This document shows, piece after piece, positions 1-64,000 of a stretch of 64,000 bases of DNA. The stretch comes from Bacteroidota bacterium. Lineage in GTDB: Bacteria > Bacteroidota > Bacteroidia > Sphingobacteriales > Sphingobacteriaceae. The position numbers and the translations under genes were made by a program. Location: NCBI GenBank assembly GCA_013288485.1, contig JABDBW010000002.1:1-64000 (forward strand), in the 5' to 3' direction. Numbering within the stretch: position 1 is the stretch's first letter; every line of letters starts with the position of its first letter. Below the pieces are notes generated by a model. It made no database searches, was not told where the DNA came from, and saw only the letters and a program-made list of their open reading frames with translations.

Positions 1-450
1 TATCAAGTACCAGGGAAAGTAAGATTTGACGGGACATTGACATGGTATGATCTTGGGCCAGACGGTCAATATGTAGCAACTGACAGTTGGAGTGCGTTAT
101 CTGGTTCGGGGACCATAAATAGCCCCAGGCCACTGTTTGGGCCAATTCCGAGTGGACAATGGACTTTGTCTGACTTTCAATATAGAGGTGAGCGTGCATT
201 TACAAGAGATGGAATAGGGTTCAGTGTAGATATAACCCCTGATCCGATGTATGGGCGAAGTGTAATGCGGATACATCCAGACGGCCCACCAACAGGAACA
301 GCTGGTTGCATTGGACTTACTGGAAATGCCGCTGCTCTGCAAGATTTTGCTAATAAAATAAGTAATTACTTATCTAATTACGGCACAATGAGATTGATAG
401 TTACCGGTTATCAACAGGTGTACATGGGCGATATAATTATTAAACCATAA
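1..450 (+). CDS. C-terminal end of a larger protein (open at window edge) with L,D-transpeptidase/DUF2778 (Tlde1)-like domain; possible polymorphic-toxin tip
   Basis: Frame +1 is open from base 1 (YQVPGKVRFDGTLTWYDLG...). Contains IPSGQW...MRIHPDGPPTGTAGCIGL, an H-x(n)-GCI motif typical of LDT-like folds. Confidence 0.55.
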   Translation, partial: YQVPGKVRFDGTLTWYDLGPDGQYVATDSWSALSGSGTINSPRPLFGPIPSGQWTLSDFQYRGERAFTRDGIGFSVDITPDPMYGRSVMRIHPDGPPTGTAGCIGLTGNAAALQDFANKISNYLSNYGTMRLIVTGYQQVYMGDIIIKP

Positions 451-458
451 AAGGAATA

Positions 459-1256
459 ATGAAAATGAATAAGCGCATATTATTATTGTTATTGTTGTGT
501 ATTGTTACACGGTCTTTTGCCCAAAAAGCAAGAGTAAAAGAAGATTATTTAAATGTAATAAAACAATTTTATAGCGCTCTCTTATCTGAGAACACGGTTA
601 CTTTAAATGAGTATAAGGGGTTTTTTGATTGGGAAGTGGTGACTTAAATGGAACAATACTTATTTGCCGAAAATTGTAAAAGGAAACATGTAAGTGACAA
701 GGATTGTGGTGAGCTGTTTAGTAAATATTTTGATGATGCCAAATCAGAGTCATTGTTTTTTTTAAAAATAAAAGAACAAAAAAGCAATCTTTCACAAGGA
801 TTAAATGAAGCAGATATTATAAAGCTATTGCAGGATTCTACCACTATTGTTAATGACGGGGCACCGAGTTCTGTTCTAATGAAAATTTGCTTTTCAAATA
901 AAAAATACGTTCACTTTTCCATGAATAAAATTGCTAAGGAACCAATTAATGTTGTAGATATTTTTTTACCCGATGGCTCATCGATATTTAATAAAATCGA
1001 TCCAAAAGATATGAATTATTTTTTAAAAATACCTGGGAAAATCGATGATCCTGATGGTTATATAAATGTAAGAAAAGAGGCAAGTTCCCAATCACCAATT
1101 ATAGGTACTATCAAAAAGGGAGAGAAATTTTACTATACACCCAATAGTAATACCAATTGGTGGAAAGTTGAAAAAAAATCTCAGTTGTCTGATAAGTCTT
1201 TAGTAAAAGGATATGTATATTATGATAGGATATCCCCCGTCGACAATAATTTTTAA
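459..1256 (+). pseudogene. Secreted SH3b-like protein, possible immunity partner of the upstream LDT-like domain; interrupted by an in-frame TAA at 645-647
   Basis: ORFs 459-647 and 648-1256 are in the same frame, separated only by TAA. Signal peptide MNKRILLLLLLCIVTRSFAQ; C-terminal GYINVRKEASSQSPIIGTIKKGEKF...WWKV resembles bacterial SH3. Confidence 0.55.
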
Positions 1257-1283
1257 CTCATCATTGTAAACATAAAATCGAGT

Positions 1284-2297
1284 ATGAAATATTTATTCTC
1301 GTTCGTTTTAATCATCTGTAATTGGCAAACCGCTTTTTGTCAACCCATATTAACTGCTTCAAATTCTACCCCTGTCGCCGGGGATGAATTTATAGTATAT
1401 ATATGCCCCGGAAGTGATTGTAGTGGCTCCGTCGCGCAACCTGGTGCATCAGGTGCAAATGTAGTATGGGATTTTAGTAACCTGAGTGGCACAAAGCAGG
1501 TGGATACGGTAAGATATGTTTCCTGTGCCAGTACACCTTATTGTAGTAAATTCCCAGGCAGCAATTTAGCCTCTATACAGGGTTCTAATTTATATGCCTA
1601 CTATGCGATCGATACTAATCAGTTTGCCGTGACCGGCACCTTTGCAAATGGCGATACAAACTATTATGCAGGCGATGTTGAGTTACAATATCCTTTTACC
1701 TATAATAGTGCTTATACGGTTTATTTCTATAGTCATTCTTTACCTGATACCAACTATGCTCATGATACTATTACAGTTGTCTGCGATGGTTATGGTACGT
1801 TAAAGTTGCCTACTGCAACATTCAATAATGTACTTAGAGTGCATTCTACAAGCAAGACAACGGATTCTGTTATTATAAATGGTGTAGCGCATGTTTCTTA
1901 TAATAAACAGGAAAATTATACCTGGCGTATGCCTGGCTACTACAATGCCTTGTTAGACATTGTTTATGGTATCTCTCCTGTGGATACCTATTACACTTAT
2001 ACTTTTCCGTCGAACCTGAGTGTGCCTGTTTTTGAACCTGTAAGTCCACTCCTTACACTTTATCCTAATCCTGTGACCAACAATCTCCATATGGAATTCA
2101 TGTCTGAAAATGAAAATGTTCGCATTAATTTGATTGATATGCTGGGAAAAGAATGTGGTATTGTTTGTGAAAAGAATTTTGAAAAGGGAATGCAAAATGT
2201 GAAATGCAATGTAAACGCACTCCCATCGGGTATCTATTTTGTGCGTATGCAAAATAGTAAAGGAACTACAACAAAAAAAATAGAAATAAGACATTAG
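1284..2297 (+). CDS. Secreted protein with T9SS type A C-terminal sorting domain
   Basis: Signal peptide; C-terminus LTLYPNPVTNNLHMEF...LPSGIYFVRMQNSKGTTTKKIEIRH. Confidence 0.8.
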   Translation: MKYLFSFVLIICNWQTAFCQPILTASNSTPVAGDEFIVYICPGSDCSGSVAQPGASGANVVWDFSNLSGTKQVDTVRYVSCASTPYCSKFPGSNLASIQGSNLYAYYAIDTNQFAVTGTFANGDTNYYAGDVELQYPFTYNSAYTVYFYSHSLPDTNYAHDTITVVCDGYGTLKLPTATFNNVLRVHSTSKTTDSVIINGVAHVSYNKQENYTWRMPGYYNALLDIVYGISPVDTYYTYTFPSNLSVPVFEPVSPLLTLYPNPVTNNLHMEFMSENENVRINLIDMLGKECGIVCEKNFEKGMQNVKCNVNALPSGIYFVRMQNSKGTTTKKIEIRH

Positions 2298-2345
2298 TTT
2301 CTTGAAAAAATCTATTTGAAAATCATCCATAAAAAACAAAAAATC

Positions 2346-2807
2346 ATGAATCGCATCTTAATTCTCTTCGTATTGATTATTCTTTCTGCAAACGCATTTG
2401 GACAATGCGTGATCTTATATAGCTACGATAATATTGGCAATAGAATAAAACGGGTCTATGACTGTAGTTTTTTCAATCAGGGCGGCGACGGAGGTAATCC
2501 CGGCCCAGGTCAGGGCAGCAGAATAACGAGTAATAATAGTCAACAGTCGATCGATTCGACCAATATTTTAAATACCTGTTCATTATATCCTAATCCTTCA
2601 ACTGGCTTTTTTAAGGCGTTGCTTAAATACCCTGTCAGCAATGCTGACGTTTATGTAATGGACGTCAAAGGGAGTGTAGTACAAAAAGCAAAAATAGATG
2701 GCGGTACAGAGGCAGACTTTGATATTACACGATTTCCCCCCGGAACCTATACTTTACATTTAGTAAGCCCCAATTATCAATTTTCAGTAAAGATCATAAA
2801 GGAGTAA
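2346..2807 (+). CDS. Small T9SS-sorted protein with an RHS-like YDxxGNR motif
   Basis: Likely start MNRILILFVL; YSYDNIGNRIKRVYDC then SLYPNPSTGFFKA...PPGTYTLHLVS...VKIIKE. Confidence 0.65.
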   Translation: MNRILILFVLIILSANAFGQCVILYSYDNIGNRIKRVYDCSFFNQGGDGGNPGPGQGSRITSNNSQQSIDSTNILNTCSLYPNPSTGFFKALLKYPVSNADVYVMDVKGSVVQKAKIDGGTEADFDITRFPPGTYTLHLVSPNYQFSVKIIKE

Positions 2808-2930
2808 TATTAGGACATGAAATGGTTCTCTCTTTCTTGAGAAATTTATCCTTATATATTTTGGATGATGAGAGATAGTATTCGAAGATCAGTTATTTCT
2901 ACGCTTTTGTTTTAATGGTCGCATGGCTTA

Positions 2931-2982
2931 GGTTGACAAATAGCGGGTGGTAGCCCCACTCGCTGTTTTTGTTATGTCAACC
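2931..2982. terminator. Nested hairpin, terminator-like
   Basis: Outer arms ggttgaca (2931-2938)/tgtcaacc (2975-2982); inner agcgggtgg (2942-2950)/ccactcgct (2956-2964) followed by gttttt. Confidence 0.5.
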
Positions 2983-3034
2983 ACTTTTTCTATCAAAATA
3001 TTGACGCTATTCCATACCTAATTAAATTGTCTAA

Positions 3035-3694
3035 ATGGCCAAAATACGGGCGATTCTGGTTGCCGTTATAGATAAACAGACCTTATTCAGAAAGGGGTTA
3101 GTATCGATAATTAATTCTTTTGCAGGAATAAATGTAATAGTAGAAGCAGATAATAGTATTGAACTTAGTTCAAAACTGAAAACAATAAACTTGCCTGATA
3201 TTTGCATTTTGAGTACCGAGATGTCTTTTGCTGAAAAGAAAGCGTTAGACAACATAAGAAAGTACCATCCTTCATTAAAGATTTTATTGATGGCCGAATA
3301 TCAAAATGACTATAAGGCCGTTCAACTTATTCACAGCGGGATACCCGGCTATCTTTTAAAAGATAGCCCCGTGAACCAACTAAGAACGGCCATAAAAATA
3401 TTGAATATGAAAGGGTTTTATATCGATGAAAAGGTCACTGATTTTGTAGAAAACACTCAAAATGATTTTATTCATCTTGGATTAGAGATTTCGGACTTGC
3501 AATTAGAGTTTTTATCTTTATGTGGCACAGGTATGACCTCCCGTGAGATCGCTGATAAAATGGGTGTCGGCATTGGTTCAATCAATACTTGTAGTAAAAC
3601 ATTATTTAAAAAAATTAAAGTCAAGAACCGGATCGGTTTAGTATTATTTGCGATCAGTTGCGGGATAGCAGGGCAGATCAGTTATGAAAAATAG
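3035..3694 (+). CDS. LuxR/NarL-type response regulator with degenerate receiver domain
   Basis: C-terminal HTH TSREIADKMGVGIGSINTCSKTLFKKIKVKNRIGLVLFA; receiver-like N-terminus with ILSTEMS at the usual phospho-Asp strand. Confidence 0.7.
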   Translation: MAKIRAILVAVIDKQTLFRKGLVSIINSFAGINVIVEADNSIELSSKLKTINLPDICILSTEMSFAEKKALDNIRKYHPSLKILLMAEYQNDYKAVQLIHSGIPGYLLKDSPVNQLRTAIKILNMKGFYIDEKVTDFVENTQNDFIHLGLEISDLQLEFLSLCGTGMTSREIADKMGVGIGSINTCSKTLFKKIKVKNRIGLVLFAISCGIAGQISYEK

Positions 3695-3719
3695 CTTAAA
3701 AATTGTCGATTTCCGGTGT

Positions 3720-4601
3720 TTATTTGCCATTCATCCATGATTTGAAGGCACTTGCGCGTTTTTGACTAATAACGACCTGGCTCTTAAAAGAAGGCTTGGT
3801 AAACAGTTCCAGTTTATGATGGTCCATGTTTTGAAAGTAGTCACATGCCTTAATGTTGACGATCATTTGTCGGTTTGCCCGAAAAAATTGTTTATCATTT
3901 AAATGTTGTTGTACCTCGTCCAAAGGCTGCGACACCAGAAAATCCTCGCGGTCGAATGTCCGTAAAAAATTATACTGGCCATCATGATAAAAATAGCTGA
4001 CGGTATCAATAGGCAGCGGGATATTTTTGGCGCCTTTTTGTACAGTGAATACCTGTACCTGTTTATGGCCGGACATGCCTGTTGCTTTGTTTTCGGCATG
4101 TCTCCACCGATTGTAAAAATAGAAGGCCAGGTAATAGACATTCAAAAGCAGGAGCATGATTACAATAACAGGAAAATCAAACTGCAAATATCCCGTATCA
4201 AGTATTTTGATCCTGAACAGCGCAAAATATAAGGTTGCTAACAGGAATGCGGCAACGGATGGCAAGATAAGCCCAAAGGCAAATTGCAAGCCAATACGCT
4301 TTGCCGTATTATCTATCCAGTCAAAATGCTTATCAAGTTTTACGGTCACCAGATATACAGTGTTGATAAGTGAAAATGCGATAAAGAAACTTAAAGTTAG
4401 CGAACGATAGTAATAATACATGAGCAACAGTTGGAAGAAACTTTGTTTTGCCCCGAACGCCACAATGATATGGGCGGCCAGTAGCGAAATGGCCAGCCGG
4501 AAGTAAAGATCATTATACATAAGTGGTCGATTCAATGCAGCCATAAAATAAGGTGATTTGATTTTTTTTAAAACAGCAAGCGGCTTTTTTTGTTTTATCA
4601 A
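3720..4601 (-). CDS. Membrane-anchored LytTR-domain transcriptional regulator
   Basis: Several N-terminal hydrophobic segments; C-terminal IDTVSYFYHDGQYNFLRTFDREDFLVSQPLDEVQQHL...FFRANRQMIVNI is LytTR-like. Confidence 0.8.
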   Translation of the reverse strand: MIKQKKPLAVLKKIKSPYFMAALNRPLMYNDLYFRLAISLLAAHIIVAFGAKQSFFQLLLMYYYYRSLTLSFFIAFSLINTVYLVTVKLDKHFDWIDNTAKRIGLQFAFGLILPSVAAFLLATLYFALFRIKILDTGYLQFDFPVIVIMLLLLNVYYLAFYFYNRWRHAENKATGMSGHKQVQVFTVQKGAKNIPLPIDTVSYFYHDGQYNFLRTFDREDFLVSQPLDEVQQHLNDKQFFRANRQMIVNIKACDYFQNMDHHKLELFTKPSFKSQVVISQKRASAFKSWMNGK

Positions 4602-4651
4602 TAATTTTTTTGCCGAATAACAAATTATCCTTTCATTTTAAAACCTAAAAT

Positions 4652-5032
4652 ATGGAAGCACAACCTTTCACCTCCGCCGGTGTAGCCGCATTGATGGCAG
4701 AGTTATATGCTCTGACTGACGAACAGTTAGCTGAGCAGGTTAACGAAATTAACAGCGACTTTATCAGTTGGATGGAGACAAACTTTACGCTAAGTGCCGA
4801 CCAGCAAAGCTATTTGGAAAATATGGACATTCAATTCATCCAGGCGGCGGCAGCTAATGTCGGACTTGCAGTAAAAAACAGACTGACGGTTACAGTCACA
4901 TTTGACGGTAGCTCAGGTTCGGGAAGTCTAAAGCTGGTCCAACAAAAGCCTCGGCTTGATACAACCTATGATACAACTAATGGTTTCGCAGCAACAGGAG
5001 AGTTGGATTTTATAATCAGCTATCAGCCTTAA
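4652..5032 (+). CDS. Hypothetical 126-aa protein divergent from the LytTR regulator
   Basis: Uninterrupted ORF with a 50-bp divergent intergenic region; no family recognised. Confidence 0.6.
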   Translation: MEAQPFTSAGVAALMAELYALTDEQLAEQVNEINSDFISWMETNFTLSADQQSYLENMDIQFIQAAAANVGLAVKNRLTVTVTFDGSSGSGSLKLVQQKPRLDTTYDTTNGFAATGELDFIISYQP

Positions 5033-5051
5033 TTCTTTTGCACTCAAAATA

Positions 5052-5107
5052 GTTATTTGAGGAATGCACAGGACCGGAAGGGCCTGTCTTGCCTCTCATC
5101 AAATAAC
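5052..5107. terminator. Nested hairpin between convergent genes
   Basis: Outer gttatttga (5052-5060)/tcaaataac (5099-5107); inner acaggacc (5068-5075)/gggcctgt (5080-5087), one mismatch. Confidence 0.45.
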
Positions 5108-5133
5108 GACCACCCTTTGCAGTGTAATTAGGG

Positions 5134-5928
5134 TCAGGCCGTTGCGCTGGGTACTGAAAGGTTGAGCATAAGACTGCAACCCGCTTTGGGTTGTGATGTT
5201 ATCATCAAAGAGCCGTTCAGCAGTTGCGACCGAAGATGCATATTATTAATGCCCATCGTTCCTTTCTCTTTCACGATAGCTTCATCAAAACCAATACCGT
5301 CATCGGTGACCTTCATCATAAAATTTGCATCACTATAGACCAATTCCAATTTAATGTTGCTGGCATCAGCATGTTGCAGGCTGTTATGAATAGCTTCCTG
5401 CGCAATGCGGTAAACAAACAATTGCGCTTCAGGGGACAGCAGATGATCATCACCATTGACATCTAAAATAAACTTAACTTTCCCTGACGCGTTGATCTGC
5501 TCCATATCGAATTCCAGCATACGATACAATCCCTGTTCCTTGATAAAATCGCTGTTCAGCGAATGGCTCATATATTTAGTATCCCTGATGATACGTTTCA
5601 TCAGCTCTGCCACATGCTGGATAACTTTTAATTGTTCATTCCCTGTACATAATTTCTCTATGGTATAGATATCCATGTTGATGAGGTAAGCAACCTGACC
5701 GATATTATCATGGATGTCAGATGAGATCTCATTAAGTACCAGCTCTCTTTCTTCAAAGCTTGCTCTCAACTTCTTATGTTCCAATTCAAGGATCAGGCGT
5801 TGCTTTTCGAGCGAATATTGGAGTTCCCTGTTCTTATACCTGATGACAAAGTACACCAGAAAATAAACCAAGATCACCAGCATTAAAGTACAGGCAAAAG
5901 CTATTTCCATTATCTCCCTTGCGATCAT
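5134..5928 (-). CDS. Sensor-less HisKA_3 histidine kinase (cassette A)
   Basis: One N-terminal TM; SSDIHDNIGQVAYLI phosphorylation motif; HATPase-like IAQEAIHNSLQHADASNI and TDDGIGF. Confidence 0.85.
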   Translation of the reverse strand: MIAREIMEIAFACTLMLVILVYFLVYFVIRYKNRELQYSLEKQRLILELEHKKLRASFEERELVLNEISSDIHDNIGQVAYLINMDIYTIEKLCTGNEQLKVIQHVAELMKRIIRDTKYMSHSLNSDFIKEQGLYRMLEFDMEQINASGKVKFILDVNGDDHLLSPEAQLFVYRIAQEAIHNSLQHADASNIKLELVYSDANFMMKVTDDGIGFDEAIVKEKGTMGINNMHLRSQLLNGSLMITSQPKAGCSLMLNLSVPSATA

Positions 5929-6575
5929 GATCTGCGAAGTTTAGGGTAATAATAAAAAACGAACGCAAAAGCCATATTTGTAACGATACTTACCACGTAT
6001 AATGCCATGATCACTTCCGGCGCCTCTTCTCTTAATCTCGAGGAATAAAATTTGACAAGGGAGAACAGCAAATAGGTCATACTCCAGCAAAATATAAGGA
6101 TCACGGGGAACCAGAAATGCACTTCTTTTTTTAACTCACGCCTGTCGCCCGGTTTCAAAAAAGTGGATAATGCCGTCAGGCTCATGGCTACAGTGACCAA
6201 CGCTTGATAAAACAGGAAATAGCTGATGATCGAATTGATGGATTGAAAGAACAGGATATTGATCGTCCATACGACCAAACTGAATATACCTATTAAGCGC
6301 CCAATATTCTTTTTGCGAAAACGATCGATGATAATGTTAAAATAAAAGCAGGTCAGGAAGACCTCCAACAAGTTGTTCAGATTATACACGACCATATTGT
6401 TACGGTATTTGACCGCCATCAGATATGCTAATGATTCACTTACCAAACATAGGACCGTTATGTAAAAAATGATCTTACTACCTTTGTCTAACAGACGAAA
6501 ACGGCTCGCACCGATAATTACAGGTAACGCTAAGGTCAAGATGAGGAAATCGCTCTTTAGGTAATAAGCGTCCAT
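5925..6575 (-). CDS. Multi-TM protein, putative sensor partner of kinase A
   Basis: Several hydrophobic segments; 4-nt overlap with the kinase start; paralogous to 19517-20188 (shared YFN...I(D/E)(R/F)FRKRNIG). Confidence 0.65.
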   Translation of the reverse strand: MDAYYLKSDFLILTLALPVIIGASRFRLLDKGSKIIFYITVLCLVSESLAYLMAVKYRNNMVVYNLNNLLEVFLTCFYFNIIIDRFRKKNIGRLIGIFSLVVWTINILFFQSINSIISYFLFYQALVTVAMSLTALSTFLKPGDRRELKKEVHFWFPVILIFCWSMTYLLFSLVKFYSSRLREEAPEVIMALYVVSIVTNMAFAFVFYYYPKLRRS

Positions 6576-6586
6576 AGAACGAAATC

Positions 6587-7081
6587 TCAGTTTACTAACA
6601 AAGGGCTGCCCGCTTTACCAGGCGGGCAGATTGGCGGGCATGGCTGCGTATAGTCAAGAACCGAATTGTTATTGTAAAATATATATTTTCCACTATCATT
6701 ATATCCGGCAACAATGATGGTCAGCGCTTTGCTCTGGTAGCCAGCATTAGTATTCGCCATTGGGGAGTTGGCATAGGAGAGTGTATGCGCGAACATTAGT
6801 TTGAGATGAGTGATCTGTTCCCCTGTCGGGTTGCTATCCAGGTATTGCCTGAGTTGTTTTACATCGATGATCAAAGATTGTAGGTCAGTATCGTTCATGG
6901 TATAATGGATACTGTTGAGATAACTCCCCAACATTTTGTTGGCGCTATCGATAACAATAAATTTCGAAAAGCTATCGGCTGCAAAGCCTTTAATAACGGG
7001 ACCTGTCTTCACCGTTTGAGTTTGGCAGGCTGAAAGCAAGCCTATAATAATTGCGCTAAAAGCTGTGTACTTGTTTTTCAT
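6587..7081 (-). CDS. Lipoprotein with Cys/Pro-rich C-terminal tail (cassette A)
   Basis: Lipobox LLSAC; DSANKMLGSYLNSI, THLKLMFAHTL, PCPPICPPGKAGSPLL shared with 20203-20715. Confidence 0.7.
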   Translation of the reverse strand: MKNKYTAFSAIIIGLLSACQTQTVKTGPVIKGFAADSFSKFIVIDSANKMLGSYLNSIHYTMNDTDLQSLIIDVKQLRQYLDSNPTGEQITHLKLMFAHTLSYANSPMANTNAGYQSKALTIIVAGYNDSGKYIFYNNNSVLDYTQPCPPICPPGKAGSPLLVN

Positions 7082-7087
7082 AAGTTT

Positions 7088-7765
7088 TTATAATTTGACC
7101 TTTAATTTATTTGATCCATTAGCAGATATTCCTGATTTTAAGGCAAATAGTATAAGCCCGGTACGGCTGTTCACACTGAGACGGTCAAATAGCCGTTCCC
7201 GGAACCCATGCAGCGTATTTATGGAAATGCCCATTTCCGCTGCCATCTGGTCATAACGTAAGCTTGTACAGCATAATTTCAGGAATTCCATTTCCCGGTC
7301 AGGTATCTGAACGTTTTTCAACGTATTGCCCTGAAATATTTTAAATAGCTGCTCATTTGCTACTTCCGAATAATAATAGCCGGTCTCATAAATGTTATGG
7401 ATGGCTTTTCTGAAATCATCAGGAGAACACTCCTTGATCATATAGCCACTCACACCCTTATTGATCATGCTTGCTACATTATACTCAGAGCTATAACCTG
7501 ACAGTATCAATATCCTGATTAGCGGATATTTCCTTTTTAATTCATCCGTAAGCGAGAACCCGTCCATGACAGGCATCTGAAGGTCGATGATAATGATGTC
7601 AGGCAGATCCGCTGCCTGTTCCAGTTTTTGCAGCATATCTGCTCCGTGCATCGCCTGAAAAACAACCGACATATGGGGGTCATCGGATAGGTGCTGGGCC
7701 AGCCCTTCGCGCAGGAGGATATGGTCATCAACAATGGCTATTTTTATTTGTTTATGATCGTCCAT
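7088..7765 (-). CDS. LuxR/NarL-type response regulator (cassette A)
   Basis: IAIVDDHILLREGL...PDIIIIDLQMPVMDG...MIKE, C-terminal HTH. Confidence 0.9.
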   Translation of the reverse strand: MDDHKQIKIAIVDDHILLREGLAQHLSDDPHMSVVFQAMHGADMLQKLEQAADLPDIIIIDLQMPVMDGFSLTDELKRKYPLIRILILSGYSSEYNVASMINKGVSGYMIKECSPDDFRKAIHNIYETGYYYSEVANEQLFKIFQGNTLKNVQIPDREMEFLKLCCTSLRYDQMAAEMGISINTLHGFRERLFDRLSVNSRTGLILFALKSGISANGSNKLKVKL

Positions 7766-8036
7766 ACGGTAAAAGTAATACAGTTAAAGACTATTTTTTT
7801 GCCGTTAACAGGCTGGGTAAGGGGTCTTTTTTACGTTAAGGCAACTTCAATAAAATGTTTTATTTTATATATTGTCTCTTTGAAGGCATCCACCTAACGT
7901 AGTCGACCAGGATATTTTCGTTTTCAAAAACGATTGTTCGGTAAATACTTACGAACTGAATAAATTATTTGGAACGGCTTCACATTGCCTTTATAATTTA
8001 GTAACTTTAAAATAGTTTACATTATATATAAAGGTA

Positions 8037-8636
8037 TTGACTGCTCTTAATTCAACGGGTGAAAAAGAACTTGTACTCCGGCTTAAAGATGGGGACAGGA
8101 AGGCTTTTGAATTATTGTACCATGCCTATAAAAAGCGCGTTTATAATAACCTACTCAAGCTCCTTCATTCCGATTCTCACGCCGAAGAATTATTACAGGA
8201 GGTCTTTTATAAGGTATGGGTAAAACGAGATTCTTTAGAGCCTGAAAAATTATTTCCCGCATACCTCTTCCGTATTGCGGCCAATCTGGTTGTTGACCAT
8301 TTCAGAAGGGCTGCACTCGACCAGAAATTACAAGCCTATCTGATTGCATCAGGAACGGAATTGTACCATCATCTTGACGACCTGATTAATTATAAAGACA
8401 GCCAGGAACAATTAAACCAAGCCATAGCGCTACTGCCGCCGCAGCGACAAAAAATATATTCCCTTTGTAAAATTGAAGGTAAATCTTATGAAGAGGTGAG
8501 CATTTTATTGGGTATCTCCACCTCAACGATCAATGACCATATGGTAAAAGCATCGCGCGTTATCAAAAGTCATTTCTTTGGCTCAAAAGAAACCGCAGTA
8601 GTTTTCCTCCTTACCTACATGCTGAACCACACGTGA
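8037..8636 (+). CDS. ECF sigma factor, FecI-like
   Basis: DRKAFELLYHAYKKRVYNNLLKLL...AEELLQEVFYKVW...LPPQRQKIYSLCKIEGKSYEEVSILLGISTSTINDHM. Confidence 0.9.
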   Translation: MTALNSTGEKELVLRLKDGDRKAFELLYHAYKKRVYNNLLKLLHSDSHAEELLQEVFYKVWVKRDSLEPEKLFPAYLFRIAANLVVDHFRRAALDQKLQAYLIASGTELYHHLDDLINYKDSQEQLNQAIALLPPQRQKIYSLCKIEGKSYEEVSILLGISTSTINDHMVKASRVIKSHFFGSKETAVVFLLTYMLNHT

Positions 8637-8735
8637 GTTTAAAGCTAATGATGTTACACGTTTTATAGCTTTTGATGTTTTTCTTTTAATTAAAAATAAC
8701 TGTGGTAGGCTTAAAGATTGTTGGTAGCGAAATAC

Positions 8736-9599
8736 TTAATCTTCACCACTATTAGAAGGATAACTTGATAAATCATATTCATTAATTTCAAGCTTAAAAT
8801 TACCTTCTACACGTTCCGCCATATAGATACGGATATGCGGATGTCGTGCTAACGCAATGCGTGTAAACTCATGAACAGTTTCGTAAGGTGTTTTACATCC
8901 AAATATGAGACCCGTAATAGTTTTTTCCGGCATACAGTGCTCATTGGGATTTGTTGGTGTTGATTCGCTTACCCAAGCATGTTTAACGATTCTTCTTTCT
9001 TTTTCATAAGACCAGCAATTGTATTTCATTAAGATACTGTCCATAATGCTGTCAACCTCTTTATATGCTGGTACATAGTTCACATCATAAATATCACCCA
9101 TTAGAGATAGTTTCTCCGCATCAAATTCAAAGCAAATTCCAGCGTGGTTGTTGGCATAGTGGCTCCACATGAGGATGCTATCTTTCTCGGTTGTAACACA
9201 CAAAATACCGGTGTCACCGAAAAGAACCTCTTTTAATAATGTTTCTGAACTTGAATACGAACGTCTTGGAAGAATATATTCATAGGCTTTATAAATGATA
9301 TAATTCGAATCATGGATCAAATCAGGATTTGATTCCCGGATATAGGTAAACAACGCGTCAAATTCTCCTTTCTTTTCCTGTGTTAGGTATGCTTTGACAA
9401 GGTTTTCTAACTCTTCTGTTTTGGACAGTTTTAACTGCTTATTGTAGTTGGTTGATAGCTGGCATTCAAAGGGGTCGTTAAATTTCGCAGGGGGGGCAAA
9501 AATATATTTGATTGGTTTCAACAATAGATTTCGTCCGAGAACTAACCGATGCATATTTATAAAGTTTCGGAACCATAATTTATGCTTTAATGAAAACAA
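8736..9599 (-). CDS. DUF2971-like protein
   Basis: FAPPAKFNDPFECQ, LMWSHYANNHAGICFEFD, CWSYEKERRIVK motifs typical of DUF2971. Confidence 0.75.
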   Translation of the reverse strand: MFSLKHKLWFRNFINMHRLVLGRNLLLKPIKYIFAPPAKFNDPFECQLSTNYNKQLKLSKTEELENLVKAYLTQEKKGEFDALFTYIRESNPDLIHDSNYIIYKAYEYILPRRSYSSSETLLKEVLFGDTGILCVTTEKDSILMWSHYANNHAGICFEFDAEKLSLMGDIYDVNYVPAYKEVDSIMDSILMKYNCWSYEKERRIVKHAWVSESTPTNPNEHCMPEKTITGLIFGCKTPYETVHEFTRIALARHPHIRIYMAERVEGNFKLEINEYDLSSYPSNSGED

Positions 9600-9861
9600 C
9601 TATCAATCAGAGAAATAATAAAATTAGGGAAAGTAAAGATTACTAACAAGAAGAATGATTTTTTCGTGTAAGCGGAACGCCACCCGTTTTTAAGATCGAA
9701 AGACGGCAAAACAATAACATGATTAGCTTTAAATTGACACAATAAATAAAAAAAAATTATTTCCCCCCCAACTGAGCAGATATTGGACTTATCCCGTCCG
9801 TATTACCAGTATAATACCATCATTCAGAGACGGTATAATGAGCAGATTTTAAAACTGCGTC

Positions 9862-9996
9862 ATGGTACCTGATACTATAGTTGATGATGTTATTTTGATT
9901 ATACTCTCTATTGTAATTATCCTGGCTATCGCCGCTATTATTTATTTGGTGCGGGAGCAGTCGAAAGATAATGATCCAACAAAGGGTATTTTTTAA
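9862..9996 (+). CDS. Candidate 44-aa single-TM small protein
   Basis: ATG-TAA ORF MVPDTIVDDVILIILSIVIILAIAAIIYLVREQSKDNDPTKGIF, absent from the supplied track; ends 20 nt before FecR. Confidence 0.4.
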   Translation: MVPDTIVDDVILIILSIVIILAIAAIIYLVREQSKDNDPTKGIF

Positions 9997-10015
9997 ATGA
10001 TTTAAACGAAACAAA

Positions 10016-11014
10016 TTGGAAAACAACGATTTAAGAACCCTCTTTAACAGCTACCTCGAAAAAAAGGCATCGCCGGAGGAAGTAAAGTTATTGCTTGATT
10101 ATTTCCAAATGGAGAAAGAAGGCAGCCAACTTAGAGCTATGATCCTTTCGCAAATGGAGCAACCGCTGATAAACGAAAACGTGGTCAGTATCCATGAAGA
10201 TAGTATGTACAAGCGCGTGGCCGATGCCTTGTCTGTGCATATTGATTCCAGTGAAACCCATGTTTCTTTCTGGCGAAGGCCATTGATACGCATTGCTGTA
10301 TCGGTGGCAGCAATAGCCATTCTTATGAGTGGGTATGTCTTGTGGAATAATTCCAACGAGGAACGGTTTACCACGATTTCTGCTGCGTATGGCAAGATTT
10401 TACAAGTTGAGTTGCCGGATAGTTCAACCGTTTGGCTGAACGCAGGAACGACACTCATTTATCCTGAAAAATTTAAGGGAAACATCCGCTCGGTTACGCT
10501 TAGAAATGGTGAGGCTTATTTTGAGGTCAAACACGATAGCAAACACGCTTTCGTGGTCAGGGCAAACAAAGAAAACATAACTGTACTGGGCACTTCTTTT
10601 GAGATTAACGCCATTGAAAAGCAAAAAGAAGATAAAATAACAGTTAGTACGGGTAAAGTAGGCGTTCAACTGGCAGGCTATGATCGGCAAGCCGCCGTCT
10701 TCCTGTTACCGGGTGAACGGGCTGTTTTGTCAAAATCAGCCATGACCATCCGGAAAACCAAAGTTGACCTGTCCGATATTGCCGTGTGGCGCGAGCAACG
10801 GCTCATTTTTGAAGACCAGCCTTTGCCGGAAGTTATGCAAAGCCTTGAAAGGAAATACAACATTCAGATACGGATAGAGAACAAAAAATTACTAACCGAA
10901 AAGGTAAGTATGCGGCTGAATAACCAGCCATTGACAGATGTACTGACTGCGATCAGTTTTGCTAACCACTTTAATTACAAAAAAATAAATGATCAGTTAA
11001 TAGTAGTTAAGTAG
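10016..11014 (+). CDS. FecR-like anti-sigma factor
   Basis: Single TM; GKILQVELPDSSTVWLNAGTTLIYPEKF...RSVTLRNGEAYFEVKHD...FVVRANKENITVLGTSFEI. Confidence 0.9.
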   Translation: MENNDLRTLFNSYLEKKASPEEVKLLLDYFQMEKEGSQLRAMILSQMEQPLINENVVSIHEDSMYKRVADALSVHIDSSETHVSFWRRPLIRIAVSVAAIAILMSGYVLWNNSNEERFTTISAAYGKILQVELPDSSTVWLNAGTTLIYPEKFKGNIRSVTLRNGEAYFEVKHDSKHAFVVRANKENITVLGTSFEINAIEKQKEDKITVSTGKVGVQLAGYDRQAAVFLLPGERAVLSKSAMTIRKTKVDLSDIAVWREQRLIFEDQPLPEVMQSLERKYNIQIRIENKKLLTEKVSMRLNNQPLTDVLTAISFANHFNYKKINDQLIVVK

Positions 11015-11157
11015 GTGTGTCACCTCCCAGGGAGTGGATGCTAAAATGACCGGGTGCCCGATAAATCGGGTCCCGGATCATTTGATGTTGCTGCGTCACA
11101 GATTGGACCCTTTAACGCGGCATTGTTCAATAGTTCACCCATTAAACAAAACAAAGA

Positions 11158-14100
11158 TGGTAAAATTTTACCGCAACAGGTATTCCCTATGCTATAAATG
11201 TATGCGCATCACGACCCTCATCATCGGCATACAGGCCAGCTTTGCAAGTATATTGCTTGCAAACAGCACTAAAGCCCAGAACATCACGCTCGATGCTCAC
11301 CAGGCTGATATTAAACAAATTTTCAGCAGTATAGAAAAACAGGGTAATGTCACTTTCGTGTACAATGAAAAAGCACTCGAAGGATTAAAAGACATCAATA
11401 TCCAAATAAAGAACAAAACACTCCCCGAAGTATTACAAGTGCTGTCCTCTGAAGTTCCCTTGCAGTTTAAACAAGCAGGAAGTTTGATCGGCGTTTCGCG
11501 TATATCCGCCAAAACAAATAGCAAACCGCCCGAACCAATAAAAGCCGAAAATGTCAACGCACCACCCATAAACGTTTCTGGAAAGGTCGTCGATAAAGAT
11601 GGTCTGCCCCTAACGGGAGTAACCGTAAAAGTTAACAATGGTGCTTCAACCGCTACAGACATCAATGGAAAATTTGTACTTAATGTACCGGATGAAAATT
11701 CTGTTTTGTTATTTTCCTATGTAGGCTATGCCACACAGGAGATCAAAATAGGCAGCCAAAGAGTATTTAATATACAAATGTTAGTTGCGGATTCAAAACT
11801 TGATGAAGTACAAGTGATCGCCTATGGAACAACGACCCAAAGGCTAAGTACAGGCTCTATTTCCAAGGTTAGTAGCAGTGATATAGAAAGCCAGCCTGTG
11901 GGCAATCCTTTGGCAGCACTGGAGGGCAGGGTCCCCGGAATGATCGTGACTCAATCTAACGGTGTGCCGGGTTCGCGATTCAGCGTGCAATTGGAAGGCC
12001 AGAACGCGCTTGTTACAAGTGCCGGAGGATTAAAGGCACAGGTAAATTCTGATCCTTTATTTATTATAGACGGCGTTCCATTCGCACCGAACAACAATGA
12101 TATTAATCAAATATCATCTGCCGTTTCAACAAACGGATTTACGGGACTAAGTCCTTTTAGCATTATCGATCCGGCAGATATTGAAAGTATTGAAGTGCTG
12201 AAAGATGCAGATGCTACAGCAATATATGGCTCCAGGGGAGCTTTTGGGGTTATTTTGATAACAACCAAGCGTGGCAAAGCGGGAAAAACAAGTGTGAATG
12301 CTTCTGTTAACACAGGTTTTAGTTCCATAACAAGAATGATGGAAATGATGAATACCGCTCAATATTTGGAAATGCGGCAAGAGGCATTTAAAAATGATGG
12401 GGTCGCACCTACTATTACCAATGCGCCCGATCTGCTCTCTTTTGACCAGAACAGGTACACCAACTGGGAAAAGGAATTTATTGGAAACACAGCACATATG
12501 ACCGATGCTCAGGCAACCGTATCGGGTGGTAATGAGAATACCACGTTCCTCATTGGTGGCGGTTACCATAATGAAACGACCGTGTTGCCAGGGAGTAATG
12601 CTGACAGCAGAGCTTCATTTCACTTGAACCTGAACCAAACATCTTCGGATAAAAGGTTCAATGTTCAATTATCGGCAATATACACCTCCGACCTCAATAA
12701 AATACTTATTTCGGATCTTACAAGCCAGATCAATTTACCTCCCAATTATCCTGCACTTCAAGATGCTGGTGGGAATATTTTGTGGCAGTATAATGGCGCA
12801 TACCTGACCAGGGGCAATCCGCTCGCCTATTTAAAATATACTTATCAAGCCCAGACCAATAATCTACTGAGCAATCTCTTGTTCAACTATAAGGTACTTG
12901 ACGGGTTAACCTTAAAAACGAGTTTAGGTTATAATAACATGCAGGTAAACGAAGTACAAACCACACCGACCACAGGTGAGACTCCGCAATATGCCGTGCC
13001 TAAAGGGTATTCGCAATTTGGTACCAATACTATAGGGAGTTGGATCATTGAACCACAAGCGGAATATGTGAAGACCATTTCAAGAGGTAAATTAGATATT
13101 CTTGCCGGAGGCACCTGGCAGCAGAATACGGTCAATGGTTCTTATATCGATGCCACCGGATACACTTCAGATGCTCTATTGCAATCAGAAAGTGCGGCAG
13201 GAAGTTTAACGGCTACTAACAATTATAGTTTATATCATTACGAGGCAGTATTTGGCAGAATAAATTATAACTGGGAAGATGAATATATATTGAATTTATC
13301 GGGAAGAAGAGATGGTTCCAGCCGTTTTGGTCCGGGCAAACAATTTGGGAATTTTGGTGCGGCAGGTGTAGCCTGGATATTTTCAAAAGAAAAAATGATC
13401 AGCGAGAACATCCCGGTTTTGAGCTTTGGGAAAATAAGGGGCAGCTATGGTATCACGGGAAGTGACCAGATAGGAGATTATCAATTTCTTGAAACATGGA
13501 CAAGCACGAGCAATCCCTACCAGGGGACGAGTGGGCTTTATCCCAACAGGATCGCCAATCCTGATTTTAGCTGGGCTGTGAACAAGAAACTATCTGTAGG
13601 TTTAGATATTGGTTTTTTTAAAGATAGGATACTGCTATCCACAGATTTTTATTATAACCGAAGCAGTAACCAGCTTATTAATTATACGCTGCCTTATCAA
13701 ACAGGTTTTACGGGGGTGGTCGAGAATTTTCCTGCGACCGTGCAAAACAACGGTTTGGAACTCGTGCTGAACACTAAAAATATTGTATCTGATTCTTTTA
13801 GCTGGTCGAGCATGTTCAGCATTACTGTTCCTCAAAATAAACTTATCGCTTTCCCCGGACTTGCGACCTCAAGCTATGCTAATATTTATGCGATCGGCCA
13901 GCCATTAAGTATCATAAAAGGGCTGCAATACGAAGGGGTAAATAGTCAGACGGGTGTAATGCAGTTCAAAGATCAGAACGGTGATGGGGTCATTAACACA
14001 AGCGATCTTGTTCCTATTGGTAACCTCGACCCTAAATTTTATGGTGGCTTTCAAAATACCTTACGCTATAAAAATTGGGCATTGTCAATATTTTTCGAGT

Positions 14101-14534
14101 TCCGGAAGGAATTGGGCCGGAATTATTTAGCCTCTGTTTATGCTTCAGGCAATGGGTATGTGCCGGGCTTTTTTGCGAACGAGCCCGTAACTATTTTAAG
14201 CAGGTGGCAAAAACCGGGGGACATCACCAATATCCCGCAATTCACTCAATCAAGCAGTTCAGCCACTTATGCTTCCGAGCAAACATTTGCGAACTATGCT
14301 AACTCCGGGGAATATTCGGATGCATCTTTTATCCGTTTAAAGAACCTTTCCCTGGGATATAACCTGCCATCAAACTGGCTCAGAAAATATCACATCAGCG
14401 GCAGCCGTCTTTATATACAAGGCCAGAACTTGCTCACGATCACCAATTATTTAGGCAGCGACCCTGAAACGCAGAACTTAAATTCTTTGCCGCCTTTAAA
14501 AACATTAACCATAGGATTTCAAATCACGCTTTAA
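11158..14534 (+). CDS. SusC/RagA-type TonB-dependent outer-membrane transporter
   Basis: STN domain, carboxypeptidase-D-regulatory-like domain, TonB plug (VIAYGTTTQRLSTGSISKV), SusC-type barrel; likely start MVKFYRNRYS inside ORF 11034-14534. Confidence 0.92.
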
Positions 14535-14544
14535 ATTTTAAGAA

Positions 14545-15984
14545 ATGCAAAATTTTACAACACATATTGATGCCCTGACACGAAAGAGGTCAGGAATAAA
14601 GATAAGGTCCGTGTCATGGCCTGTAAAGAATGCAATGATCATTTGCGCTGTCTGCATGGCAACCTCCTGCAAGAAATTTGTAGAAATACCGCCCGCTATA
14701 AATCAGGTCGTTACTTCCGTAGTTTTTGCTAATGATGCATCTGCGACCTCCGCAGTAGTTGGTTTGTATAGCCAAATGACGCCCAGTAATTTACTTTTTA
14801 TGAACGGGGCGCTGTCTGTATATCCCGGCCTTTCTGCGGACGAACTTATCTATAACTCTACCAGTACTACTATTCTGCCATTCTATCAAAATTCTATCCC
14901 AAGCAACAACACCATTATACACACGCAGATCTGGAAATATGCGTATAGCCATATCTACCAGATCAATGCTTGTTTAGAGGCCCTTAACAACTCTACTACC
15001 ATCACAGCATCTGTAAAACAACAGCTAATAGGCGAGATGGAGTTTTGCAGGGCTTTATGTTATTTTTATTTAACGAACCTATTCGGGGACATCCCCTTGG
15101 TCACTACAACGGACTATGCAATAAATGATATAATGCCGAGGACGGCTTCCCCGCTTGTGTACAAGCAAATGGTCGCTGACCTTTTGAATGCCCAAGGTCT
15201 TTTAAGCACAGCTTATCCTACGAGCGGCCCTGTCAGACCTAATAAATGGGCAGCGACAGCTTTATTGGCAAGGATATATCTATATCAGAATGATTGGGCC
15301 AACGCGGAAGCGCAAGCCACGATGGTCATCAATTCGGGATCTTACAACTTGGTTAGCAATCTTAACAACGTTTTTTTAGCTAACAGTCCTGAAGCCATCT
15401 GGCAACTGATCCCTGTAAATCCGAGTTATAATACAGCGGAGGGCGCAACTTTCATACCCTCCTCAGCTACTATTGTTCCCACCTATACACTTAATAATTA
15501 TTTACTAAATGCTTTTGAAGCCACTGACCAGCGAAAAGTTGCCTGGTTAAACAAGAATACGGTCAACGGGGTAAGCTACTATTATCCCTATAAATATAAA
15601 GTAATGAGCAGTTCTACCAAAACGGAGTACAGCAACGTGCTTCGTTTAGCAGAACAGTACCTTATCCGTGCGGAAGCGAGAGCGCAACAGGGAAATATCA
15701 GCAATGCGGTTGCTGATATCAATGTTATCCGAAGCAGGGCGGGGTTAACAGGACTTTCTGCTACACTTAGCCAAGGTGCTTGCCTGGCCGCGGTAGCGCA
15801 GGAAAACAGAATAGAATTCTTTGCGGAATGGGGACATCGATGGTTCGATCTGGTCAGAACAGCTCAGGCTAATACGGTGCTTGGTGTAGAAAAAACGGGT
15901 TGGCAACCTTATGCTGCGCTGTATCCTATTCCCATAGGTGAGATCACCACCGATATTTACCTGACCCAAAATCCGGGGTATTAA
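14545..15984 (+). CDS. SusD/RagB-type outer-membrane lipoprotein
   Basis: MATSCKKFVEIPP lipobox; LRLAEQYLIRAEARAQQGN...INVIRSRAGL...ENRIEFFAEWGHRWFDLVRT. Confidence 0.92.
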   Translation: MQNFTTHIDALTRKRSGIKIRSVSWPVKNAMIICAVCMATSCKKFVEIPPAINQVVTSVVFANDASATSAVVGLYSQMTPSNLLFMNGALSVYPGLSADELIYNSTSTTILPFYQNSIPSNNTIIHTQIWKYAYSHIYQINACLEALNNSTTITASVKQQLIGEMEFCRALCYFYLTNLFGDIPLVTTTDYAINDIMPRTASPLVYKQMVADLLNAQGLLSTAYPTSGPVRPNKWAATALLARIYLYQNDWANAEAQATMVINSGSYNLVSNLNNVFLANSPEAIWQLIPVNPSYNTAEGATFIPSSATIVPTYTLNNYLLNAFEATDQRKVAWLNKNTVNGVSYYYPYKYKVMSSSTKTEYSNVLRLAEQYLIRAEARAQQGNISNAVADINVIRSRAGLTGLSATLSQGACLAAVAQENRIEFFAEWGHRWFDLVRTAQANTVLGVEKTGWQPYAALYPIPIGEITTDIYLTQNPGY

Positions 15985-16019
15985 AAAAGCACATTTACAA
16001 ATACTCTAATCAAACGAAC

Positions 16020-17300
16020 ATGAGAACATTTAAAATATTATTAGCGATCTTTTCTTTCACTATTAGTTATGCATTTGGACAAAGTCCGATAAAAGAAATT
16101 AAGATCGGTGAAAAAGTACCCGATGTATTTCTGGGCAAGATCTTAAACAGTAAAACTACTTCCGCAAGATTCTCTGATTATAAAGGCAAAGTTGTACTGA
16201 TCGATTTTTATGCGACCTGGTGTGTTCCCTGCATCGCCGCCCTACCTAAACTTGATTCCCTTCAAAAAGAATTCAAGGATCAATTAGTGGTGTTGCCGGT
16301 AGCCTACCAAAAACGGGAATTGGTGTCAGAATCTTTTAAAGATATCCCCAGTATAAAGGGTCTATCGCTTCCAGTCGTAGTTGAAGACACCATTATGCAA
16401 AAATTATTTCCTCATCATACTGTACCGCATGATGTAATTGTTGACCAGCATGGAATAGTGAGGGCGATCACCAGCGTAGAGAGCATCAATAGTGTAACTT
16501 TAAAAAGTTATATGTCTGGCAACGGTGTTCTTTTGACTCCAAAGGTCGATGTGGTCAGCTTCAATTTTGAAAAGCCATTTTTCATGAATGATAAAGGTAT
16601 TGAATTGCTGAAATCTCAATTCCTGATCACCGGATATTATGATGGTGTAGCATCAAGAGCGGGGATATATAAAATGGGGGCTTCAGTCAATACAAGGTTT
16701 GAATGTACCAATTGCACTATAAGAAATTTATATAGGGCGGCAATGCTAAAACGACCGGCAGGTTCTTTAGATCTGCCTGACAATAGGATGATCTTAAAAG
16801 TGAGTGATCCTGCACCATTTGACGGTCCAAAAATGTCCTCGTCAGACAGGCCCAACTGGAATAAAAAGTATTGTTATTGCGTTGACCTGATCGTCCCTCC
16901 GAATAGGGCCGGACAAATGTACGATCAGCTCAGAAATGGCCTCGACGATTTTTTTGGATACAATAGCGAACTACAAAAAGTAAAATTAAAATGTCTTGAA
17001 GTGAAGATAGTGGACAGCCTTAAAGCAAAATCAATTTCTATTAATTCCGTATTTGATAGGGGGGCTGATCTATGGACGTTTAAAAAACAAACAGTTCAAT
17101 TTTTTCTAAAATATATAAACCAATACTCATCGATACCCATTGTAGAGACGACCGGGTTTAACGAAAATATCGATATACAATTGACGCCGGATATCAATAA
17201 TATACCGAATCTAAGATCACAATTGCTGCTTTATGGAATGGACCTGGTAGAATCTTATCAAACTATGGACGTTATTGTAATTTCTGATAAGGTTAAGTAA
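16020..17300 (+). CDS. TlpA-like thioredoxin with additional C-terminal domain (DUF3738/TIGR03435-like)
   Basis: Signal peptide; VVLIDFYATWCVPCIAALPKL; long C-terminus with CYCVDLIVPP and further Cys residues. Confidence 0.75.
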   Translation: MRTFKILLAIFSFTISYAFGQSPIKEIKIGEKVPDVFLGKILNSKTTSARFSDYKGKVVLIDFYATWCVPCIAALPKLDSLQKEFKDQLVVLPVAYQKRELVSESFKDIPSIKGLSLPVVVEDTIMQKLFPHHTVPHDVIVDQHGIVRAITSVESINSVTLKSYMSGNGVLLTPKVDVVSFNFEKPFFMNDKGIELLKSQFLITGYYDGVASRAGIYKMGASVNTRFECTNCTIRNLYRAAMLKRPAGSLDLPDNRMILKVSDPAPFDGPKMSSSDRPNWNKKYCYCVDLIVPPNRAGQMYDQLRNGLDDFFGYNSELQKVKLKCLEVKIVDSLKAKSISINSVFDRGADLWTFKKQTVQFFLKYINQYSSIPIVETTGFNENIDIQLTPDINNIPNLRSQLLLYGMDLVESYQTMDVIVISDKVK

Positions 17301-17308
17301 TAAAGGGA

Positions 17309-17338
17309 ACAGGGGCCTATGATCTGAATGGCCCCTGT
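17309..17338. terminator. Hairpin between convergent genes
   Basis: Perfect 9-bp acaggggcc (17309-17317)/ggcccctgt (17330-17338). Confidence 0.65.
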
Positions 17339-17352
17339 GCCTTTGAAAAAGA

Positions 17353-17649
17353 TCAATCCTCATAGAGAACAGCAGACGGTGTTTGACCGGGTATCACACC
17401 TTGATGGGGATCGCCATTTATTAGTTGGCCTTGTGTAAAGCCATTTTCACAAGGATTGGCGGAGCCTGGGCAGTTTGTACTCATTTCGTCTGAAACATCA
17501 TTGTATTCAACGTATGTCGTATTGTTAGGCTTAAACCAGTAATAGCTGTCACCAGCCTTAGTCTTGTGGTTCGCAGCTTTTGTAGCAACCGCGCCGCCTA
17601 TTCCCAATACAACGGCAGCGATCATTAATGTCAATCTTACCTTTTTCAT
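17353..17649 (-). CDS. DUF6520-like small secreted peptide
   Basis: MKKVRLTLMIAAVVLGIGGAVATKAAN leader; short mature region with NCPGSANPCENGF; next to a MauE-like gene. Confidence 0.65.
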   Translation of the reverse strand: MKKVRLTLMIAAVVLGIGGAVATKAANHKTKAGDSYYWFKPNNTTYVEYNDVSDEMSTNCPGSANPCENGFTQGQLINGDPHQGVIPGQTPSAVLYED

Positions 17650-17737
17650 ACGTAATGTGATTGTAATTTGAAATAAAGGTGCTTACTCTATTTTACAGGT
17701 TTTCAGCTACGCCTGACTTGTTGGCCAACAAATATTT

Positions 17738-18181
17738 TTATGCAAAAGTTATTTTTGAATGATCGGTAAAATTCTCATGCCTTCTTGAAAATCGTAACGC
17801 CAGTATATTCAGAAAGATAAAACAAAGGTTAAAAACAACATGGGTCTTCCAGCTTAGTTGTTGTAAGATACCACCACATGTGCAAGGAAGGTGTTTGCTA
17901 AACATTAAAATGTAAAGAAGGTAGGTCGTAAATACGAATAACAATGACAATGATAAATTTAACCCTAAACGAAAAGTTCTTTTTATCAACAATAGTAAAA
18001 CGATAAGTAACTCAGATAAAGGGATCAATATGGCAACAACAGAGGCCCACGGCCCTATCAATGGAGATTTACCCAACTGAAATTTAAAGAGGTTGTAGTT
18101 TGTCAATTTACTTACGGCTGCATAAATAAAAAGCAGTATGAGTAAACTTGCAATAATTTCGATGGTGATCTTCTTTGTCAT
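17738..18181 (-). CDS. MauE/DoxX-like redox-associated membrane protein
   Basis: Four hydrophobic segments; HLPCTCGGILQQLSWKTHVVFNLCFI motif. Confidence 0.8.
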   Translation of the reverse strand: MTKKITIEIIASLLILLFIYAAVSKLTNYNLFKFQLGKSPLIGPWASVVAILIPLSELLIVLLLLIKRTFRLGLNLSLSLLFVFTTYLLYILMFSKHLPCTCGGILQQLSWKTHVVFNLCFIFLNILALRFSRRHENFTDHSKITFA

Positions 18182-18297
18182 GGCTAAAGATTTAAGTTTG
18201 ACCTTATTTTAAAAAACCACGTCTGACAGCCTAATTATCGCTATAGTGATTATCCTCTCTTTTCCGTTGTAAAATTAGCACAGCATTTAACTGCTTG

Positions 18298-18381
18298 TTT
18301 GTTCAATCAGTTCCAATGTTTGTCTATTCAGTTCCAATGTTTGTTTATTCAGCTCCAATGTTTGTCTATTCAGCTCACGGT
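18298..18381. repeat. Four tandem 21-bp direct repeats
   Basis: tttgttcaatcagttccaatg / tttgtctattcagttccaatg / tttgtttattcagctccaatg / tttgtctattcagctcacggt. Confidence 0.9.
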
Positions 18382-18390
18382 CAAAAAAAG

Positions 18391-18741
18391 TCAATTCCTT
18401 AAATAATGGGATGGGACATTTCCAAAGTATTTTGTGAATTTATGCGTAAAGGCAGGTGTATCTGCATATCCAACGAAAAGCGCTATTTGTTGAACAGTTC
18501 CATGCCGGGCAATTAATAGTTCCATAGCTTTTTCCATACGCATATTTAGAATAAACGTATAGACACTCGTTTTAAAATAAGTGGTAAAATGTCTTTTCAG
18601 GGTCGAAATGCTAATGCCAAACGCTTTAGCAATTTTGATCTCATTTAGTTCCTGCCCAATATTAGTTTCGATAAATTTCTTTATCTGTATTAACCTATCG
18701 ACATCGGAGGCAAGCAATATTATCTTATCACTTCTTCCCAT
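18391..18741 (-). CDS. Stand-alone AraC-type DNA-binding domain protein
   Basis: AKAFGISISTLKRHFTTYFKTSVYTFILNMRMEKAMELL...VQQIALFVGYADTPAFTHKFTKYFGNVPSHYL. Confidence 0.85.
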   Translation of the reverse strand: MGRSDKIILLASDVDRLIQIKKFIETNIGQELNEIKIAKAFGISISTLKRHFTTYFKTSVYTFILNMRMEKAMELLIARHGTVQQIALFVGYADTPAFTHKFTKYFGNVPSHYLRN

Positions 18742-18771
18742 AAGATCGTTAGTATCTCAACTCTAATAGAC

Positions 18772-19539
18772 TTAGCCTTTGCAACATAATGAAACCGTAC
18801 AACCAGCCCCAGGCTTGGAATCAATATGCAACTCTGCATCCAGCAACTTTGCCCGTTGGTACATAAATGCGATACCTTTTGATTCCATCGCATGTAATTT
18901 TTCCCGTGCGAAACCCAGTCCGTCATCAGTGATATTTAATAAAAAACAATGCTCCTGAAAATCCAAGATCAACTCAATGGTCGTAGCGCCCGCATGTTTT
19001 ACTACGTTCTGAATAGCTTCTTTGGCAATACGGAAGATCATCATTTTTAAGTCCACATTTAAAGTCCGGGCGGCTCCCTTGACGTTGAGTTTGTAGTCAA
19101 TGTTTTTTGTCTTCATCGTCCTTATTAGTTCGTCTTCAAGAATGGTCTTTAATCCGTTGGACTTTATATAATCGCTATTCAAGGAAAAACAAATTTTTTT
19201 TGCATCCTCTACCATTTGTTCTGTAATATCTGACACATATTTTATGGTTTCCAATTGCTTGCTGTCATATGACATATCCCTGAGTGTACACAAACTCATT
19301 TTTAGCAGGCAGGACATCTGAAGAATATTATCATGCACCTCCCGTGCTACTTCATTTTGTATCCTTTCAGCTTCTTCGATCCTGCCGTTTTGATACTCAA
19401 ATTGCATATGTTGTTTTTCAGAAAAAAAAGCGTTTTTCTTATTACGCATGTACATAATAAATAAAACGAGGAAAAGGCCGAATACTACCAACAGGATGGT
19501 GCAGGCCATAAGTATTTTAATGATGTATTGGTCTTGCAT
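18772..19539 (-). CDS. Sensor-less HisKA_3 histidine kinase (cassette B)
   Basis: One TM; AREVHDNILQMSCLL; IAKEAIQNVVKHAGATTIEL; TDDGLGF. Confidence 0.85.
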   Translation of the reverse strand: MQDQYIIKILMACTILLVVFGLFLVLFIMYMRNKKNAFFSEKQHMQFEYQNGRIEEAERIQNEVAREVHDNILQMSCLLKMSLCTLRDMSYDSKQLETIKYVSDITEQMVEDAKKICFSLNSDYIKSNGLKTILEDELIRTMKTKNIDYKLNVKGAARTLNVDLKMMIFRIAKEAIQNVVKHAGATTIELILDFQEHCFLLNITDDGLGFAREKLHAMESKGIAFMYQRAKLLDAELHIDSKPGAGCTVSLCCKG

Positions 19540-20188
19540 GGTTTAGAGACTTTTGGGGATAGCGCAAAAAAGTGAAAATGACAGTAATATAAAAGGGGTA
19601 ATTAATAAAGCCAATAGCATAGCTGATCCAATATTTATAAGCAGGTGCAGCAATTGTAAAAAAATCATAGAAAGCCCAGTCGATAATCGAAAGACACCAG
19701 TAAATGATCAGGATAAAAGCAAACCAGAAATGTGGATTAGTGGTTATGACCAGGTAAGAATAAGATTTGACCAATTGAAAAAGCGACAACAATGCCATCA
19801 TAATGATCACGATCCCTTCATAGTACATAAAGAAGCCGCTGAGGTGGTACATAGACCCGCAGGCTATCATATTATATAAACCGATCAGCGAACTGATGAT
19901 GGCAATGTGGATTCCAATATTCCTTTTTCGGAAAAATTCGATACAATAATTAAAGTATAAGGAAAGTGTTGCAATTTCGACCAAATTGAAGACCCTTAAA
20001 ACAGGAATGTTTTGATGAAATTTAACGGCGCAGTAATAAGCAATACATTCTTCCAATAAAGTTAAACCAATATAGGTACAGAAGATCTTAGAAGCGATAT
20101 CAAGGAAACGGCGCCGCAACATCCCGGACAAAAAAGCAATGAGCAGTAGGGAGATATTGATGAATGCAACGAGATGGTAATGTGTCAT
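19517..20188 (-). CDS. Multi-TM protein, putative sensor partner (cassette B)
   Basis: Paralog of 5925-6575; same length class, hydrophobic pattern and gene position. Confidence 0.65.
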   Translation of the reverse strand: MTHYHLVAFINISLLLIAFLSGMLRRRFLDIASKIFCTYIGLTLLEECIAYYCAVKFHQNIPVLRVFNLVEIATLSLYFNYCIEFFRKRNIGIHIAIISSLIGLYNMIACGSMYHLSGFFMYYEGIVIIMMALLSLFQLVKSYSYLVITTNPHFWFAFILIIYWCLSIIDWAFYDFFTIAAPAYKYWISYAIGFINYPFYITVIFTFLRYPQKSLNHARPIHH

Positions 20189-20202
20189 GGCTTTTTAAGA
20201 AG

Positions 20203-20715
20203 TTAATGAGTTAGCAGGTTATTTCCAGCTTGCCCTGGCGGACAACTATTAGGACAAGGCTCACAATATTCCAATACCTGATTCATAGAATAATAGACAT
20301 AGTTTCCACTGGTATCATACCCTGCAACAACAAGTGTTAATGCACCACTTTTGTACCCTGCAAACTGATTGGCATGTCCGGCATTTATATATTCCAGTGT
20401 ATGTGCGAAAAATAGCTTTAGATGAGTTATCCTGTTTTGATTTCCGAAGCTATCTGTATAAAGTCGCAATTGGTCCATATCGATCATTAACGCCCGTAAG
20501 TCGGTATCATTGGTCGCAAAATTAATGCTGTTCAGGTAGCTACCGATCATTTTGTTGGCCGAATCCATCGGGATAAACCTGGAGAATGAGGTGTCGCCTC
20601 TTGCATTCAGATCTTTAGGTCTTCTGCTTTGGGTGGTGCCATCTGACGGATGGGGTTGGTCACAACCGATAATTAAAGTGGTAATAATCGCTAATAATAA
20701 GATGTTTCGGATCAT
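20203..20715 (-). CDS. Lipoprotein with Cys/Pro-rich C-terminal tail (cassette B)
   Basis: Lipobox LIIGC; DSANKMIGSYLNSI, THLKLFFAHTL, CEPCPNSCPPGQAGNNLL. Confidence 0.7.
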   Translation of the reverse strand: MIRNILLLAIITTLIIGCDQPHPSDGTTQSRRPKDLNARGDTSFSRFIPMDSANKMIGSYLNSINFATNDTDLRALMIDMDQLRLYTDSFGNQNRITHLKLFFAHTLEYINAGHANQFAGYKSGALTLVVAGYDTSGNYVYYSMNQVLEYCEPCPNSCPPGQAGNNLLTH

Positions 20716-21392
20716 TTTTTTTCATTTATTTGGTTAACAAATTCCATTGTTACAATACCCGATTGAATAGCAAAAATGACAAGGCCGACGCGGCTCCTCA
20801 CCTTTAGTTTGGCAAATAAGCGATCCCTGTATCCGTCAATACTGCGAAGCGTAGTGTTGAGTTTATCGGCTATCTCGCTGTAACTCATATCGGTACAGCA
20901 ATATTTAAGAAATTCTTTTTCGGTGTCTGTAAGTACAAGTGGTTTTAGTGTTTTATTTTGAACAGAAGCAAATTTGGTATTATCCGCCACTTGTGAATAA
21001 TAGTAGCCTGAATGATAAATATATTCCAGCGCTTTTTTTATTTCTGTAGGCTCACTTGTTTTAAGTAAGTACCCATTAGCACCATTCTGTATCATTTTAA
21101 TAATATACGTGTCATTATTAAATGACGTAAGTATCAATGTACGTATTTCCGGCCAGCATTTTTTTAATTCAACCTGCAAAATGAATCCATTCATTCGCGG
21201 CATATTGATATCAATGATCACAATATCAGGCAGTTGTTTGGCGGCTTGTAGTTGTTGCATTAATTCAACTCCATCATCGGCCTGTATGTCAAAGATGACA
21301 CCGCCCAGGCTTTCAAGGGCGGAAATAATTCCTTTACGGACGGCAACCTGATCCTCGGCATATGCAACACGGATTAGGGGACTGTTATTCAT
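20712..21392 (-). CDS. LuxR/NarL-type response regulator (cassette B)
   Basis: IRVAYAEDQVAVRKGI...PDIVIIDINMPRMNG...LLKT, C-terminal HTH; likely start MNNSPLIRV inside ORF 20712-21440. Confidence 0.88.
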   Translation of the reverse strand: MNNSPLIRVAYAEDQVAVRKGIISALESLGGVIFDIQADDGVELMQQLQAAKQLPDIVIIDINMPRMNGFILQVELKKCWPEIRTLILTSFNNDTYIIKMIQNGANGYLLKTSEPTEIKKALEYIYHSGYYYSQVADNTKFASVQNKTLKPLVLTDTEKEFLKYCCTDMSYSEIADKLNTTLRSIDGYRDRLFAKLKVRSRVGLVIFAIQSGIVTMEFVNQINEKK

Positions 21393-21427
21393 GAACTCAA
21401 AAATAAGTCGCTTATTTTTATAAAAAC

Positions 21428-21475
21428 AGAGGCAAAACACACGGAAAAAAATAAAAAACCGTGTGTTTTGCCTCT
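21428..21475. promoter_or_regulatory. Perfect 17-bp inverted repeat upstream of cassette B
   Basis: agaggcaaaacacacgg (21428-21444)/ccgtgtgttttgcctct (21459-21475), A-rich 14-nt loop. Confidence 0.85.
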
Positions 21476-21729
21476 AAAAACTATCGAAAAAATGGGCTAA
21501 CTTGTATGCCCATTTCCGCAAAAAATGATATTCTTCATCAAAATGTACTGATGTACGCTAAGAAATGAGGTGAATTATTCTACTTCAGGGTAGAAAAAAA
21601 GTACTTCAACGGCGTTTTTTAATATTTGATCCACCTTGACACCTCCAGGATTTGATACGTCCAGTTTGGTGTATCTAACTTTGACTCAGGCTGTGGGCCT
21701 GATTAAGTCGCTTTATAATCATTTTTGTC

Positions 21730-22578
21730 ATGAAAACGTTTACAGAAAAAGAGTGGGTGGACATGCAGGAAACGTTGCAAGAGATCGCCGTTGGATCCGA
21801 AAATAAACTGCAATGGGCGGAAAGGTCCTACCAGGCCATTGAAACTACCTTGCTGAAAATAAAAGAATTTATACTCGTTTACGAGTTTAAAGACCAGGCA
21901 GAAGAGATCCATTTTTTTAAGGAGGTCAAACCTCAGTTTTTGTCTGAACTGATCTTTTTTATGAAGGTATTCTATATTGAGGCCAGTAAACCACCGGGGG
22001 ATAAAGGAGCACAGGTGAGTTATTATAAACAGGCTGCCGAGCGCATTAACCTTTTTTTTGAACGCAACCCAACTTTCTATATCTACTATCGTATGAGAAG
22101 AAGCGATCATGACCCGCAATACTTTGTTCGTACAGTGGAAAAGAGCGAATCATTGCCTGAATATTCGTTAGATATTGATCCGAGATTTACTACCATTCAT
22201 AGCTACAAGCTGGCTAAAATGCAAGCTTATGAAAGATTAAACGATTACATACAACAGGAACTGCACTTGCTGGAACATCCCGAATTAAGTTTTGCCGCTG
22301 AAGGGAAGAAAAAAGGCAGGAGTTTCTGGACAGATACTAAAGCCGCCCTGATAGAATTGGCTTATGCTATCCATTCGCGCGGTTGCGTTAATCATGGCAA
22401 AGGGGATATTAAGGTTCTTATATCCGACCTCGAAATATTATTTAATGTACAAGTCGGTAATTTTTATCGCACCATGCAGAATATGCGAATTCGTAAGAAG
22501 ACGCGTACTCCTTTTTTGGACAACCTGAAAGAGAGCCTTGAGAACTGGATGGATGATACAGACCTGAATTTATCATAG
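21730..22578 (+). CDS. rteC: RteC-like ICE regulator
   Basis: Typical RteC features: YYRMRRSDHDPQYF, WTDTKAALIELAYAIHSRGCVNHGKGDI..., VGNFYRTMQNMRIRKKTRTPFLDNLKE. Confidence 0.85.
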   Translation: MKTFTEKEWVDMQETLQEIAVGSENKLQWAERSYQAIETTLLKIKEFILVYEFKDQAEEIHFFKEVKPQFLSELIFFMKVFYIEASKPPGDKGAQVSYYKQAAERINLFFERNPTFYIYYRMRRSDHDPQYFVRTVEKSESLPEYSLDIDPRFTTIHSYKLAKMQAYERLNDYIQQELHLLEHPELSFAAEGKKKGRSFWTDTKAALIELAYAIHSRGCVNHGKGDIKVLISDLEILFNVQVGNFYRTMQNMRIRKKTRTPFLDNLKESLENWMDDTDLNLS

Positions 22579-22609
22579 CACCTATTTATACTTCTTGAAT
22601 AATGAAATA

Positions 22610-22637
22610 AAGCTGCCAGTACGGTGGCTTTTATTTT
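22610..22637 (+). terminator. Terminator after rteC
   Basis: aagctgcc/ggtggctt stem (two G-U) followed by ttattttt. Confidence 0.55.
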
Positions 22638-22893
22638 TCATCGAAAAAATAGCTGAAAATGAAATCTGGTAGTAAAAAGGAAGTCCTCTTTTTCTGCTGA
22701 GATCATTAATGCATATAGCTGTGTTGTATAACAAGCTCATTTTCAACTGCAATGTTTTTTCCGCAAAGCAAAAATAAATTTAAAGGACGTCCTCTGTCGG
22801 TGTCAAAAACCGCCTGCAGGTCGTCCCACCTTTGCTATGTAAAACATCAGCAATAAAGCAGGTGAAATTAATAACCATTAAAAAACAAAGATC

Positions 22894-23337
22894 ATGTTGC
22901 AGAGCATTACGTGGAATGAGTACCTGGGCGGTGTGGTAATACTGCTCATCGTTTATTACCTGATCATCGGGGCTAAGTATTTCAAGGAAGATATCAGATC
23001 CCTGCTGGCAGGCAAATTACAAAATGATCAGGGGACCGCAAAAAACAAAGTATCCAAAACTGGAAAGGAAAGTTTCAGTGACCCTGCTTCTTTTGATGAA
23101 TTGGAAGCAGTAGTAAACGACCTACGCTATGCCGTCCTTGAAAAAGCAGGCAGATCGATCGGCAGAGAAGAACTATTAAACCGTTTAAAGGAACGTCTCG
23201 CTGAATATACCGGCCTTCAGAAACCGGCTTACCGCGTTGCCATCAATAATTTTATTATCACCCATGCGCAGGAGTTATGCGATGTTACATTTAATGAGCA
23301 TGAACTGAACAGTGCCTGGCAAAAAATTTCCAAATAA
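22894..23337 (+). CDS. Hypothetical ICE protein at the start of the tra module
   Basis: N-terminal TM, helical C-terminus; co-directional with tra genes. Confidence 0.6.
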   Translation: MLQSITWNEYLGGVVILLIVYYLIIGAKYFKEDIRSLLAGKLQNDQGTAKNKVSKTGKESFSDPASFDELEAVVNDLRYAVLEKAGRSIGREELLNRLKERLAEYTGLQKPAYRVAINNFIITHAQELCDVTFNEHELNSAWQKISK

Positions 23338-23470
23338 AAACAAAAGGAACTGGCCACCCATCCATCCCGGCAAAGGCGATAGTGAAGAGGAAAAAGTGGG
23401 GGAGCGTGATGACTGGCCATCTCTTCCCGCCTCCCTGCACAATGCAGGGAGGCCAAAGGGAGAGTATTAG
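23312..23470 (+). CDS. Candidate 52-aa ORF (GTG start) overlapping the preceding gene
   Basis: MPGKKFPNKNKRNWPPIHPGKGDSEEEKVGERDDWPSLPASLHNAGRPKGEY, not in the supplied track. Confidence 0.35.
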   Translation: MPGKKFPNKNKRNWPPIHPGKGDSEEEKVGERDDWPSLPASLHNAGRPKGEY

Positions 23471-23494
23471 AATAACAATTAAAAAACGTAAAGT

Positions 23495-23824
23495 ATGAAA
23501 AGGTACATGAATAACTTAAAAAGAGATCGCACAAAAGCATGGTTGGCCTCAGCGGCCCTTATCCTGTTAAGTATGGCAGTAAAGGCCCAGGACGGGAACG
23601 CCGGGATCAACGCGGCAACCTCACAGGTCAAAAGCTATTTCTCTGCGGGCACTAACCTCATGTATGCCATCGGTGCCATTGTGGGATTGATCGGTGCGGT
23701 AAAGGTGTATAACAAATGGAACCACGGAGAACCTGATACCGGCAAAGTAGCGGCAGCCTGGTTCGGCAGCTGTGTGTTCCTGGTGATCGTGGCTACCGTA
23801 TTAAAAAGTTTCTTCGGCGTTTAG
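23495..23824 (+). CDS. traE: Conjugative transfer protein TraE (DUF4134)
   Basis: AQDGNAGINAATSQVKSYFSAGTNLMYAIGAIVGLIGAVKVYNKWNHGEPDTGKVAAAWFGSCVFL. Confidence 0.88.
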   Translation: MKRYMNNLKRDRTKAWLASAALILLSMAVKAQDGNAGINAATSQVKSYFSAGTNLMYAIGAIVGLIGAVKVYNKWNHGEPDTGKVAAAWFGSCVFLVIVATVLKSFFGV

Positions 23825-23835
23825 CCCCAAATATC

Positions 23836-24111
23836 ATGAACAGGAATAAGGCATGGAGCAGGATGTTTAAGAAGCTCCAAAAGCGTTTGTTGTATGGGCT
23901 AATAGCAACCGTAGTGTACCTGCTGGGCGCGGTCATAATAGTAACAGTGCTTATCGCCCTTTTGATCAGCACCTTTTTTTGCCTCCTGCTCCTTTTGTCA
24001 TTTGCGCTGTACTGCTTCCTGAAAGGAATATTTGTTTTACTGATAGGAAAAATTTGTAAACATGGAAACAATAAAAGAAGCACGGAAACTGCCTGTGTTC
24101 CGGATCTGTGA
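23836..24111 (+). CDS. Small membrane protein in tra operon
   Basis: Strongly hydrophobic ORF, overlaps the next gene start. Confidence 0.5.
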   Translation: MNRNKAWSRMFKKLQKRLLYGLIATVVYLLGAVIIVTVLIALLISTFFCLLLLLSFALYCFLKGIFVLLIGKICKHGNNKRSTETACVPDL

Positions 24112-24433
24112 CACTGATTTTTATGTGGACATAAAGCTGGGGGAATTCAGACAAGTGGATGTACCCTCGAATACTATTTCTATGAGGGATATATACGCTG
24201 CTGAAAATGAGGTTACCGAATTTGTCTTTGACCTGCAAACCAAAAATATATACCAGGAACATATCGATCCTGACCATATACCGGCCCATGTAAAATTGGC
24301 GGTCATTCCGCCGCTTTCGGAGCTTGATCCGCCGTTCCTTGTAGAGAAATTCAATTTACCGGACATTTCTATAAGACCGAAGGCCGATAAAGCACTCAGG
24401 CATAAAAAAGGGCACAGGAGGAAACTATTTTAA
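24062..24433 (+). CDS. ICE protein with one F-x-VD(V/I) module
   Basis: FRICDTDFYVDIKLGEFRQVDVPSNTISMRDI; similar module twice in 30478-31326. Confidence 0.65.
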   Translation: METIKEARKLPVFRICDTDFYVDIKLGEFRQVDVPSNTISMRDIYAAENEVTEFVFDLQTKNIYQEHIDPDHIPAHVKLAVIPPLSELDPPFLVEKFNLPDISIRPKADKALRHKKGHRRKLF

Positions 24434-24443
24434 CTATTTAACC

Positions 24444-24878
24444 ATGCACACGATACTAATTGACAAGTTACGCAGCTACCTGGTCGAGAACGATCCCGAC
24501 TTGCTTATCAGTTTGCAGGGCGACTACTCTGTTACCCGCTATTTGGAAGATAAGGTCTACCAGGTGATGCCCTTGGCGGAGCAGCTCATAGCGGAAGATA
24601 AACCACAATATATTATCGAGGAATTATGCCTCGATGAGTTGACCAAAGAATTGCGGCCTTCCAAATTCCACTATATCAAAGAGATCCTGGAAGAAGATTT
24701 TTTACAGGCTTACAGCCGGTTCCGTGAAGCGGGGGTGCTAACCTACGAGGTCATTAATCTCATCGAAGCATGTCAGCACACATTCGACAGCATAGGATTT
24801 ACAGAAGAGAATGAGAACGACAGGGCCTTGAAATATGCGATCATGGCCGATATACAGGAATATCTCGAAAGAGGTTAA
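24444..24878 (+). CDS. DUF1896-like protein
   Basis: ICE location upstream of the methylase/helicase and DUF1896-like sequence. Confidence 0.7.
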   Translation: MHTILIDKLRSYLVENDPDLLISLQGDYSVTRYLEDKVYQVMPLAEQLIAEDKPQYIIEELCLDELTKELRPSKFHYIKEILEEDFLQAYSRFREAGVLTYEVINLIEACQHTFDSIGFTEENENDRALKYAIMADIQEYLERG

Positions 24879-24920
24879 GCACAAAGACACAGGAATAGTG
24901 AGCAGGAAAACGCAGGGAAG

Positions 24921-27900
24921 ATGTCATATAATGTTCTACAAAAGCTAAACGGCAATATAGCGGCCATCCGCATTGCCCTCGGATATAAAGAGGGTGATCT
25001 GCTCAGTGATGCGGACAAAGCAATACTTAGTAAGTATGCCGGATTTGGTGGCATTAAAGCTATCCTCCTTCCCGAAGGTGATAGAGAAAGCTGGCTGGCA
25101 AACGGGGCTACCGAAGCGGACCTGCGGCTATATGAACCCATCGGGGAGCTTCAGCAATTACTAAAAGCTCATTTTAATGACACCCAATATAAAGAGGTGG
25201 TCAGTTCCTTAAAGAACAGTGTCCTGACTGCTTTTTATACACCAGATATTATCCCCCAAACGCTTTACAATACCCTGAAGGCAAATGAGATCAAGCCTGC
25301 GCATGTCTATGAACCATCGGCTGGTGCAGGGATATTTATTACGGAGGCGATGAAAGCATTGACTGAGCTTCAGCAGGTAACAGCAGTGGAAAAGGATGTG
25401 TTGACAGGTAAGATCCTGGAGGCCCTTTATGGTTCATCCGAAATACCAGTTAAGGTACACATTACAGGATTAGAAGACAGCCCTGTTGATGATAGTGGGA
25501 AATATGACCTTATTGTAAGCAATATCCCTTTCGGAAATTTCTCCGTTTATGATGAAAGTATCCGTGATAATAATTTAAGCGGCAAGATCCACAATTACTT
25601 TTTTGCAAAAGGGTTGGACAAGATCGGCGATGGTGGCTTGCTGGCCTATATCACAACGGATGCCTTCTTAAATAGTCCATCCAACCGGGACGCAAGACAA
25701 TATCTTTTCAACCATGCTGACTTTGTCAGTGTTTCTATAATGCCCGATAACCTGATGAAGGATACGGGCAACACGGAAGCATCCAGCCATTTGCTGCTGG
25801 TACAAAAAAATGAGCATAAGGATACCATAAGTGCAAACGAAGCATTGTTGATCGAAACGGAGGAAAGGCTGAATGAGTTTGGCAAGTATCATGCTAATAG
25901 CTTTATTGTTCTACATGAAGCCGAACTCGCCACAGGAAATATCATTCATGCAGGCAAAAACCAATATGGCAGTCCCGTTCAGAATTATTGGCAGGACGGA
26001 GATATAAACCTTATCGCCGATAAACTAAGTCAGCAATTACAGCATGGCTTTTCAGAACGTTTTAACCGCGAGGCTTTTCAGGATTTAGGTATCAGCCTTG
26101 CTTTTGGCACCCACACGGCTAATAAAAAGCTAACCTTTCTTCCCGTACCTGAAACCCCCAGATCACAAAATGTCCATGTGCAGTTGGGTCTATTTGATAT
26201 TGGCCCCGCAGAAAATATGAACCGCGCTTTTGCTTATATAAGTGCATTGGATGAAAAGGTCATCCGTAAGGAAACGGCGAGGCTCATCAGTACCATTCGC
26301 ACTACTGCCCGGCCTGAGCATGAAAGTTTTACGCTTATTACTGCCAAAGGCATCAAGATGCCGCAATACCTTTATAAGCTATCCTCCAACGTAAAAGAGA
26401 TCACAGTGCCGTCCTATTGGATGACAGCAGAAAAACTACACGAGGAACTTAAAAATGTAGCTTATGCGCTTCCGCAGTTCGGTTATCACTATCGCTATTC
26501 GGGAGATGAAAGCCTGAAAGACGCCTTTGGCCTCCAAAAACAGGATCGTCTTGTATTCGAGGGATTGAAGCCATTTTATAAAAATGAAACGCTTGTTTTT
26601 TATCAGGGTAAGACCGGGTTACTTTCTAAAACCGACCAGGAACAACAGCTTGCCACTTTTACCCCTCTTTCAACACAAAAAAATATCGAGTTCTACCGGC
26701 ACTATATCCGTTTGCGGGACGGCTATTTTGAATTACAGAATGCTGCGGTGGCCAGTGGACAAAACCTGCAAAGGCAGGAGCTGAACAAGGAATATGATGC
26801 TTTTGTATCCCAATATGGAAGCCTGAACCTGCCCCAGAACAAAAGACTGTTGAGTGAAGACCGTGCTTTTGGCGTACTCATGACCGCATCGTTGGAACGC
26901 AGGGATGGCCTGCGCTATGTCAGATCGGATGTGCTATCGGATTCACTTGAAAAAAAGGAAGAGCATTTTAAAAGTGATGACCCCTTAGAAGCACTCGCCC
27001 GTTGTCTTAATGACCGGGGTAAAGTTGATATAGGTTATATCGAGGCCGCTATAGGGCTACCGGATACAGAGGTGATCAGCAGCCTTGCCCACCATATCTA
27101 CCTCAACCCCGCCAATGCTCAATGGGAAACCGTCGATCTCTACCTGTCGGGAAATGTGGTGGAAAAATTAAGGGTCGCCCGTGAGCAATGTGAAAAGTCC
27201 CCTGAAAATGTGCAGTTCAGACTAAGCATGGAAGCCATACAAAAAGTCCAACCCGAAAAGATCCCGTTCGAATTATTGGATTTCAACTTAGGCGAACGCT
27301 GGATACCCAATTCATTTTATGAGCGCTTTGCAAGTGAGCTGTTCGATAGTAAGACGAATGTATTATACTTCTCTTCATTGGATACTTTTAAAGTTGAAGC
27401 TAAAGGACAAAATGCCAAACTAACTCAAGAGTATGCCATCACGCCTAAGAACGGACGTGTTACTTATGGTAATACCTTACTGGAACATGCCTTAGAAAAT
27501 ACCACCCCGTTTTATACGTATGAGATAAGTGTCGGTGAAAAAACGATACGCGTACCGGATAACGATGCTATCCAATTGGCTCATCAGAAGATCGAAACTA
27601 TCCGGAATAGTTTTAATGAATGGCTCAATGAGTTGCCGAAAGAAGATAAACAGTTTTTAGAAGACCTTTATAATAACACCTTCAATTGTTATGTACTCAG
27701 GGAATACGATGGCAGCCACCTTACATTTCCGGGCCTCGAAAAAAAGAACCTCGATATTGAAGACCTGTATAGCTCTCAAAAAAATGCGGCATGGCGTATC
27801 ATGCAGAACCGGGGAGCTTTAATAGATCATGAGGTCGGGTTGGGCAAAACTTTGACGATGATCGTTGCCGCCAATGAAATGAAGCGGTTGGGCATCGTCC

Positions 27901-30488
27901 ACAAACCCATGATCCTTGCCTTAAAGGCAAATGTGGACCAGATACGGGATACTTACAAAAAAGCCTATCCGAAAGCTAAGGTTCTGGCTCCGGGTGAAGA
28001 TGACTTTGAACCTAAAAACAGGTTAAGGCTGCTCCATGAAATAAAAAATAATAACTGGGACTGCGTTATCCTTACACACGACCAGTTTGGCAAAATACTC
28101 CAATCACCTGAAATACAAAGAGCCATATTTCAATCCGAACTGGATAATGTGGAGCGTGACCTGGTAACAATTAATGAGCTGGGCGGCGATATTTCCAAAA
28201 GGATGCTCAAAGGGCTGGAGATCCGGAAAAATAATCTTTCCGGGAAATTGAAAGGTATCCTTTCGGACATTGAATCAAAGAAAGATAGGGGTATCAATTT
28301 TGGAGAGATGGGAATCGACCACCTTTTCGTGGACGAATCGCATAAGTTCAAGAACCTGACATTTACGACACGCCACAACCGCGTAGCGGGCTTAGGTAAT
28401 ATGGAAGGAAGCCAAAAGGCGCTGAATATGCTTTTTGCCGTCCGCACTCTACAGGAAAAATTTGATGCCGACCTATGTGTGACCTTTTTATCCGGGACAC
28501 CTATCTCAAACAGTCTCACCGAAATGTACCTCCTGTTCAAATACCTGCGGCCAAAAGAAATGGAACGGCAGCATATCGAGAATTTCGATGCCTGGGCAGC
28601 GGTGTTTGCAAGAAAGACAACGGATTTTGAATTCTCTGTTACCAACGAGATCATCGCTAAAGAACGCTTTCGCCATTTTATCAAAGTACCCGAACTCGCC
28701 CTATTCTACAATGAAATTACAGATTATAAAACGGCAAAACATATCGCCCTCGATAAACCGGAACTGGATGAAATGCTTATCAACATCCAACCTACGCCGG
28801 ATCAGCAGGAATTCACAAAAAAACTGATGGCGTTCGCAAAGACAGGTGATGCGGCTTTGATCGGGAGGCCCCGCCTGAGTGAATCAGAAGATAAAGCACG
28901 TATGCTGATCGCCACCAATTATGCGAAAAAGATGGCTGCGGACATGCGCCTGATAGCAAGTTATTATGAAGACCACCCCAATAACAAAGTCAATGTCTGC
29001 GCCCGTAATTTATACAAAGAGTACCGGGAAAGTAATGCGAATAAAGGCACTCAAATAGTATTCTGTGATATCGGGACCCCCAAATCCGGCGAATTTAATA
29101 TATACGATGCCCTGAAAGAAAAGCTGGTGCGTGACTTTCAGATCCCTGCCCACGAGATCACCTTCATCCATGACTGGCCGGATAAGAAAAAGAAGGATTT
29201 GTTCAAAAAGATGAACGACGGTTCTATCCGGATCCTAATTGGTAGTACGGATAAGGCAGGTACCGGCCTTAACGTCCAAAAACGCGTAGTGGCCATGCAT
29301 CACCTCGATATTCCCTGGAAACCTGCCGAACTGGAACAAAGGAACGGGCGTGGCGCAAGGCAGGGCAACTGGCTGGCTAAAATGTTCTTTGGCAACAAGG
29401 TCCGTAATTATATCTATGCAGTAGAGCAGTCGCTTGACAATTACAAGTTCAACCTGCTGAAGAACAAACAAACCTTTATCAGCCAGATGAAGAACTGTGA
29501 GCTGAATATCCGGACCATTGATGAAGGTGCTATTGATGAAAAAAGCGGAATGAACTTTTCAGAATATATCGCCATACTATCCGGTGATACTTCCCTGCTG
29601 GAGAAAACTAAACTGGAAAAGAAGATCGCCGTTATGGAAAGTCTGAAAAAGGCGCATTTCAGAGAAGTATCCAGGACCCGCTTCCTGTTGGGTGAATCGC
29701 AGGCGGAGAAAGAAAAAACACAGGTGCTGATCGGCAAACTAAGCAGTGATGAGACATTTTATAGGGATAGGCTCAAATATGACAAGGATGATAGCAAGCT
29801 AAATCCCATCACATTAAGCGGGCTGAAGAGTGCTGAGCCGGAAGTCATTGGCAAGGCCCTGATCGAAACTTACAATAAATGGAAACCCGGCCAGGAACCA
29901 AAGCTTGGAAGCCTGTATGGTTTCGATCTATATGTACAGCATCATGTAGAACGGAGTTTTGACACAGACAATAGTTTATATGAAAGGCACTTTAACACTT
30001 TCTACGCTGAACGCCCGGAAACGGGCATCAAATACACTTATAATCAGGGGCATCCGAATATCGATAACCCCAAATTAGCAGCACGGCATTTTTTAAATGC
30101 GATCGACCGCGTTGAAAGTATTAAAAACCAATACGAGAAAAAGCTGGACGACCTTGAAAAAGAAATACCATCAATGGAGCAGATCGTTTCCAAGCCATTT
30201 GAAAAGGAAAAAGAGCTGGCAGCAATGAAAATTTCATTAGCGGGATTGGAAAGGGAGATCGCGATCAAAATACAAGAAAAGCATATGCAGGCAAATGGTC
30301 AACTTGAGATCGGGCAAGTTCCTCAAGAGAAAAAAGAACCATCAGGCTTAAGATCGGAGGCCCCAAAGGAAACTCCGATCATTAAATTGGAGCAGGTACA
30401 GCCAATGGCAACAGGAACAGACGGACATTATTCTCAGCATAAACAAATGGCGCCGCGTATCCGCAAATCAAAAAGGCTTGGGATATAA
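24921..30488 (+). CDS. Giant N6-adenine methylase-like / SNF2-type helicase fusion (DarB-like)
   Basis: [92 protein letters not shown]. Confidence 0.88.
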
Positions 30489-31326
30489 AATAAAAAAAAA
30501 CAAAAAGGATTTAGATCTCATGGAAAGGCAATTACCTACAATAACGATACAGGGCACTTCATTCACAGTAGATGTGTTGAGGGACGCATTGATAGAGTCC
30601 GGAAATCCAGGTAATGTGATCCCTTTTAAGGAAATGGCTTACGAAGGTGATCGTTACCTGCTCAGTTATGATCTGCTTGAAAAGAACCTGCCCGGAATAA
30701 GGTCTTCTGGGTTTATCGACGTTCGTGTATTGCCCTTGTCGGTACTTGATCCGGAAGGGATGGCATTGAAATACGGTAAGAGGCTTGACGAAATCATTGG
30801 CAAAACTGATTTTGAGATCAGGGTCGATCAGGATCTGTACCAACGACGGTTAAGTGGTCATCTTCCGGTGATCGAGATCATGGGCCACCCGTTCTATGTG
30901 GATGTGCGGATGGATTCCTTGAGGCCCAAAGATGATTTTTCAACACAAGGTATCCGCTTTTCTGAAATAGACAACTATGTACATCCCGACGACCAGCGTT
31001 ATTGGATACCTTATCATCCTGTATCGCATAGTATCAGGGAAATTGATACCGAAACTATCACAGAGATCCCTAAAGATATTTTTCTTGTCGAAATCCCTAC
31101 CCTTGAAAAACTTGATCCGGTGGGTTATGCCCGCTTTCACGGTCTCGATATAGAACAAACGGTCATGGCTAACCCCCTTGAAAGCAACATGATTGCTAAA
31201 ATGGTCGATTGGAAAGAATCGTGGCTTCCTGAAGCCATTAAAGAGAATTTATTGAAACAGGAAAAAAACAAGAAAAAAAATACCTCAAAGAAGACCATAC
31301 GGCGAAACCGGGGTAACCGGATGTAA
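30478..31326 (+). CDS. ICE protein with two F-x-VDV modules
   Basis: [15 protein letters not shown]...VIPFKEM and [15 protein letters not shown]...GIRFSEI; likely start [12 protein letters not shown]. Confidence 0.65.
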
Positions 31327-31357
31327 AATGAATTGGAGATAAAATGAAATTTTGATC

Positions 31358-31681
31358 ATGGCAAACAGTATTTATCATATTAATAAAGGCATCAATAAAG
31401 CAATAGAATTTCGCGGTCTAAAAGCGCAATATATCGGCTACCTCGCCGGTGGCCTGGTATCGCTCATGATACTATTTGCCATTTTGTATATAGCGGGTAC
31501 ACCAATCATTATTTGCCTGCCGCTTATCGGCATCCTCGGAACCATGTTATTTATGACGGTTTACAGCTACAGCCATAAATATGGGCAATATGGCCTGCTT
31601 AAAAAAGCCGCGAAAAATAGCCTGCCTTCATTTATACGGTTTCACTCTCAAAAAATATTTACCCAACTCAACACAAAATAA
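31358..31681 (+). CDS. traF: Conjugative transfer protein TraF (DUF4133)
   Basis: INKGINKAIEFRGLKAQYIGYLAGGLVSLMILFAILYIAG. Confidence 0.8.
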   Translation: MANSIYHINKGINKAIEFRGLKAQYIGYLAGGLVSLMILFAILYIAGTPIIICLPLIGILGTMLFMTVYSYSHKYGQYGLLKKAAKNSLPSFIRFHSQKIFTQLNTK

Positions 31682-31682
31682 A

Positions 31683-34157
31683 ATGGCTAAAGCGATTGAC
31701 ATAGAAAAGATCTTACCCGTCTATAAGATAGAAAATAACTGCCTGCTATCCCTTAGCGGAGATATAACGCTGGCCTATGAAGTAAGCCTGCCGGAAATAT
31801 TTACGCTATCGAACGAGGAATACGAGGCATTTCACCAGGCATGGATCAAGGCCATAAAAATACTTCCACGCTTCAGCATCCTCCACAAGCAGGATTGGTT
31901 CATTGCCGATACAGTGCGGGCAGAGTTTGAAAAACAGGATATTTCCTTTTTAAGCCGTGCAAGTGAACGTTACTTTAATGAACGCCCATTCCTGCATCAT
32001 AAATGTTATGTGCTGTTAACACAAAGACCGGGTGGCAGAAAACCTGCAAGTTCCGTGTTTTCAAATCTTTTGCGTAGGAGCTTAGCGCCGGAACAAACCG
32101 TAAACCCATTATTGTTCCAGGAATTTTTAGACAGCGCCGGGCAATTTGAGCGAATATTGACTGATAGCGGTTTTGTCAGTTTAAAACGCTTGGTGAATGA
32201 TGATCTCGCTGGTACAGACAAACATCCTGGTCTATTAGCACGATATCTTTTCCTGCTTGGTGAAGATGATGCACCGACACTAAAAGATATTCATTTTAAG
32301 GATGGCCTGAAGATCGGTGAGAATACCTGTCAATTATATACATTGGCGGATGCAGAGAATCTTCCTGCTATGTGCGGCTCACGTATCAATTATGATAAAT
32401 ATTGCACGGACAAAACCAAATTCAGCATTGGCTTTGCTTCAACTCTTGGACAACTCTTGGCTTGTAACCATATCTATAACCAGTACATCTTTATTGACGA
32501 TACGGCAAAAACTTTAAAGTTGCTCGAAGCCAAACGCCGGAGATTGCAATCCTTATCTGCTTATTCAAGGGAAAATGCCATAGCCCGTGATGCAACTGCT
32601 GATTTTCTGAATGAGGCTATATCATCACAAAGGCTTCCTGTCAAAGGGCATTTTAATGTATTGGCCTGGACGGATAAAGTAGATGAATTAAAAGACCTGC
32701 GCAATCAAATTGCTTCGGCAATGGTACAGATGGATGCCAGCCCCAAACAGGAAACAGACGGCGCACCGCAGATATTCTGGGCGGGATTGCCGGGTAACGA
32801 AGCGGATTTCCCGATGAACGATACGTTTGATACGTTCGCCGAACAAGCTGTCTGTTTCCTGAACATGGAAACGGGCTACCGCACTTCGCCAAGCCCGGTA
32901 GGTATCCGTTTAGGAGACAGGATGACAGGCCGGCCCGTTAATGTGGACATCTCCGATGAGCCGATGAAAAAGGGTATCATCACCAACCGTAACAAATTTA
33001 TTCTTGGGCCTTCAGGCAGCGGTAAATCCTTTTTTACCAACCACATGGTAAGAAGTTATTACGAACAGGGAACCCATATTGTATTGGTGGACGTGGGGCA
33101 TAGTTACAAGGGTTTATGCGATATGGTGAAAGGGTATTATTTCACCTATGATGAAAAAAATCCTATTCGTTTCAATCCTTTCTACATCAGTTCTGGCGAT
33201 ATACTGGATACAGAAAAAAAAGAAAGTATCAAGACCTTGCTATTGGCACTTTGGAAAAAAGACGATGAAGTGTTTGGTCGTTCGGAATATGTGGCGCTCT
33301 CCAACGCTTTGCAGGGATATTTTGAAAAATTGGATAAGGACAGTTCTATTTTTCCCTGCTTTAATACCTTTTATGATTTTCTGCAACAAGATTTTGTTGA
33401 GATACTTAAAGCGGATAAAGTAAAAGAAAAGGATTTCGATATTGACAATTTCCTGTACGTACTCCGGCCATATTATAGAGGCGGTGAATTTGATTACCTG
33501 CTGAACGCGACTGAAAACCTCAACCTGTTACAGGAACGGTTTATCGTGTTTGAACTGGATAATATCAAAGATCATCCTATCCTGTTCCCTGTGGTAACAA
33601 TTATTATCATGGAAGTATTTATCTCCAAAATGCGGAAGCTGAAAGGCATTCGCAAAATGATCCTGATCGAGGAAGCCTGGAAAGCCATCGCCAAAGAAGG
33701 TATGGCCGAATACATCAAATACCTGTTTAAAACAGTGCGTAAGTTCTTCGGGGAAGCTATTGTCGTAACGCAGGAAGTGGAAGACATCATTAGCTCCCCG
33801 GTGGTAAAGCAGGCGATCATCAATAATTCGGACTGCAAAATATTGCTGGACCAATCCAAATACCAGAACAAGTTTGACGCTATACAGGAACTTCTGGGCT
33901 TAACTGAAAAGGAAAAGGCATTGGTACTGTCTATTAACAAAGCCAATGATCCTGCTCGAAAATATAAGGAAGTATTTATCAGCCTGGGCGGGATGCTGAG
34001 CAGAGTGTATGCAACGGAAGTATCCACCGAAGAATATCTTGCCTACACCACCGAAGAGTCTGAAAAAGTAAAAGTGCAGCAATATGCCAAACAATTTGGC
34101 GGGGACATAAAAAAAGGTATCGCTGCATTAGCACTTGAATTAAGGAACGGAAAATAA
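31683..34157 (+). CDS. traG: TraG, VirB4-family conjugation ATPase
   Basis: Walker A ILGPSGSGKSFFTNHM; RKMILIEEAWKAIA; start likely MAKAIDIEKILPVYKIEN. Confidence 0.92.
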   Translation: MAKAIDIEKILPVYKIENNCLLSLSGDITLAYEVSLPEIFTLSNEEYEAFHQAWIKAIKILPRFSILHKQDWFIADTVRAEFEKQDISFLSRASERYFNERPFLHHKCYVLLTQRPGGRKPASSVFSNLLRRSLAPEQTVNPLLFQEFLDSAGQFERILTDSGFVSLKRLVNDDLAGTDKHPGLLARYLFLLGEDDAPTLKDIHFKDGLKIGENTCQLYTLADAENLPAMCGSRINYDKYCTDKTKFSIGFASTLGQLLACNHIYNQYIFIDDTAKTLKLLEAKRRRLQSLSAYSRENAIARDATADFLNEAISSQRLPVKGHFNVLAWTDKVDELKDLRNQIASAMVQMDASPKQETDGAPQIFWAGLPGNEADFPMNDTFDTFAEQAVCFLNMETGYRTSPSPVGIRLGDRMTGRPVNVDISDEPMKKGIITNRNKFILGPSGSGKSFFTNHMVRSYYEQGTHIVLVDVGHSYKGLCDMVKGYYFTYDEKNPIRFNPFYISSGDILDTEKKESIKTLLLALWKKDDEVFGRSEYVALSNALQGYFEKLDKDSSIFPCFNTFYDFLQQDFVEILKADKVKEKDFDIDNFLYVLRPYYRGGEFDYLLNATENLNLLQERFIVFELDNIKDHPILFPVVTIIIMEVFISKMRKLKGIRKMILIEEAWKAIAKEGMAEYIKYLFKTVRKFFGEAIVVTQEVEDIISSPVVKQAIINNSDCKILLDQSKYQNKFDAIQELLGLTEKEKALVLSINKANDPARKYKEVFISLGGMLSRVYATEVSTEEYLAYTTEESEKVKVQQYAKQFGGDIKKGIAALALELRNGK

Positions 34158-34183
34158 TATTTGATCATTTAAAATTCAAACGT

Positions 34184-34867
34184 ATGAAACACAAAGCAAA
34201 AATAGGGAGCATGGTAGTAGGAATATTGTGTTTGTTCTCGCATCCGTCTGCACAGGCGCAGATACCTATTGTCAGCCTGATCAGTAGCGCCGTAAAAAAA
34301 GTAATTGTTGCCATTGACCTGCAAGTGCAACAATTACAGAACCAAACCATTGCCTTACAGAATGCAGAAGCACAGATCGAAAATAAAATGTCGCTCGGCA
34401 ACCTGAACGATATATCAAGCTGGTTGGGCAAGGAAAAGGATCTATACAGCAGTTATTACCAGGAATTGGCACTGGTAAAGAAACTCATCACTGATTATGA
34501 TGAAGTAAAACAAGCCACGCAGCAACAGATCCAGTTGGTAAATGAGTATAAAGCAGCTTATAATTTATTCCAGCAGGATAAAAATTTTTCGCCCACGGAG
34601 ATCAATTATATGGCTACGGTTTATAACGGTATCCTGCAAGAAAGCATCCGCAACCTGAATGAAGTGGTAACAGCGGTCACAGCTCTCAGCACACAAATGA
34701 GCGATGCGGAAAGGCTGTTGATAGTACATAAAGCAACCAGCGGTATGCAAAAGAACCTCAACGATGTAAGACAATTTAATAATGCCAATATGTCCATTAC
34801 GGTGCAAAGGGCACAGGAAAACAATGATATGGAGGCAGTAAAAAAATTATATGGCCTGCCTAATTGA
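34184..34867 (+). CDS. TraI-like periplasmic conjugation protein, copy 1
   Basis: Signal peptide; MSDAERL...NNDMEAVKKLYGLPN signature shared with the next two genes. Confidence 0.65.
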   Translation: MKHKAKIGSMVVGILCLFSHPSAQAQIPIVSLISSAVKKVIVAIDLQVQQLQNQTIALQNAEAQIENKMSLGNLNDISSWLGKEKDLYSSYYQELALVKKLITDYDEVKQATQQQIQLVNEYKAAYNLFQQDKNFSPTEINYMATVYNGILQESIRNLNEVVTAVTALSTQMSDAERLLIVHKATSGMQKNLNDVRQFNNANMSITVQRAQENNDMEAVKKLYGLPN

Positions 34868-34874
34868 AATAGCA

Positions 34875-35516
34875 ATGAAAAAAATAATACTAAGCGGAAC
34901 ATTGATCCTGTGCATAGCTTATTGCCATGCGCAGGGCGTAGGCAGCATTTTTGACCAGGGGGATTCAAAGATCAAGCTGATGTTGCAGCAAATTGCGTTG
35001 CAACAAACATACCTTTCAGCGATCAAAACGGGCTATAACGATACGCAGAACGGCTTAAATACCGCGCATGATCTAAAGAATGGTACGTATAACCTGCACC
35101 AGGTCTATTTCACTTCATTAAGCAATGTTAGCCCCGCTGTTGCCAATAACCCTAAGATCAAGCTGATCGCAACTTACCAGCAACAAATTATTACCTGCTT
35201 CGACAAAGAAATTGAATGGCAAAAGCAACAAAATATCCTAAACAGGAATGAGATCGACTACATACAGTCAGTATATAACAACATACTTTCTGAATGCAGC
35301 AAAGACCTTACGGAATTGAATATGGTAGTTACTTCGGGGCAAGTACAAATGAAGGATGCAGAAAGGATCGATCACATTGACCAGATCTATACAAAGACAA
35401 GCGATAAATACAAGTTCAGCATGTCGTTTACGCAAAATACACATTCGTTCGCATTAGACAGGCAAGCCGGGGATCAGCAAATGCAGAGCATAAAACAATT
35501 GTATAACATCAAATAA
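34875..35516 (+). CDS. TraI-like periplasmic conjugation protein, copy 2
   Basis: Signal peptide; MKDAERIDHI...DQQMQSIKQLYNIK. Confidence 0.6.
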   Translation: MKKIILSGTLILCIAYCHAQGVGSIFDQGDSKIKLMLQQIALQQTYLSAIKTGYNDTQNGLNTAHDLKNGTYNLHQVYFTSLSNVSPAVANNPKIKLIATYQQQIITCFDKEIEWQKQQNILNRNEIDYIQSVYNNILSECSKDLTELNMVVTSGQVQMKDAERIDHIDQIYTKTSDKYKFSMSFTQNTHSFALDRQAGDQQMQSIKQLYNIK

Positions 35517-35528
35517 AATAAAAACGGT

Positions 35529-36173
35529 ATGAAAAAGGCAAGCATTTTATTTTTTGCACTCGTGCTATTAAGCACTATGGTACCGCTGTGCAGCCGGGCG
35601 CAAACCATTGCGCAGGATCTGCAGCAGTTGGAACTGGATTATCAAAAACTGTCGGGCCTTAAAAGTATATTGAAACAGATGTACACGGGTTACCAGGTAT
35701 TAAGCAATGGCTACAATGCCGTCAAGGGTGTAGCGCAGGGAAACTTTTCTTTGCACCAGGCTTTTTTGGACGGCTTAATGGTGGTCAGCCCAACCGTCCG
35801 TAAATATCCCAGGGTACTGGATATTATCAACGACCAGACAGAATTGGTCAGCGAATATAAATACTCCTATAACATCTTTAAGCAGGACCCTCATTTTAAC
35901 CCGGACGAGATCGGCTACATGATAGATGTTTATAACAATCTGATCAGCGGCAGCCTGCAAAACCTGAGTACGCTGACAATGATCATGAGCGATAAGCAAC
36001 TCCGCATGAGTGACAATGAACGCATACAGGCGATAGACCGGCTTTATTCGGCAGGGCACGAATCGCTTACTTTTTTAAGGCAATTCAATAACAATACGCA
36101 AACAGTTGCCGTGCAGCGGGCGCAGCAGAGCAACGACCAGCAAACACTCAAAAAATTGTACGGCATTAATTAG
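35529..36173 (+). CDS. TraI-like periplasmic conjugation protein, copy 3
   Basis: Signal peptide; MSDNERIQAIDRLY...SNDQQTLKKLYGIN. Confidence 0.65.
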   Translation: MKKASILFFALVLLSTMVPLCSRAQTIAQDLQQLELDYQKLSGLKSILKQMYTGYQVLSNGYNAVKGVAQGNFSLHQAFLDGLMVVSPTVRKYPRVLDIINDQTELVSEYKYSYNIFKQDPHFNPDEIGYMIDVYNNLISGSLQNLSTLTMIMSDKQLRMSDNERIQAIDRLYSAGHESLTFLRQFNNNTQTVAVQRAQQSNDQQTLKKLYGIN

Positions 36174-36190
36174 GAAATAACAAAACATAT

Positions 36191-37333
36191 ATGAAAAACA
36201 AGTTCAAAAAAGTTGCTTTTATAGCAACATTAGCCACGCTTTTGCCTTTGCTTTCCCATGCGCAGGACAGTACAGCCGGCTTGCAAAGCCTGGAGGGTGT
36301 ATTGAATACGCTCTATGATCAGATGATGCCTCTTTGCAGCCAGATGATAGGCATTGGGCAAGGGGTCGCGGGGTTTGCAGCTTTATGGTACATCGCTGTC
36401 AGGGTGTGGAAACATATAGCAGCCGCGGAGCCAATTGATTTTTATCCATTGCTAAGGCCCTTTGTGATCGGCTTCTGCATCCTGACATTTCCGGCGGTTA
36501 TTGCCATGATCAACGGCGTCCTGTCGCCAACTGTTACCGCTACTTCCGCAATGGTAAATAATAATAACCAGGCCATTCAAAACCTGCTTAATGCCGAACA
36601 GCGATCCAATATGCAGCCCCCGCCAAATACGAATACGAATGGCGACCCTGATAAGTATTACCAGTATTCACATCCTGATAATTCTTCGCCGTCTGGTGCA
36701 AATACGAATCCTATTGCAGACCAGTTCAGCGGCTTTGGTTTAAAAAATATGGTCAAGCGGTTGATCTTTGAGGTACTCAATGTGCTTTTTCAGGCGGCGG
36801 CGCTTTGCATTGATACCATACGGACGTTCAAGCTGATCGTGCTTGCCATATTGGGGCCTTTATGTTTCGGGCTAAGTGTCTTCGATGGTTTTCAGCACAC
36901 TTTAAAGCAATGGCTTGCGCGGTATGTCAATGTGTATATGTGGCTGCCGGTCGCGAATATCTTCGGTGCTATCATCGCAAAGATACAGGTGAATATGCTC
37001 CAGTATCAGCAAAGTGCTGTAGTATCCGGCAATGGGGTGAATGAAACGAATACCATTTACCTCATTTTCATGGTCATCGGTATCATCGGCTACCTTACTG
37101 TTCCCGGTATCGCCAATTATATCATTAATGTCGGGGGCCATGCTTTATTCAGCAAAACAGCCGCATTGGCTTCCATGGCTGTTACGTATGCAGGCAGCTC
37201 AGCTATGCAAGGCATGATGGCAGGTGGTAGTGGTTCGGGCAATACTGCCCAACCTTCAGCCGGTCCTTCTCCATCATCAGGCGGCGGAACTGCAAGCAGT
37301 TTCAACGAGGATAGACTTTCAGGGAAAACATAA
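36191..37333 (+). CDS. traJ: TraJ-like inner-membrane conjugation protein
   Basis: Multiple TM; LARYVNVYMWLPVANIFGAIIAKIQ; position in tra order. Confidence 0.85.
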   Translation: MKNKFKKVAFIATLATLLPLLSHAQDSTAGLQSLEGVLNTLYDQMMPLCSQMIGIGQGVAGFAALWYIAVRVWKHIAAAEPIDFYPLLRPFVIGFCILTFPAVIAMINGVLSPTVTATSAMVNNNNQAIQNLLNAEQRSNMQPPPNTNTNGDPDKYYQYSHPDNSSPSGANTNPIADQFSGFGLKNMVKRLIFEVLNVLFQAAALCIDTIRTFKLIVLAILGPLCFGLSVFDGFQHTLKQWLARYVNVYMWLPVANIFGAIIAKIQVNMLQYQQSAVVSGNGVNETNTIYLIFMVIGIIGYLTVPGIANYIINVGGHALFSKTAALASMAVTYAGSSAMQGMMAGGSGSGNTAQPSAGPSPSSGGGTASSFNEDRLSGKT

Positions 37334-37386
37334 CAGATAAAGTAACTCATTGTAAATATTGATCCGAAAATTTTAATGATATAATC

Positions 37387-38004
37387 ATGTTTCAGCAACT
37401 CAAAAACATCGACACTGCTTTTAAGCATATCAAAACATTCAGCCTGGTACTTATTGTGGCCTGTATGCTCATTTGTGCCTTTACACTATACAAAAGTTAC
37501 CAGTTCGTCAGCAATACCCAACAGCATATTTACATCCTTGCCAATGGCAAAGCATTGGAAGCATTCAGTGCGGACAGGAAGGACAATATTCCGGTAGAGG
37601 CAAAAGACCACGTTCGGATGTTCCATGAATACTTCTTTAACCTTGACCCTGATGAAAAGGTGATACAGGCAAATATTATACGTGCCCTATACCTCGCTGA
37701 TAATTCAGCGGAAAAGATGTACAATGACTTAAAGGAACAGGGATATTATTCCGATCTGATAGCAGGCAATATCAGCCAGCAGCTCACGATAGACAGCATA
37801 CGGGTAGATGTCGATCAATACCCTTTTTATTTCCGCTGTTATGCCAAAGAAAGGATGATCCGTACCACGTCCATTGTAACACGCAGCTTAGTTACCGAGG
37901 GCTATCTGCGTAATGTCGCACGTTCCGACAATGACCCGCACGGCTTCCTGATCGAAAAATGGAATACGCTGGAGAACAAGGACCTAAAAACAGAAAACAG
38001 ATAA
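37387..38004 (+). CDS. traK: Conjugative transfer protein TraK
   Basis: FQQLKNIDTAFKHIKTFSLVLIVACMLIC...VEAKDHVRMFHEYFFNLDPDEKVI. Confidence 0.9.
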   Translation: MFQQLKNIDTAFKHIKTFSLVLIVACMLICAFTLYKSYQFVSNTQQHIYILANGKALEAFSADRKDNIPVEAKDHVRMFHEYFFNLDPDEKVIQANIIRALYLADNSAEKMYNDLKEQGYYSDLIAGNISQQLTIDSIRVDVDQYPFYFRCYAKERMIRTTSIVTRSLVTEGYLRNVARSDNDPHGFLIEKWNTLENKDLKTENR

Positions 38005-38017
38005 AACGATGATAAAC

Positions 38018-38326
38018 ATGAAGAAAATAGTTGCCCGTATAATGGCGGGCGAAATAAGCGGCCTTCCCGCAAACAACAATGCGGCTGCGCCGGGTATCTA
38101 CACGAGAACTGTGGACTATCTGAACCAAAAAACAGTTGCATGGACCCCGCAGAGGCTTAAAGTTATGCTGATCGCGTTTTGCCTATTCATGGGGAGCGCC
38201 AGTTTATTCGTTGCAGGCAAAGCCATCCTCTCTGCGAATGGCCCGCCTGGAATATTAAAGGTAAAAAGGCTGCCAGTGCCGGTGCCATTGAGGTTGCCGC
38301 CGAAAGCCGATCCCGTGTTAAAATAA
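38018..38326 (+). CDS. TraL-like protein
   Basis: Position between TraK and TraM; one TM, Pro-rich C-terminus. Confidence 0.6.
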   Translation: MKKIVARIMAGEISGLPANNNAAAPGIYTRTVDYLNQKTVAWTPQRLKVMLIAFCLFMGSASLFVAGKAILSANGPPGILKVKRLPVPVPLRLPPKADPVLK

Positions 38327-38347
38327 ATTATTCATCATTAACGATCA

Positions 38348-39643
38348 ATGAAAATGAACAATACAAATAATGAAAAGCAGAAAAAACTGCTCTTAGTACT
38401 GCCATTACTTGCTATTCCTTTCGCTACGATGTTCTTCTGGGCATTAGGCGGCGGTAAAGCGACCCAGGCACAAGCCAACACGTCACAATTGAAGGGGCTT
38501 AATATGCAACTCCCCGGTGCCCATCTAAAAAATGACAGCGCAGAAAATAAACTGTCATTTTACGAGCAGGCAGAAAAGGATTCCGCAAAATATATAGAAG
38601 CGCGAAAAGATGACCCTTATTACAAGGCCGATACAACGATAGGCTCAAAAAGGGATACTGTACACCTGCATGATACCGGCATTATCCCTAAAGGATATAC
38701 TAATATCGGTGCTAACGGTTTTTCTGGTCATTCCATAACCAATTCACGCTTAATGCTTGCTGCGGATGAACAGCAGATCAATGAGAAACTGGCTACTTTG
38801 AACAAACAGGTCAACCAGCCTGCCCTTACACAGCCGTCACAAAATAGTACGGGCAATAGCTTGTCCGATACGGAGATCGATCAATTACAGGCAAGACTGC
38901 AAAAAATGAGCAGTTCTAATGCCCCTGACCCACAGATGCAGCAATTATCCAGTATGTTGGATAAGATACAAGAAATACAAAATCCTGGCTTGGTACAGCA
39001 AAAACTAAAGGAGCAATCTTTAAAGAACCGGGGGCAGGTATTTGCTGTATCGTCTGAAAAGAAAGAGAATACATTATCTACTTTGGAGAATGGTTCGCTG
39101 GGCGGTTTAGGCGTGGACAGCCAGCAAAACGGTTTCTATTCGTATAATGATAATGTGCCTGTTGCGGATCAGCAGAATGCTATCGAAGCGGTCATACATG
39201 AAACCCAAACGCTTGTTGCAGGTTCTACCGTGAAATTGCGTCTGGTCAATGATGTGTATATCAATGGGGCATTGATCCCCAAAGATGTTTTTGTCTTCGG
39301 TATAGCGTCCCTGAATGGAGAAAGATTGAGCATTAAGATCAGTACGATCCGTTACCGCAATTCCATATTCCCCGTTGACCTTGCCGTCTTTGACATGGAT
39401 GGCGCAGATGGCATTTATATTCCCGGCGCGATCACCCGCGATGTAGCCAAAGAATCCGCCGACCAGGGGGTTCAGAATTTAGACTTTACAACATACGACC
39501 CTTCAGTGGGCGCACAGGCGGCCAGTGCAGGGATAAGCGCCGCAAAGAGCCTGTTCAGTCGTAAAGTAAAGCTGGTTAAGGTAACGGTAAAGGCGGGCTA
39601 TCAGGTGTTGCTCCGCGATGAAAAACAGAAACAAAACAATTAA
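38348..39643 (+). CDS. traM: Conjugative transposon protein TraM
   Basis: LAIPFATMFFWALGGGK; C-terminal VPVADQQNAIEAVIHETQTLVAGSTVKLRL...VYINGALIPKDVFVFGIASLNGERL. Confidence 0.88.
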   Translation: MKMNNTNNEKQKKLLLVLPLLAIPFATMFFWALGGGKATQAQANTSQLKGLNMQLPGAHLKNDSAENKLSFYEQAEKDSAKYIEARKDDPYYKADTTIGSKRDTVHLHDTGIIPKGYTNIGANGFSGHSITNSRLMLAADEQQINEKLATLNKQVNQPALTQPSQNSTGNSLSDTEIDQLQARLQKMSSSNAPDPQMQQLSSMLDKIQEIQNPGLVQQKLKEQSLKNRGQVFAVSSEKKENTLSTLENGSLGGLGVDSQQNGFYSYNDNVPVADQQNAIEAVIHETQTLVAGSTVKLRLVNDVYINGALIPKDVFVFGIASLNGERLSIKISTIRYRNSIFPVDLAVFDMDGADGIYIPGAITRDVAKESADQGVQNLDFTTYDPSVGAQAASAGISAAKSLFSRKVKLVKVTVKAGYQVLLRDEKQKQNN

Positions 39644-39683
39644 TCAATTCAAAACAGATTTATCAATTTTTAAAATTCCAAAG

Positions 39684-40526
39684 ATGAAAAAGATCAGTGC
39701 AATTATGGTGGGAATTTTTATAACACTTACCATTGTTAAAGCATTCGCGCAGAATGTTATGGAAGCAAAGGCTTCCTTTATCAGCCCTTACAATTTGGCT
39801 GTTACCTATAATAAAACGACCAACCTCGTATTTCCTTACGCTATTAAAAGCGTGGACAGAGGCAGCAAGGATATTTTGGTCCAAAAAGCTATTGGGGTTG
39901 AAAATATATTGCAGGTAAAAGCGGCAAAACAAGGTGTTTTTGAGACTAACCTGACCGTAGTGAATGCCGATGGCAGTTTATATGCGTACATCGTGAGTTA
40001 TACGGATTCGCCTGCAAATTTGAGTTTGGTATTTACCAACCCGCAGATCCATCCGAAGCCGATCGCTGTATTTGATAAAGAGGCTACAACAAATATCATC
40101 GCTTTAAAGGCACAGGAGGTTGTTGCGAAAGAAAGAAGTATTACCAATATTAAGGATAAGGATTTTGAGATCATTTTAGATGTGAAAGGCATCTACCTCC
40201 ACAACGATGTGATCTATTTCCAGCTTGGATTGGTTAATAATTCTGCGATCAACTATGACATTCAATCTCTCCGCTTATTTATCCAGGACAAGAAAAGGAT
40301 CAAACGTACTGCTTCACAGGAGATCGAGATGCAGCCGGTATATGTATTAGGCAATACAGAACTGATCCGTCATGGTTCTGAGCAAACAGTGTGCATCGCG
40401 CTACCGAAATTTACGATACCTGACAAAAAGTATCTAACTGTCCAGTTAATGGAAAAGAACGGGGGCAGGCATTTGTCGGTCAAAATAAATAACAAAACGC
40501 TGGTGCGTTCAGGCGCATTGCTATAA
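39684..40526 (+). CDS. traN: Conjugative transposon protein TraN
   Basis: SPYNLAVTYNKTTNLVFPYAIKSVDRGSKDILVQKA; start likely MKKISAIMVG. Confidence 0.88.
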   Translation: MKKISAIMVGIFITLTIVKAFAQNVMEAKASFISPYNLAVTYNKTTNLVFPYAIKSVDRGSKDILVQKAIGVENILQVKAAKQGVFETNLTVVNADGSLYAYIVSYTDSPANLSLVFTNPQIHPKPIAVFDKEATTNIIALKAQEVVAKERSITNIKDKDFEIILDVKGIYLHNDVIYFQLGLVNNSAINYDIQSLRLFIQDKKRIKRTASQEIEMQPVYVLGNTELIRHGSEQTVCIALPKFTIPDKKYLTVQLMEKNGGRHLSVKINNKTLVRSGALL

Positions 40527-40539
40527 GATCGAACGCATC

Positions 40540-41622
40540 ATGGAGTTCTATGAAGAGGAGGTCGGTCAGATAAGGACCCTGGTCGGCGACCATAGGGCAA
40601 ATGGGAATGTATATATCGCTTTCTGCGACAATGGCGAAAAAATATCCATCGATGACCTTGCTTTTTTCCAAGATAGCTTTGGCGCTAATGAGTATTGTTA
40701 TGAGAATACTACTGATGTGGATCGTTATGCCATCACGACCGCAAGCAAAGTAATAGAACAACTTGACCATCAAATATCACAAAGGGATCAAATTGACAAT
40801 TTAAAAAATGAAGACATGAAACAAGAGAATTTTGATTATCTGAAAGATCAGATAAAGAAGGCCGGTTTTGGAGAAGGACTCGAAAACGAGCTAAAGGAAA
40901 AGATGGAAGGCAATGAGCCGGAATTTCAGTTAAAAACACAAAAAGAGTTCGGAGTGGACAAAATAGACGCCACTTTGAATTTCCGCAGGTCAACTACAGA
41001 TGATAATTGTTACTTCAATACGTATGAGGCGCAATTGAAACAAGGTGGATCAGAAAAGCTGGGGCCTAAACAAACCTTTTATGTACGCAGAGATAATAAT
41101 TTTTCAGTGGATGAGGCTTATAACCTGCTTAATAACCGCTTTGTCAACAAAGACCTGGTTAATTCAGTAGGCGAACCGAATAATAATTCATGGGTAAAAC
41201 TGAATTTTAAAGAAACCGATGCCAATGGTAATTACAAAATGCATCATTTTACCGAGAAGTGGAAGTTTGACTTGGGCAAGGCATTAGAAAGTAATACTTT
41301 CCTCAAAGAATTAGCAAACAGCTCGGAAAAAGATGCGATCATGGCATCATTGAAAAAAGGTAATCGTCAGGAAGTAAAGATCATCGTGGATGGAAAAGAA
41401 AAAACTGCTTATCTCGAAGCAAACCCATATCGCAGGGTTATATCGGTTACCGACGAGAACCGCAAAACGATCAGCCAGGCAAAAAAGGCCGAAAACAAGC
41501 AATCGCAAGGCCAGGAGGAGAGCGAGAACAAAAAGCAAGGCCAAAAGCAAGGAAATGAAGATGACAACGCTCAGAAGAACGGGCAGAAACAGAGCAAGAG
41601 GCACAAACAGGGTATTTCCTAA
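40540..41622 (+). CDS. DUF3945/DUF4099-like ICE protein, copy 1
   Basis: LKDQIKKAGFGEGLENEL...QTFYVRRDNNFSVDEAYNLLNNR...KKGNRQEVKIIVDGKEKTAYLEANPYR; K/Q-rich tail. Confidence 0.65.
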   Translation: MEFYEEEVGQIRTLVGDHRANGNVYIAFCDNGEKISIDDLAFFQDSFGANEYCYENTTDVDRYAITTASKVIEQLDHQISQRDQIDNLKNEDMKQENFDYLKDQIKKAGFGEGLENELKEKMEGNEPEFQLKTQKEFGVDKIDATLNFRRSTTDDNCYFNTYEAQLKQGGSEKLGPKQTFYVRRDNNFSVDEAYNLLNNRFVNKDLVNSVGEPNNNSWVKLNFKETDANGNYKMHHFTEKWKFDLGKALESNTFLKELANSSEKDAIMASLKKGNRQEVKIIVDGKEKTAYLEANPYRRVISVTDENRKTISQAKKAENKQSQGQEESENKKQGQKQGNEDDNAQKNGQKQSKRHKQGIS

Positions 41623-41640
41623 TTGGTAAGCGGTAAGGGT

Positions 41641-42705
41641 ATGAAAGAAGTAGAAATGAACCGTGTTGCCGCAGAATTGAATGCGTGGCGTGACCGGGAA
41701 GAGCGTTTTGAAAAGCTCTTTCCCGGAACACTGCGTAATAATCGTCCGTTTTTAAAAGAAAAGCTGAACACCCTCGACACATTAAATGCAAAATATAGGG
41801 GCACTCAAGATCGTGATGAACAATTAACGTTGCGGATATTAAAAAATGAAAGAGAGCAGCTTGCCCAAACCCTTTATCCCGGATTGATCGCAAGATTGAT
41901 CTACTATATCATATCCTCTTTTCAGCAAAGGCAAATTCAAAAAGAAGTTGTCAAGGTATCTACAGATGGGATTCAAAGCCTAAAAGAGAGGCTTGCAAAA
42001 ACAGGTTTCACCAATATTGAACATCAATTAGAATACCATATTAAACAAGGCCAAAATTCCTTTTCAATTCCTCTTTCTTATTATGTGAATGAAAAAGACA
42101 GGATGGACCATAGTTTATCCTTTATTAAAGATGAAAGAGGTTTGTATCAATTGGAAGGTTACCAAGCTGCATTGAATCGTGAGCAGGCACCGGATGGGAA
42201 CCGGAAACAGAACTTTTATCTCAGCAAGGGCGAGATGCCTACCGCAGAGCAGGCGTACAATCTTCTTAATGGCAGGGCGGTTTATTTTGGATCTCCCGGC
42301 AAAGAAGGGCGTTGGACCCAATTGGATCTTAATGACAAAGACGCTTCGGGAGATCATCGTTGGAAGGAATTTCCGGCTAACTATGGATTTGACGTGGAGA
42401 AGGTTATCAGAGATATGTCCCTGGATGGATCCTTATACCCCGTTACACCAGAACAATTGGTCCAAGCCCTGAAAAACGGGAACAGGCCGGAACTAACAGT
42501 CGATAAGGAAGGATCGCAGCAAAAGATATTTATCGAAGCGAATCCGCAGTTTAAGTCATTGAATATTTACAACGAACAGGGAAAGAAGATCAGTCTCAGT
42601 TCCCTGAAGGGCAAACAAATAAAAGAAAATAACCAGCAGGCACCCAAAATAATAGAATTAAGGCATGTGCATCGAAAAGCAAAAAAGAAAGGTTTATCGG
42701 CATAA
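41641..42705 (+). CDS. DUF3945/DUF4099-like ICE protein, copy 2
   Basis: LKERLAKTGFTNIEHQLEYH...QNFYLSKGEMPTAEQAYNLLNGR...KNGNRPELTVDKEGSQQKIFIEANPQF. Confidence 0.65.
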   Translation: MKEVEMNRVAAELNAWRDREERFEKLFPGTLRNNRPFLKEKLNTLDTLNAKYRGTQDRDEQLTLRILKNEREQLAQTLYPGLIARLIYYIISSFQQRQIQKEVVKVSTDGIQSLKERLAKTGFTNIEHQLEYHIKQGQNSFSIPLSYYVNEKDRMDHSLSFIKDERGLYQLEGYQAALNREQAPDGNRKQNFYLSKGEMPTAEQAYNLLNGRAVYFGSPGKEGRWTQLDLNDKDASGDHRWKEFPANYGFDVEKVIRDMSLDGSLYPVTPEQLVQALKNGNRPELTVDKEGSQQKIFIEANPQFKSLNIYNEQGKKISLSSLKGKQIKENNQQAPKIIELRHVHRKAKKKGLSA

Positions 42706-42730
42706 AGCCGCTTGGTGCAAAAGATACGTG

Positions 42731-43024
42731 ATGGAGCAATTAAAGCCTTTATCGGACTTTTTTTCAGCGATAGCTAACGACCCAAGAATCGGAGTTAGCC
42801 ATATCAGTCTGTATTGTGCGTTGTTGCAATCCTGTAGTGAGCCAGGTCATAGTTTAGTTATATCAATAACTAAAAATGAATTGATGAAAGTTGCCAAAAT
42901 ATCAGGCTTGGCAACTTATCATAAATGCATCCGGGACTTACATTCTTATGGGTATATTAGGTATCAGCCTTGTTATAACCACAGAAAAAAAAGCAGAGTT
43001 GAGTTTATCTTTTCTGCTATTTAG
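42731..43024 (+). CDS. Small winged-helix-like ICE protein
   Basis: MEQLKPLSDFFSAIANDPRIGVSHISLYCALLQ...MKVAKISGLATYHKCIRDLHSYGYIRYQPCYNHRK. Confidence 0.65.
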   Translation: MEQLKPLSDFFSAIANDPRIGVSHISLYCALLQSCSEPGHSLVISITKNELMKVAKISGLATYHKCIRDLHSYGYIRYQPCYNHRKKSRVEFIFSAI

Positions 43025-43080
43025 GTTGCCCAATAATGGGATGACAAACCATAATTTTCATAATAAAACTACATAGCGTC

Positions 43081-43245
43081 ATGGAAAATAGTGTTGAGGA
43101 AAAAGTAGTTCCAAATGAAAAAAACTGCCCAAATAATGATGAAACCATTTCGGAAAGCGGTAAAAAATTAGTATCTTTAATAGTGAAGATTATTGTCAAC
43201 GCGACATTGAGAGAGTGCTATGAAAAAGGCGATAAGGTATCTTAG
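43081..43245 (+). CDS. Candidate 54-aa ORF overlapping recombinase start
   Basis: ATG...TAG: MENSVEEKVVPNEKNCPNNDETISESGKKLVSLIVKIIVNATLRECYEKGDKVS; overlaps 43220 by 26 nt. Confidence 0.5.
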   Translation: MENSVEEKVVPNEKNCPNNDETISESGKKLVSLIVKIIVNATLRECYEKGDKVS

Positions 43246-44788
43246 ATTTAGTGATAAACATCAAAGTAATGGTTCAATAGAGCGGCAAGAACTCTATACC
43301 GACCAATGGGTCAGGAACAACAACATCCAATTAGTGGATACCTTTATTGATAGAGGCAAAAGTGCCCGCACTTTTGATCGTCCAGATTTTAAAAAACTTG
43401 AAGAATTTATTCGTAAGCACTATAGATCAGTTGATTTTCTTTTAGTCGATCAAATGGATCGTTTTAGCCGTGATGCTGGCGAAGCGATAAAAATGGTAAA
43501 AAAACTTCAGGTCGATTTTAATATTCAAATTGTTAGTGTAACTGAAGGTATAACCTATGATTATACAACACCTGGTAGTTTTTTCCGTACCGGCTTACAG
43601 TTACTTCTTGCTGAAGAAGATAATATAAATCGCAGTGTAAAAGTAAGAGGCGGCATTTATACTGCAAAAGCCAAAGAGGGCAGGTATGTTTATAAAAATC
43701 CTCCATTCGGGTATTTTAAAGTAGGAGAACGAAAAGAGCGCCATTTGGAGATCAATCAAAGTGAGGGGGATATTGTAAGGTATATTTATGATTCTTTTTT
43801 AAATGGTGTACCTATTTATAAAATAGTTGAGAAAGCTCGTGAGTTAGGATTTAAGCGATTTGGAAATGTCGCAATTCAACGCGTTTTAACGTCTCCTGTT
43901 TACGCTGGACTGCAATATGTCGAACCATATAAAGATTACCCTGGAGGGCTTTTTAAGGCCCTCCACGCCCCAATTATAGACTATGTTACTTGGCAGAACG
44001 TACAGCAAAAATTTAAAAAGCCAGAAAAAGCCAAAGTGGTGGTTGAAGATGAACTGCCATTACGAGGGGTGTTAAAATGCCATTGCGGAAAACCAGTAAC
44101 CGGCGCACCATCAAGAGGTAGGCATGGCGGCTACTATTATTATTATAAATGCAATAAAACCACACACCTGAATTTAAGTGCAAAAAAAGCACACGAGCAA
44201 TTGTTAGAAGTGTTTAATTTGATGAGCCTCCCTTCTAAAGCTATAAAATCTATTAAAGAGGAAAGCGAGGCTTCTTTAAACTTACGGCTCAAAAATGATA
44301 AGACTTTGATAGCTGAAAAACAAAGGGAACTTGCGCAGGAAGACAAAAAAATGCTATCAATTGAAGAGAAATGGATAACTAACCAAATTAATCACGACAC
44401 TTACCAAAGATGGTATGACACTATTAGTAATAATCGAATGCTTTTGATGGCATCCATTAGTAGGCTTAGCCAAGATCAAGATAAGGTGTATAACGTGCTT
44501 TACAGGAATCTGGATTATCTGACTGATCTCAAATATGTATATACTTCCGCTGATACAACTGAGAAACAAGAGATAGTAAGGTTGGGGTTCGATAACAATC
44601 TTTACTATGAAAACGGGGTGTATCGAACCCCTACAATGATAGATGAATTAGCCCATAATCACTTGATAATGAGGGATAGGAACCTCCTTATATACGAAAA
44701 AAAGCGGGAGAATCTTACAATTCCCCCGCTCAGCGGAATGGACGGGACTCGAACCCGCGACCCCATGCGTGACAGGCATGTATTCTAA
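43220..44788 (+). CDS. Large serine recombinase/integrase
   Basis: AIRYLRFSDKHQSNGSIERQ; VDQMDRFSRDAGEAI; recombinase domain PPFGYFKVGE...RVLTSPVYAG; zinc ribbon LKCHCGKPVTG. 3' end overlaps tRNA-Asp. Confidence 0.92.
   Translation: MKKAIRYLRFSDKHQSNGSIERQELYTDQWVRNNNIQLVDTFIDRGKSARTFDRPDFKKLEEFIRKHYRSVDFLLVDQMDRFSRDAGEAIKMVKKLQVDFNIQIVSVTEGITYDYTTPGSFFRTGLQLLLAEEDNINRSVKVRGGIYTAKAKEGRYVYKNPPFGYFKVGERKERHLEINQSEGDIVRYIYDSFLNGVPIYKIVEKARELGFKRFGNVAIQRVLTSPVYAGLQYVEPYKDYPGGLFKALHAPIIDYVTWQNVQQKFKKPEKAKVVVEDELPLRGVLKCHCGKPVTGAPSRGRHGGYYYYYKCNKTTHLNLSAKKAHEQLLEVFNLMSLPSKAIKSIKEESEASLNLRLKNDKTLIAEKQRELAQEDKKMLSIEEKWITNQINHDTYQRWYDTISNNRMLLMASISRLSQDQDKVYNVLYRNLDYLTDLKYVYTSADTTEKQEIVRLGFDNNLYYENGVYRTPTMIDELAHNHLIMRDRNLLIYEKKRENLTIPPLSGMDGTRTRDPMRDRHVF
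44697..44730 (-). terminator. Rho-independent terminator for tRNA-Asp
   Basis: On minus strand AGCGGGGGAA-TTGTAAGA-TTCTCCCGCT, 10-bp stem with one G-U, then T-tract. Confidence 0.8.
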
Positions 44789-44807
44789 CCAGCTGAACTA
44801 CCACTCC
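44734..44807 (-). tRNA. tRNA-Asp (anticodon GTC)
   Basis: GGAGTGG-TA-GTTC-AGCTGGTTA-GAAT-A-CATGC-CTGTCAC-GCATG-GGGTC-GCGGG-TTCGAGT-CCCGT-CCATTCC-G; complete cloverleaf, CCA not encoded. Confidence 0.96.
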
Positions 44808-45031
44808 GTTTGGGATGGCAAATATACCTTACATTTTTTATTACACAAGCTATTTTTTTAAAAAACTGCTAAAAGCTCTTTATGCCCTGTTAAGGGCTCG
44901 TCTGCTGTTGGCTATGCCATTGTAGGGTGCCTTGCCTGCCAATACTAACCGTATTGTATATAAAAAAATGCAGTATTTTGTATACTATAACAGAATACTG
45001 TACAGTTTTATAGGCTTTAATTGAAAGACGA

Positions 45032-45274
45032 TCAGTATATTCCCCTGAAAAATCCTGATAAAGAGACATCAAAGTAATAGCAAACTTTGCGCAGGGTTTC
45101 AATGCGGATATCAATTTTACCCGATTCAAGCCTGGCGATATTTATATTGGTATCAGAGTAAAATTTTTCCTGGGTAACCTGGTTTTGCCTTCGTAACCTT
45201 TTGATTTGCAGCGATACCTTGCGCTTAAAAGCGTTATCAGAGTTGTTCAGATACTCAAAATCGGTTAATAGCAT
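45032..45274 (-). CDS. XRE-family HTH regulator
   Basis: LQIKRLRRQNQVTQEKFYSDTNINIARLESGKIDIRIETLRKVCYYFDVSLSGFF. Confidence 0.8.
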   Translation of the reverse strand: MLLTDFEYLNNSDNAFKRKVSLQIKRLRRQNQVTQEKFYSDTNINIARLESGKIDIRIETLRKVCYYFDVSLSGFFRGIY

Positions 45275-45570
45275 AATGGTAATAGCATTTAATTATTATA
45301 ACCAAAAATAAAAATCTAACTGTTTACGATGCTAATATAGTATAAAAACAGGTAATTTTTATTTTCAAATTCTGACGTATAAGTCATTGTCGCTATCAAA
45401 ATATGGCTCTACATTTGTTTGTAGGTTACCTGCCCTGCATGTGATCTATGAAAAACATGTGTGCAACATCTACCTATGAAAATATCATGTTTTGAATTCT
45501 CAGACACCCAGGCTGAGGTTTTTTGTTCTTTGTTTTGGGTTTAATCAATAGTTTAAATTAATTAGGGGAA

Positions 45571-45600
45571 AGGGAGCTTCAAAAGAGCTCTCTTTTTTTT
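45571..45600 (+). terminator. Rho-independent terminator in ORF-free interval
   Basis: agggagct (45571-45578)/agctctct (45586-45593), T-tract. Confidence 0.65.
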
Positions 45601-45657
45601 GGCCGAATTTTTACTATGCACGCATAATAATGATATATTTACTTTTTTAGGACCAGT

Positions 45658-46797
45658 ATGTATTTTGAATTATCAGAGGAACAATTAATGATACGCCAGG
45701 CCGCACGCGATTTTGCACAAACAGAATTGAAGCCCGGGGTAATTGAGCGTGACGAACATCAAAAATTCCCGGCCGAACAGGTGAAAATGATGGGCGAGCT
45801 GGGCTTTTTGGGCATGATGGTTTCGCCGCAATATGGCGGCAGCGGCATGGACACCGTTTCGTATGTATTGGTTATGGAAGAACTTTCAAAAATTGATGCT
45901 TCGGCTTCTGTGGTTGTTTCGGTAAATAATTCATTAGTATGTTATGGCTTGGAGAAATATGGCAGCGAAGAACAAAAGCAAAAATACCTGGTACCATTAG
46001 CCAAAGGCGAAAAATTAGGCGCGTTTTGTTTGTCGGAACCGGAAGCAGGGTCAGACGCTACAGCCCTCACAACAACTGCCATTGATATGGGCGATCATTA
46101 TTTGCTTAATGGCGTTAAAAACTGGATCACCAACGGCGGTACGGCATCAACCTACCTGGTAATGGCGCAAACTAATGCCGCCAAACGCCATCATGGCATT
46201 AACACACTGATAGTAGAAAAAGGAATGGAAGGCTTTACCGTGGGCGCCAAAGAAAACAAATTAGGCATACGCGGTTCTGATACCCATTCGCTGCATTTTA
46301 CCGATGTTAAAGTACCTAAAGAGAACCGTCTGGGCGAAGAAGGTTTTGGATTTACGTTTGCCATGAATACCCTGGAGGGTGGTCGCATAGGCATAGCCGC
46401 GCAAGCCCTGGGTATTGCTTCGGGGGCGTATGAGCTGGCTTTAAATTACGCGCAGGAACGCAAAGCCTTCGGAAAAACAATTGCCGACCTGCAGGCCATC
46501 CAGTTTAAACTGGCGGATATGGCAACAGAAATTGAAGCGTCGCGCTTATTATGTTTAAAGGCTGCATGGTTAAAAGACAATAATATGCCCTACGGGCAGG
46601 CAAGCTCGATGGCAAAATTATACGCATCGCAAACAGCCATGAAAACCACCGTTGAGGCGGTACAGATACATGGCGGTTATGGCTTTGTAAAAGAATATCA
46701 TGTAGAGCGTTTAATGCGCGATGCCAAGATAACCCAGATATATGAAGGCACTTCAGAAATTCAACGAATTGTCATATCGCGCGATGTGCTGAAATAA
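45658..46797 (+). CDS. Acyl-CoA dehydrogenase
   Basis: FCLSEPEAGSDATALTTTA; YAQERKAFGKTIADLQAIQFKLADMATEIEASR; QIHGGYGFVKEYHVERLMRDAKITQIYEGTSEIQR. Confidence 0.96.
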   Translation: MYFELSEEQLMIRQAARDFAQTELKPGVIERDEHQKFPAEQVKMMGELGFLGMMVSPQYGGSGMDTVSYVLVMEELSKIDASASVVVSVNNSLVCYGLEKYGSEEQKQKYLVPLAKGEKLGAFCLSEPEAGSDATALTTTAIDMGDHYLLNGVKNWITNGGTASTYLVMAQTNAAKRHHGINTLIVEKGMEGFTVGAKENKLGIRGSDTHSLHFTDVKVPKENRLGEEGFGFTFAMNTLEGGRIGIAAQALGIASGAYELALNYAQERKAFGKTIADLQAIQFKLADMATEIEASRLLCLKAAWLKDNNMPYGQASSMAKLYASQTAMKTTVEAVQIHGGYGFVKEYHVERLMRDAKITQIYEGTSEIQRIVISRDVLK

Positions 46798-46845
46798 GCG
46801 GCTCATTTTGTTTAGTTTTGATAATATATCAAGAGTTAACTAAAA

Positions 46846-48072
46846 ATGAAAACAAGCCCGTTGCTAATTATACTTGTACTTATCCTGTTATTTCCTACTG
46901 CTTACGCACAGTCTGTACTTAAAACGGGTATATGGCGCGGCGTAACAAAAACTGCTACGGGGGTTGAAATACCTTTTAATTTTGAATTAAGTGATGTTGC
47001 CGGGCACAGCCAGATAGCTGTGATGAATGGGGTTGAGCGAATTAAGGTAACGGATATAACCCTCAAAGGCGATTCTGTTTTTATACGCATGCCCTTATTT
47101 GATTCGGGGTTTAAATTAAAGCTTATAGCCGGCAACCTTGTTGGAAAATGGATAAAAAACCTGGGCGATAAATATGTGGCGATGGACTTTAAAGCTACGC
47201 CCAATACAATATGGCGTTTTAAAACCACGCAAAAACCTTTATTTAATATTACGGGCAGGTGGTCGGCGCCGATTGGGGAGGGCGCTAATAAAGATATTAC
47301 AGTTGGCGAATTTAAACAAACAGGCTCAAAATTAACCGGCACCTTTTTATCAACCACTGGCGATTACCGTTACCTGGAAGGCGTAGTAAATGGCAACGAG
47401 TTGTACCTTTCCTGCTTTGATGGCGGCCATGATTATTTGTTTACAGGTAAAATTAATGGCCGGAAAATAACCGATGGCAAGTATTACGCGGGCCTTACCA
47501 GCATAGACCACTGGACCGCCGTGCGTGATGAAAATGCCAAACTGCCTGATGCCTATTCACTTACCGCGTTAAAACCGGGATATAAAAAAATAGCTTTTAC
47601 ATTCCCGGATATTAGCGGGCATAAAGTTTCGCTTACCGATAGCCGCTTCAAAAACAAAGTGGTTATTGTACAGATATTAGGCTCATGGTGCCCCAATTGT
47701 ATGGACGAGACTGCGTACCTCATTAACTACTATAAAAAATATCACCCAAAAGGTGTTGAAATAATTGGCCTGGCTTATGAGCGCACTAAAGATTTTGCGA
47801 AATCGCAAAGAACAATACTGCAATTAAAGAACCGTTTTAATATACCTTATCCGTTGCTGCTAACCGGCTACACCCCTGTAAACGGCGACCCTGCCAAAAG
47901 TTTGCCCATGCTCACCAAAGTCCTAGGCTTTCCAACAACTATTATTATTGATAAAAAAGGTAATGTGCGCAAAATAAGCACCGGCTTTAGCGGCCCTGGA
48001 ACTGGGGTTTATTACACACAATTTAAAACGGAGTTTGAGAAATTGACGGAAGGGTTGTTAGCGGAACAGTAA
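46846..48072 (+). CDS. TlpA-family thiol-disulfide oxidoreductase
   Basis: Signal peptide; VVIVQILGSWCPNCMDETAYL; KVLGFPTTIIIDKKGNVRKI. Confidence 0.88.
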   Translation: MKTSPLLIILVLILLFPTAYAQSVLKTGIWRGVTKTATGVEIPFNFELSDVAGHSQIAVMNGVERIKVTDITLKGDSVFIRMPLFDSGFKLKLIAGNLVGKWIKNLGDKYVAMDFKATPNTIWRFKTTQKPLFNITGRWSAPIGEGANKDITVGEFKQTGSKLTGTFLSTTGDYRYLEGVVNGNELYLSCFDGGHDYLFTGKINGRKITDGKYYAGLTSIDHWTAVRDENAKLPDAYSLTALKPGYKKIAFTFPDISGHKVSLTDSRFKNKVVIVQILGSWCPNCMDETAYLINYYKKYHPKGVEIIGLAYERTKDFAKSQRTILQLKNRFNIPYPLLLTGYTPVNGDPAKSLPMLTKVLGFPTTIIIDKKGNVRKISTGFSGPGTGVYYTQFKTEFEKLTEGLLAEQ

Positions 48073-48092
48073 AATACAATTTGTCAAGTCAT

Positions 48093-48476
48093 TTACAAAT
48101 TCATCGGATTACTCGTTCTTAACGATTTAATGTTGGCAAAATCTTTTTCATTATTGGTGATAAGCGTATAGTCATAAGCCAGCGCAGTAGCAGCAATTAT
48201 AGCATCAGGCGTTTTTATTTTTTTCCCTTTACGTAATAATACACATTGGGCAATTACATCCGGATCAATATCCAATACGAGACTATCAGCAATAAAATTT
48301 TTTATTTTTTGTTCGGTAATTACATCTGTTTTCCAGCAAAGAAGCTCGATATGGGTAATAATAGAAAGATTAGGTATAGCATCAATAACCGCGTCCATAA
48401 AGATCATGCCCTTAACAGAGAAAGAGGCCGAAAAATAGTTAGACACGATGTTAGTATCTATCAGATACTGTTCCAT
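48093..48476 (-). CDS. PIN-domain (VapC-like) toxin
   Basis: YLIDTNIVSNYF...KTPDAIIAATALAYDYTLITNNEKDFANI. Confidence 0.85.
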   Translation of the reverse strand: MEQYLIDTNIVSNYFSASFSVKGMIFMDAVIDAIPNLSIITHIELLCWKTDVITEQKIKNFIADSLVLDIDPDVIAQCVLLRKGKKIKTPDAIIAATALAYDYTLITNNEKDFANIKSLRTSNPMNL

Positions 48477-48673
48477 TCGCTACGCATTTGTTTAATGTGT
48501 TCATTGAGTTTCAAGCCATCTTCCTTACTGATAATACCTTTGTATTTGCCAGATAATTTATGCTTTACAGGAGTTGCATTTTCTTTCAGCACCTTGATTA
48601 TATGCAGTTCTTCCAATTCACGCAAAAGTCCTGCGGCTTTTTGATTGGTTAATTGTATCAGCATTGTATCCAT
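48461..48673 (-). CDS. Antitoxin-like protein paired with PIN toxin
   Basis: 70-aa ORF overlapping the PIN start by 16 nt. Confidence 0.65.
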   Translation of the reverse strand: MDTMLIQLTNQKAAGLLRELEELHIIKVLKENATPVKHKLSGKYKGIISKEDGLKLNEHIKQMRSEWNSI

Positions 48674-48854
48674 GGTATAATTATTTAGTGCAATATTTTA
48701 TCAAAAACTCTCAATTATTCAAATTTAAGCAAAGTATTTTATCCTAAGAAATATAGCTGAGGTAAAAGAAATATCGGATTTCGGACGTGGAATTTCGAAT
48801 TTAGTTAAACTTTATAAATCCGAAATTGAAAATCCGAAATCCGAAATAGTTTAA

Positions 48855-50873
48855 CTATTCATTTCGCGCTGCAAGCTCACTACTTTTCATCATATTTTTA
48901 GTGCTTTCTGCTAAACGTATAAACTCGGCGCGGTAGCCGTCGTCATCTTTTCCTTTCGCGCTTTTAGCCATATTTATCAGTTGATCAAATTTGGAGTTTT
49001 GTTTAAACTGCGAATCGCGTAATAACATCCCGTATTCCGCGACGGCGGCAGCAAACCTGAAATCGTCAGATGTTTTATCAGCATTGAGCGGCTTATCGTC
49101 CACCGTTACCGCTTCCAGTTTACTTACATCCGAATCGGGTTCTTTGTACCTGAACTTAATGGTCATTATTTCTGATGAAGTATTAACGAACTTATCTTCG
49201 GCGGGTTTCTGATATTTCAGCGGATCGACGCTTGCGGTAAAATTATCCTTTATACCAACAGGAATAAGCTCATACAAAGCAGTAACGGTATGGTTTACGC
49301 CAATATCACCGGCCACTTTGGTATCGTTGTTAAAATCCTCTTTTTGCAGTAGGCGATCCTCATATCCCAACAGGCGGTAAGCCTGAACTTTGGCGGGGTT
49401 AAACTCAACCTGCAGTTTCACATCTTTAGCAACAGTGAACAAAGTGCCACCAAATTCAGACACCATTGATTTTGTGGCTTCGGTAATATTATCAATGTAA
49501 GCATAATTGCCATGCCCTTTATCGGCCATACGCTCCATTTTGCTGTCTTTTAAATTACCCATGCCAAAGCCCAATATAGATATACTAACCCCGCTTCCCC
49601 GTTCATCTTCAATTAATTGTTCCATATCTTTATCGCTTGACGGGCCTACATTAAAGTCGCCGTCGGTGGCTAAAATAATGCGGTTATTGCCCCCTTTTAT
49701 AAACTTATCTTTAGCTATCCGGTAAGCCAGTTTAATCCCCTCGCCCCCTGCAGTTGAGCCTGCCGCGTATAACTGGTCAATGGCTTCTTTAATTTTTTCT
49801 TTCTCATTTCCGGGTGTCGATTCCAATCTTATACCCGCGTCTCCCGCATATACCACAATGGCTACATGGTCAACAGGCCGTAGTTGATTGGCCAGCATTT
49901 TCATGGCGGGTTTTACAAGGGATAATTTATTAGGCTCGGCCATTGAACCTGACACATCCAGTAAAAACACCAGGTTTGATGGCGGCAGCTTGTCAAGGCT
50001 TACGTTCTTAGCTTTCAGGCCAATACGCACCAGTTGGTGCTGCGGGTTCCAGGGCGCGGCAGAAAGTTCTGTTTGTATAGCAACAGGTTTATCATTAGCA
50101 GGCTCAGGCAGGTTATAGTGAAAATAGTTGATCATCTCCTCTATTCGCACCGCATTTTTTGGCGGCAGCTGCCCGCTGTTAATAAAACGGCGGATATTGC
50201 TGTATGATGCCGCGTCAACATCAACCGCGAAGGTGGAAAGGGGTGTGGTTTTTGGAGATTCAAATTGATTTTCGACGATGCGGCTGTAAGATTCGTTACC
50301 GGGGGTCGCCCGTCCGCCCGCCGCGCCGCTAAACCCACGAATATCTATGCCTGTTGGATAACGGGCGGGATTAGCGTCCTGAGCAGTAACACGTACCCCG
50401 GGCGTACGCGCAACAATGGAGTTGGTTAAATTAGTTACCGAATTTCTCTTGATCTCAGTGGCGTTGATAGTACCTATGGCATCTGTCAAACTTTTACGTT
50501 GTTGTGAACCATAACCTACAACCACAACTTCCCGCAATCCGCTATTGGTTGGCGCCATAGTTACGTTGATAATTGTTTTTCCCTTTGTTGATTGTTCTTG
50601 TGTATCATAGCCTATAAATGAGTAAACTAATATTACATTATCATCAGGCGAGATCAGTTTGTAGCTGCCTTGTGTATCAGTAGTAACTGCGCTTGCCAGA
50701 TTATTTTTTATTTTGACTACCGCTCCCGGCAAGGGCAGCCCTTTCTCATCCGTTACTTTACCTGTAATTGTTTTTTGTACAACTTTTATAACTGCACCGG
50801 GTAAGTTACTGTTTGCGTTTACCCTGAACATGGCCAGGCTTAACAGCATCATTAATAATAAGGTCTTTTTCAT
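48855..50873 (-). CDS. CarboxypepD-regulatory/TonB-plug-like fragment fused to VWA (YfbK-like) protein
   Basis: ITGKVTDEKGLPLPGAVV; VVVVGYGSQQRKSLTDAIGTINATEI...RIVENQFESPKTTPLSTFAVDVDAASYSNIRRFI; NLVFLLDVSGSM (MIDAS). Confidence 0.88.
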   Translation of the reverse strand: MKKTLLLMMLLSLAMFRVNANSNLPGAVIKVVQKTITGKVTDEKGLPLPGAVVKIKNNLASAVTTDTQGSYKLISPDDNVILVYSFIGYDTQEQSTKGKTIINVTMAPTNSGLREVVVVGYGSQQRKSLTDAIGTINATEIKRNSVTNLTNSIVARTPGVRVTAQDANPARYPTGIDIRGFSGAAGGRATPGNESYSRIVENQFESPKTTPLSTFAVDVDAASYSNIRRFINSGQLPPKNAVRIEEMINYFHYNLPEPANDKPVAIQTELSAAPWNPQHQLVRIGLKAKNVSLDKLPPSNLVFLLDVSGSMAEPNKLSLVKPAMKMLANQLRPVDHVAIVVYAGDAGIRLESTPGNEKEKIKEAIDQLYAAGSTAGGEGIKLAYRIAKDKFIKGGNNRIILATDGDFNVGPSSDKDMEQLIEDERGSGVSISILGFGMGNLKDSKMERMADKGHGNYAYIDNITEATKSMVSEFGGTLFTVAKDVKLQVEFNPAKVQAYRLLGYEDRLLQKEDFNNDTKVAGDIGVNHTVTALYELIPVGIKDNFTASVDPLKYQKPAEDKFVNTSSEIMTIKFRYKEPDSDVSKLEAVTVDDKPLNADKTSDDFRFAAAVAEYGMLLRDSQFKQNSKFDQLINMAKSAKGKDDDGYRAEFIRLAESTKNMMKSSELAARNE

Positions 50874-50986
50874 AACTATGGTTTTTTTTGTGATATGATG
50901 CAGCGGTTATCCAATTTCCATAAACCATAAAAAAATTTAATTTGAAGCCACTAATATGGCCTGGTTAAACTACTCAAAAAGTACAG
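50847..50986. repeat. ~140-bp segmental duplication, copy 1
   Basis: Near-identical to 51451-51590, including 'gtgatatgatgcagcggttatccaatttccataaaccataaaaaaatt'. Confidence 0.9.
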
Positions 50987-51102
50987 TTTAAGGGCCGTAG
51001 ATACTTATTAGCCAGAAATTCTGATAGTTACGGGGGTGAAAAGCCGAAATTATTTTTCAAGCCGAAATCTTTCACGACCTTAAACCTATTACAACGCAGG
51101 GG

Positions 51103-51477
51103 TCAATTAGGAACACTGGCATTCCAAACAATGTAATATAAACCGTCGTTATCTAAACCCGACGCCGTGGATGGTATGTCAACGCCATCGGCGCTAAGGG
51201 AAGCAGTAAAGGGCTGATTAGTGCTATTTACTAACGTAATGCTAATTCCATCGCCCACATGTGCCACTGTTGTGTTATAGGTAAACGGGGTAGCAAGGTT
51301 AAACAAGGTAAAACCAGCCACTCTCTGTGTAGTGCCTCTTCCAATAAAAAAAACAAATTTTGAAATAGAGGTTTGAGAAGATGCAGTAATAACCAACGTC
51401 TTTGAAGGGGTGGTAGTATATGGTTTATTGCACGAGGCGATCAATAACACCATCATTAACAATAAGGTCTTTTTCAT
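51103..51477 (-). CDS. Putative small lipoprotein
   Basis: MKKTLLLMMVLLIASCNKP lipobox; start inside ORF 51103-51519. Confidence 0.65.
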   Translation of the reverse strand: MKKTLLLMMVLLIASCNKPYTTTPSKTLVITASSQTSISKFVFFIGRGTTQRVAGFTLFNLATPFTYNTTVAHVGDGISITLVNSTNQPFTASLSADGVDIPSTASGLDNDGLYYIVWNASVPN

Positions 51478-51590
51478 AACTATAGTTTTTTTTTGTGATA
51501 TGATGCAGCGGTTATCCAATTTCCATAAACCATAAAAAAATTTTAATTTGAAGCCGCTAATATGGCCTGGTTAAACAACTCAAAAAAACA
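51451..51590. repeat. ~140-bp segmental duplication, copy 2
   Basis: Direct copy of 50847-50986, 604 bp away. Confidence 0.9.
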
Positions 51591-52134
51591 GGATAATAAT
51601 AATGATGGAGCGCTGCTAAAACGCTACCGTCAAAGCGGCGACCTGGCTGTTCTGGGCGAACTGTTTCAAAACTATGCCCACATGGTTTATTATGTTTGTT
51701 ACCGGTATTTGCAGGATGGCGAACAAAGCAAGGATGCGGTTATGGAGATTTTTGAAGAACTGATAAATAAAGTAAATAAGCAGGATATAAAACAATTTAG
51801 CGCATGGTTATATGTATTGAGTCGTAATCATTGCTTAATGAAATTGCGATCAGCAAAAAAAATGCAGCACATTACTTTGGATGAATTTATGGAATTGCCC
51901 ATAGATTTGCATCCTGAAGGTGAAAACAAGGAACAGCGGTTAACGGCACTTGAGTTGTGCATGGAAAAACTTCCCGCTGCGCAAAAACAAAGCATCGATC
52001 TGTTTTTTATGAATGAGAAGTGCTATAAAGAAATAACCGAACTAACAGGCTTTACTTTAAACGAGGTTAAAAGTTATATACAAAACGGCAAACGCAACTT
52101 AAAAATTTGTATGGAGAAGAACGGTGAGCGCTAA
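51562..52134 (+). CDS. ECF/sigma-70-family factor
   Basis: YRQSGDLAVLGELFQNYAHMVYYVCYRYLQDGEQSKDAVMEIFEELI...CYKEITELTGFTLNEVKSYIQNGKRNLK. Confidence 0.85.
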   Translation: MAWLNNSKKQDNNNDGALLKRYRQSGDLAVLGELFQNYAHMVYYVCYRYLQDGEQSKDAVMEIFEELINKVNKQDIKQFSAWLYVLSRNHCLMKLRSAKKMQHITLDEFMELPIDLHPEGENKEQRLTALELCMEKLPAAQKQSIDLFFMNEKCYKEITELTGFTLNEVKSYIQNGKRNLKICMEKNGER

Positions 52135-53630
52135 AAAACCCAACATATTGCAAATACGGAAGTACCTAAACGGGGAACTGGATGCCCGTGCTATGTACGA
52201 ATTGGAACGGCAGGTGCAAGACGACCCGTTTTTGATGGACGCAATAAAGGGAATGGAAAGCGGTTATGAAAATCATCAACCCCACCTGGATGCTATTGAC
52301 CGGCTTATACAACAACGGGTGCAACAGGATAGACGGCGCGTGATCCCTGTTTATAGGTATTGGCCGGCAGCAGCTTGTTTATTAATTGCATTGGTTGTTG
52401 GCGGCTGGTGGTTAACGCGCAAAACGTCAAGACCTTTGGTTGCGGTAAATGTACATCCCGTTGCAACTGTTGAAAAAGCGCAAGAACCGAAACGGGCAGT
52501 GGTTGCTGTGCCCATTACCCCGGCAGTTAAACCGGCTTTGATAGCAAGATACCGTGCCCCGGAGGTTAAAGCATCTGCACCGTCTGCATTGGCCGCGATC
52601 AAACAAACGCCGCCCCGTCGCGAAACTGTATTTAAGGCCGATACAGTGGACTATAAAATTGCCGAATATAAAACACAGCAGAACAAAACCGTGGACAACA
52701 TGCTGAAGGAGTTGAGCATACCCACTATTGGCACTCAAAAACTTACCGATACCACAGCATTAAACAAAGCCGCGGGGGTGGCGGATGCCAATGTTCCGCA
52801 TACGATCACCGGCAAAGTAGTAGATAAGAAAAACGGCGTTCTATTACCCGGCGTGCCCATCATCATTAACGGAACCGACCAGGGCATAAAAACAAACGTT
52901 GACGGATCGTTTACAACTGTAATGCGGGCAAGGCACGCAACGATAGAAGTGAACAAGGAAGGTTACGAACCTCAGCAAGTTCAGGTTAAGGACCGGGATA
53001 ATTTAGAAATTGAATTGGTTCCGGATAACAAGACGCTTGCGAAGGGGGCCGCTAATAGCGGCATTGTGCAAAAAAAGAGTGGTAAAAGGGGATATGGGTG
53101 CGATCACCGGCAACAACGTGGCGTCATCGGTAACAAAAACGGATAGCGTTGAAAAGCTATTGAAAAAAATGGATGGCTTGAATGTAGGTAGTAATGGCAA
53201 TATAACCGCCCAGGGCAAGCAGGTAACCAAAGTAAGAATAAATGGTAAGGACTTTGTTGGGGGCAATGTAGCAAAGGCCACCAAAAACCTGCCTGCTGAT
53301 ATTATTGAAAAAGCGCAGACGGTGAATGATTATGGCAACCAGGCGGCAAAAACGGGTGTAAAAGGTACTGTTACAAAACCAATGCCCGTAATTGGCTGGA
53401 AACAATACCAGGCCTATCTTGACCGTACAGCCATAATGCCCAACGGGACAACCGGCGAACTTGCAGCAGATGTTAATATAACATCTGATGGAAAGATACA
53501 TTCTATACAGATAACAAACAGCAATAGAGCCATGCTAGATAAAGCGATACAAATAATAAAAAACGGCCCTAAATGGATCGGGGCCGCGCAATCAAAAACA
53601 GTTCGGTTAAAAATTGCATTTCATAAATAG
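52124..53630 (+). pseudogene. Anti-sigma-like membrane protein with CarboxypepD-regulatory, TonB-plug-like and TonB-C-like segments; apparent frameshift near 53084-53091
   Basis: ORF 52124-53146 and the meaningful part of ORF 53010-53630 join if one base is removed in aaaagggg. Confidence 0.65.
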
Positions 53631-53682
53631 CCGCCAATAATCAATTGGATCAAATGGCATGATGCAAATAACCTTTTACCTT

Positions 53683-54951
53683 TCAGCTTTTACCTTTTAC
53701 CTCCCTTTCCTCCCAAATCATACATAAATGCAAAATGGTTTCTACCGCCTTTTGCATATCCTGTACAGATACCCATTCCTGCTTGCTATGAAAAGCGTGC
53801 TCGCCTGCAAAAATATTGGGGCAGGGCAAACCCATAAACGATAGCCGGGAGCCATCGGTACCACCACGTATGCTGCATAACCTGGCCTCTAAACCGGCGC
53901 GCCTGATAGCTTCCATGCCATACTCCACAATTTGCGGGTGTTTATCTAACATTGCCTTCATGTTAGGGTACTGCTGTTTAATTTGCAGCTCATAACCCGA
54001 GTTGGGGAATTTTTTCAATACTTCGCCAGCTATTTTGCGGATAACATCCGCATGGGCCCCCAGTTTATCCTCGTCAAAATCGCGGATAATAAAATCTACG
54101 GTGGCTTGCTCAACATGCCCTTCCATACCAACCGGGTGTACAAAGCCTTGCATATTTTCGGTCCCTTCGGGAGACAACTCAAATGGCAGCCGGGCAAGTA
54201 TTTCCGCTGCAATTTTTATGGCGCTTTCCATCGTGCCTTTTGCAAAACCCGGGTGGGCGCTTACGCCATGTATGATGAGTTTCGCGCCATCTGCCGAAAA
54301 TGTTTCGTTTTCCATGTTCCCGGCGCTTTCACCATCAATGGTATAACCCGCGTATGCGCCTAGTTTTTTTATGTCCACTTTATCAACGCCTCGTCCAATT
54401 TCTTCATCGGGAGTAAATAATATTCGTATAGCGCCGTGCTTAATTTCGGGACGGTTCATTAGCTGGTAACAGGCATCCATAATTTCGGCTACGCCTGCTT
54501 TATTATCGGCGCCCAGTAAGGTTGCGCCGCTGGCTGTTATAATGTCATTGCCTAACTGGTTTTTCAGATCCGGGTGTTCGCTCATCCGTATTACCTGCGA
54601 TGGGCCGTCCGGCAACGTTATATCTCCTCCGCTATAGTTTTTATGAATTAAGGGCTTTACCCCAAACCCGCTGCAATCGGGCGAAGTATCCATATGCGAG
54701 CAGAAACAAATTACGGGTATGTCCTGCTTGCTGGTATTGGCAGGTATAGTTGCATAAACATAGCCATATTCGTCAATATGGGCGTCTGTTACGCCTATCT
54801 CCTGCAATTCATCAACCAATATCCTGCCCAGGTTTTTTTGCTTTTCGGTAGATGGATAACTTTCTGAATTTGGATCGGATTGTGTATCTATCTTTACATA
54901 ACGCAAAAAACGGTCGGTAACGGTAAAATTTATGGCGGGATAAAAGTTCAT
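53683..54951 (-). CDS. pepT: Peptidase T (tripeptide aminopeptidase)
   Basis: CFCSHMDTSPDCSG; LGADNKAGVAEIMD; FTPDEEIGRGVD; IRGGTDGSRLSFMGLPCPNIFAGEHAFHSKQEWV. Confidence 0.95.
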   Translation of the reverse strand: MNFYPAINFTVTDRFLRYVKIDTQSDPNSESYPSTEKQKNLGRILVDELQEIGVTDAHIDEYGYVYATIPANTSKQDIPVICFCSHMDTSPDCSGFGVKPLIHKNYSGGDITLPDGPSQVIRMSEHPDLKNQLGNDIITASGATLLGADNKAGVAEIMDACYQLMNRPEIKHGAIRILFTPDEEIGRGVDKVDIKKLGAYAGYTIDGESAGNMENETFSADGAKLIIHGVSAHPGFAKGTMESAIKIAAEILARLPFELSPEGTENMQGFVHPVGMEGHVEQATVDFIIRDFDEDKLGAHADVIRKIAGEVLKKFPNSGYELQIKQQYPNMKAMLDKHPQIVEYGMEAIRRAGLEARLCSIRGGTDGSRLSFMGLPCPNIFAGEHAFHSKQEWVSVQDMQKAVETILHLCMIWEEREVKGKS

Positions 54952-55020
54952 ATATTGGCAAAATATAGTTGGGTAAAGATAATTTAGATATCATAAATTA
55001 GCGTAACAAATACATTATAA

Positions 55021-55380
55021 GTGAATATAGAGGAACTGCGCGATCATTGCCTGCTAAAGCCGGCCGTTACCGAAGGGTTTCCCTTCGGCGAAGATACCTT
55101 GGTGTTTAAAGTGGCGGGCAAAATTTTCCTGATCACCAGTTTCCAGGAAGGCGACCGCTTTAATGTAAAATGCGACCCTGAACTGGCCGTCGAGTTGCGC
55201 GAACGCTATACCGAAGTGCAACCAGGCTACCACATGAATAAAAAAATGTGGAACACGGTTTTCATGAATGGCCCCCTAACCCGTAAACAGCTCCTTGAAA
55301 TGGTCGATCATTCCTACAATATGGTAGTTAATGGCCTTCCTAAAAAAATACAGGCCGAAATTGCCGACGGCAATTATTAA
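55021..55380 (+). CDS. MmcQ/YjbR-family protein
   Basis: PAVTEGFPFGEDTLVFKVAGKIFLIT...PGYHMNKKMWNTV. Confidence 0.88.
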   Translation: MNIEELRDHCLLKPAVTEGFPFGEDTLVFKVAGKIFLITSFQEGDRFNVKCDPELAVELRERYTEVQPGYHMNKKMWNTVFMNGPLTRKQLLEMVDHSYNMVVNGLPKKIQAEIADGNY

Positions 55381-55428
55381 AACCTTTGATATTAAAAGGG
55401 CATAATTATATTTGCTAAAGTCATTTTT

Positions 55429-57175
55429 ATGAAAGCTGTTTTATTTGCCTTGTTAACCTGTTTTGCTTTTAGCGCCGCTAACGCCCAACTAACACCTTTT
55501 GAGTTAAGTAAGGATAAAAATTATACGGCTACCTATCCCGAAATAATTGCGTATTACAAAAAAACTGGCCCGTGTAAACCCGCAAATGAAACTGTTTAAT
55601 TACGGCACTACCGATGTTGGCCTGCCTTTAACGCTGATTGTTTTATCGCGGGCTCAAGTTTTTGATCCGGCAATTATCAAAAAGCAAAACAAGTGTGTAC
55701 TGCTCATCAATAACGGCATTCATCCCGGCGAGCCGGAAGGTATTGATGCCAGTATGCTGTTTGCCCGCGATATGCTTAAAAAACACACATTGCCCAAAAA
55801 TGTGGTGATCTGTATAGTAGCCGTATATAATATCGACGGCTGTTTAAACCGGGGCCTTAGCCGTGTTAACCAAAACGGGCCAGCCAGTTATGGTTTCAGG
55901 GGCAATTATCGCAATTTGGACCTGAACCGGGACTTTATTAAAGGCGACAGCCGGAACACCTATGCTTTAGAGCAAATAATAAACACCTGGAAACCTGAAA
56001 TATTTTTAGATAACCATACCAGCGACGGAGCCGATTACCAATATGTAATGACCCTGATAGAAACCCAAAAGGATAAACAAAACCCAATACTGGCTGAATA
56101 TACTTCAAAAACATTATCGCCTGAATTGTATAGGCGGATGAAATTGAATGGCTATGAAATGATACCTTATGTGGAGGGTATGCGCGGCGACGACCCCGAT
56201 GCGGGTATTGTGGGTTATTTGGAAACACCCCGCTATGCCACCGGCTACACTGCGCAACACAACATTATTAGCTACATTACAGAAACACATATGTTAAAGC
56301 CCTTTGATAAAAGGGTGTATGCCACTTATGATTTTATGCAAAACCTGGTAGCTATTAATGAGCGCGACGCGAAATTAATAGGCAGGTTAAAGCAAGAGGC
56401 CGATGAGCAGGTAAGCGGGCAAAAAACATTTGCCCTTAACTGGGAACTTGACCGCACAAAGGCCGATACCATAACTTTTAAAGGATATGCGTCGGGCTAT
56501 AAAACAAGCGGGGTAAGCGGGTTGCCGCGTTTGTTTTATGACCGCAGCAAGCCTTACACCAAAATAATTAAAAACTATAATACCTATAAAGCCACCATTA
56601 CGGCCGATAAGCCGCAGGCCTACATAATACCCCAGGCCTGGGGTAAAATTATTGAGTTGTTTAAGCTAAATAATATTGTTATGGGCCGATTAGCACATGA
56701 TACCACGCTGAATTTACAAATGTATTATATAGGCGATTATAAAACCGCGCCCAGGCCCTATGAGGGCCACTATCTGCATACGGATGTACAGGTTAACCCA
56801 ACGGATATGGCCGTTAAATTTTATGCCGGCGATTACGTGGTTTATACTAACCAGGCACTTAACCGCTATATTGTTGAAACGCTGGAACCGCAAGGGGTTG
56901 ATTCGTTTTTTGCGTGGAATTTTTTCGATTCTATTTTGGGGCAGAAGGAAGGTTATTCGGCTTATGTGTTTGAAGATGTTGCCACTGACCTGTTAACGAA
57001 AGACCCTGAATTGCGCAAAAAACTGGATGATGAAAAAGCAAAGGACCCGAGGCTGGCGGGCAGTGCATCGGCACAATTAAATTTTGTTTACCGCAATTCG
57101 CCTTATTCCGAAAAAACATATCTTCGCTACCCCGTTGGCCGAATAGTGGCGCCAACCAAACTTGATCTGAAATAA
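55429..57175 (+). pseudogene. M14-family zinc carboxypeptidase, apparent frameshift in a 7-A run at 55558-55564
   Basis: N-terminal MKAVLFALLTCFAFSAANAQ...YPEIIAYYKK in frame 1 continues as LARVNPQMKLFNYGTTDVGLPL in frame 2; HPGEPEG and DNHTSDGADYQYVMTL motifs. Confidence 0.8.
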
Positions 57176-57792
57176 TGGAAGCACCTGTAGCAACGTTTAT
57201 ATTTATAATTACTATTATAACCACTTTACTGGCATTCTCGAACGAGAATTTGTATGGTAAATTAATGCTTCATCCTTACAGTGTATATCGGGGCACTAAT
57301 GTTTATACCTTAATTACCAGCGGGTTAATACATAAAGATTGGATGCACCTGATTTTCAATATGCTGTCTTATTATTTCTTTGCGTTTCAACTCGAACAAA
57401 CTATTGGCCATTGGCAGTTTGGCCTGCTTTATATGGCAAGTTTAGTGCTCAGCGATCTCCCATCTGTTGTAAAGCATAAGGACGATTTTTGGTACAATAG
57501 CCTGGGCGCATCGGGGGCAATAAGCGCGGTAATATTTAGCTATATCCTATACTCACCAATGAGTATGATGCTGATCATGCCGCTGCCTATCCCTATTCCG
57601 GCCATCATATTTGGTGTTTTGTATTTGGTTTATTGCAGTTATGCTTCCAGGTATTCAAGAGATAATATTAACCATGATGCTCACCTGTTCGGCGCGTTGT
57701 GCGGGGTATTTATAACTATAATTCTTAACCCTAAAGTAGTGCCTATATTTGTACAGCAAATTACAATGGCAATTCAATCGCACCTGCATTAA
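57175..57792 (+). CDS. Rhomboid-family intramembrane serine protease
   Basis: TSGLIHKDWMHLIFNMLSYYFFAFQLE; NSLGASGAISAVIFSYIL; HDAHLFGALCG. Confidence 0.9.
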   Translation: MEAPVATFIFIITIITTLLAFSNENLYGKLMLHPYSVYRGTNVYTLITSGLIHKDWMHLIFNMLSYYFFAFQLEQTIGHWQFGLLYMASLVLSDLPSVVKHKDDFWYNSLGASGAISAVIFSYILYSPMSMMLIMPLPIPIPAIIFGVLYLVYCSYASRYSRDNINHDAHLFGALCGVFITIILNPKVVPIFVQQITMAIQSHLH

Positions 57793-58768
57793 ATTCGCCA
57801 TCGGCATTAAATAAAAAACTCATGGGTTGTTCGGGGTTTTTAATGATCTCGAGCAACAGGAAACCCCAGTTTTTCCAGAAATTCTCCAATACCTGTCCGT
57901 AAATTTTATTTTGCCAATGGTCAAATAAAGGCTTGCTGCTCATTCCGCGCAAGGGCATAGCCTCAATGTATACTTCATCGCCTACTGGCAAAATATTATA
58001 CTCGGGCAAGCGGTTAAACAGGTAGGCCGAATAAAATACCCGCCCGCTAAACTCTTCAAACTGAATAGGATGCAGGGTTTGATTTTCAATTTTTTCCAAT
58101 ATTTCCCGGTGATAATGGCGATTAGCGCCGTTATCCTGGAAGCAGATGATGAGGCCAAAATCCTTTATCCGCAATGCGAAAGTGAGTGTATTGATCTCAT
58201 CGCGGTAGCCAAATTCCTGCTCATTGTTATTCACCTTAAATAAAAACAGGCTGAAAGGTTTAAAATCCTCAAATACAATGGGTAAATTAATGCTTTGCAG
58301 CATCAGGTGCAGATTGCTGAATTTATGAATGATGGATTGCGAAATATTAAACTCCTCGCCTTGCGTGTATTGTTGTTTTATACCCGATTGTATTTCGTTA
58401 AAAATTATTCCGTACAACAGCTTACCGGCCCATTGGAATAATTTTAGCTCATCAACGGCTTTAACCGCCTCATAACCCCTGTTAAACGCCGCGGAAATTT
58501 CGGCTTCTAAAGGCTCCAGGTAAGCCTCATTAACCGCTGCTGAGCACGGCAGTTTCATATCCTTATAAGTAGCCATACTTTCATCCAGCAACTTGAATGG
58601 TTGATCTTCCAGGTTGTACAGGCTCATTAACCATTGGGGGAAGACCTGTATTTTTTCTTCTTCACTATCAAGAACTTCGCCGGTTAGGAAACAGGTTTTA
58701 TTGCTAAAGTTGGAGGCATCAAATGGTGAATATATTTTTGGCGGCATGGCGGCAAAGATAGCCATCAT
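57761..58768 (-). CDS. Hypothetical protein
   Basis: Long ORF overlapping rhomboid 3' end; no domain recognised. Confidence 0.7.
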   Translation of the reverse strand: MMAIFAAMPPKIYSPFDASNFSNKTCFLTGEVLDSEEEKIQVFPQWLMSLYNLEDQPFKLLDESMATYKDMKLPCSAAVNEAYLEPLEAEISAAFNRGYEAVKAVDELKLFQWAGKLLYGIIFNEIQSGIKQQYTQGEEFNISQSIIHKFSNLHLMLQSINLPIVFEDFKPFSLFLFKVNNNEQEFGYRDEINTLTFALRIKDFGLIICFQDNGANRHYHREILEKIENQTLHPIQFEEFSGRVFYSAYLFNRLPEYNILPVGDEVYIEAMPLRGMSSKPLFDHWQNKIYGQVLENFWKNWGFLLLEIIKNPEQPMSFLFNADGEFNAGAIELPL

Positions 58769-58802
58769 TTTAAAAAGAATAATTTAGCTTTGGTTTTATA
58801 AC

Positions 58803-59825
58803 ATGAAGCTGACTTATCAACCCTTTGAACTGCAACTCAGGCATCCGTTTACGATAGCTAAATTCTCACGCACCTCAACCCCGCTAATGCTGGTTCAACT
58901 CATACATGAAGGTTATACCGGGTACGGCGAAGCATCCATGGTGCCTTATATGGGCGAGAGCCCGGCCAGCGCTGCTGCTTTTTTGAACAAGGTTGATACC
59001 GCTCAATTTAAATATCCCTTTGATTTCGCGGCAATAATTAATTACCTGGACAGCATAGCCCCCGGCAACCCGGCAGTTAAAGCGGGCATTGATATTGCCT
59101 TGCATGACCTGGAAGGAAAACTGTTAAATAAACCCTGCTGGCAACTCGCAGGCAGCACCCCGCAATTAATGCCTGTAACGAGTTTAACTATTGGGATTGA
59201 TACCCCCGAAATGATTATCAAAAAAGTACAGGAAGCCGCAGGGTTTAAAGTAATAAAGGTAAAGCTGGGCCGGGATGATGATAAAGAACTGATAAAAACC
59301 ATTCGCTCAGTAACTAATTTACCGCTTTATGCGGATGTCAACCAGGGCTGGACGGACCGCAAAAAAAGCCTGGATATATTATACTGGCTGCACGAACAAG
59401 GGGTTGTTTTGATTGAACAACCCATGCTGAAAACTGATATTGACAGCAACGCCTGGCTAACCGAACATAGCCCCATACCCATTATTGGCGATGAGGCGGT
59501 GCAGCGTTTACCCGATGTTGAAAAAGCCAAAGGCGTATATCATGGCATAAACGTTAAGCTGATGAAATCGGCAGGAATGTATGAGGCGCGGCAAATGATA
59601 GTTAAAGCGGGGGAACTCGGATTAAAGGTGTTAATAGGCTGCATGAGCGAAACCAGTTGCGCCTCGCTGGCCGCGGCAGCCCTTGCCCCTCAATGCGACT
59701 GGGCAGATATTGACGGTCCGTTTTTAACTGTCAATAACCCCTATAAAATACCTGAATTTAAAGACGGAAAATACGTGTTAGACCATAAACCGGGCTTAGG
59801 ATTAGCAGTTGATGGCCGCAATTAA
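58803..59825 (+). CDS. Dipeptide epimerase (enolase superfamily, L-Ala-D/L-Glu epimerase-like)
   Basis: KVKLGRDDDKELIKTIRSVTNLPLYADVNQGW; LIEQPM; IIGDEAVQ; GCMSETSCASLAAAALA. Confidence 0.9.
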   Translation: MKLTYQPFELQLRHPFTIAKFSRTSTPLMLVQLIHEGYTGYGEASMVPYMGESPASAAAFLNKVDTAQFKYPFDFAAIINYLDSIAPGNPAVKAGIDIALHDLEGKLLNKPCWQLAGSTPQLMPVTSLTIGIDTPEMIIKKVQEAAGFKVIKVKLGRDDDKELIKTIRSVTNLPLYADVNQGWTDRKKSLDILYWLHEQGVVLIEQPMLKTDIDSNAWLTEHSPIPIIGDEAVQRLPDVEKAKGVYHGINVKLMKSAGMYEARQMIVKAGELGLKVLIGCMSETSCASLAAAALAPQCDWADIDGPFLTVNNPYKIPEFKDGKYVLDHKPGLGLAVDGRN

Positions 59826-59920
59826 CTAGCTTTAGTTAAGCATTAACCAGGAGCAATAACAACACAAAACACTCAAAAAAATGTTTAGCAAGAGGTTTTT
59901 AGTAATATCTTTGCCCCGAT

Positions 59921-60805
59921 ATGCACATGTTTTCTTTAATATCCAACGCAATAAGATCTATAGGCTCATTTATCAGTGATAATACCGGAATTATAGTATT
60001 TGGCCTTTTTTCATACATTTTTATTGCTGGTGGACTTTACTTCGTTTTTTATTTTTGGAAACGGAAAGAGCTTTGGAAAGCAAAAATTCAGGTAAATTTT
60101 CCTTCATATAAACATACCATTCGTGATATAAAATACTCCTTTTCGTCACTTATTGTTTTTGGTATTGTTGTATTTCCTATAGCCTGGGCAAAAAAGCATG
60201 GTTTAACCCTAATTTATACACCCATTGATAAATACGGGTATGTTTATTATTTCTTCAGCATATTTTTAATGATTGTTGTACATGATACCTATTTTTATTG
60301 GACACACCGCCTTTTGCATTGGAAGAAGATTTTTAAATGGACGCACCAAACGCACCATTTAACGCATAACCCTACACCATTTTCTGCATATGCCTTTCAC
60401 CCTATTGAGGCCCTTGTTCAAGTCGGCATTGTGCCATTAATTGCGTTTACAATTCCGGCTCATATATCAGCAATAGCTATTTTTTTAATTCATCAAATGT
60501 TTTTAAATGTTTTTGGGCACCTGGGCTACGAAATGGCACCCAAATCTATACGCAATAAATTTTTTAAATGGTCTAATACCGCCACCCACCACAATATGCA
60601 TCATACCAATGTTAAATATAACTTCGGTTTATATTTTAACTTTTGGGATAAGATCATGCACACCAATCATCCTCATTATGAGGATAATTTTGATAAAGTT
60701 ATTGCAAGGAAACTAGGCAAAGACATACCTAAAAACTCAGCTGTATCTAAAGAAGAAAAAATAAATGCCTCTACGAGAAAATCTTTGATCAAGGAACACG
60801 TATAA
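59921..60805 (+). CDS. Sterol desaturase/fatty-acid hydroxylase family protein (copy 1)
   Basis: HDTYFYWTHRLLHW; HQTHHLTHNPTPFSAYAFHP; HHNMHH histidine boxes. Confidence 0.9.
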   Translation: MHMFSLISNAIRSIGSFISDNTGIIVFGLFSYIFIAGGLYFVFYFWKRKELWKAKIQVNFPSYKHTIRDIKYSFSSLIVFGIVVFPIAWAKKHGLTLIYTPIDKYGYVYYFFSIFLMIVVHDTYFYWTHRLLHWKKIFKWTHQTHHLTHNPTPFSAYAFHPIEALVQVGIVPLIAFTIPAHISAIAIFLIHQMFLNVFGHLGYEMAPKSIRNKFFKWSNTATHHNMHHTNVKYNFGLYFNFWDKIMHTNHPHYEDNFDKVIARKLGKDIPKNSAVSKEEKINASTRKSLIKEHV

Positions 60806-60868
60806 ACTATTTTAGCAACAAAAAAATAGTGCAACTGCTGAAGGAGCACTGAATCCGGGAAGTATCCT

Positions 60869-62071
60869 CTAAACACTTAGACTGCCTGCTTTTGCCTGGT
60901 TTGCATTCGATAAACCGGGTGCATATTTTTTCCCATTCAAAAATTTACCGATAAAGGTATTTCTTACCATAAAGTTATAAGTAATTAATACGACAATAAA
61001 AGTAGCAGAAATAACGATTAGGAATTTGATAAATGCATTCAGATCAAAGTTGATCAACAGGACCTGGAAAAACATCACTACTGGCAAATGCGCTATATAT
61101 ATCCAGTATGAGGCATCCGACATATAGCGGGCAACCGGTGAATAGGTATTAAAACCCCTTAAAAATAAACCTATTATACCAAATACCAAAAACCATAAAG
61201 AAAGGGCCTTTAAAGCAGCGAATATATATAATCCGGAGGTCTTTTCTATACCGGGTTTCACAGCGAAGATGCCAATGTGTATAATAAATAATAATGTTCC
61301 TATAATAGCGAAAAGCCGATCATTTTTTTTGAATCTGTCAATGTGTTCTTTTTGATGGTATAGTAACCAGCCAAATGCAAAAAAAACGGCGTGTTGCACA
61401 ATTATCAAGGTAATTATTGAAAAACCTAAATAGGTATCAATAAAACCTTTCCGTTGCACACAAAACAATAGATAAGTGGCCACTGCAAATAAAACCGGGG
61501 CCAATTTAAGCCGGAAGATAGCCCCAAAGCCCGCGTTGATAGTAGCGGATATTTTGGGGGATATTTTTTTACAAAGCAGGGAAATTCCCCAGCCGCCAAC
61601 ACAAAAAAAAGACAGAAAATACAAATACCATAAATGCATGGTGTTGAAATTTTTCCACGCGGCGTTATTAAAAGTTTCAATTAATGCCGAAAATGTATTT
61701 ACTTGGTGAGTGGTTGTTAAAATAAAATAAGAAAAAATAAGAACCACTACCGGGTATATTAGCAAGAGCCCTATCGCCAAAGGCAAAACAATTCGTTTTA
61801 ACCGGTTTAATATCATCTTTTCAGGGCCGCGTTCAATAAATAGCATTGCCGCTAAAAAGCCGGATACAGTAAACAGTACCGACATACAAGTTGATTGCGT
61901 AAAAGCTGCCAAAAAATCAAATAATGCATTGGTGTTATGCGGGTCTTTAATTGGCCAGTTACTGCCAAAATTTGTAACTGCGTAAGTAAGTCCGGCGTGA
62001 GCAAAAACTACTATTAACATCATTGTTGCCCTTATCGTATCCAGCGCGTAGATACGGTTTTTTGTTTGCAT
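60869..62071 (-). CDS. Acyltransferase 3 / OpgC-like membrane protein
   Basis: RIYALDTIRATMMLIVVFAHAGLTY; multi-TM; MSDASYWIYIAHLPVVMFFQVLL. Confidence 0.88.
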   Translation of the reverse strand: MQTKNRIYALDTIRATMMLIVVFAHAGLTYAVTNFGSNWPIKDPHNTNALFDFLAAFTQSTCMSVLFTVSGFLAAMLFIERGPEKMILNRLKRIVLPLAIGLLLIYPVVVLIFSYFILTTTHQVNTFSALIETFNNAAWKNFNTMHLWYLYFLSFFCVGGWGISLLCKKISPKISATINAGFGAIFRLKLAPVLFAVATYLLFCVQRKGFIDTYLGFSIITLIIVQHAVFFAFGWLLYHQKEHIDRFKKNDRLFAIIGTLLFIIHIGIFAVKPGIEKTSGLYIFAALKALSLWFLVFGIIGLFLRGFNTYSPVARYMSDASYWIYIAHLPVVMFFQVLLINFDLNAFIKFLIVISATFIVVLITYNFMVRNTFIGKFLNGKKYAPGLSNANQAKAGSLSV

Positions 62072-62196
62072 AGTTAAATTTTCAATAGTTAGTGCTTAGT
62101 TTTACACTGTAAACAAATGTAAATAAATATTTAAAAGGTAGAAATAACGCCCAAATTTGTTCCCGATGCGTTTTAATTTTACTTTTACTGTTAAAT

Positions 62197-63042
62197 ATGC
62201 ACCTTATCTCGTCAATAGCAAATACAGTAAAGTGGCTGATCTTATTGATCAACAAGAACTTTGAGATAATAATATTTACCGGGATCGTATATTTATTATT
62301 TGCAGGGCCGTTTTATCTCTTTTTTTATACCCGGAATAAAAAAAAATACTGGCACGCAAAAATTCAGCAACGCTATGCGGAAAACAAGCATACCATCCGC
62401 GACATAAAGTATTCCATTTCTACAATTCTTATTTTTGGCACAGTTATCATTTTTTTAATATGGGCAATTAAGCATAGCTATACACTTGTTTATAATCCCA
62501 TTGGTAAATACGGATATAGCTGGTATTTTTTAAGTATATTGCTTACAATTGTTATACACGATACCTATTTTTACTGGACCCATCGGTTTTTGCACTGGAA
62601 ACCACTTTTCAAATGGTCGCATAAAACACACCATTTATCGCACAACCCAACACCTTTCTCTGCTTATGCTTTTCATCCGGTCGAAGCCTTTGTTAATGTA
62701 GGCATTGCTCCACTGATCGCCTTTACTATTCCTTGCCATGGATCGGCTATTGTTATATTTTTTTTTTATTCAACAGTTTTAAATGTTTTGGGCCATATCG
62801 GTTATGAATTTTTTCCGAAAGGATTTGCCACACATAAAATATTTAAATGGCACAATACCTCTACCCATCATAATATGCACCATAAGTTTGTAAGGTATAA
62901 TTATGGTTTGTATTTTAACTTTTGGGATAAGGCAATGAAAACCAATCATGCAAAATATGAAGAATATTTTGAGGGAGTGGTTACACAACGCGAACCCGCA
63001 AAGGTCACTTATGAAGCCCCGGTTGAAGAAGTATCAGCATAG
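62197..63042 (+). CDS. Sterol desaturase/fatty-acid hydroxylase family protein (copy 2)
   Basis: HDTYFYWTHRFLHW; HKTHHLSHNPTPFSAYAFHP; HHNMHH. Confidence 0.9.
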   Translation: MHLISSIANTVKWLILLINKNFEIIIFTGIVYLLFAGPFYLFFYTRNKKKYWHAKIQQRYAENKHTIRDIKYSISTILIFGTVIIFLIWAIKHSYTLVYNPIGKYGYSWYFLSILLTIVIHDTYFYWTHRFLHWKPLFKWSHKTHHLSHNPTPFSAYAFHPVEAFVNVGIAPLIAFTIPCHGSAIVIFFFYSTVLNVLGHIGYEFFPKGFATHKIFKWHNTSTHHNMHHKFVRYNYGLYFNFWDKAMKTNHAKYEEYFEGVVTQREPAKVTYEAPVEEVSA

Positions 63043-63044
63043 GT

Positions 63045-63500
63045 TTAAATGATCCGTTCTATTTTATAAGTTTTTCCGTTCAGGGTAAATTCGCCGCCCT
63101 TTTTTTGCCCTTTTAATTTTAAACCAATTGGCGAAGCCGGCGAAACTGCAAAATATATAACCCCGTGAACCAATAAACTCCCCGCGCTTATGGCCAGGTA
63201 AAAATTACCGTTATTGGTATAAACCACGCTGCCCGCTTCAGCTACAGTTGTATGGGTGCCGGTGCCAATAGAGTTTAAGGCAACCCTGAGTTTATTGGCC
63301 TCACTTAACTGCTGCATATTACGGTCGGTTTCCTGCTGCATCATGGCCCTGCCGGTTTCATACTTATCACCGGCGCTGCTTTTGGTATCTTCCGTTGATG
63401 CCTGCTGCGCTTCCTTAATTCCTTGTTCGGCAGCCTCCATTCGCATTTTAATATAGTCGGCACAGCGCGTATACAATTCTGCTTTTATATCACTCATCAA
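63045..63500 (-). CDS. GreA/GreB-like protein
   Basis: C-terminal GSVVYTNNGNFYLAISAG...VYFAVSPASPIGLKLKGQKKGGEFTLNGKTYKI pattern. Confidence 0.65.
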   Translation of the reverse strand: MMSDIKAELYTRCADYIKMRMEAAEQGIKEAQQASTEDTKSSAGDKYETGRAMMQQETDRNMQQLSEANKLRVALNSIGTGTHTTVAEAGSVVYTNNGNFYLAISAGSLLVHGVIYFAVSPASPIGLKLKGQKKGGEFTLNGKTYKIERII

Positions 63501-63655
63501 TAATATCTAAATTAATAGCTAAATATACTGCCTAACATAGTTATTATTTTGATAAATAAGTCTTGCCTACTGTACCTGTAGTTCAAAAATATGCTCAGAC
63601 GTTTAAGAAAAAATAGTAAGTTTGGTATTAATTTAAACTTTGCACGCATTAGTAA

Positions 63656-64000
63656 ATGAATAAGAAAAAGGTATTGATAACCGGGGCAAGCAGGGGGCTG
63701 GGGCTGGCAATATCAAAAAAATTATCGGCAGAATACTCTTTAATTCTTCATGCTTCCAGTCCCGAAAGCTTTACGCATATTGAACCGGGCAGCCAGCTTT
63801 TATGTGCAGATTTTGCTGACCCCGAACAACTAACTGCCTTTTGTAAACAATTAAAAAAAGAACATGGCGATTCCCTCTACGCGGTAGTGAACAACGCCGG
63901 TGTAACCTTCGATAAATCATTGATCTATCAGCCCGAGGATGATATTGATAAGATGCTCAATATTAATTTAAAGGCCCCTATCATGATATGTAAAACCGCC
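63656..64000 (+). CDS. SDR-family oxidoreductase (3-oxoacyl-ACP reductase-like), truncated by window end
   Basis: MNKKKVLITGASRGLGLAISKKL...VVNNAGVTFDKSL...NINLKAPIMI. Confidence 0.9.
   Translation, partial: MNKKKVLITGASRGLGLAISKKLSAEYSLILHASSPESFTHIEPGSQLLCADFADPEQLTAFCKQLKKEHGDSLYAVVNNAGVTFDKSLIYQPEDDIDKMLNINLKAPIMICKTA

Follow-up and report, generated by a model that had tools for sequence, protein, structure and literature searches.

The four-gene cassette and its paralogues

The window is a stretch of 64,000 nucleotides from a Bacteroidota bacterium of the Sphingobacteriaceae (assembly GCA_013288485.1, contig JABDBW010000002.1, positions 1 to 64,000). Cassette A occupies positions 7765-5134 of its minus strand, where four tightly packed genes are transcribed in the order response regulator, lipoprotein, transmembrane (TM) protein and kinase. 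The first gene (7088-7765, −) encodes a response regulator of the NarL/FixJ (LuxR) type of 225 aa, recognised by Pfam and its characteristic residues. It is followed, after 6 nt, by the gene for a small protein of 164 aa in lipoprotein form (6587-7081, −), modelled here with AlphaFold2, and, after a further 11 nt, by that for a 216-aa seven-helix membrane protein (5925-6575, −), its helices and N-out/C-in orientation being predicted by AlphaFold2 and loop charges. The last gene (5134-5928, −) encodes a histidine kinase of 264 aa with one TM segment, a HisKA_3 domain (His73) and HATPase_c, as judged by Pfam, hydropathy and motifs; its start overlaps the stop of the TM gene by 4 nt, in the sequence ATGA (5925-5928, −). 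The earlier note on this DNA had described four such open reading frames, and their positions, their order and the 4-nt overlap were borne out. It had also quoted a motif at the extreme C-terminus of the lipoprotein; this motif is present, but the true end, PCPPICPPGKAGSPLLVN, runs two residues past the quotation.

Downstream of cassette A lie a multi-TM LytTR regulator and a divergent 126-aa ORF without a database match (window 3720-4601 and 4652-5032), and on its other side a DUF2971-family protein is encoded between a sigma factor and a FecR-like gene (window 8736-9599).

A paralogous cassette B, which repeats both the gene content and the gene order of A, is found at 21440-18772 (−). Its response regulator (20712-21440, −; Response_reg 5.9e-21, GerE 2.1e-10) probably starts about 45 nt inside the ORF. 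Its small protein, also a lipoprotein (20203-20715, −; tail EPCPNSCPPGQAGNNLLTH), had no match in a Pfam search and was recognised by its similarity to that of cassette A, with 59% identity over residues 34-163 (E 4.4e-49). The seven-helix protein (19517-20188, −) is 29% identical to its counterpart (E 3.4e-20), and the kinase, of 255 aa with one TM segment (18772-19539, −; HATPase_c 4.7e-08, HisKA_3 sub-threshold), is 33% identical, so the likeness between the two cassettes is greatest in the small protein (52-59%). Beside cassette B (window 17353-18741) are an AraC-type regulator, a MauE protein and a small DUF6520 protein, and the same neighbours follow the cassette in another locus (L015, 2811-4188). 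A third homologue of the TM protein is encoded elsewhere in the same genome (G000:C17:28334-28954; locus L076), together with a membrane-anchored small protein of its own (tail ELCPDNCDGALFVCPDPTDPACGN), a kinase and a regulator.

A two-component pair whose kinase has no sensor domain

The response regulator of cassette A gave Pfam matches above cutoff to Response_reg (3.6e-23) and GerE/LuxR (1.3e-06), and it has the VDDH motif, the phospho-acceptor Asp61 and the lysine of MIKE. In the kinase, HATPase_c was found at 6.3e-09 and HisKA_3 below threshold, at 19.8 bits against a cutoff of 24; a single hydrophobic segment near residues 1-33 is followed by DIHDN, which contains His73, and by the N-box and G-boxes, and His73-Asp74 is invariant in the kinase alignment. 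The pair thus has the receiver and LuxR-type domain of the regulator, and the His domain and HATPase of the kinase, that mark the NarL/HisKA_3 two-component class. A sensor domain of its own is not a defining feature of this class, and none was detected by Pfam or hydropathy in the kinase of either A or B, where one TM segment leads into HisKA_3. The description of the cassette A kinase as a one-TM protein without a sensor domain therefore stands, since Pfam and hydropathy show no other domain in it.

The seven-helix protein

AlphaFold2, run with 59 homologues, gave a confident model of the TM protein as seven helices (pLDDT 94, pTM 0.89). The protein is predicted to lie N-out/C-in, because lysine and arginine are concentrated in alternate loops and at the C-terminus. 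An inverted topology in those cassettes where the small protein has no signal was considered and discarded, the charge pattern being alike in both classes. The best-conserved polar positions, N59, N60, H/N65 and F/Y116-x-S/T118, are at the periplasmic helix ends in the model; no conserved protease-like residues were found.

The family to which this protein belongs has no name. Pfam searches with 13 members at E 0.1 matched no family, including 5TMR-LYT and 7TMR-DISM, nor was there a match in NCBIfam, and the best hit of a PDB sequence search was HcKCR2, at E 0.1. In Foldseek, GPCRs and rhodopsins rank at the top, with E of 0.027 or worse and TM-scores of about 0.4-0.6, a resemblance that is probably one of seven-helix shape and not of homology. 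A retinal-binding lysine was looked for in the seventh helix of the window's protein (182-208) and is absent.

The small protein and its tail

The small protein of cassette A has a lipobox-like LLSAC and matches no Pfam or NCBIfam family. Its relatives, of 100-310 aa, are very divergent apart from a conserved C-terminal tail: an alignment of 58 homologues has no invariant columns other than the Cys, Pro and Cys of CPxxC (Cys148, Pro149 and Cys152). Of 172 small-protein tails, 138 contain CPx(2-4)C at the C-terminus; in the background, which consists of other ORFs of 100 aa or longer from the same stretches of DNA, 9 of 1063 have it. The Cys tail to which the earlier note drew attention is therefore common in the family, but it is not universal: in 26 of the 172, PP is kept and the Cys pair is lacking (e.g., RPVPPYGD and GMGRPPKDLH), and 8 show neither feature. 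In Flavobacteriaceae-like loci, Pro-Pro is often kept and the cysteines are lost. Three loci (L091, L174 and L175) encode a tandem double copy of the small-protein domain.

An AlphaFold2 model of the window's small protein consists of a helix-helix-strand-strand core with a disordered tail. A fold search of the PDB with this model found nothing, and is uninformative given the weakness of the model (pLDDT 70). For neither the small protein nor the TM protein, then, did Pfam, NCBIfam, PDB sequence and PDB fold searches give a significant match to a known family.

The location of the small protein also varies, at least as predicted by a simple rule, which sorted the 172 proteins into 17 lipoproteins, 28 with another N-terminal hydrophobic segment and 127 with neither. 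The term lipoprotein thus suits cassette A, as the earlier note had it, but not the family as a whole, where the 127 have no export signal by this rule. Together with the tails that have lost their cysteines, this lack of an export signal in most homologues weakens a simple story in which a lipoprotein acts as the sensor.

These features bear on two other explanations for the small protein. One is that the TM protein is informed of the redox state of the envelope by the CPxxC tail, through a disulfide or a bound metal. The enrichment of CPx(2-4)C over the background ORFs speaks for a thiol-redox or metal sensor of this kind; the 26 tails that have PP without the Cys pair speak against it, as does the cytosolic appearance of most small proteins, since disulfides are less likely there, and we consider it very improbable. 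A redox or metal tail common to the whole family is weakened by the Cys-less tails. The other explanation is cell-cell signalling, in which the small protein would give rise to a secreted signal, a protein or a peptide corresponding to the Pro/Cys tail, and the seven-helix protein would sense or process this signal. A dedicated small gene upstream of a receptor, a tail that is both disordered and conserved, and a difference in tail type between lineages would all be consistent with this, and a leaderless cytosolic precursor would suit the 127 signal-less proteins. However, the cassettes contain neither an exporter nor a modification enzyme, the globular part of the small protein is conserved throughout the family, the TM protein has no conserved residues of the protease type with which to process a precursor, and the lipoprotein and membrane-anchored forms are not free precursors; such signalling is accordingly judged distinctly unlikely.

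Distribution and linkage

Both unnamed families are widespread, often with several copies per Bacteroidota genome. A profile search detected the TM family in 249 of 397 near-complete genomes from the GTDB family to which the window belongs; in a phylum-wide sample of 296 genomes it was present in 65, some of them from lineages that do not belong to the window's class. Neighbourhoods were read for 60 family loci, which are those of the better-scoring TM matches, and for 60 phylum loci, which span the score range; the linkage counts take in all loci fetched up to L175 and are lower bounds where loci end early. On this basis, 172 of 187 TM genes have a small ORF directly upstream, 167 have a same-strand kinase within 1.5 kb, and 157 have a regulator within 2.5 kb. 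The earlier note had reasoned that its proposal would fall if the homologues occurred mostly without HisKA_3 kinases, and the kinase close to 167 of the 187 TM genes is of this very type; the proposal thus withstood its own test.

The reverse test started from the small protein, whose profile was run on 151 genomes. In a sample of 40 small-protein matches for which the TM gene was absent among the TM matches listed, the TM gene was nevertheless directly downstream of the small protein in all 40, and a kinase was near most of them. Thus, the profile searches and the neighbourhood survey that the earlier note had called for show that the two families are linked in both directions. In five of these 40 loci (L147, L151, L159, L164 and L167), the small protein and TM protein occur without a nearby kinase. 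Because the pair occurs without the kinase there, the obligate pairing of the small protein with the TM protein is the tightest in the cassette and forms its more constant core.

The remaining parts are more variable. The commonest gene order across loci is small protein, TM protein, kinase and regulator, and the regulator comes first in A, B and several relatives. In five loci (L067, L073, L136, L141 and L142), a single hybrid kinase of about 550 aa replaces both the HisKA_3 kinase and the LuxR regulator; the one in L142 comprises HisKA, HATPase and two receivers. Across 125 full cassettes, pairwise distances correlate between the four proteins, with rho of 0.25-0.67, above all 50 permutations, in a calculation made without correction for phylogeny or shared ancestry.

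The genes that flank the cassettes vary by lineage (a LUD-domain gene, an eCIS cluster or the AraC/MauE/DUF6520 group), which rules out a fixed target gene beside the cassette. Chance adjacency of the cassette genes themselves is ruled out by the two-way linkage. The same evidence decides against a view of the cassette as an ordinary two-component pair accompanied by unrelated passenger genes: it is genomic linkage and not biochemistry that ties the parts together, which speaks for such a view, but this linkage holds in both directions and is conserved across the phylum, and passengers are given practically no credence here.

Palindromes, candidate operators and injection clusters

Inverted repeats are over-represented upstream of the cassettes. 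The palindrome TRCGTA-N4-TACGYA, matched at 11/12 or better, precedes 37 of the 172 cassettes, at a distance of 70-200 nt from the first gene; its density upstream of cassettes is 0.64/kb versus 0.049/kb across whole loci, and shuffles lead one to expect 0.45 hits. In 12 relatives that have the palindrome at a cassette, each genome contains 0-6 exact matches, and in 16 other relatives 0-3, so that a site taken singly cannot be relied on. Cassettes A and B are themselves without a site at 11/12 or better, and the idea of an operator common to A and B was dropped, no palindrome having been found upstream of either. Upstream of the cassette B regulator, there is instead a direct repeat, TGAAGTA-N14-TGAAGTA, at 21608 (−), which is the sole such pair in the window. 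Similar repeats precede the regulators of two other loci (L069 and L154), and this direct repeat is a possible operator of the lipoprotein subfamily.

The palindrome is also found away from the cassettes. In three species (L215:2491, L216:2795 and L224), a perfect copy is situated 171-172 nt upstream of the Pvc16 gene, which opens a contractile injection (eCIS) cluster with sheath, tube, VgrG-like, PAAR and gp25 genes; this copy is inside the best-conserved block of the region, where shuffles never exceeded 10/12. In a fourth species (L030), a cassette and an eCIS cluster are divergent neighbours, and the palindrome (at 2411) is near their shared start region. However, most of the 30 Pvc16 loci have no palindrome, those that do are close eCIS relatives only, and the window's genome has no Pvc16 match. 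A general link between cassettes and eCIS is thereby ruled out, and the link would be lineage-specific at best and not a property of cassettes A and B.

Other palindrome sites are also conserved between species: five species have one in front of a gene for a small lipoprotein, two have one in front of a DUF3892 gene, and two have one in front of a gene for a peptidoglycan-binding/CHAP protein (L195, L197, L198, L200, L201, L202, L203, L205 and L207). Two species (L218:9116 and L222:8588) have the palindrome where the genes for ClpC and an aldo/keto reductase converge, away from any gene start.

Comparison with known systems

The closest parallel in gene content is the SaePQRS system of Staphylococcus aureus, in which a lipoprotein, a multi-TM protein, a membrane kinase without a sensor domain and a response regulator are likewise encoded in one operon with feedback on its promoter. 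SaeS has two TM segments, and SaeR is of the OmpR type. SaeQ has four predicted helices, whereas seven are modelled in the TM protein of the cassette, and Pfam, NCBIfam and PDB searches revealed no sequence match between SaePQRS and the cassette proteins. Activation does not depend on SaePQ, but the induction of SaeS phosphatase activity does, by way of a SaePQS complex, and the SaeP promoter is subject to autoinduction (PMC5083920). By analogy, the kinase of the cassette might do its own sensing in the membrane, with the small and TM proteins as induced feedback partners that raise its phosphatase activity. The same four parts argue for this, and the palindromes upstream of the small-protein gene suggest feedback; on the other hand, the TM protein is receptor-shaped, with seven helices and with conserved residues at its periplasmic face, and it persists with the small protein in five loci that have no kinase nearby. 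An arrangement like that of SaePQRS is hence considered unlikely.

The Rcs phosphorelay, with its components RcsF, IgaA, RcsC/D and RcsB (PMC5978795, PMC7418988, PMC11709261), offers another parallel, in that an outer-membrane lipoprotein acts on an inner-membrane multi-TM protein and this on a kinase relay and a LuxR-type regulator. However, IgaA is large and inhibitory, with periplasmic and cytoplasmic domains, unlike the 216-aa seven-helix protein, and the Rcs relay includes a phosphotransfer protein where the cassette has a simple kinase-regulator pair. As to homology with RcsF, IgaA and RcsD, neither the small protein nor the TM protein had a Pfam or NCBIfam match. Seven-helix N-out receptors that control a histidine kinase are known from BtsS and other LytS-type seven-TM kinases (PMC10653868) and from 7TMR-DISM proteins. 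In these, the receptor is fused to the kinase, but in the cassette it is separate and has a separate small partner. In the case of sensory rhodopsin II and HtrII, a separate seven-helix receptor signals sideways through the TM helix of its partner. Signalling of this sideways kind is proposed for the cassette, except that its TM protein has no retinal and its partner is a kinase and not a chemotaxis transducer. The cassette shares the logic of SaePQRS, of the Rcs chain and of BtsS but differs from each in the features that would make it a member.

In the open-access literature, no description was found of an arrangement in which a one-TM kinase is accompanied by a free-standing seven-helix protein and a dedicated protein with a Pro/Cys tail. 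Two-component systems with accessory proteins are already known, and what is new here is the presence of two unnamed families in such an arrangement.

A model for the cassette

The reading preferred here, to which we assign a probability of roughly 0.6, is that the cassette is a conserved four-part Bacteroidota signalling unit in which a seven-helix receptor and its small partner control a sensor-less kinase. On this reading, the role of receptor would fall to the seven-helix protein. The product of the small gene immediately before it would be its dedicated partner, whether as ligand, co-receptor or regulator, and probably docks or reports via a flexible [C]PP[x]C tail. Next to the receptor in the membrane, the one-TM kinase would be switched through its single TM helix and would phosphorylate the LuxR-type regulator. 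In many relatives, this regulator appears to bind the palindrome upstream of its own cassette and of a few other genes. The analysis establishes which genes make up the cassette and in what order, the obligate pairing of the small and TM proteins, their wide conservation, the lack of a sensor domain in the kinase, a confident seven-helix model with its topology, and the enrichment of the palindrome; that the proteins touch, which way the signal runs, what the tail does and that the cassette regulates itself are what we infer. The split sensing suggested by the earlier note has good support from the linkage and fits the sensor-less kinase, and sensing would probably be shared by the TM and small proteins. 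Three findings fit this model less easily. Most small proteins (127 of 172) lack an export signal whereas the conserved face of the TM protein is periplasmic, which argues against a single location for the partner; the HisKA hybrid in some loci (e.g., L142) and the five loci with no kinase nearby argue against a fixed kinase type; and cassettes A and B are without the palindrome at 11/12 or better.

A bolder possibility, which must be regarded as rather doubtful, is that these cassettes represent a large and unrecognised class of stand-alone bacterial seven-helix receptors, with dedicated protein ligands encoded next to them, that signal sideways to one-TM kinases across the Bacteroidota and govern eCIS deployment in some lineages. 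The occurrence of the palindrome at both cassettes and eCIS clusters makes the question of eCIS regulation directly testable. If the seven-helix protein is indeed a receptor, the Bacteroidota would possess a widespread class of receptors separable from their kinases, so that receptor, partner and kinase could each be exchanged in turn, and the cassette would provide a candidate answer to the question of which inputs act on the phylum's common HisKA_3 kinases with one TM segment and no sensor.
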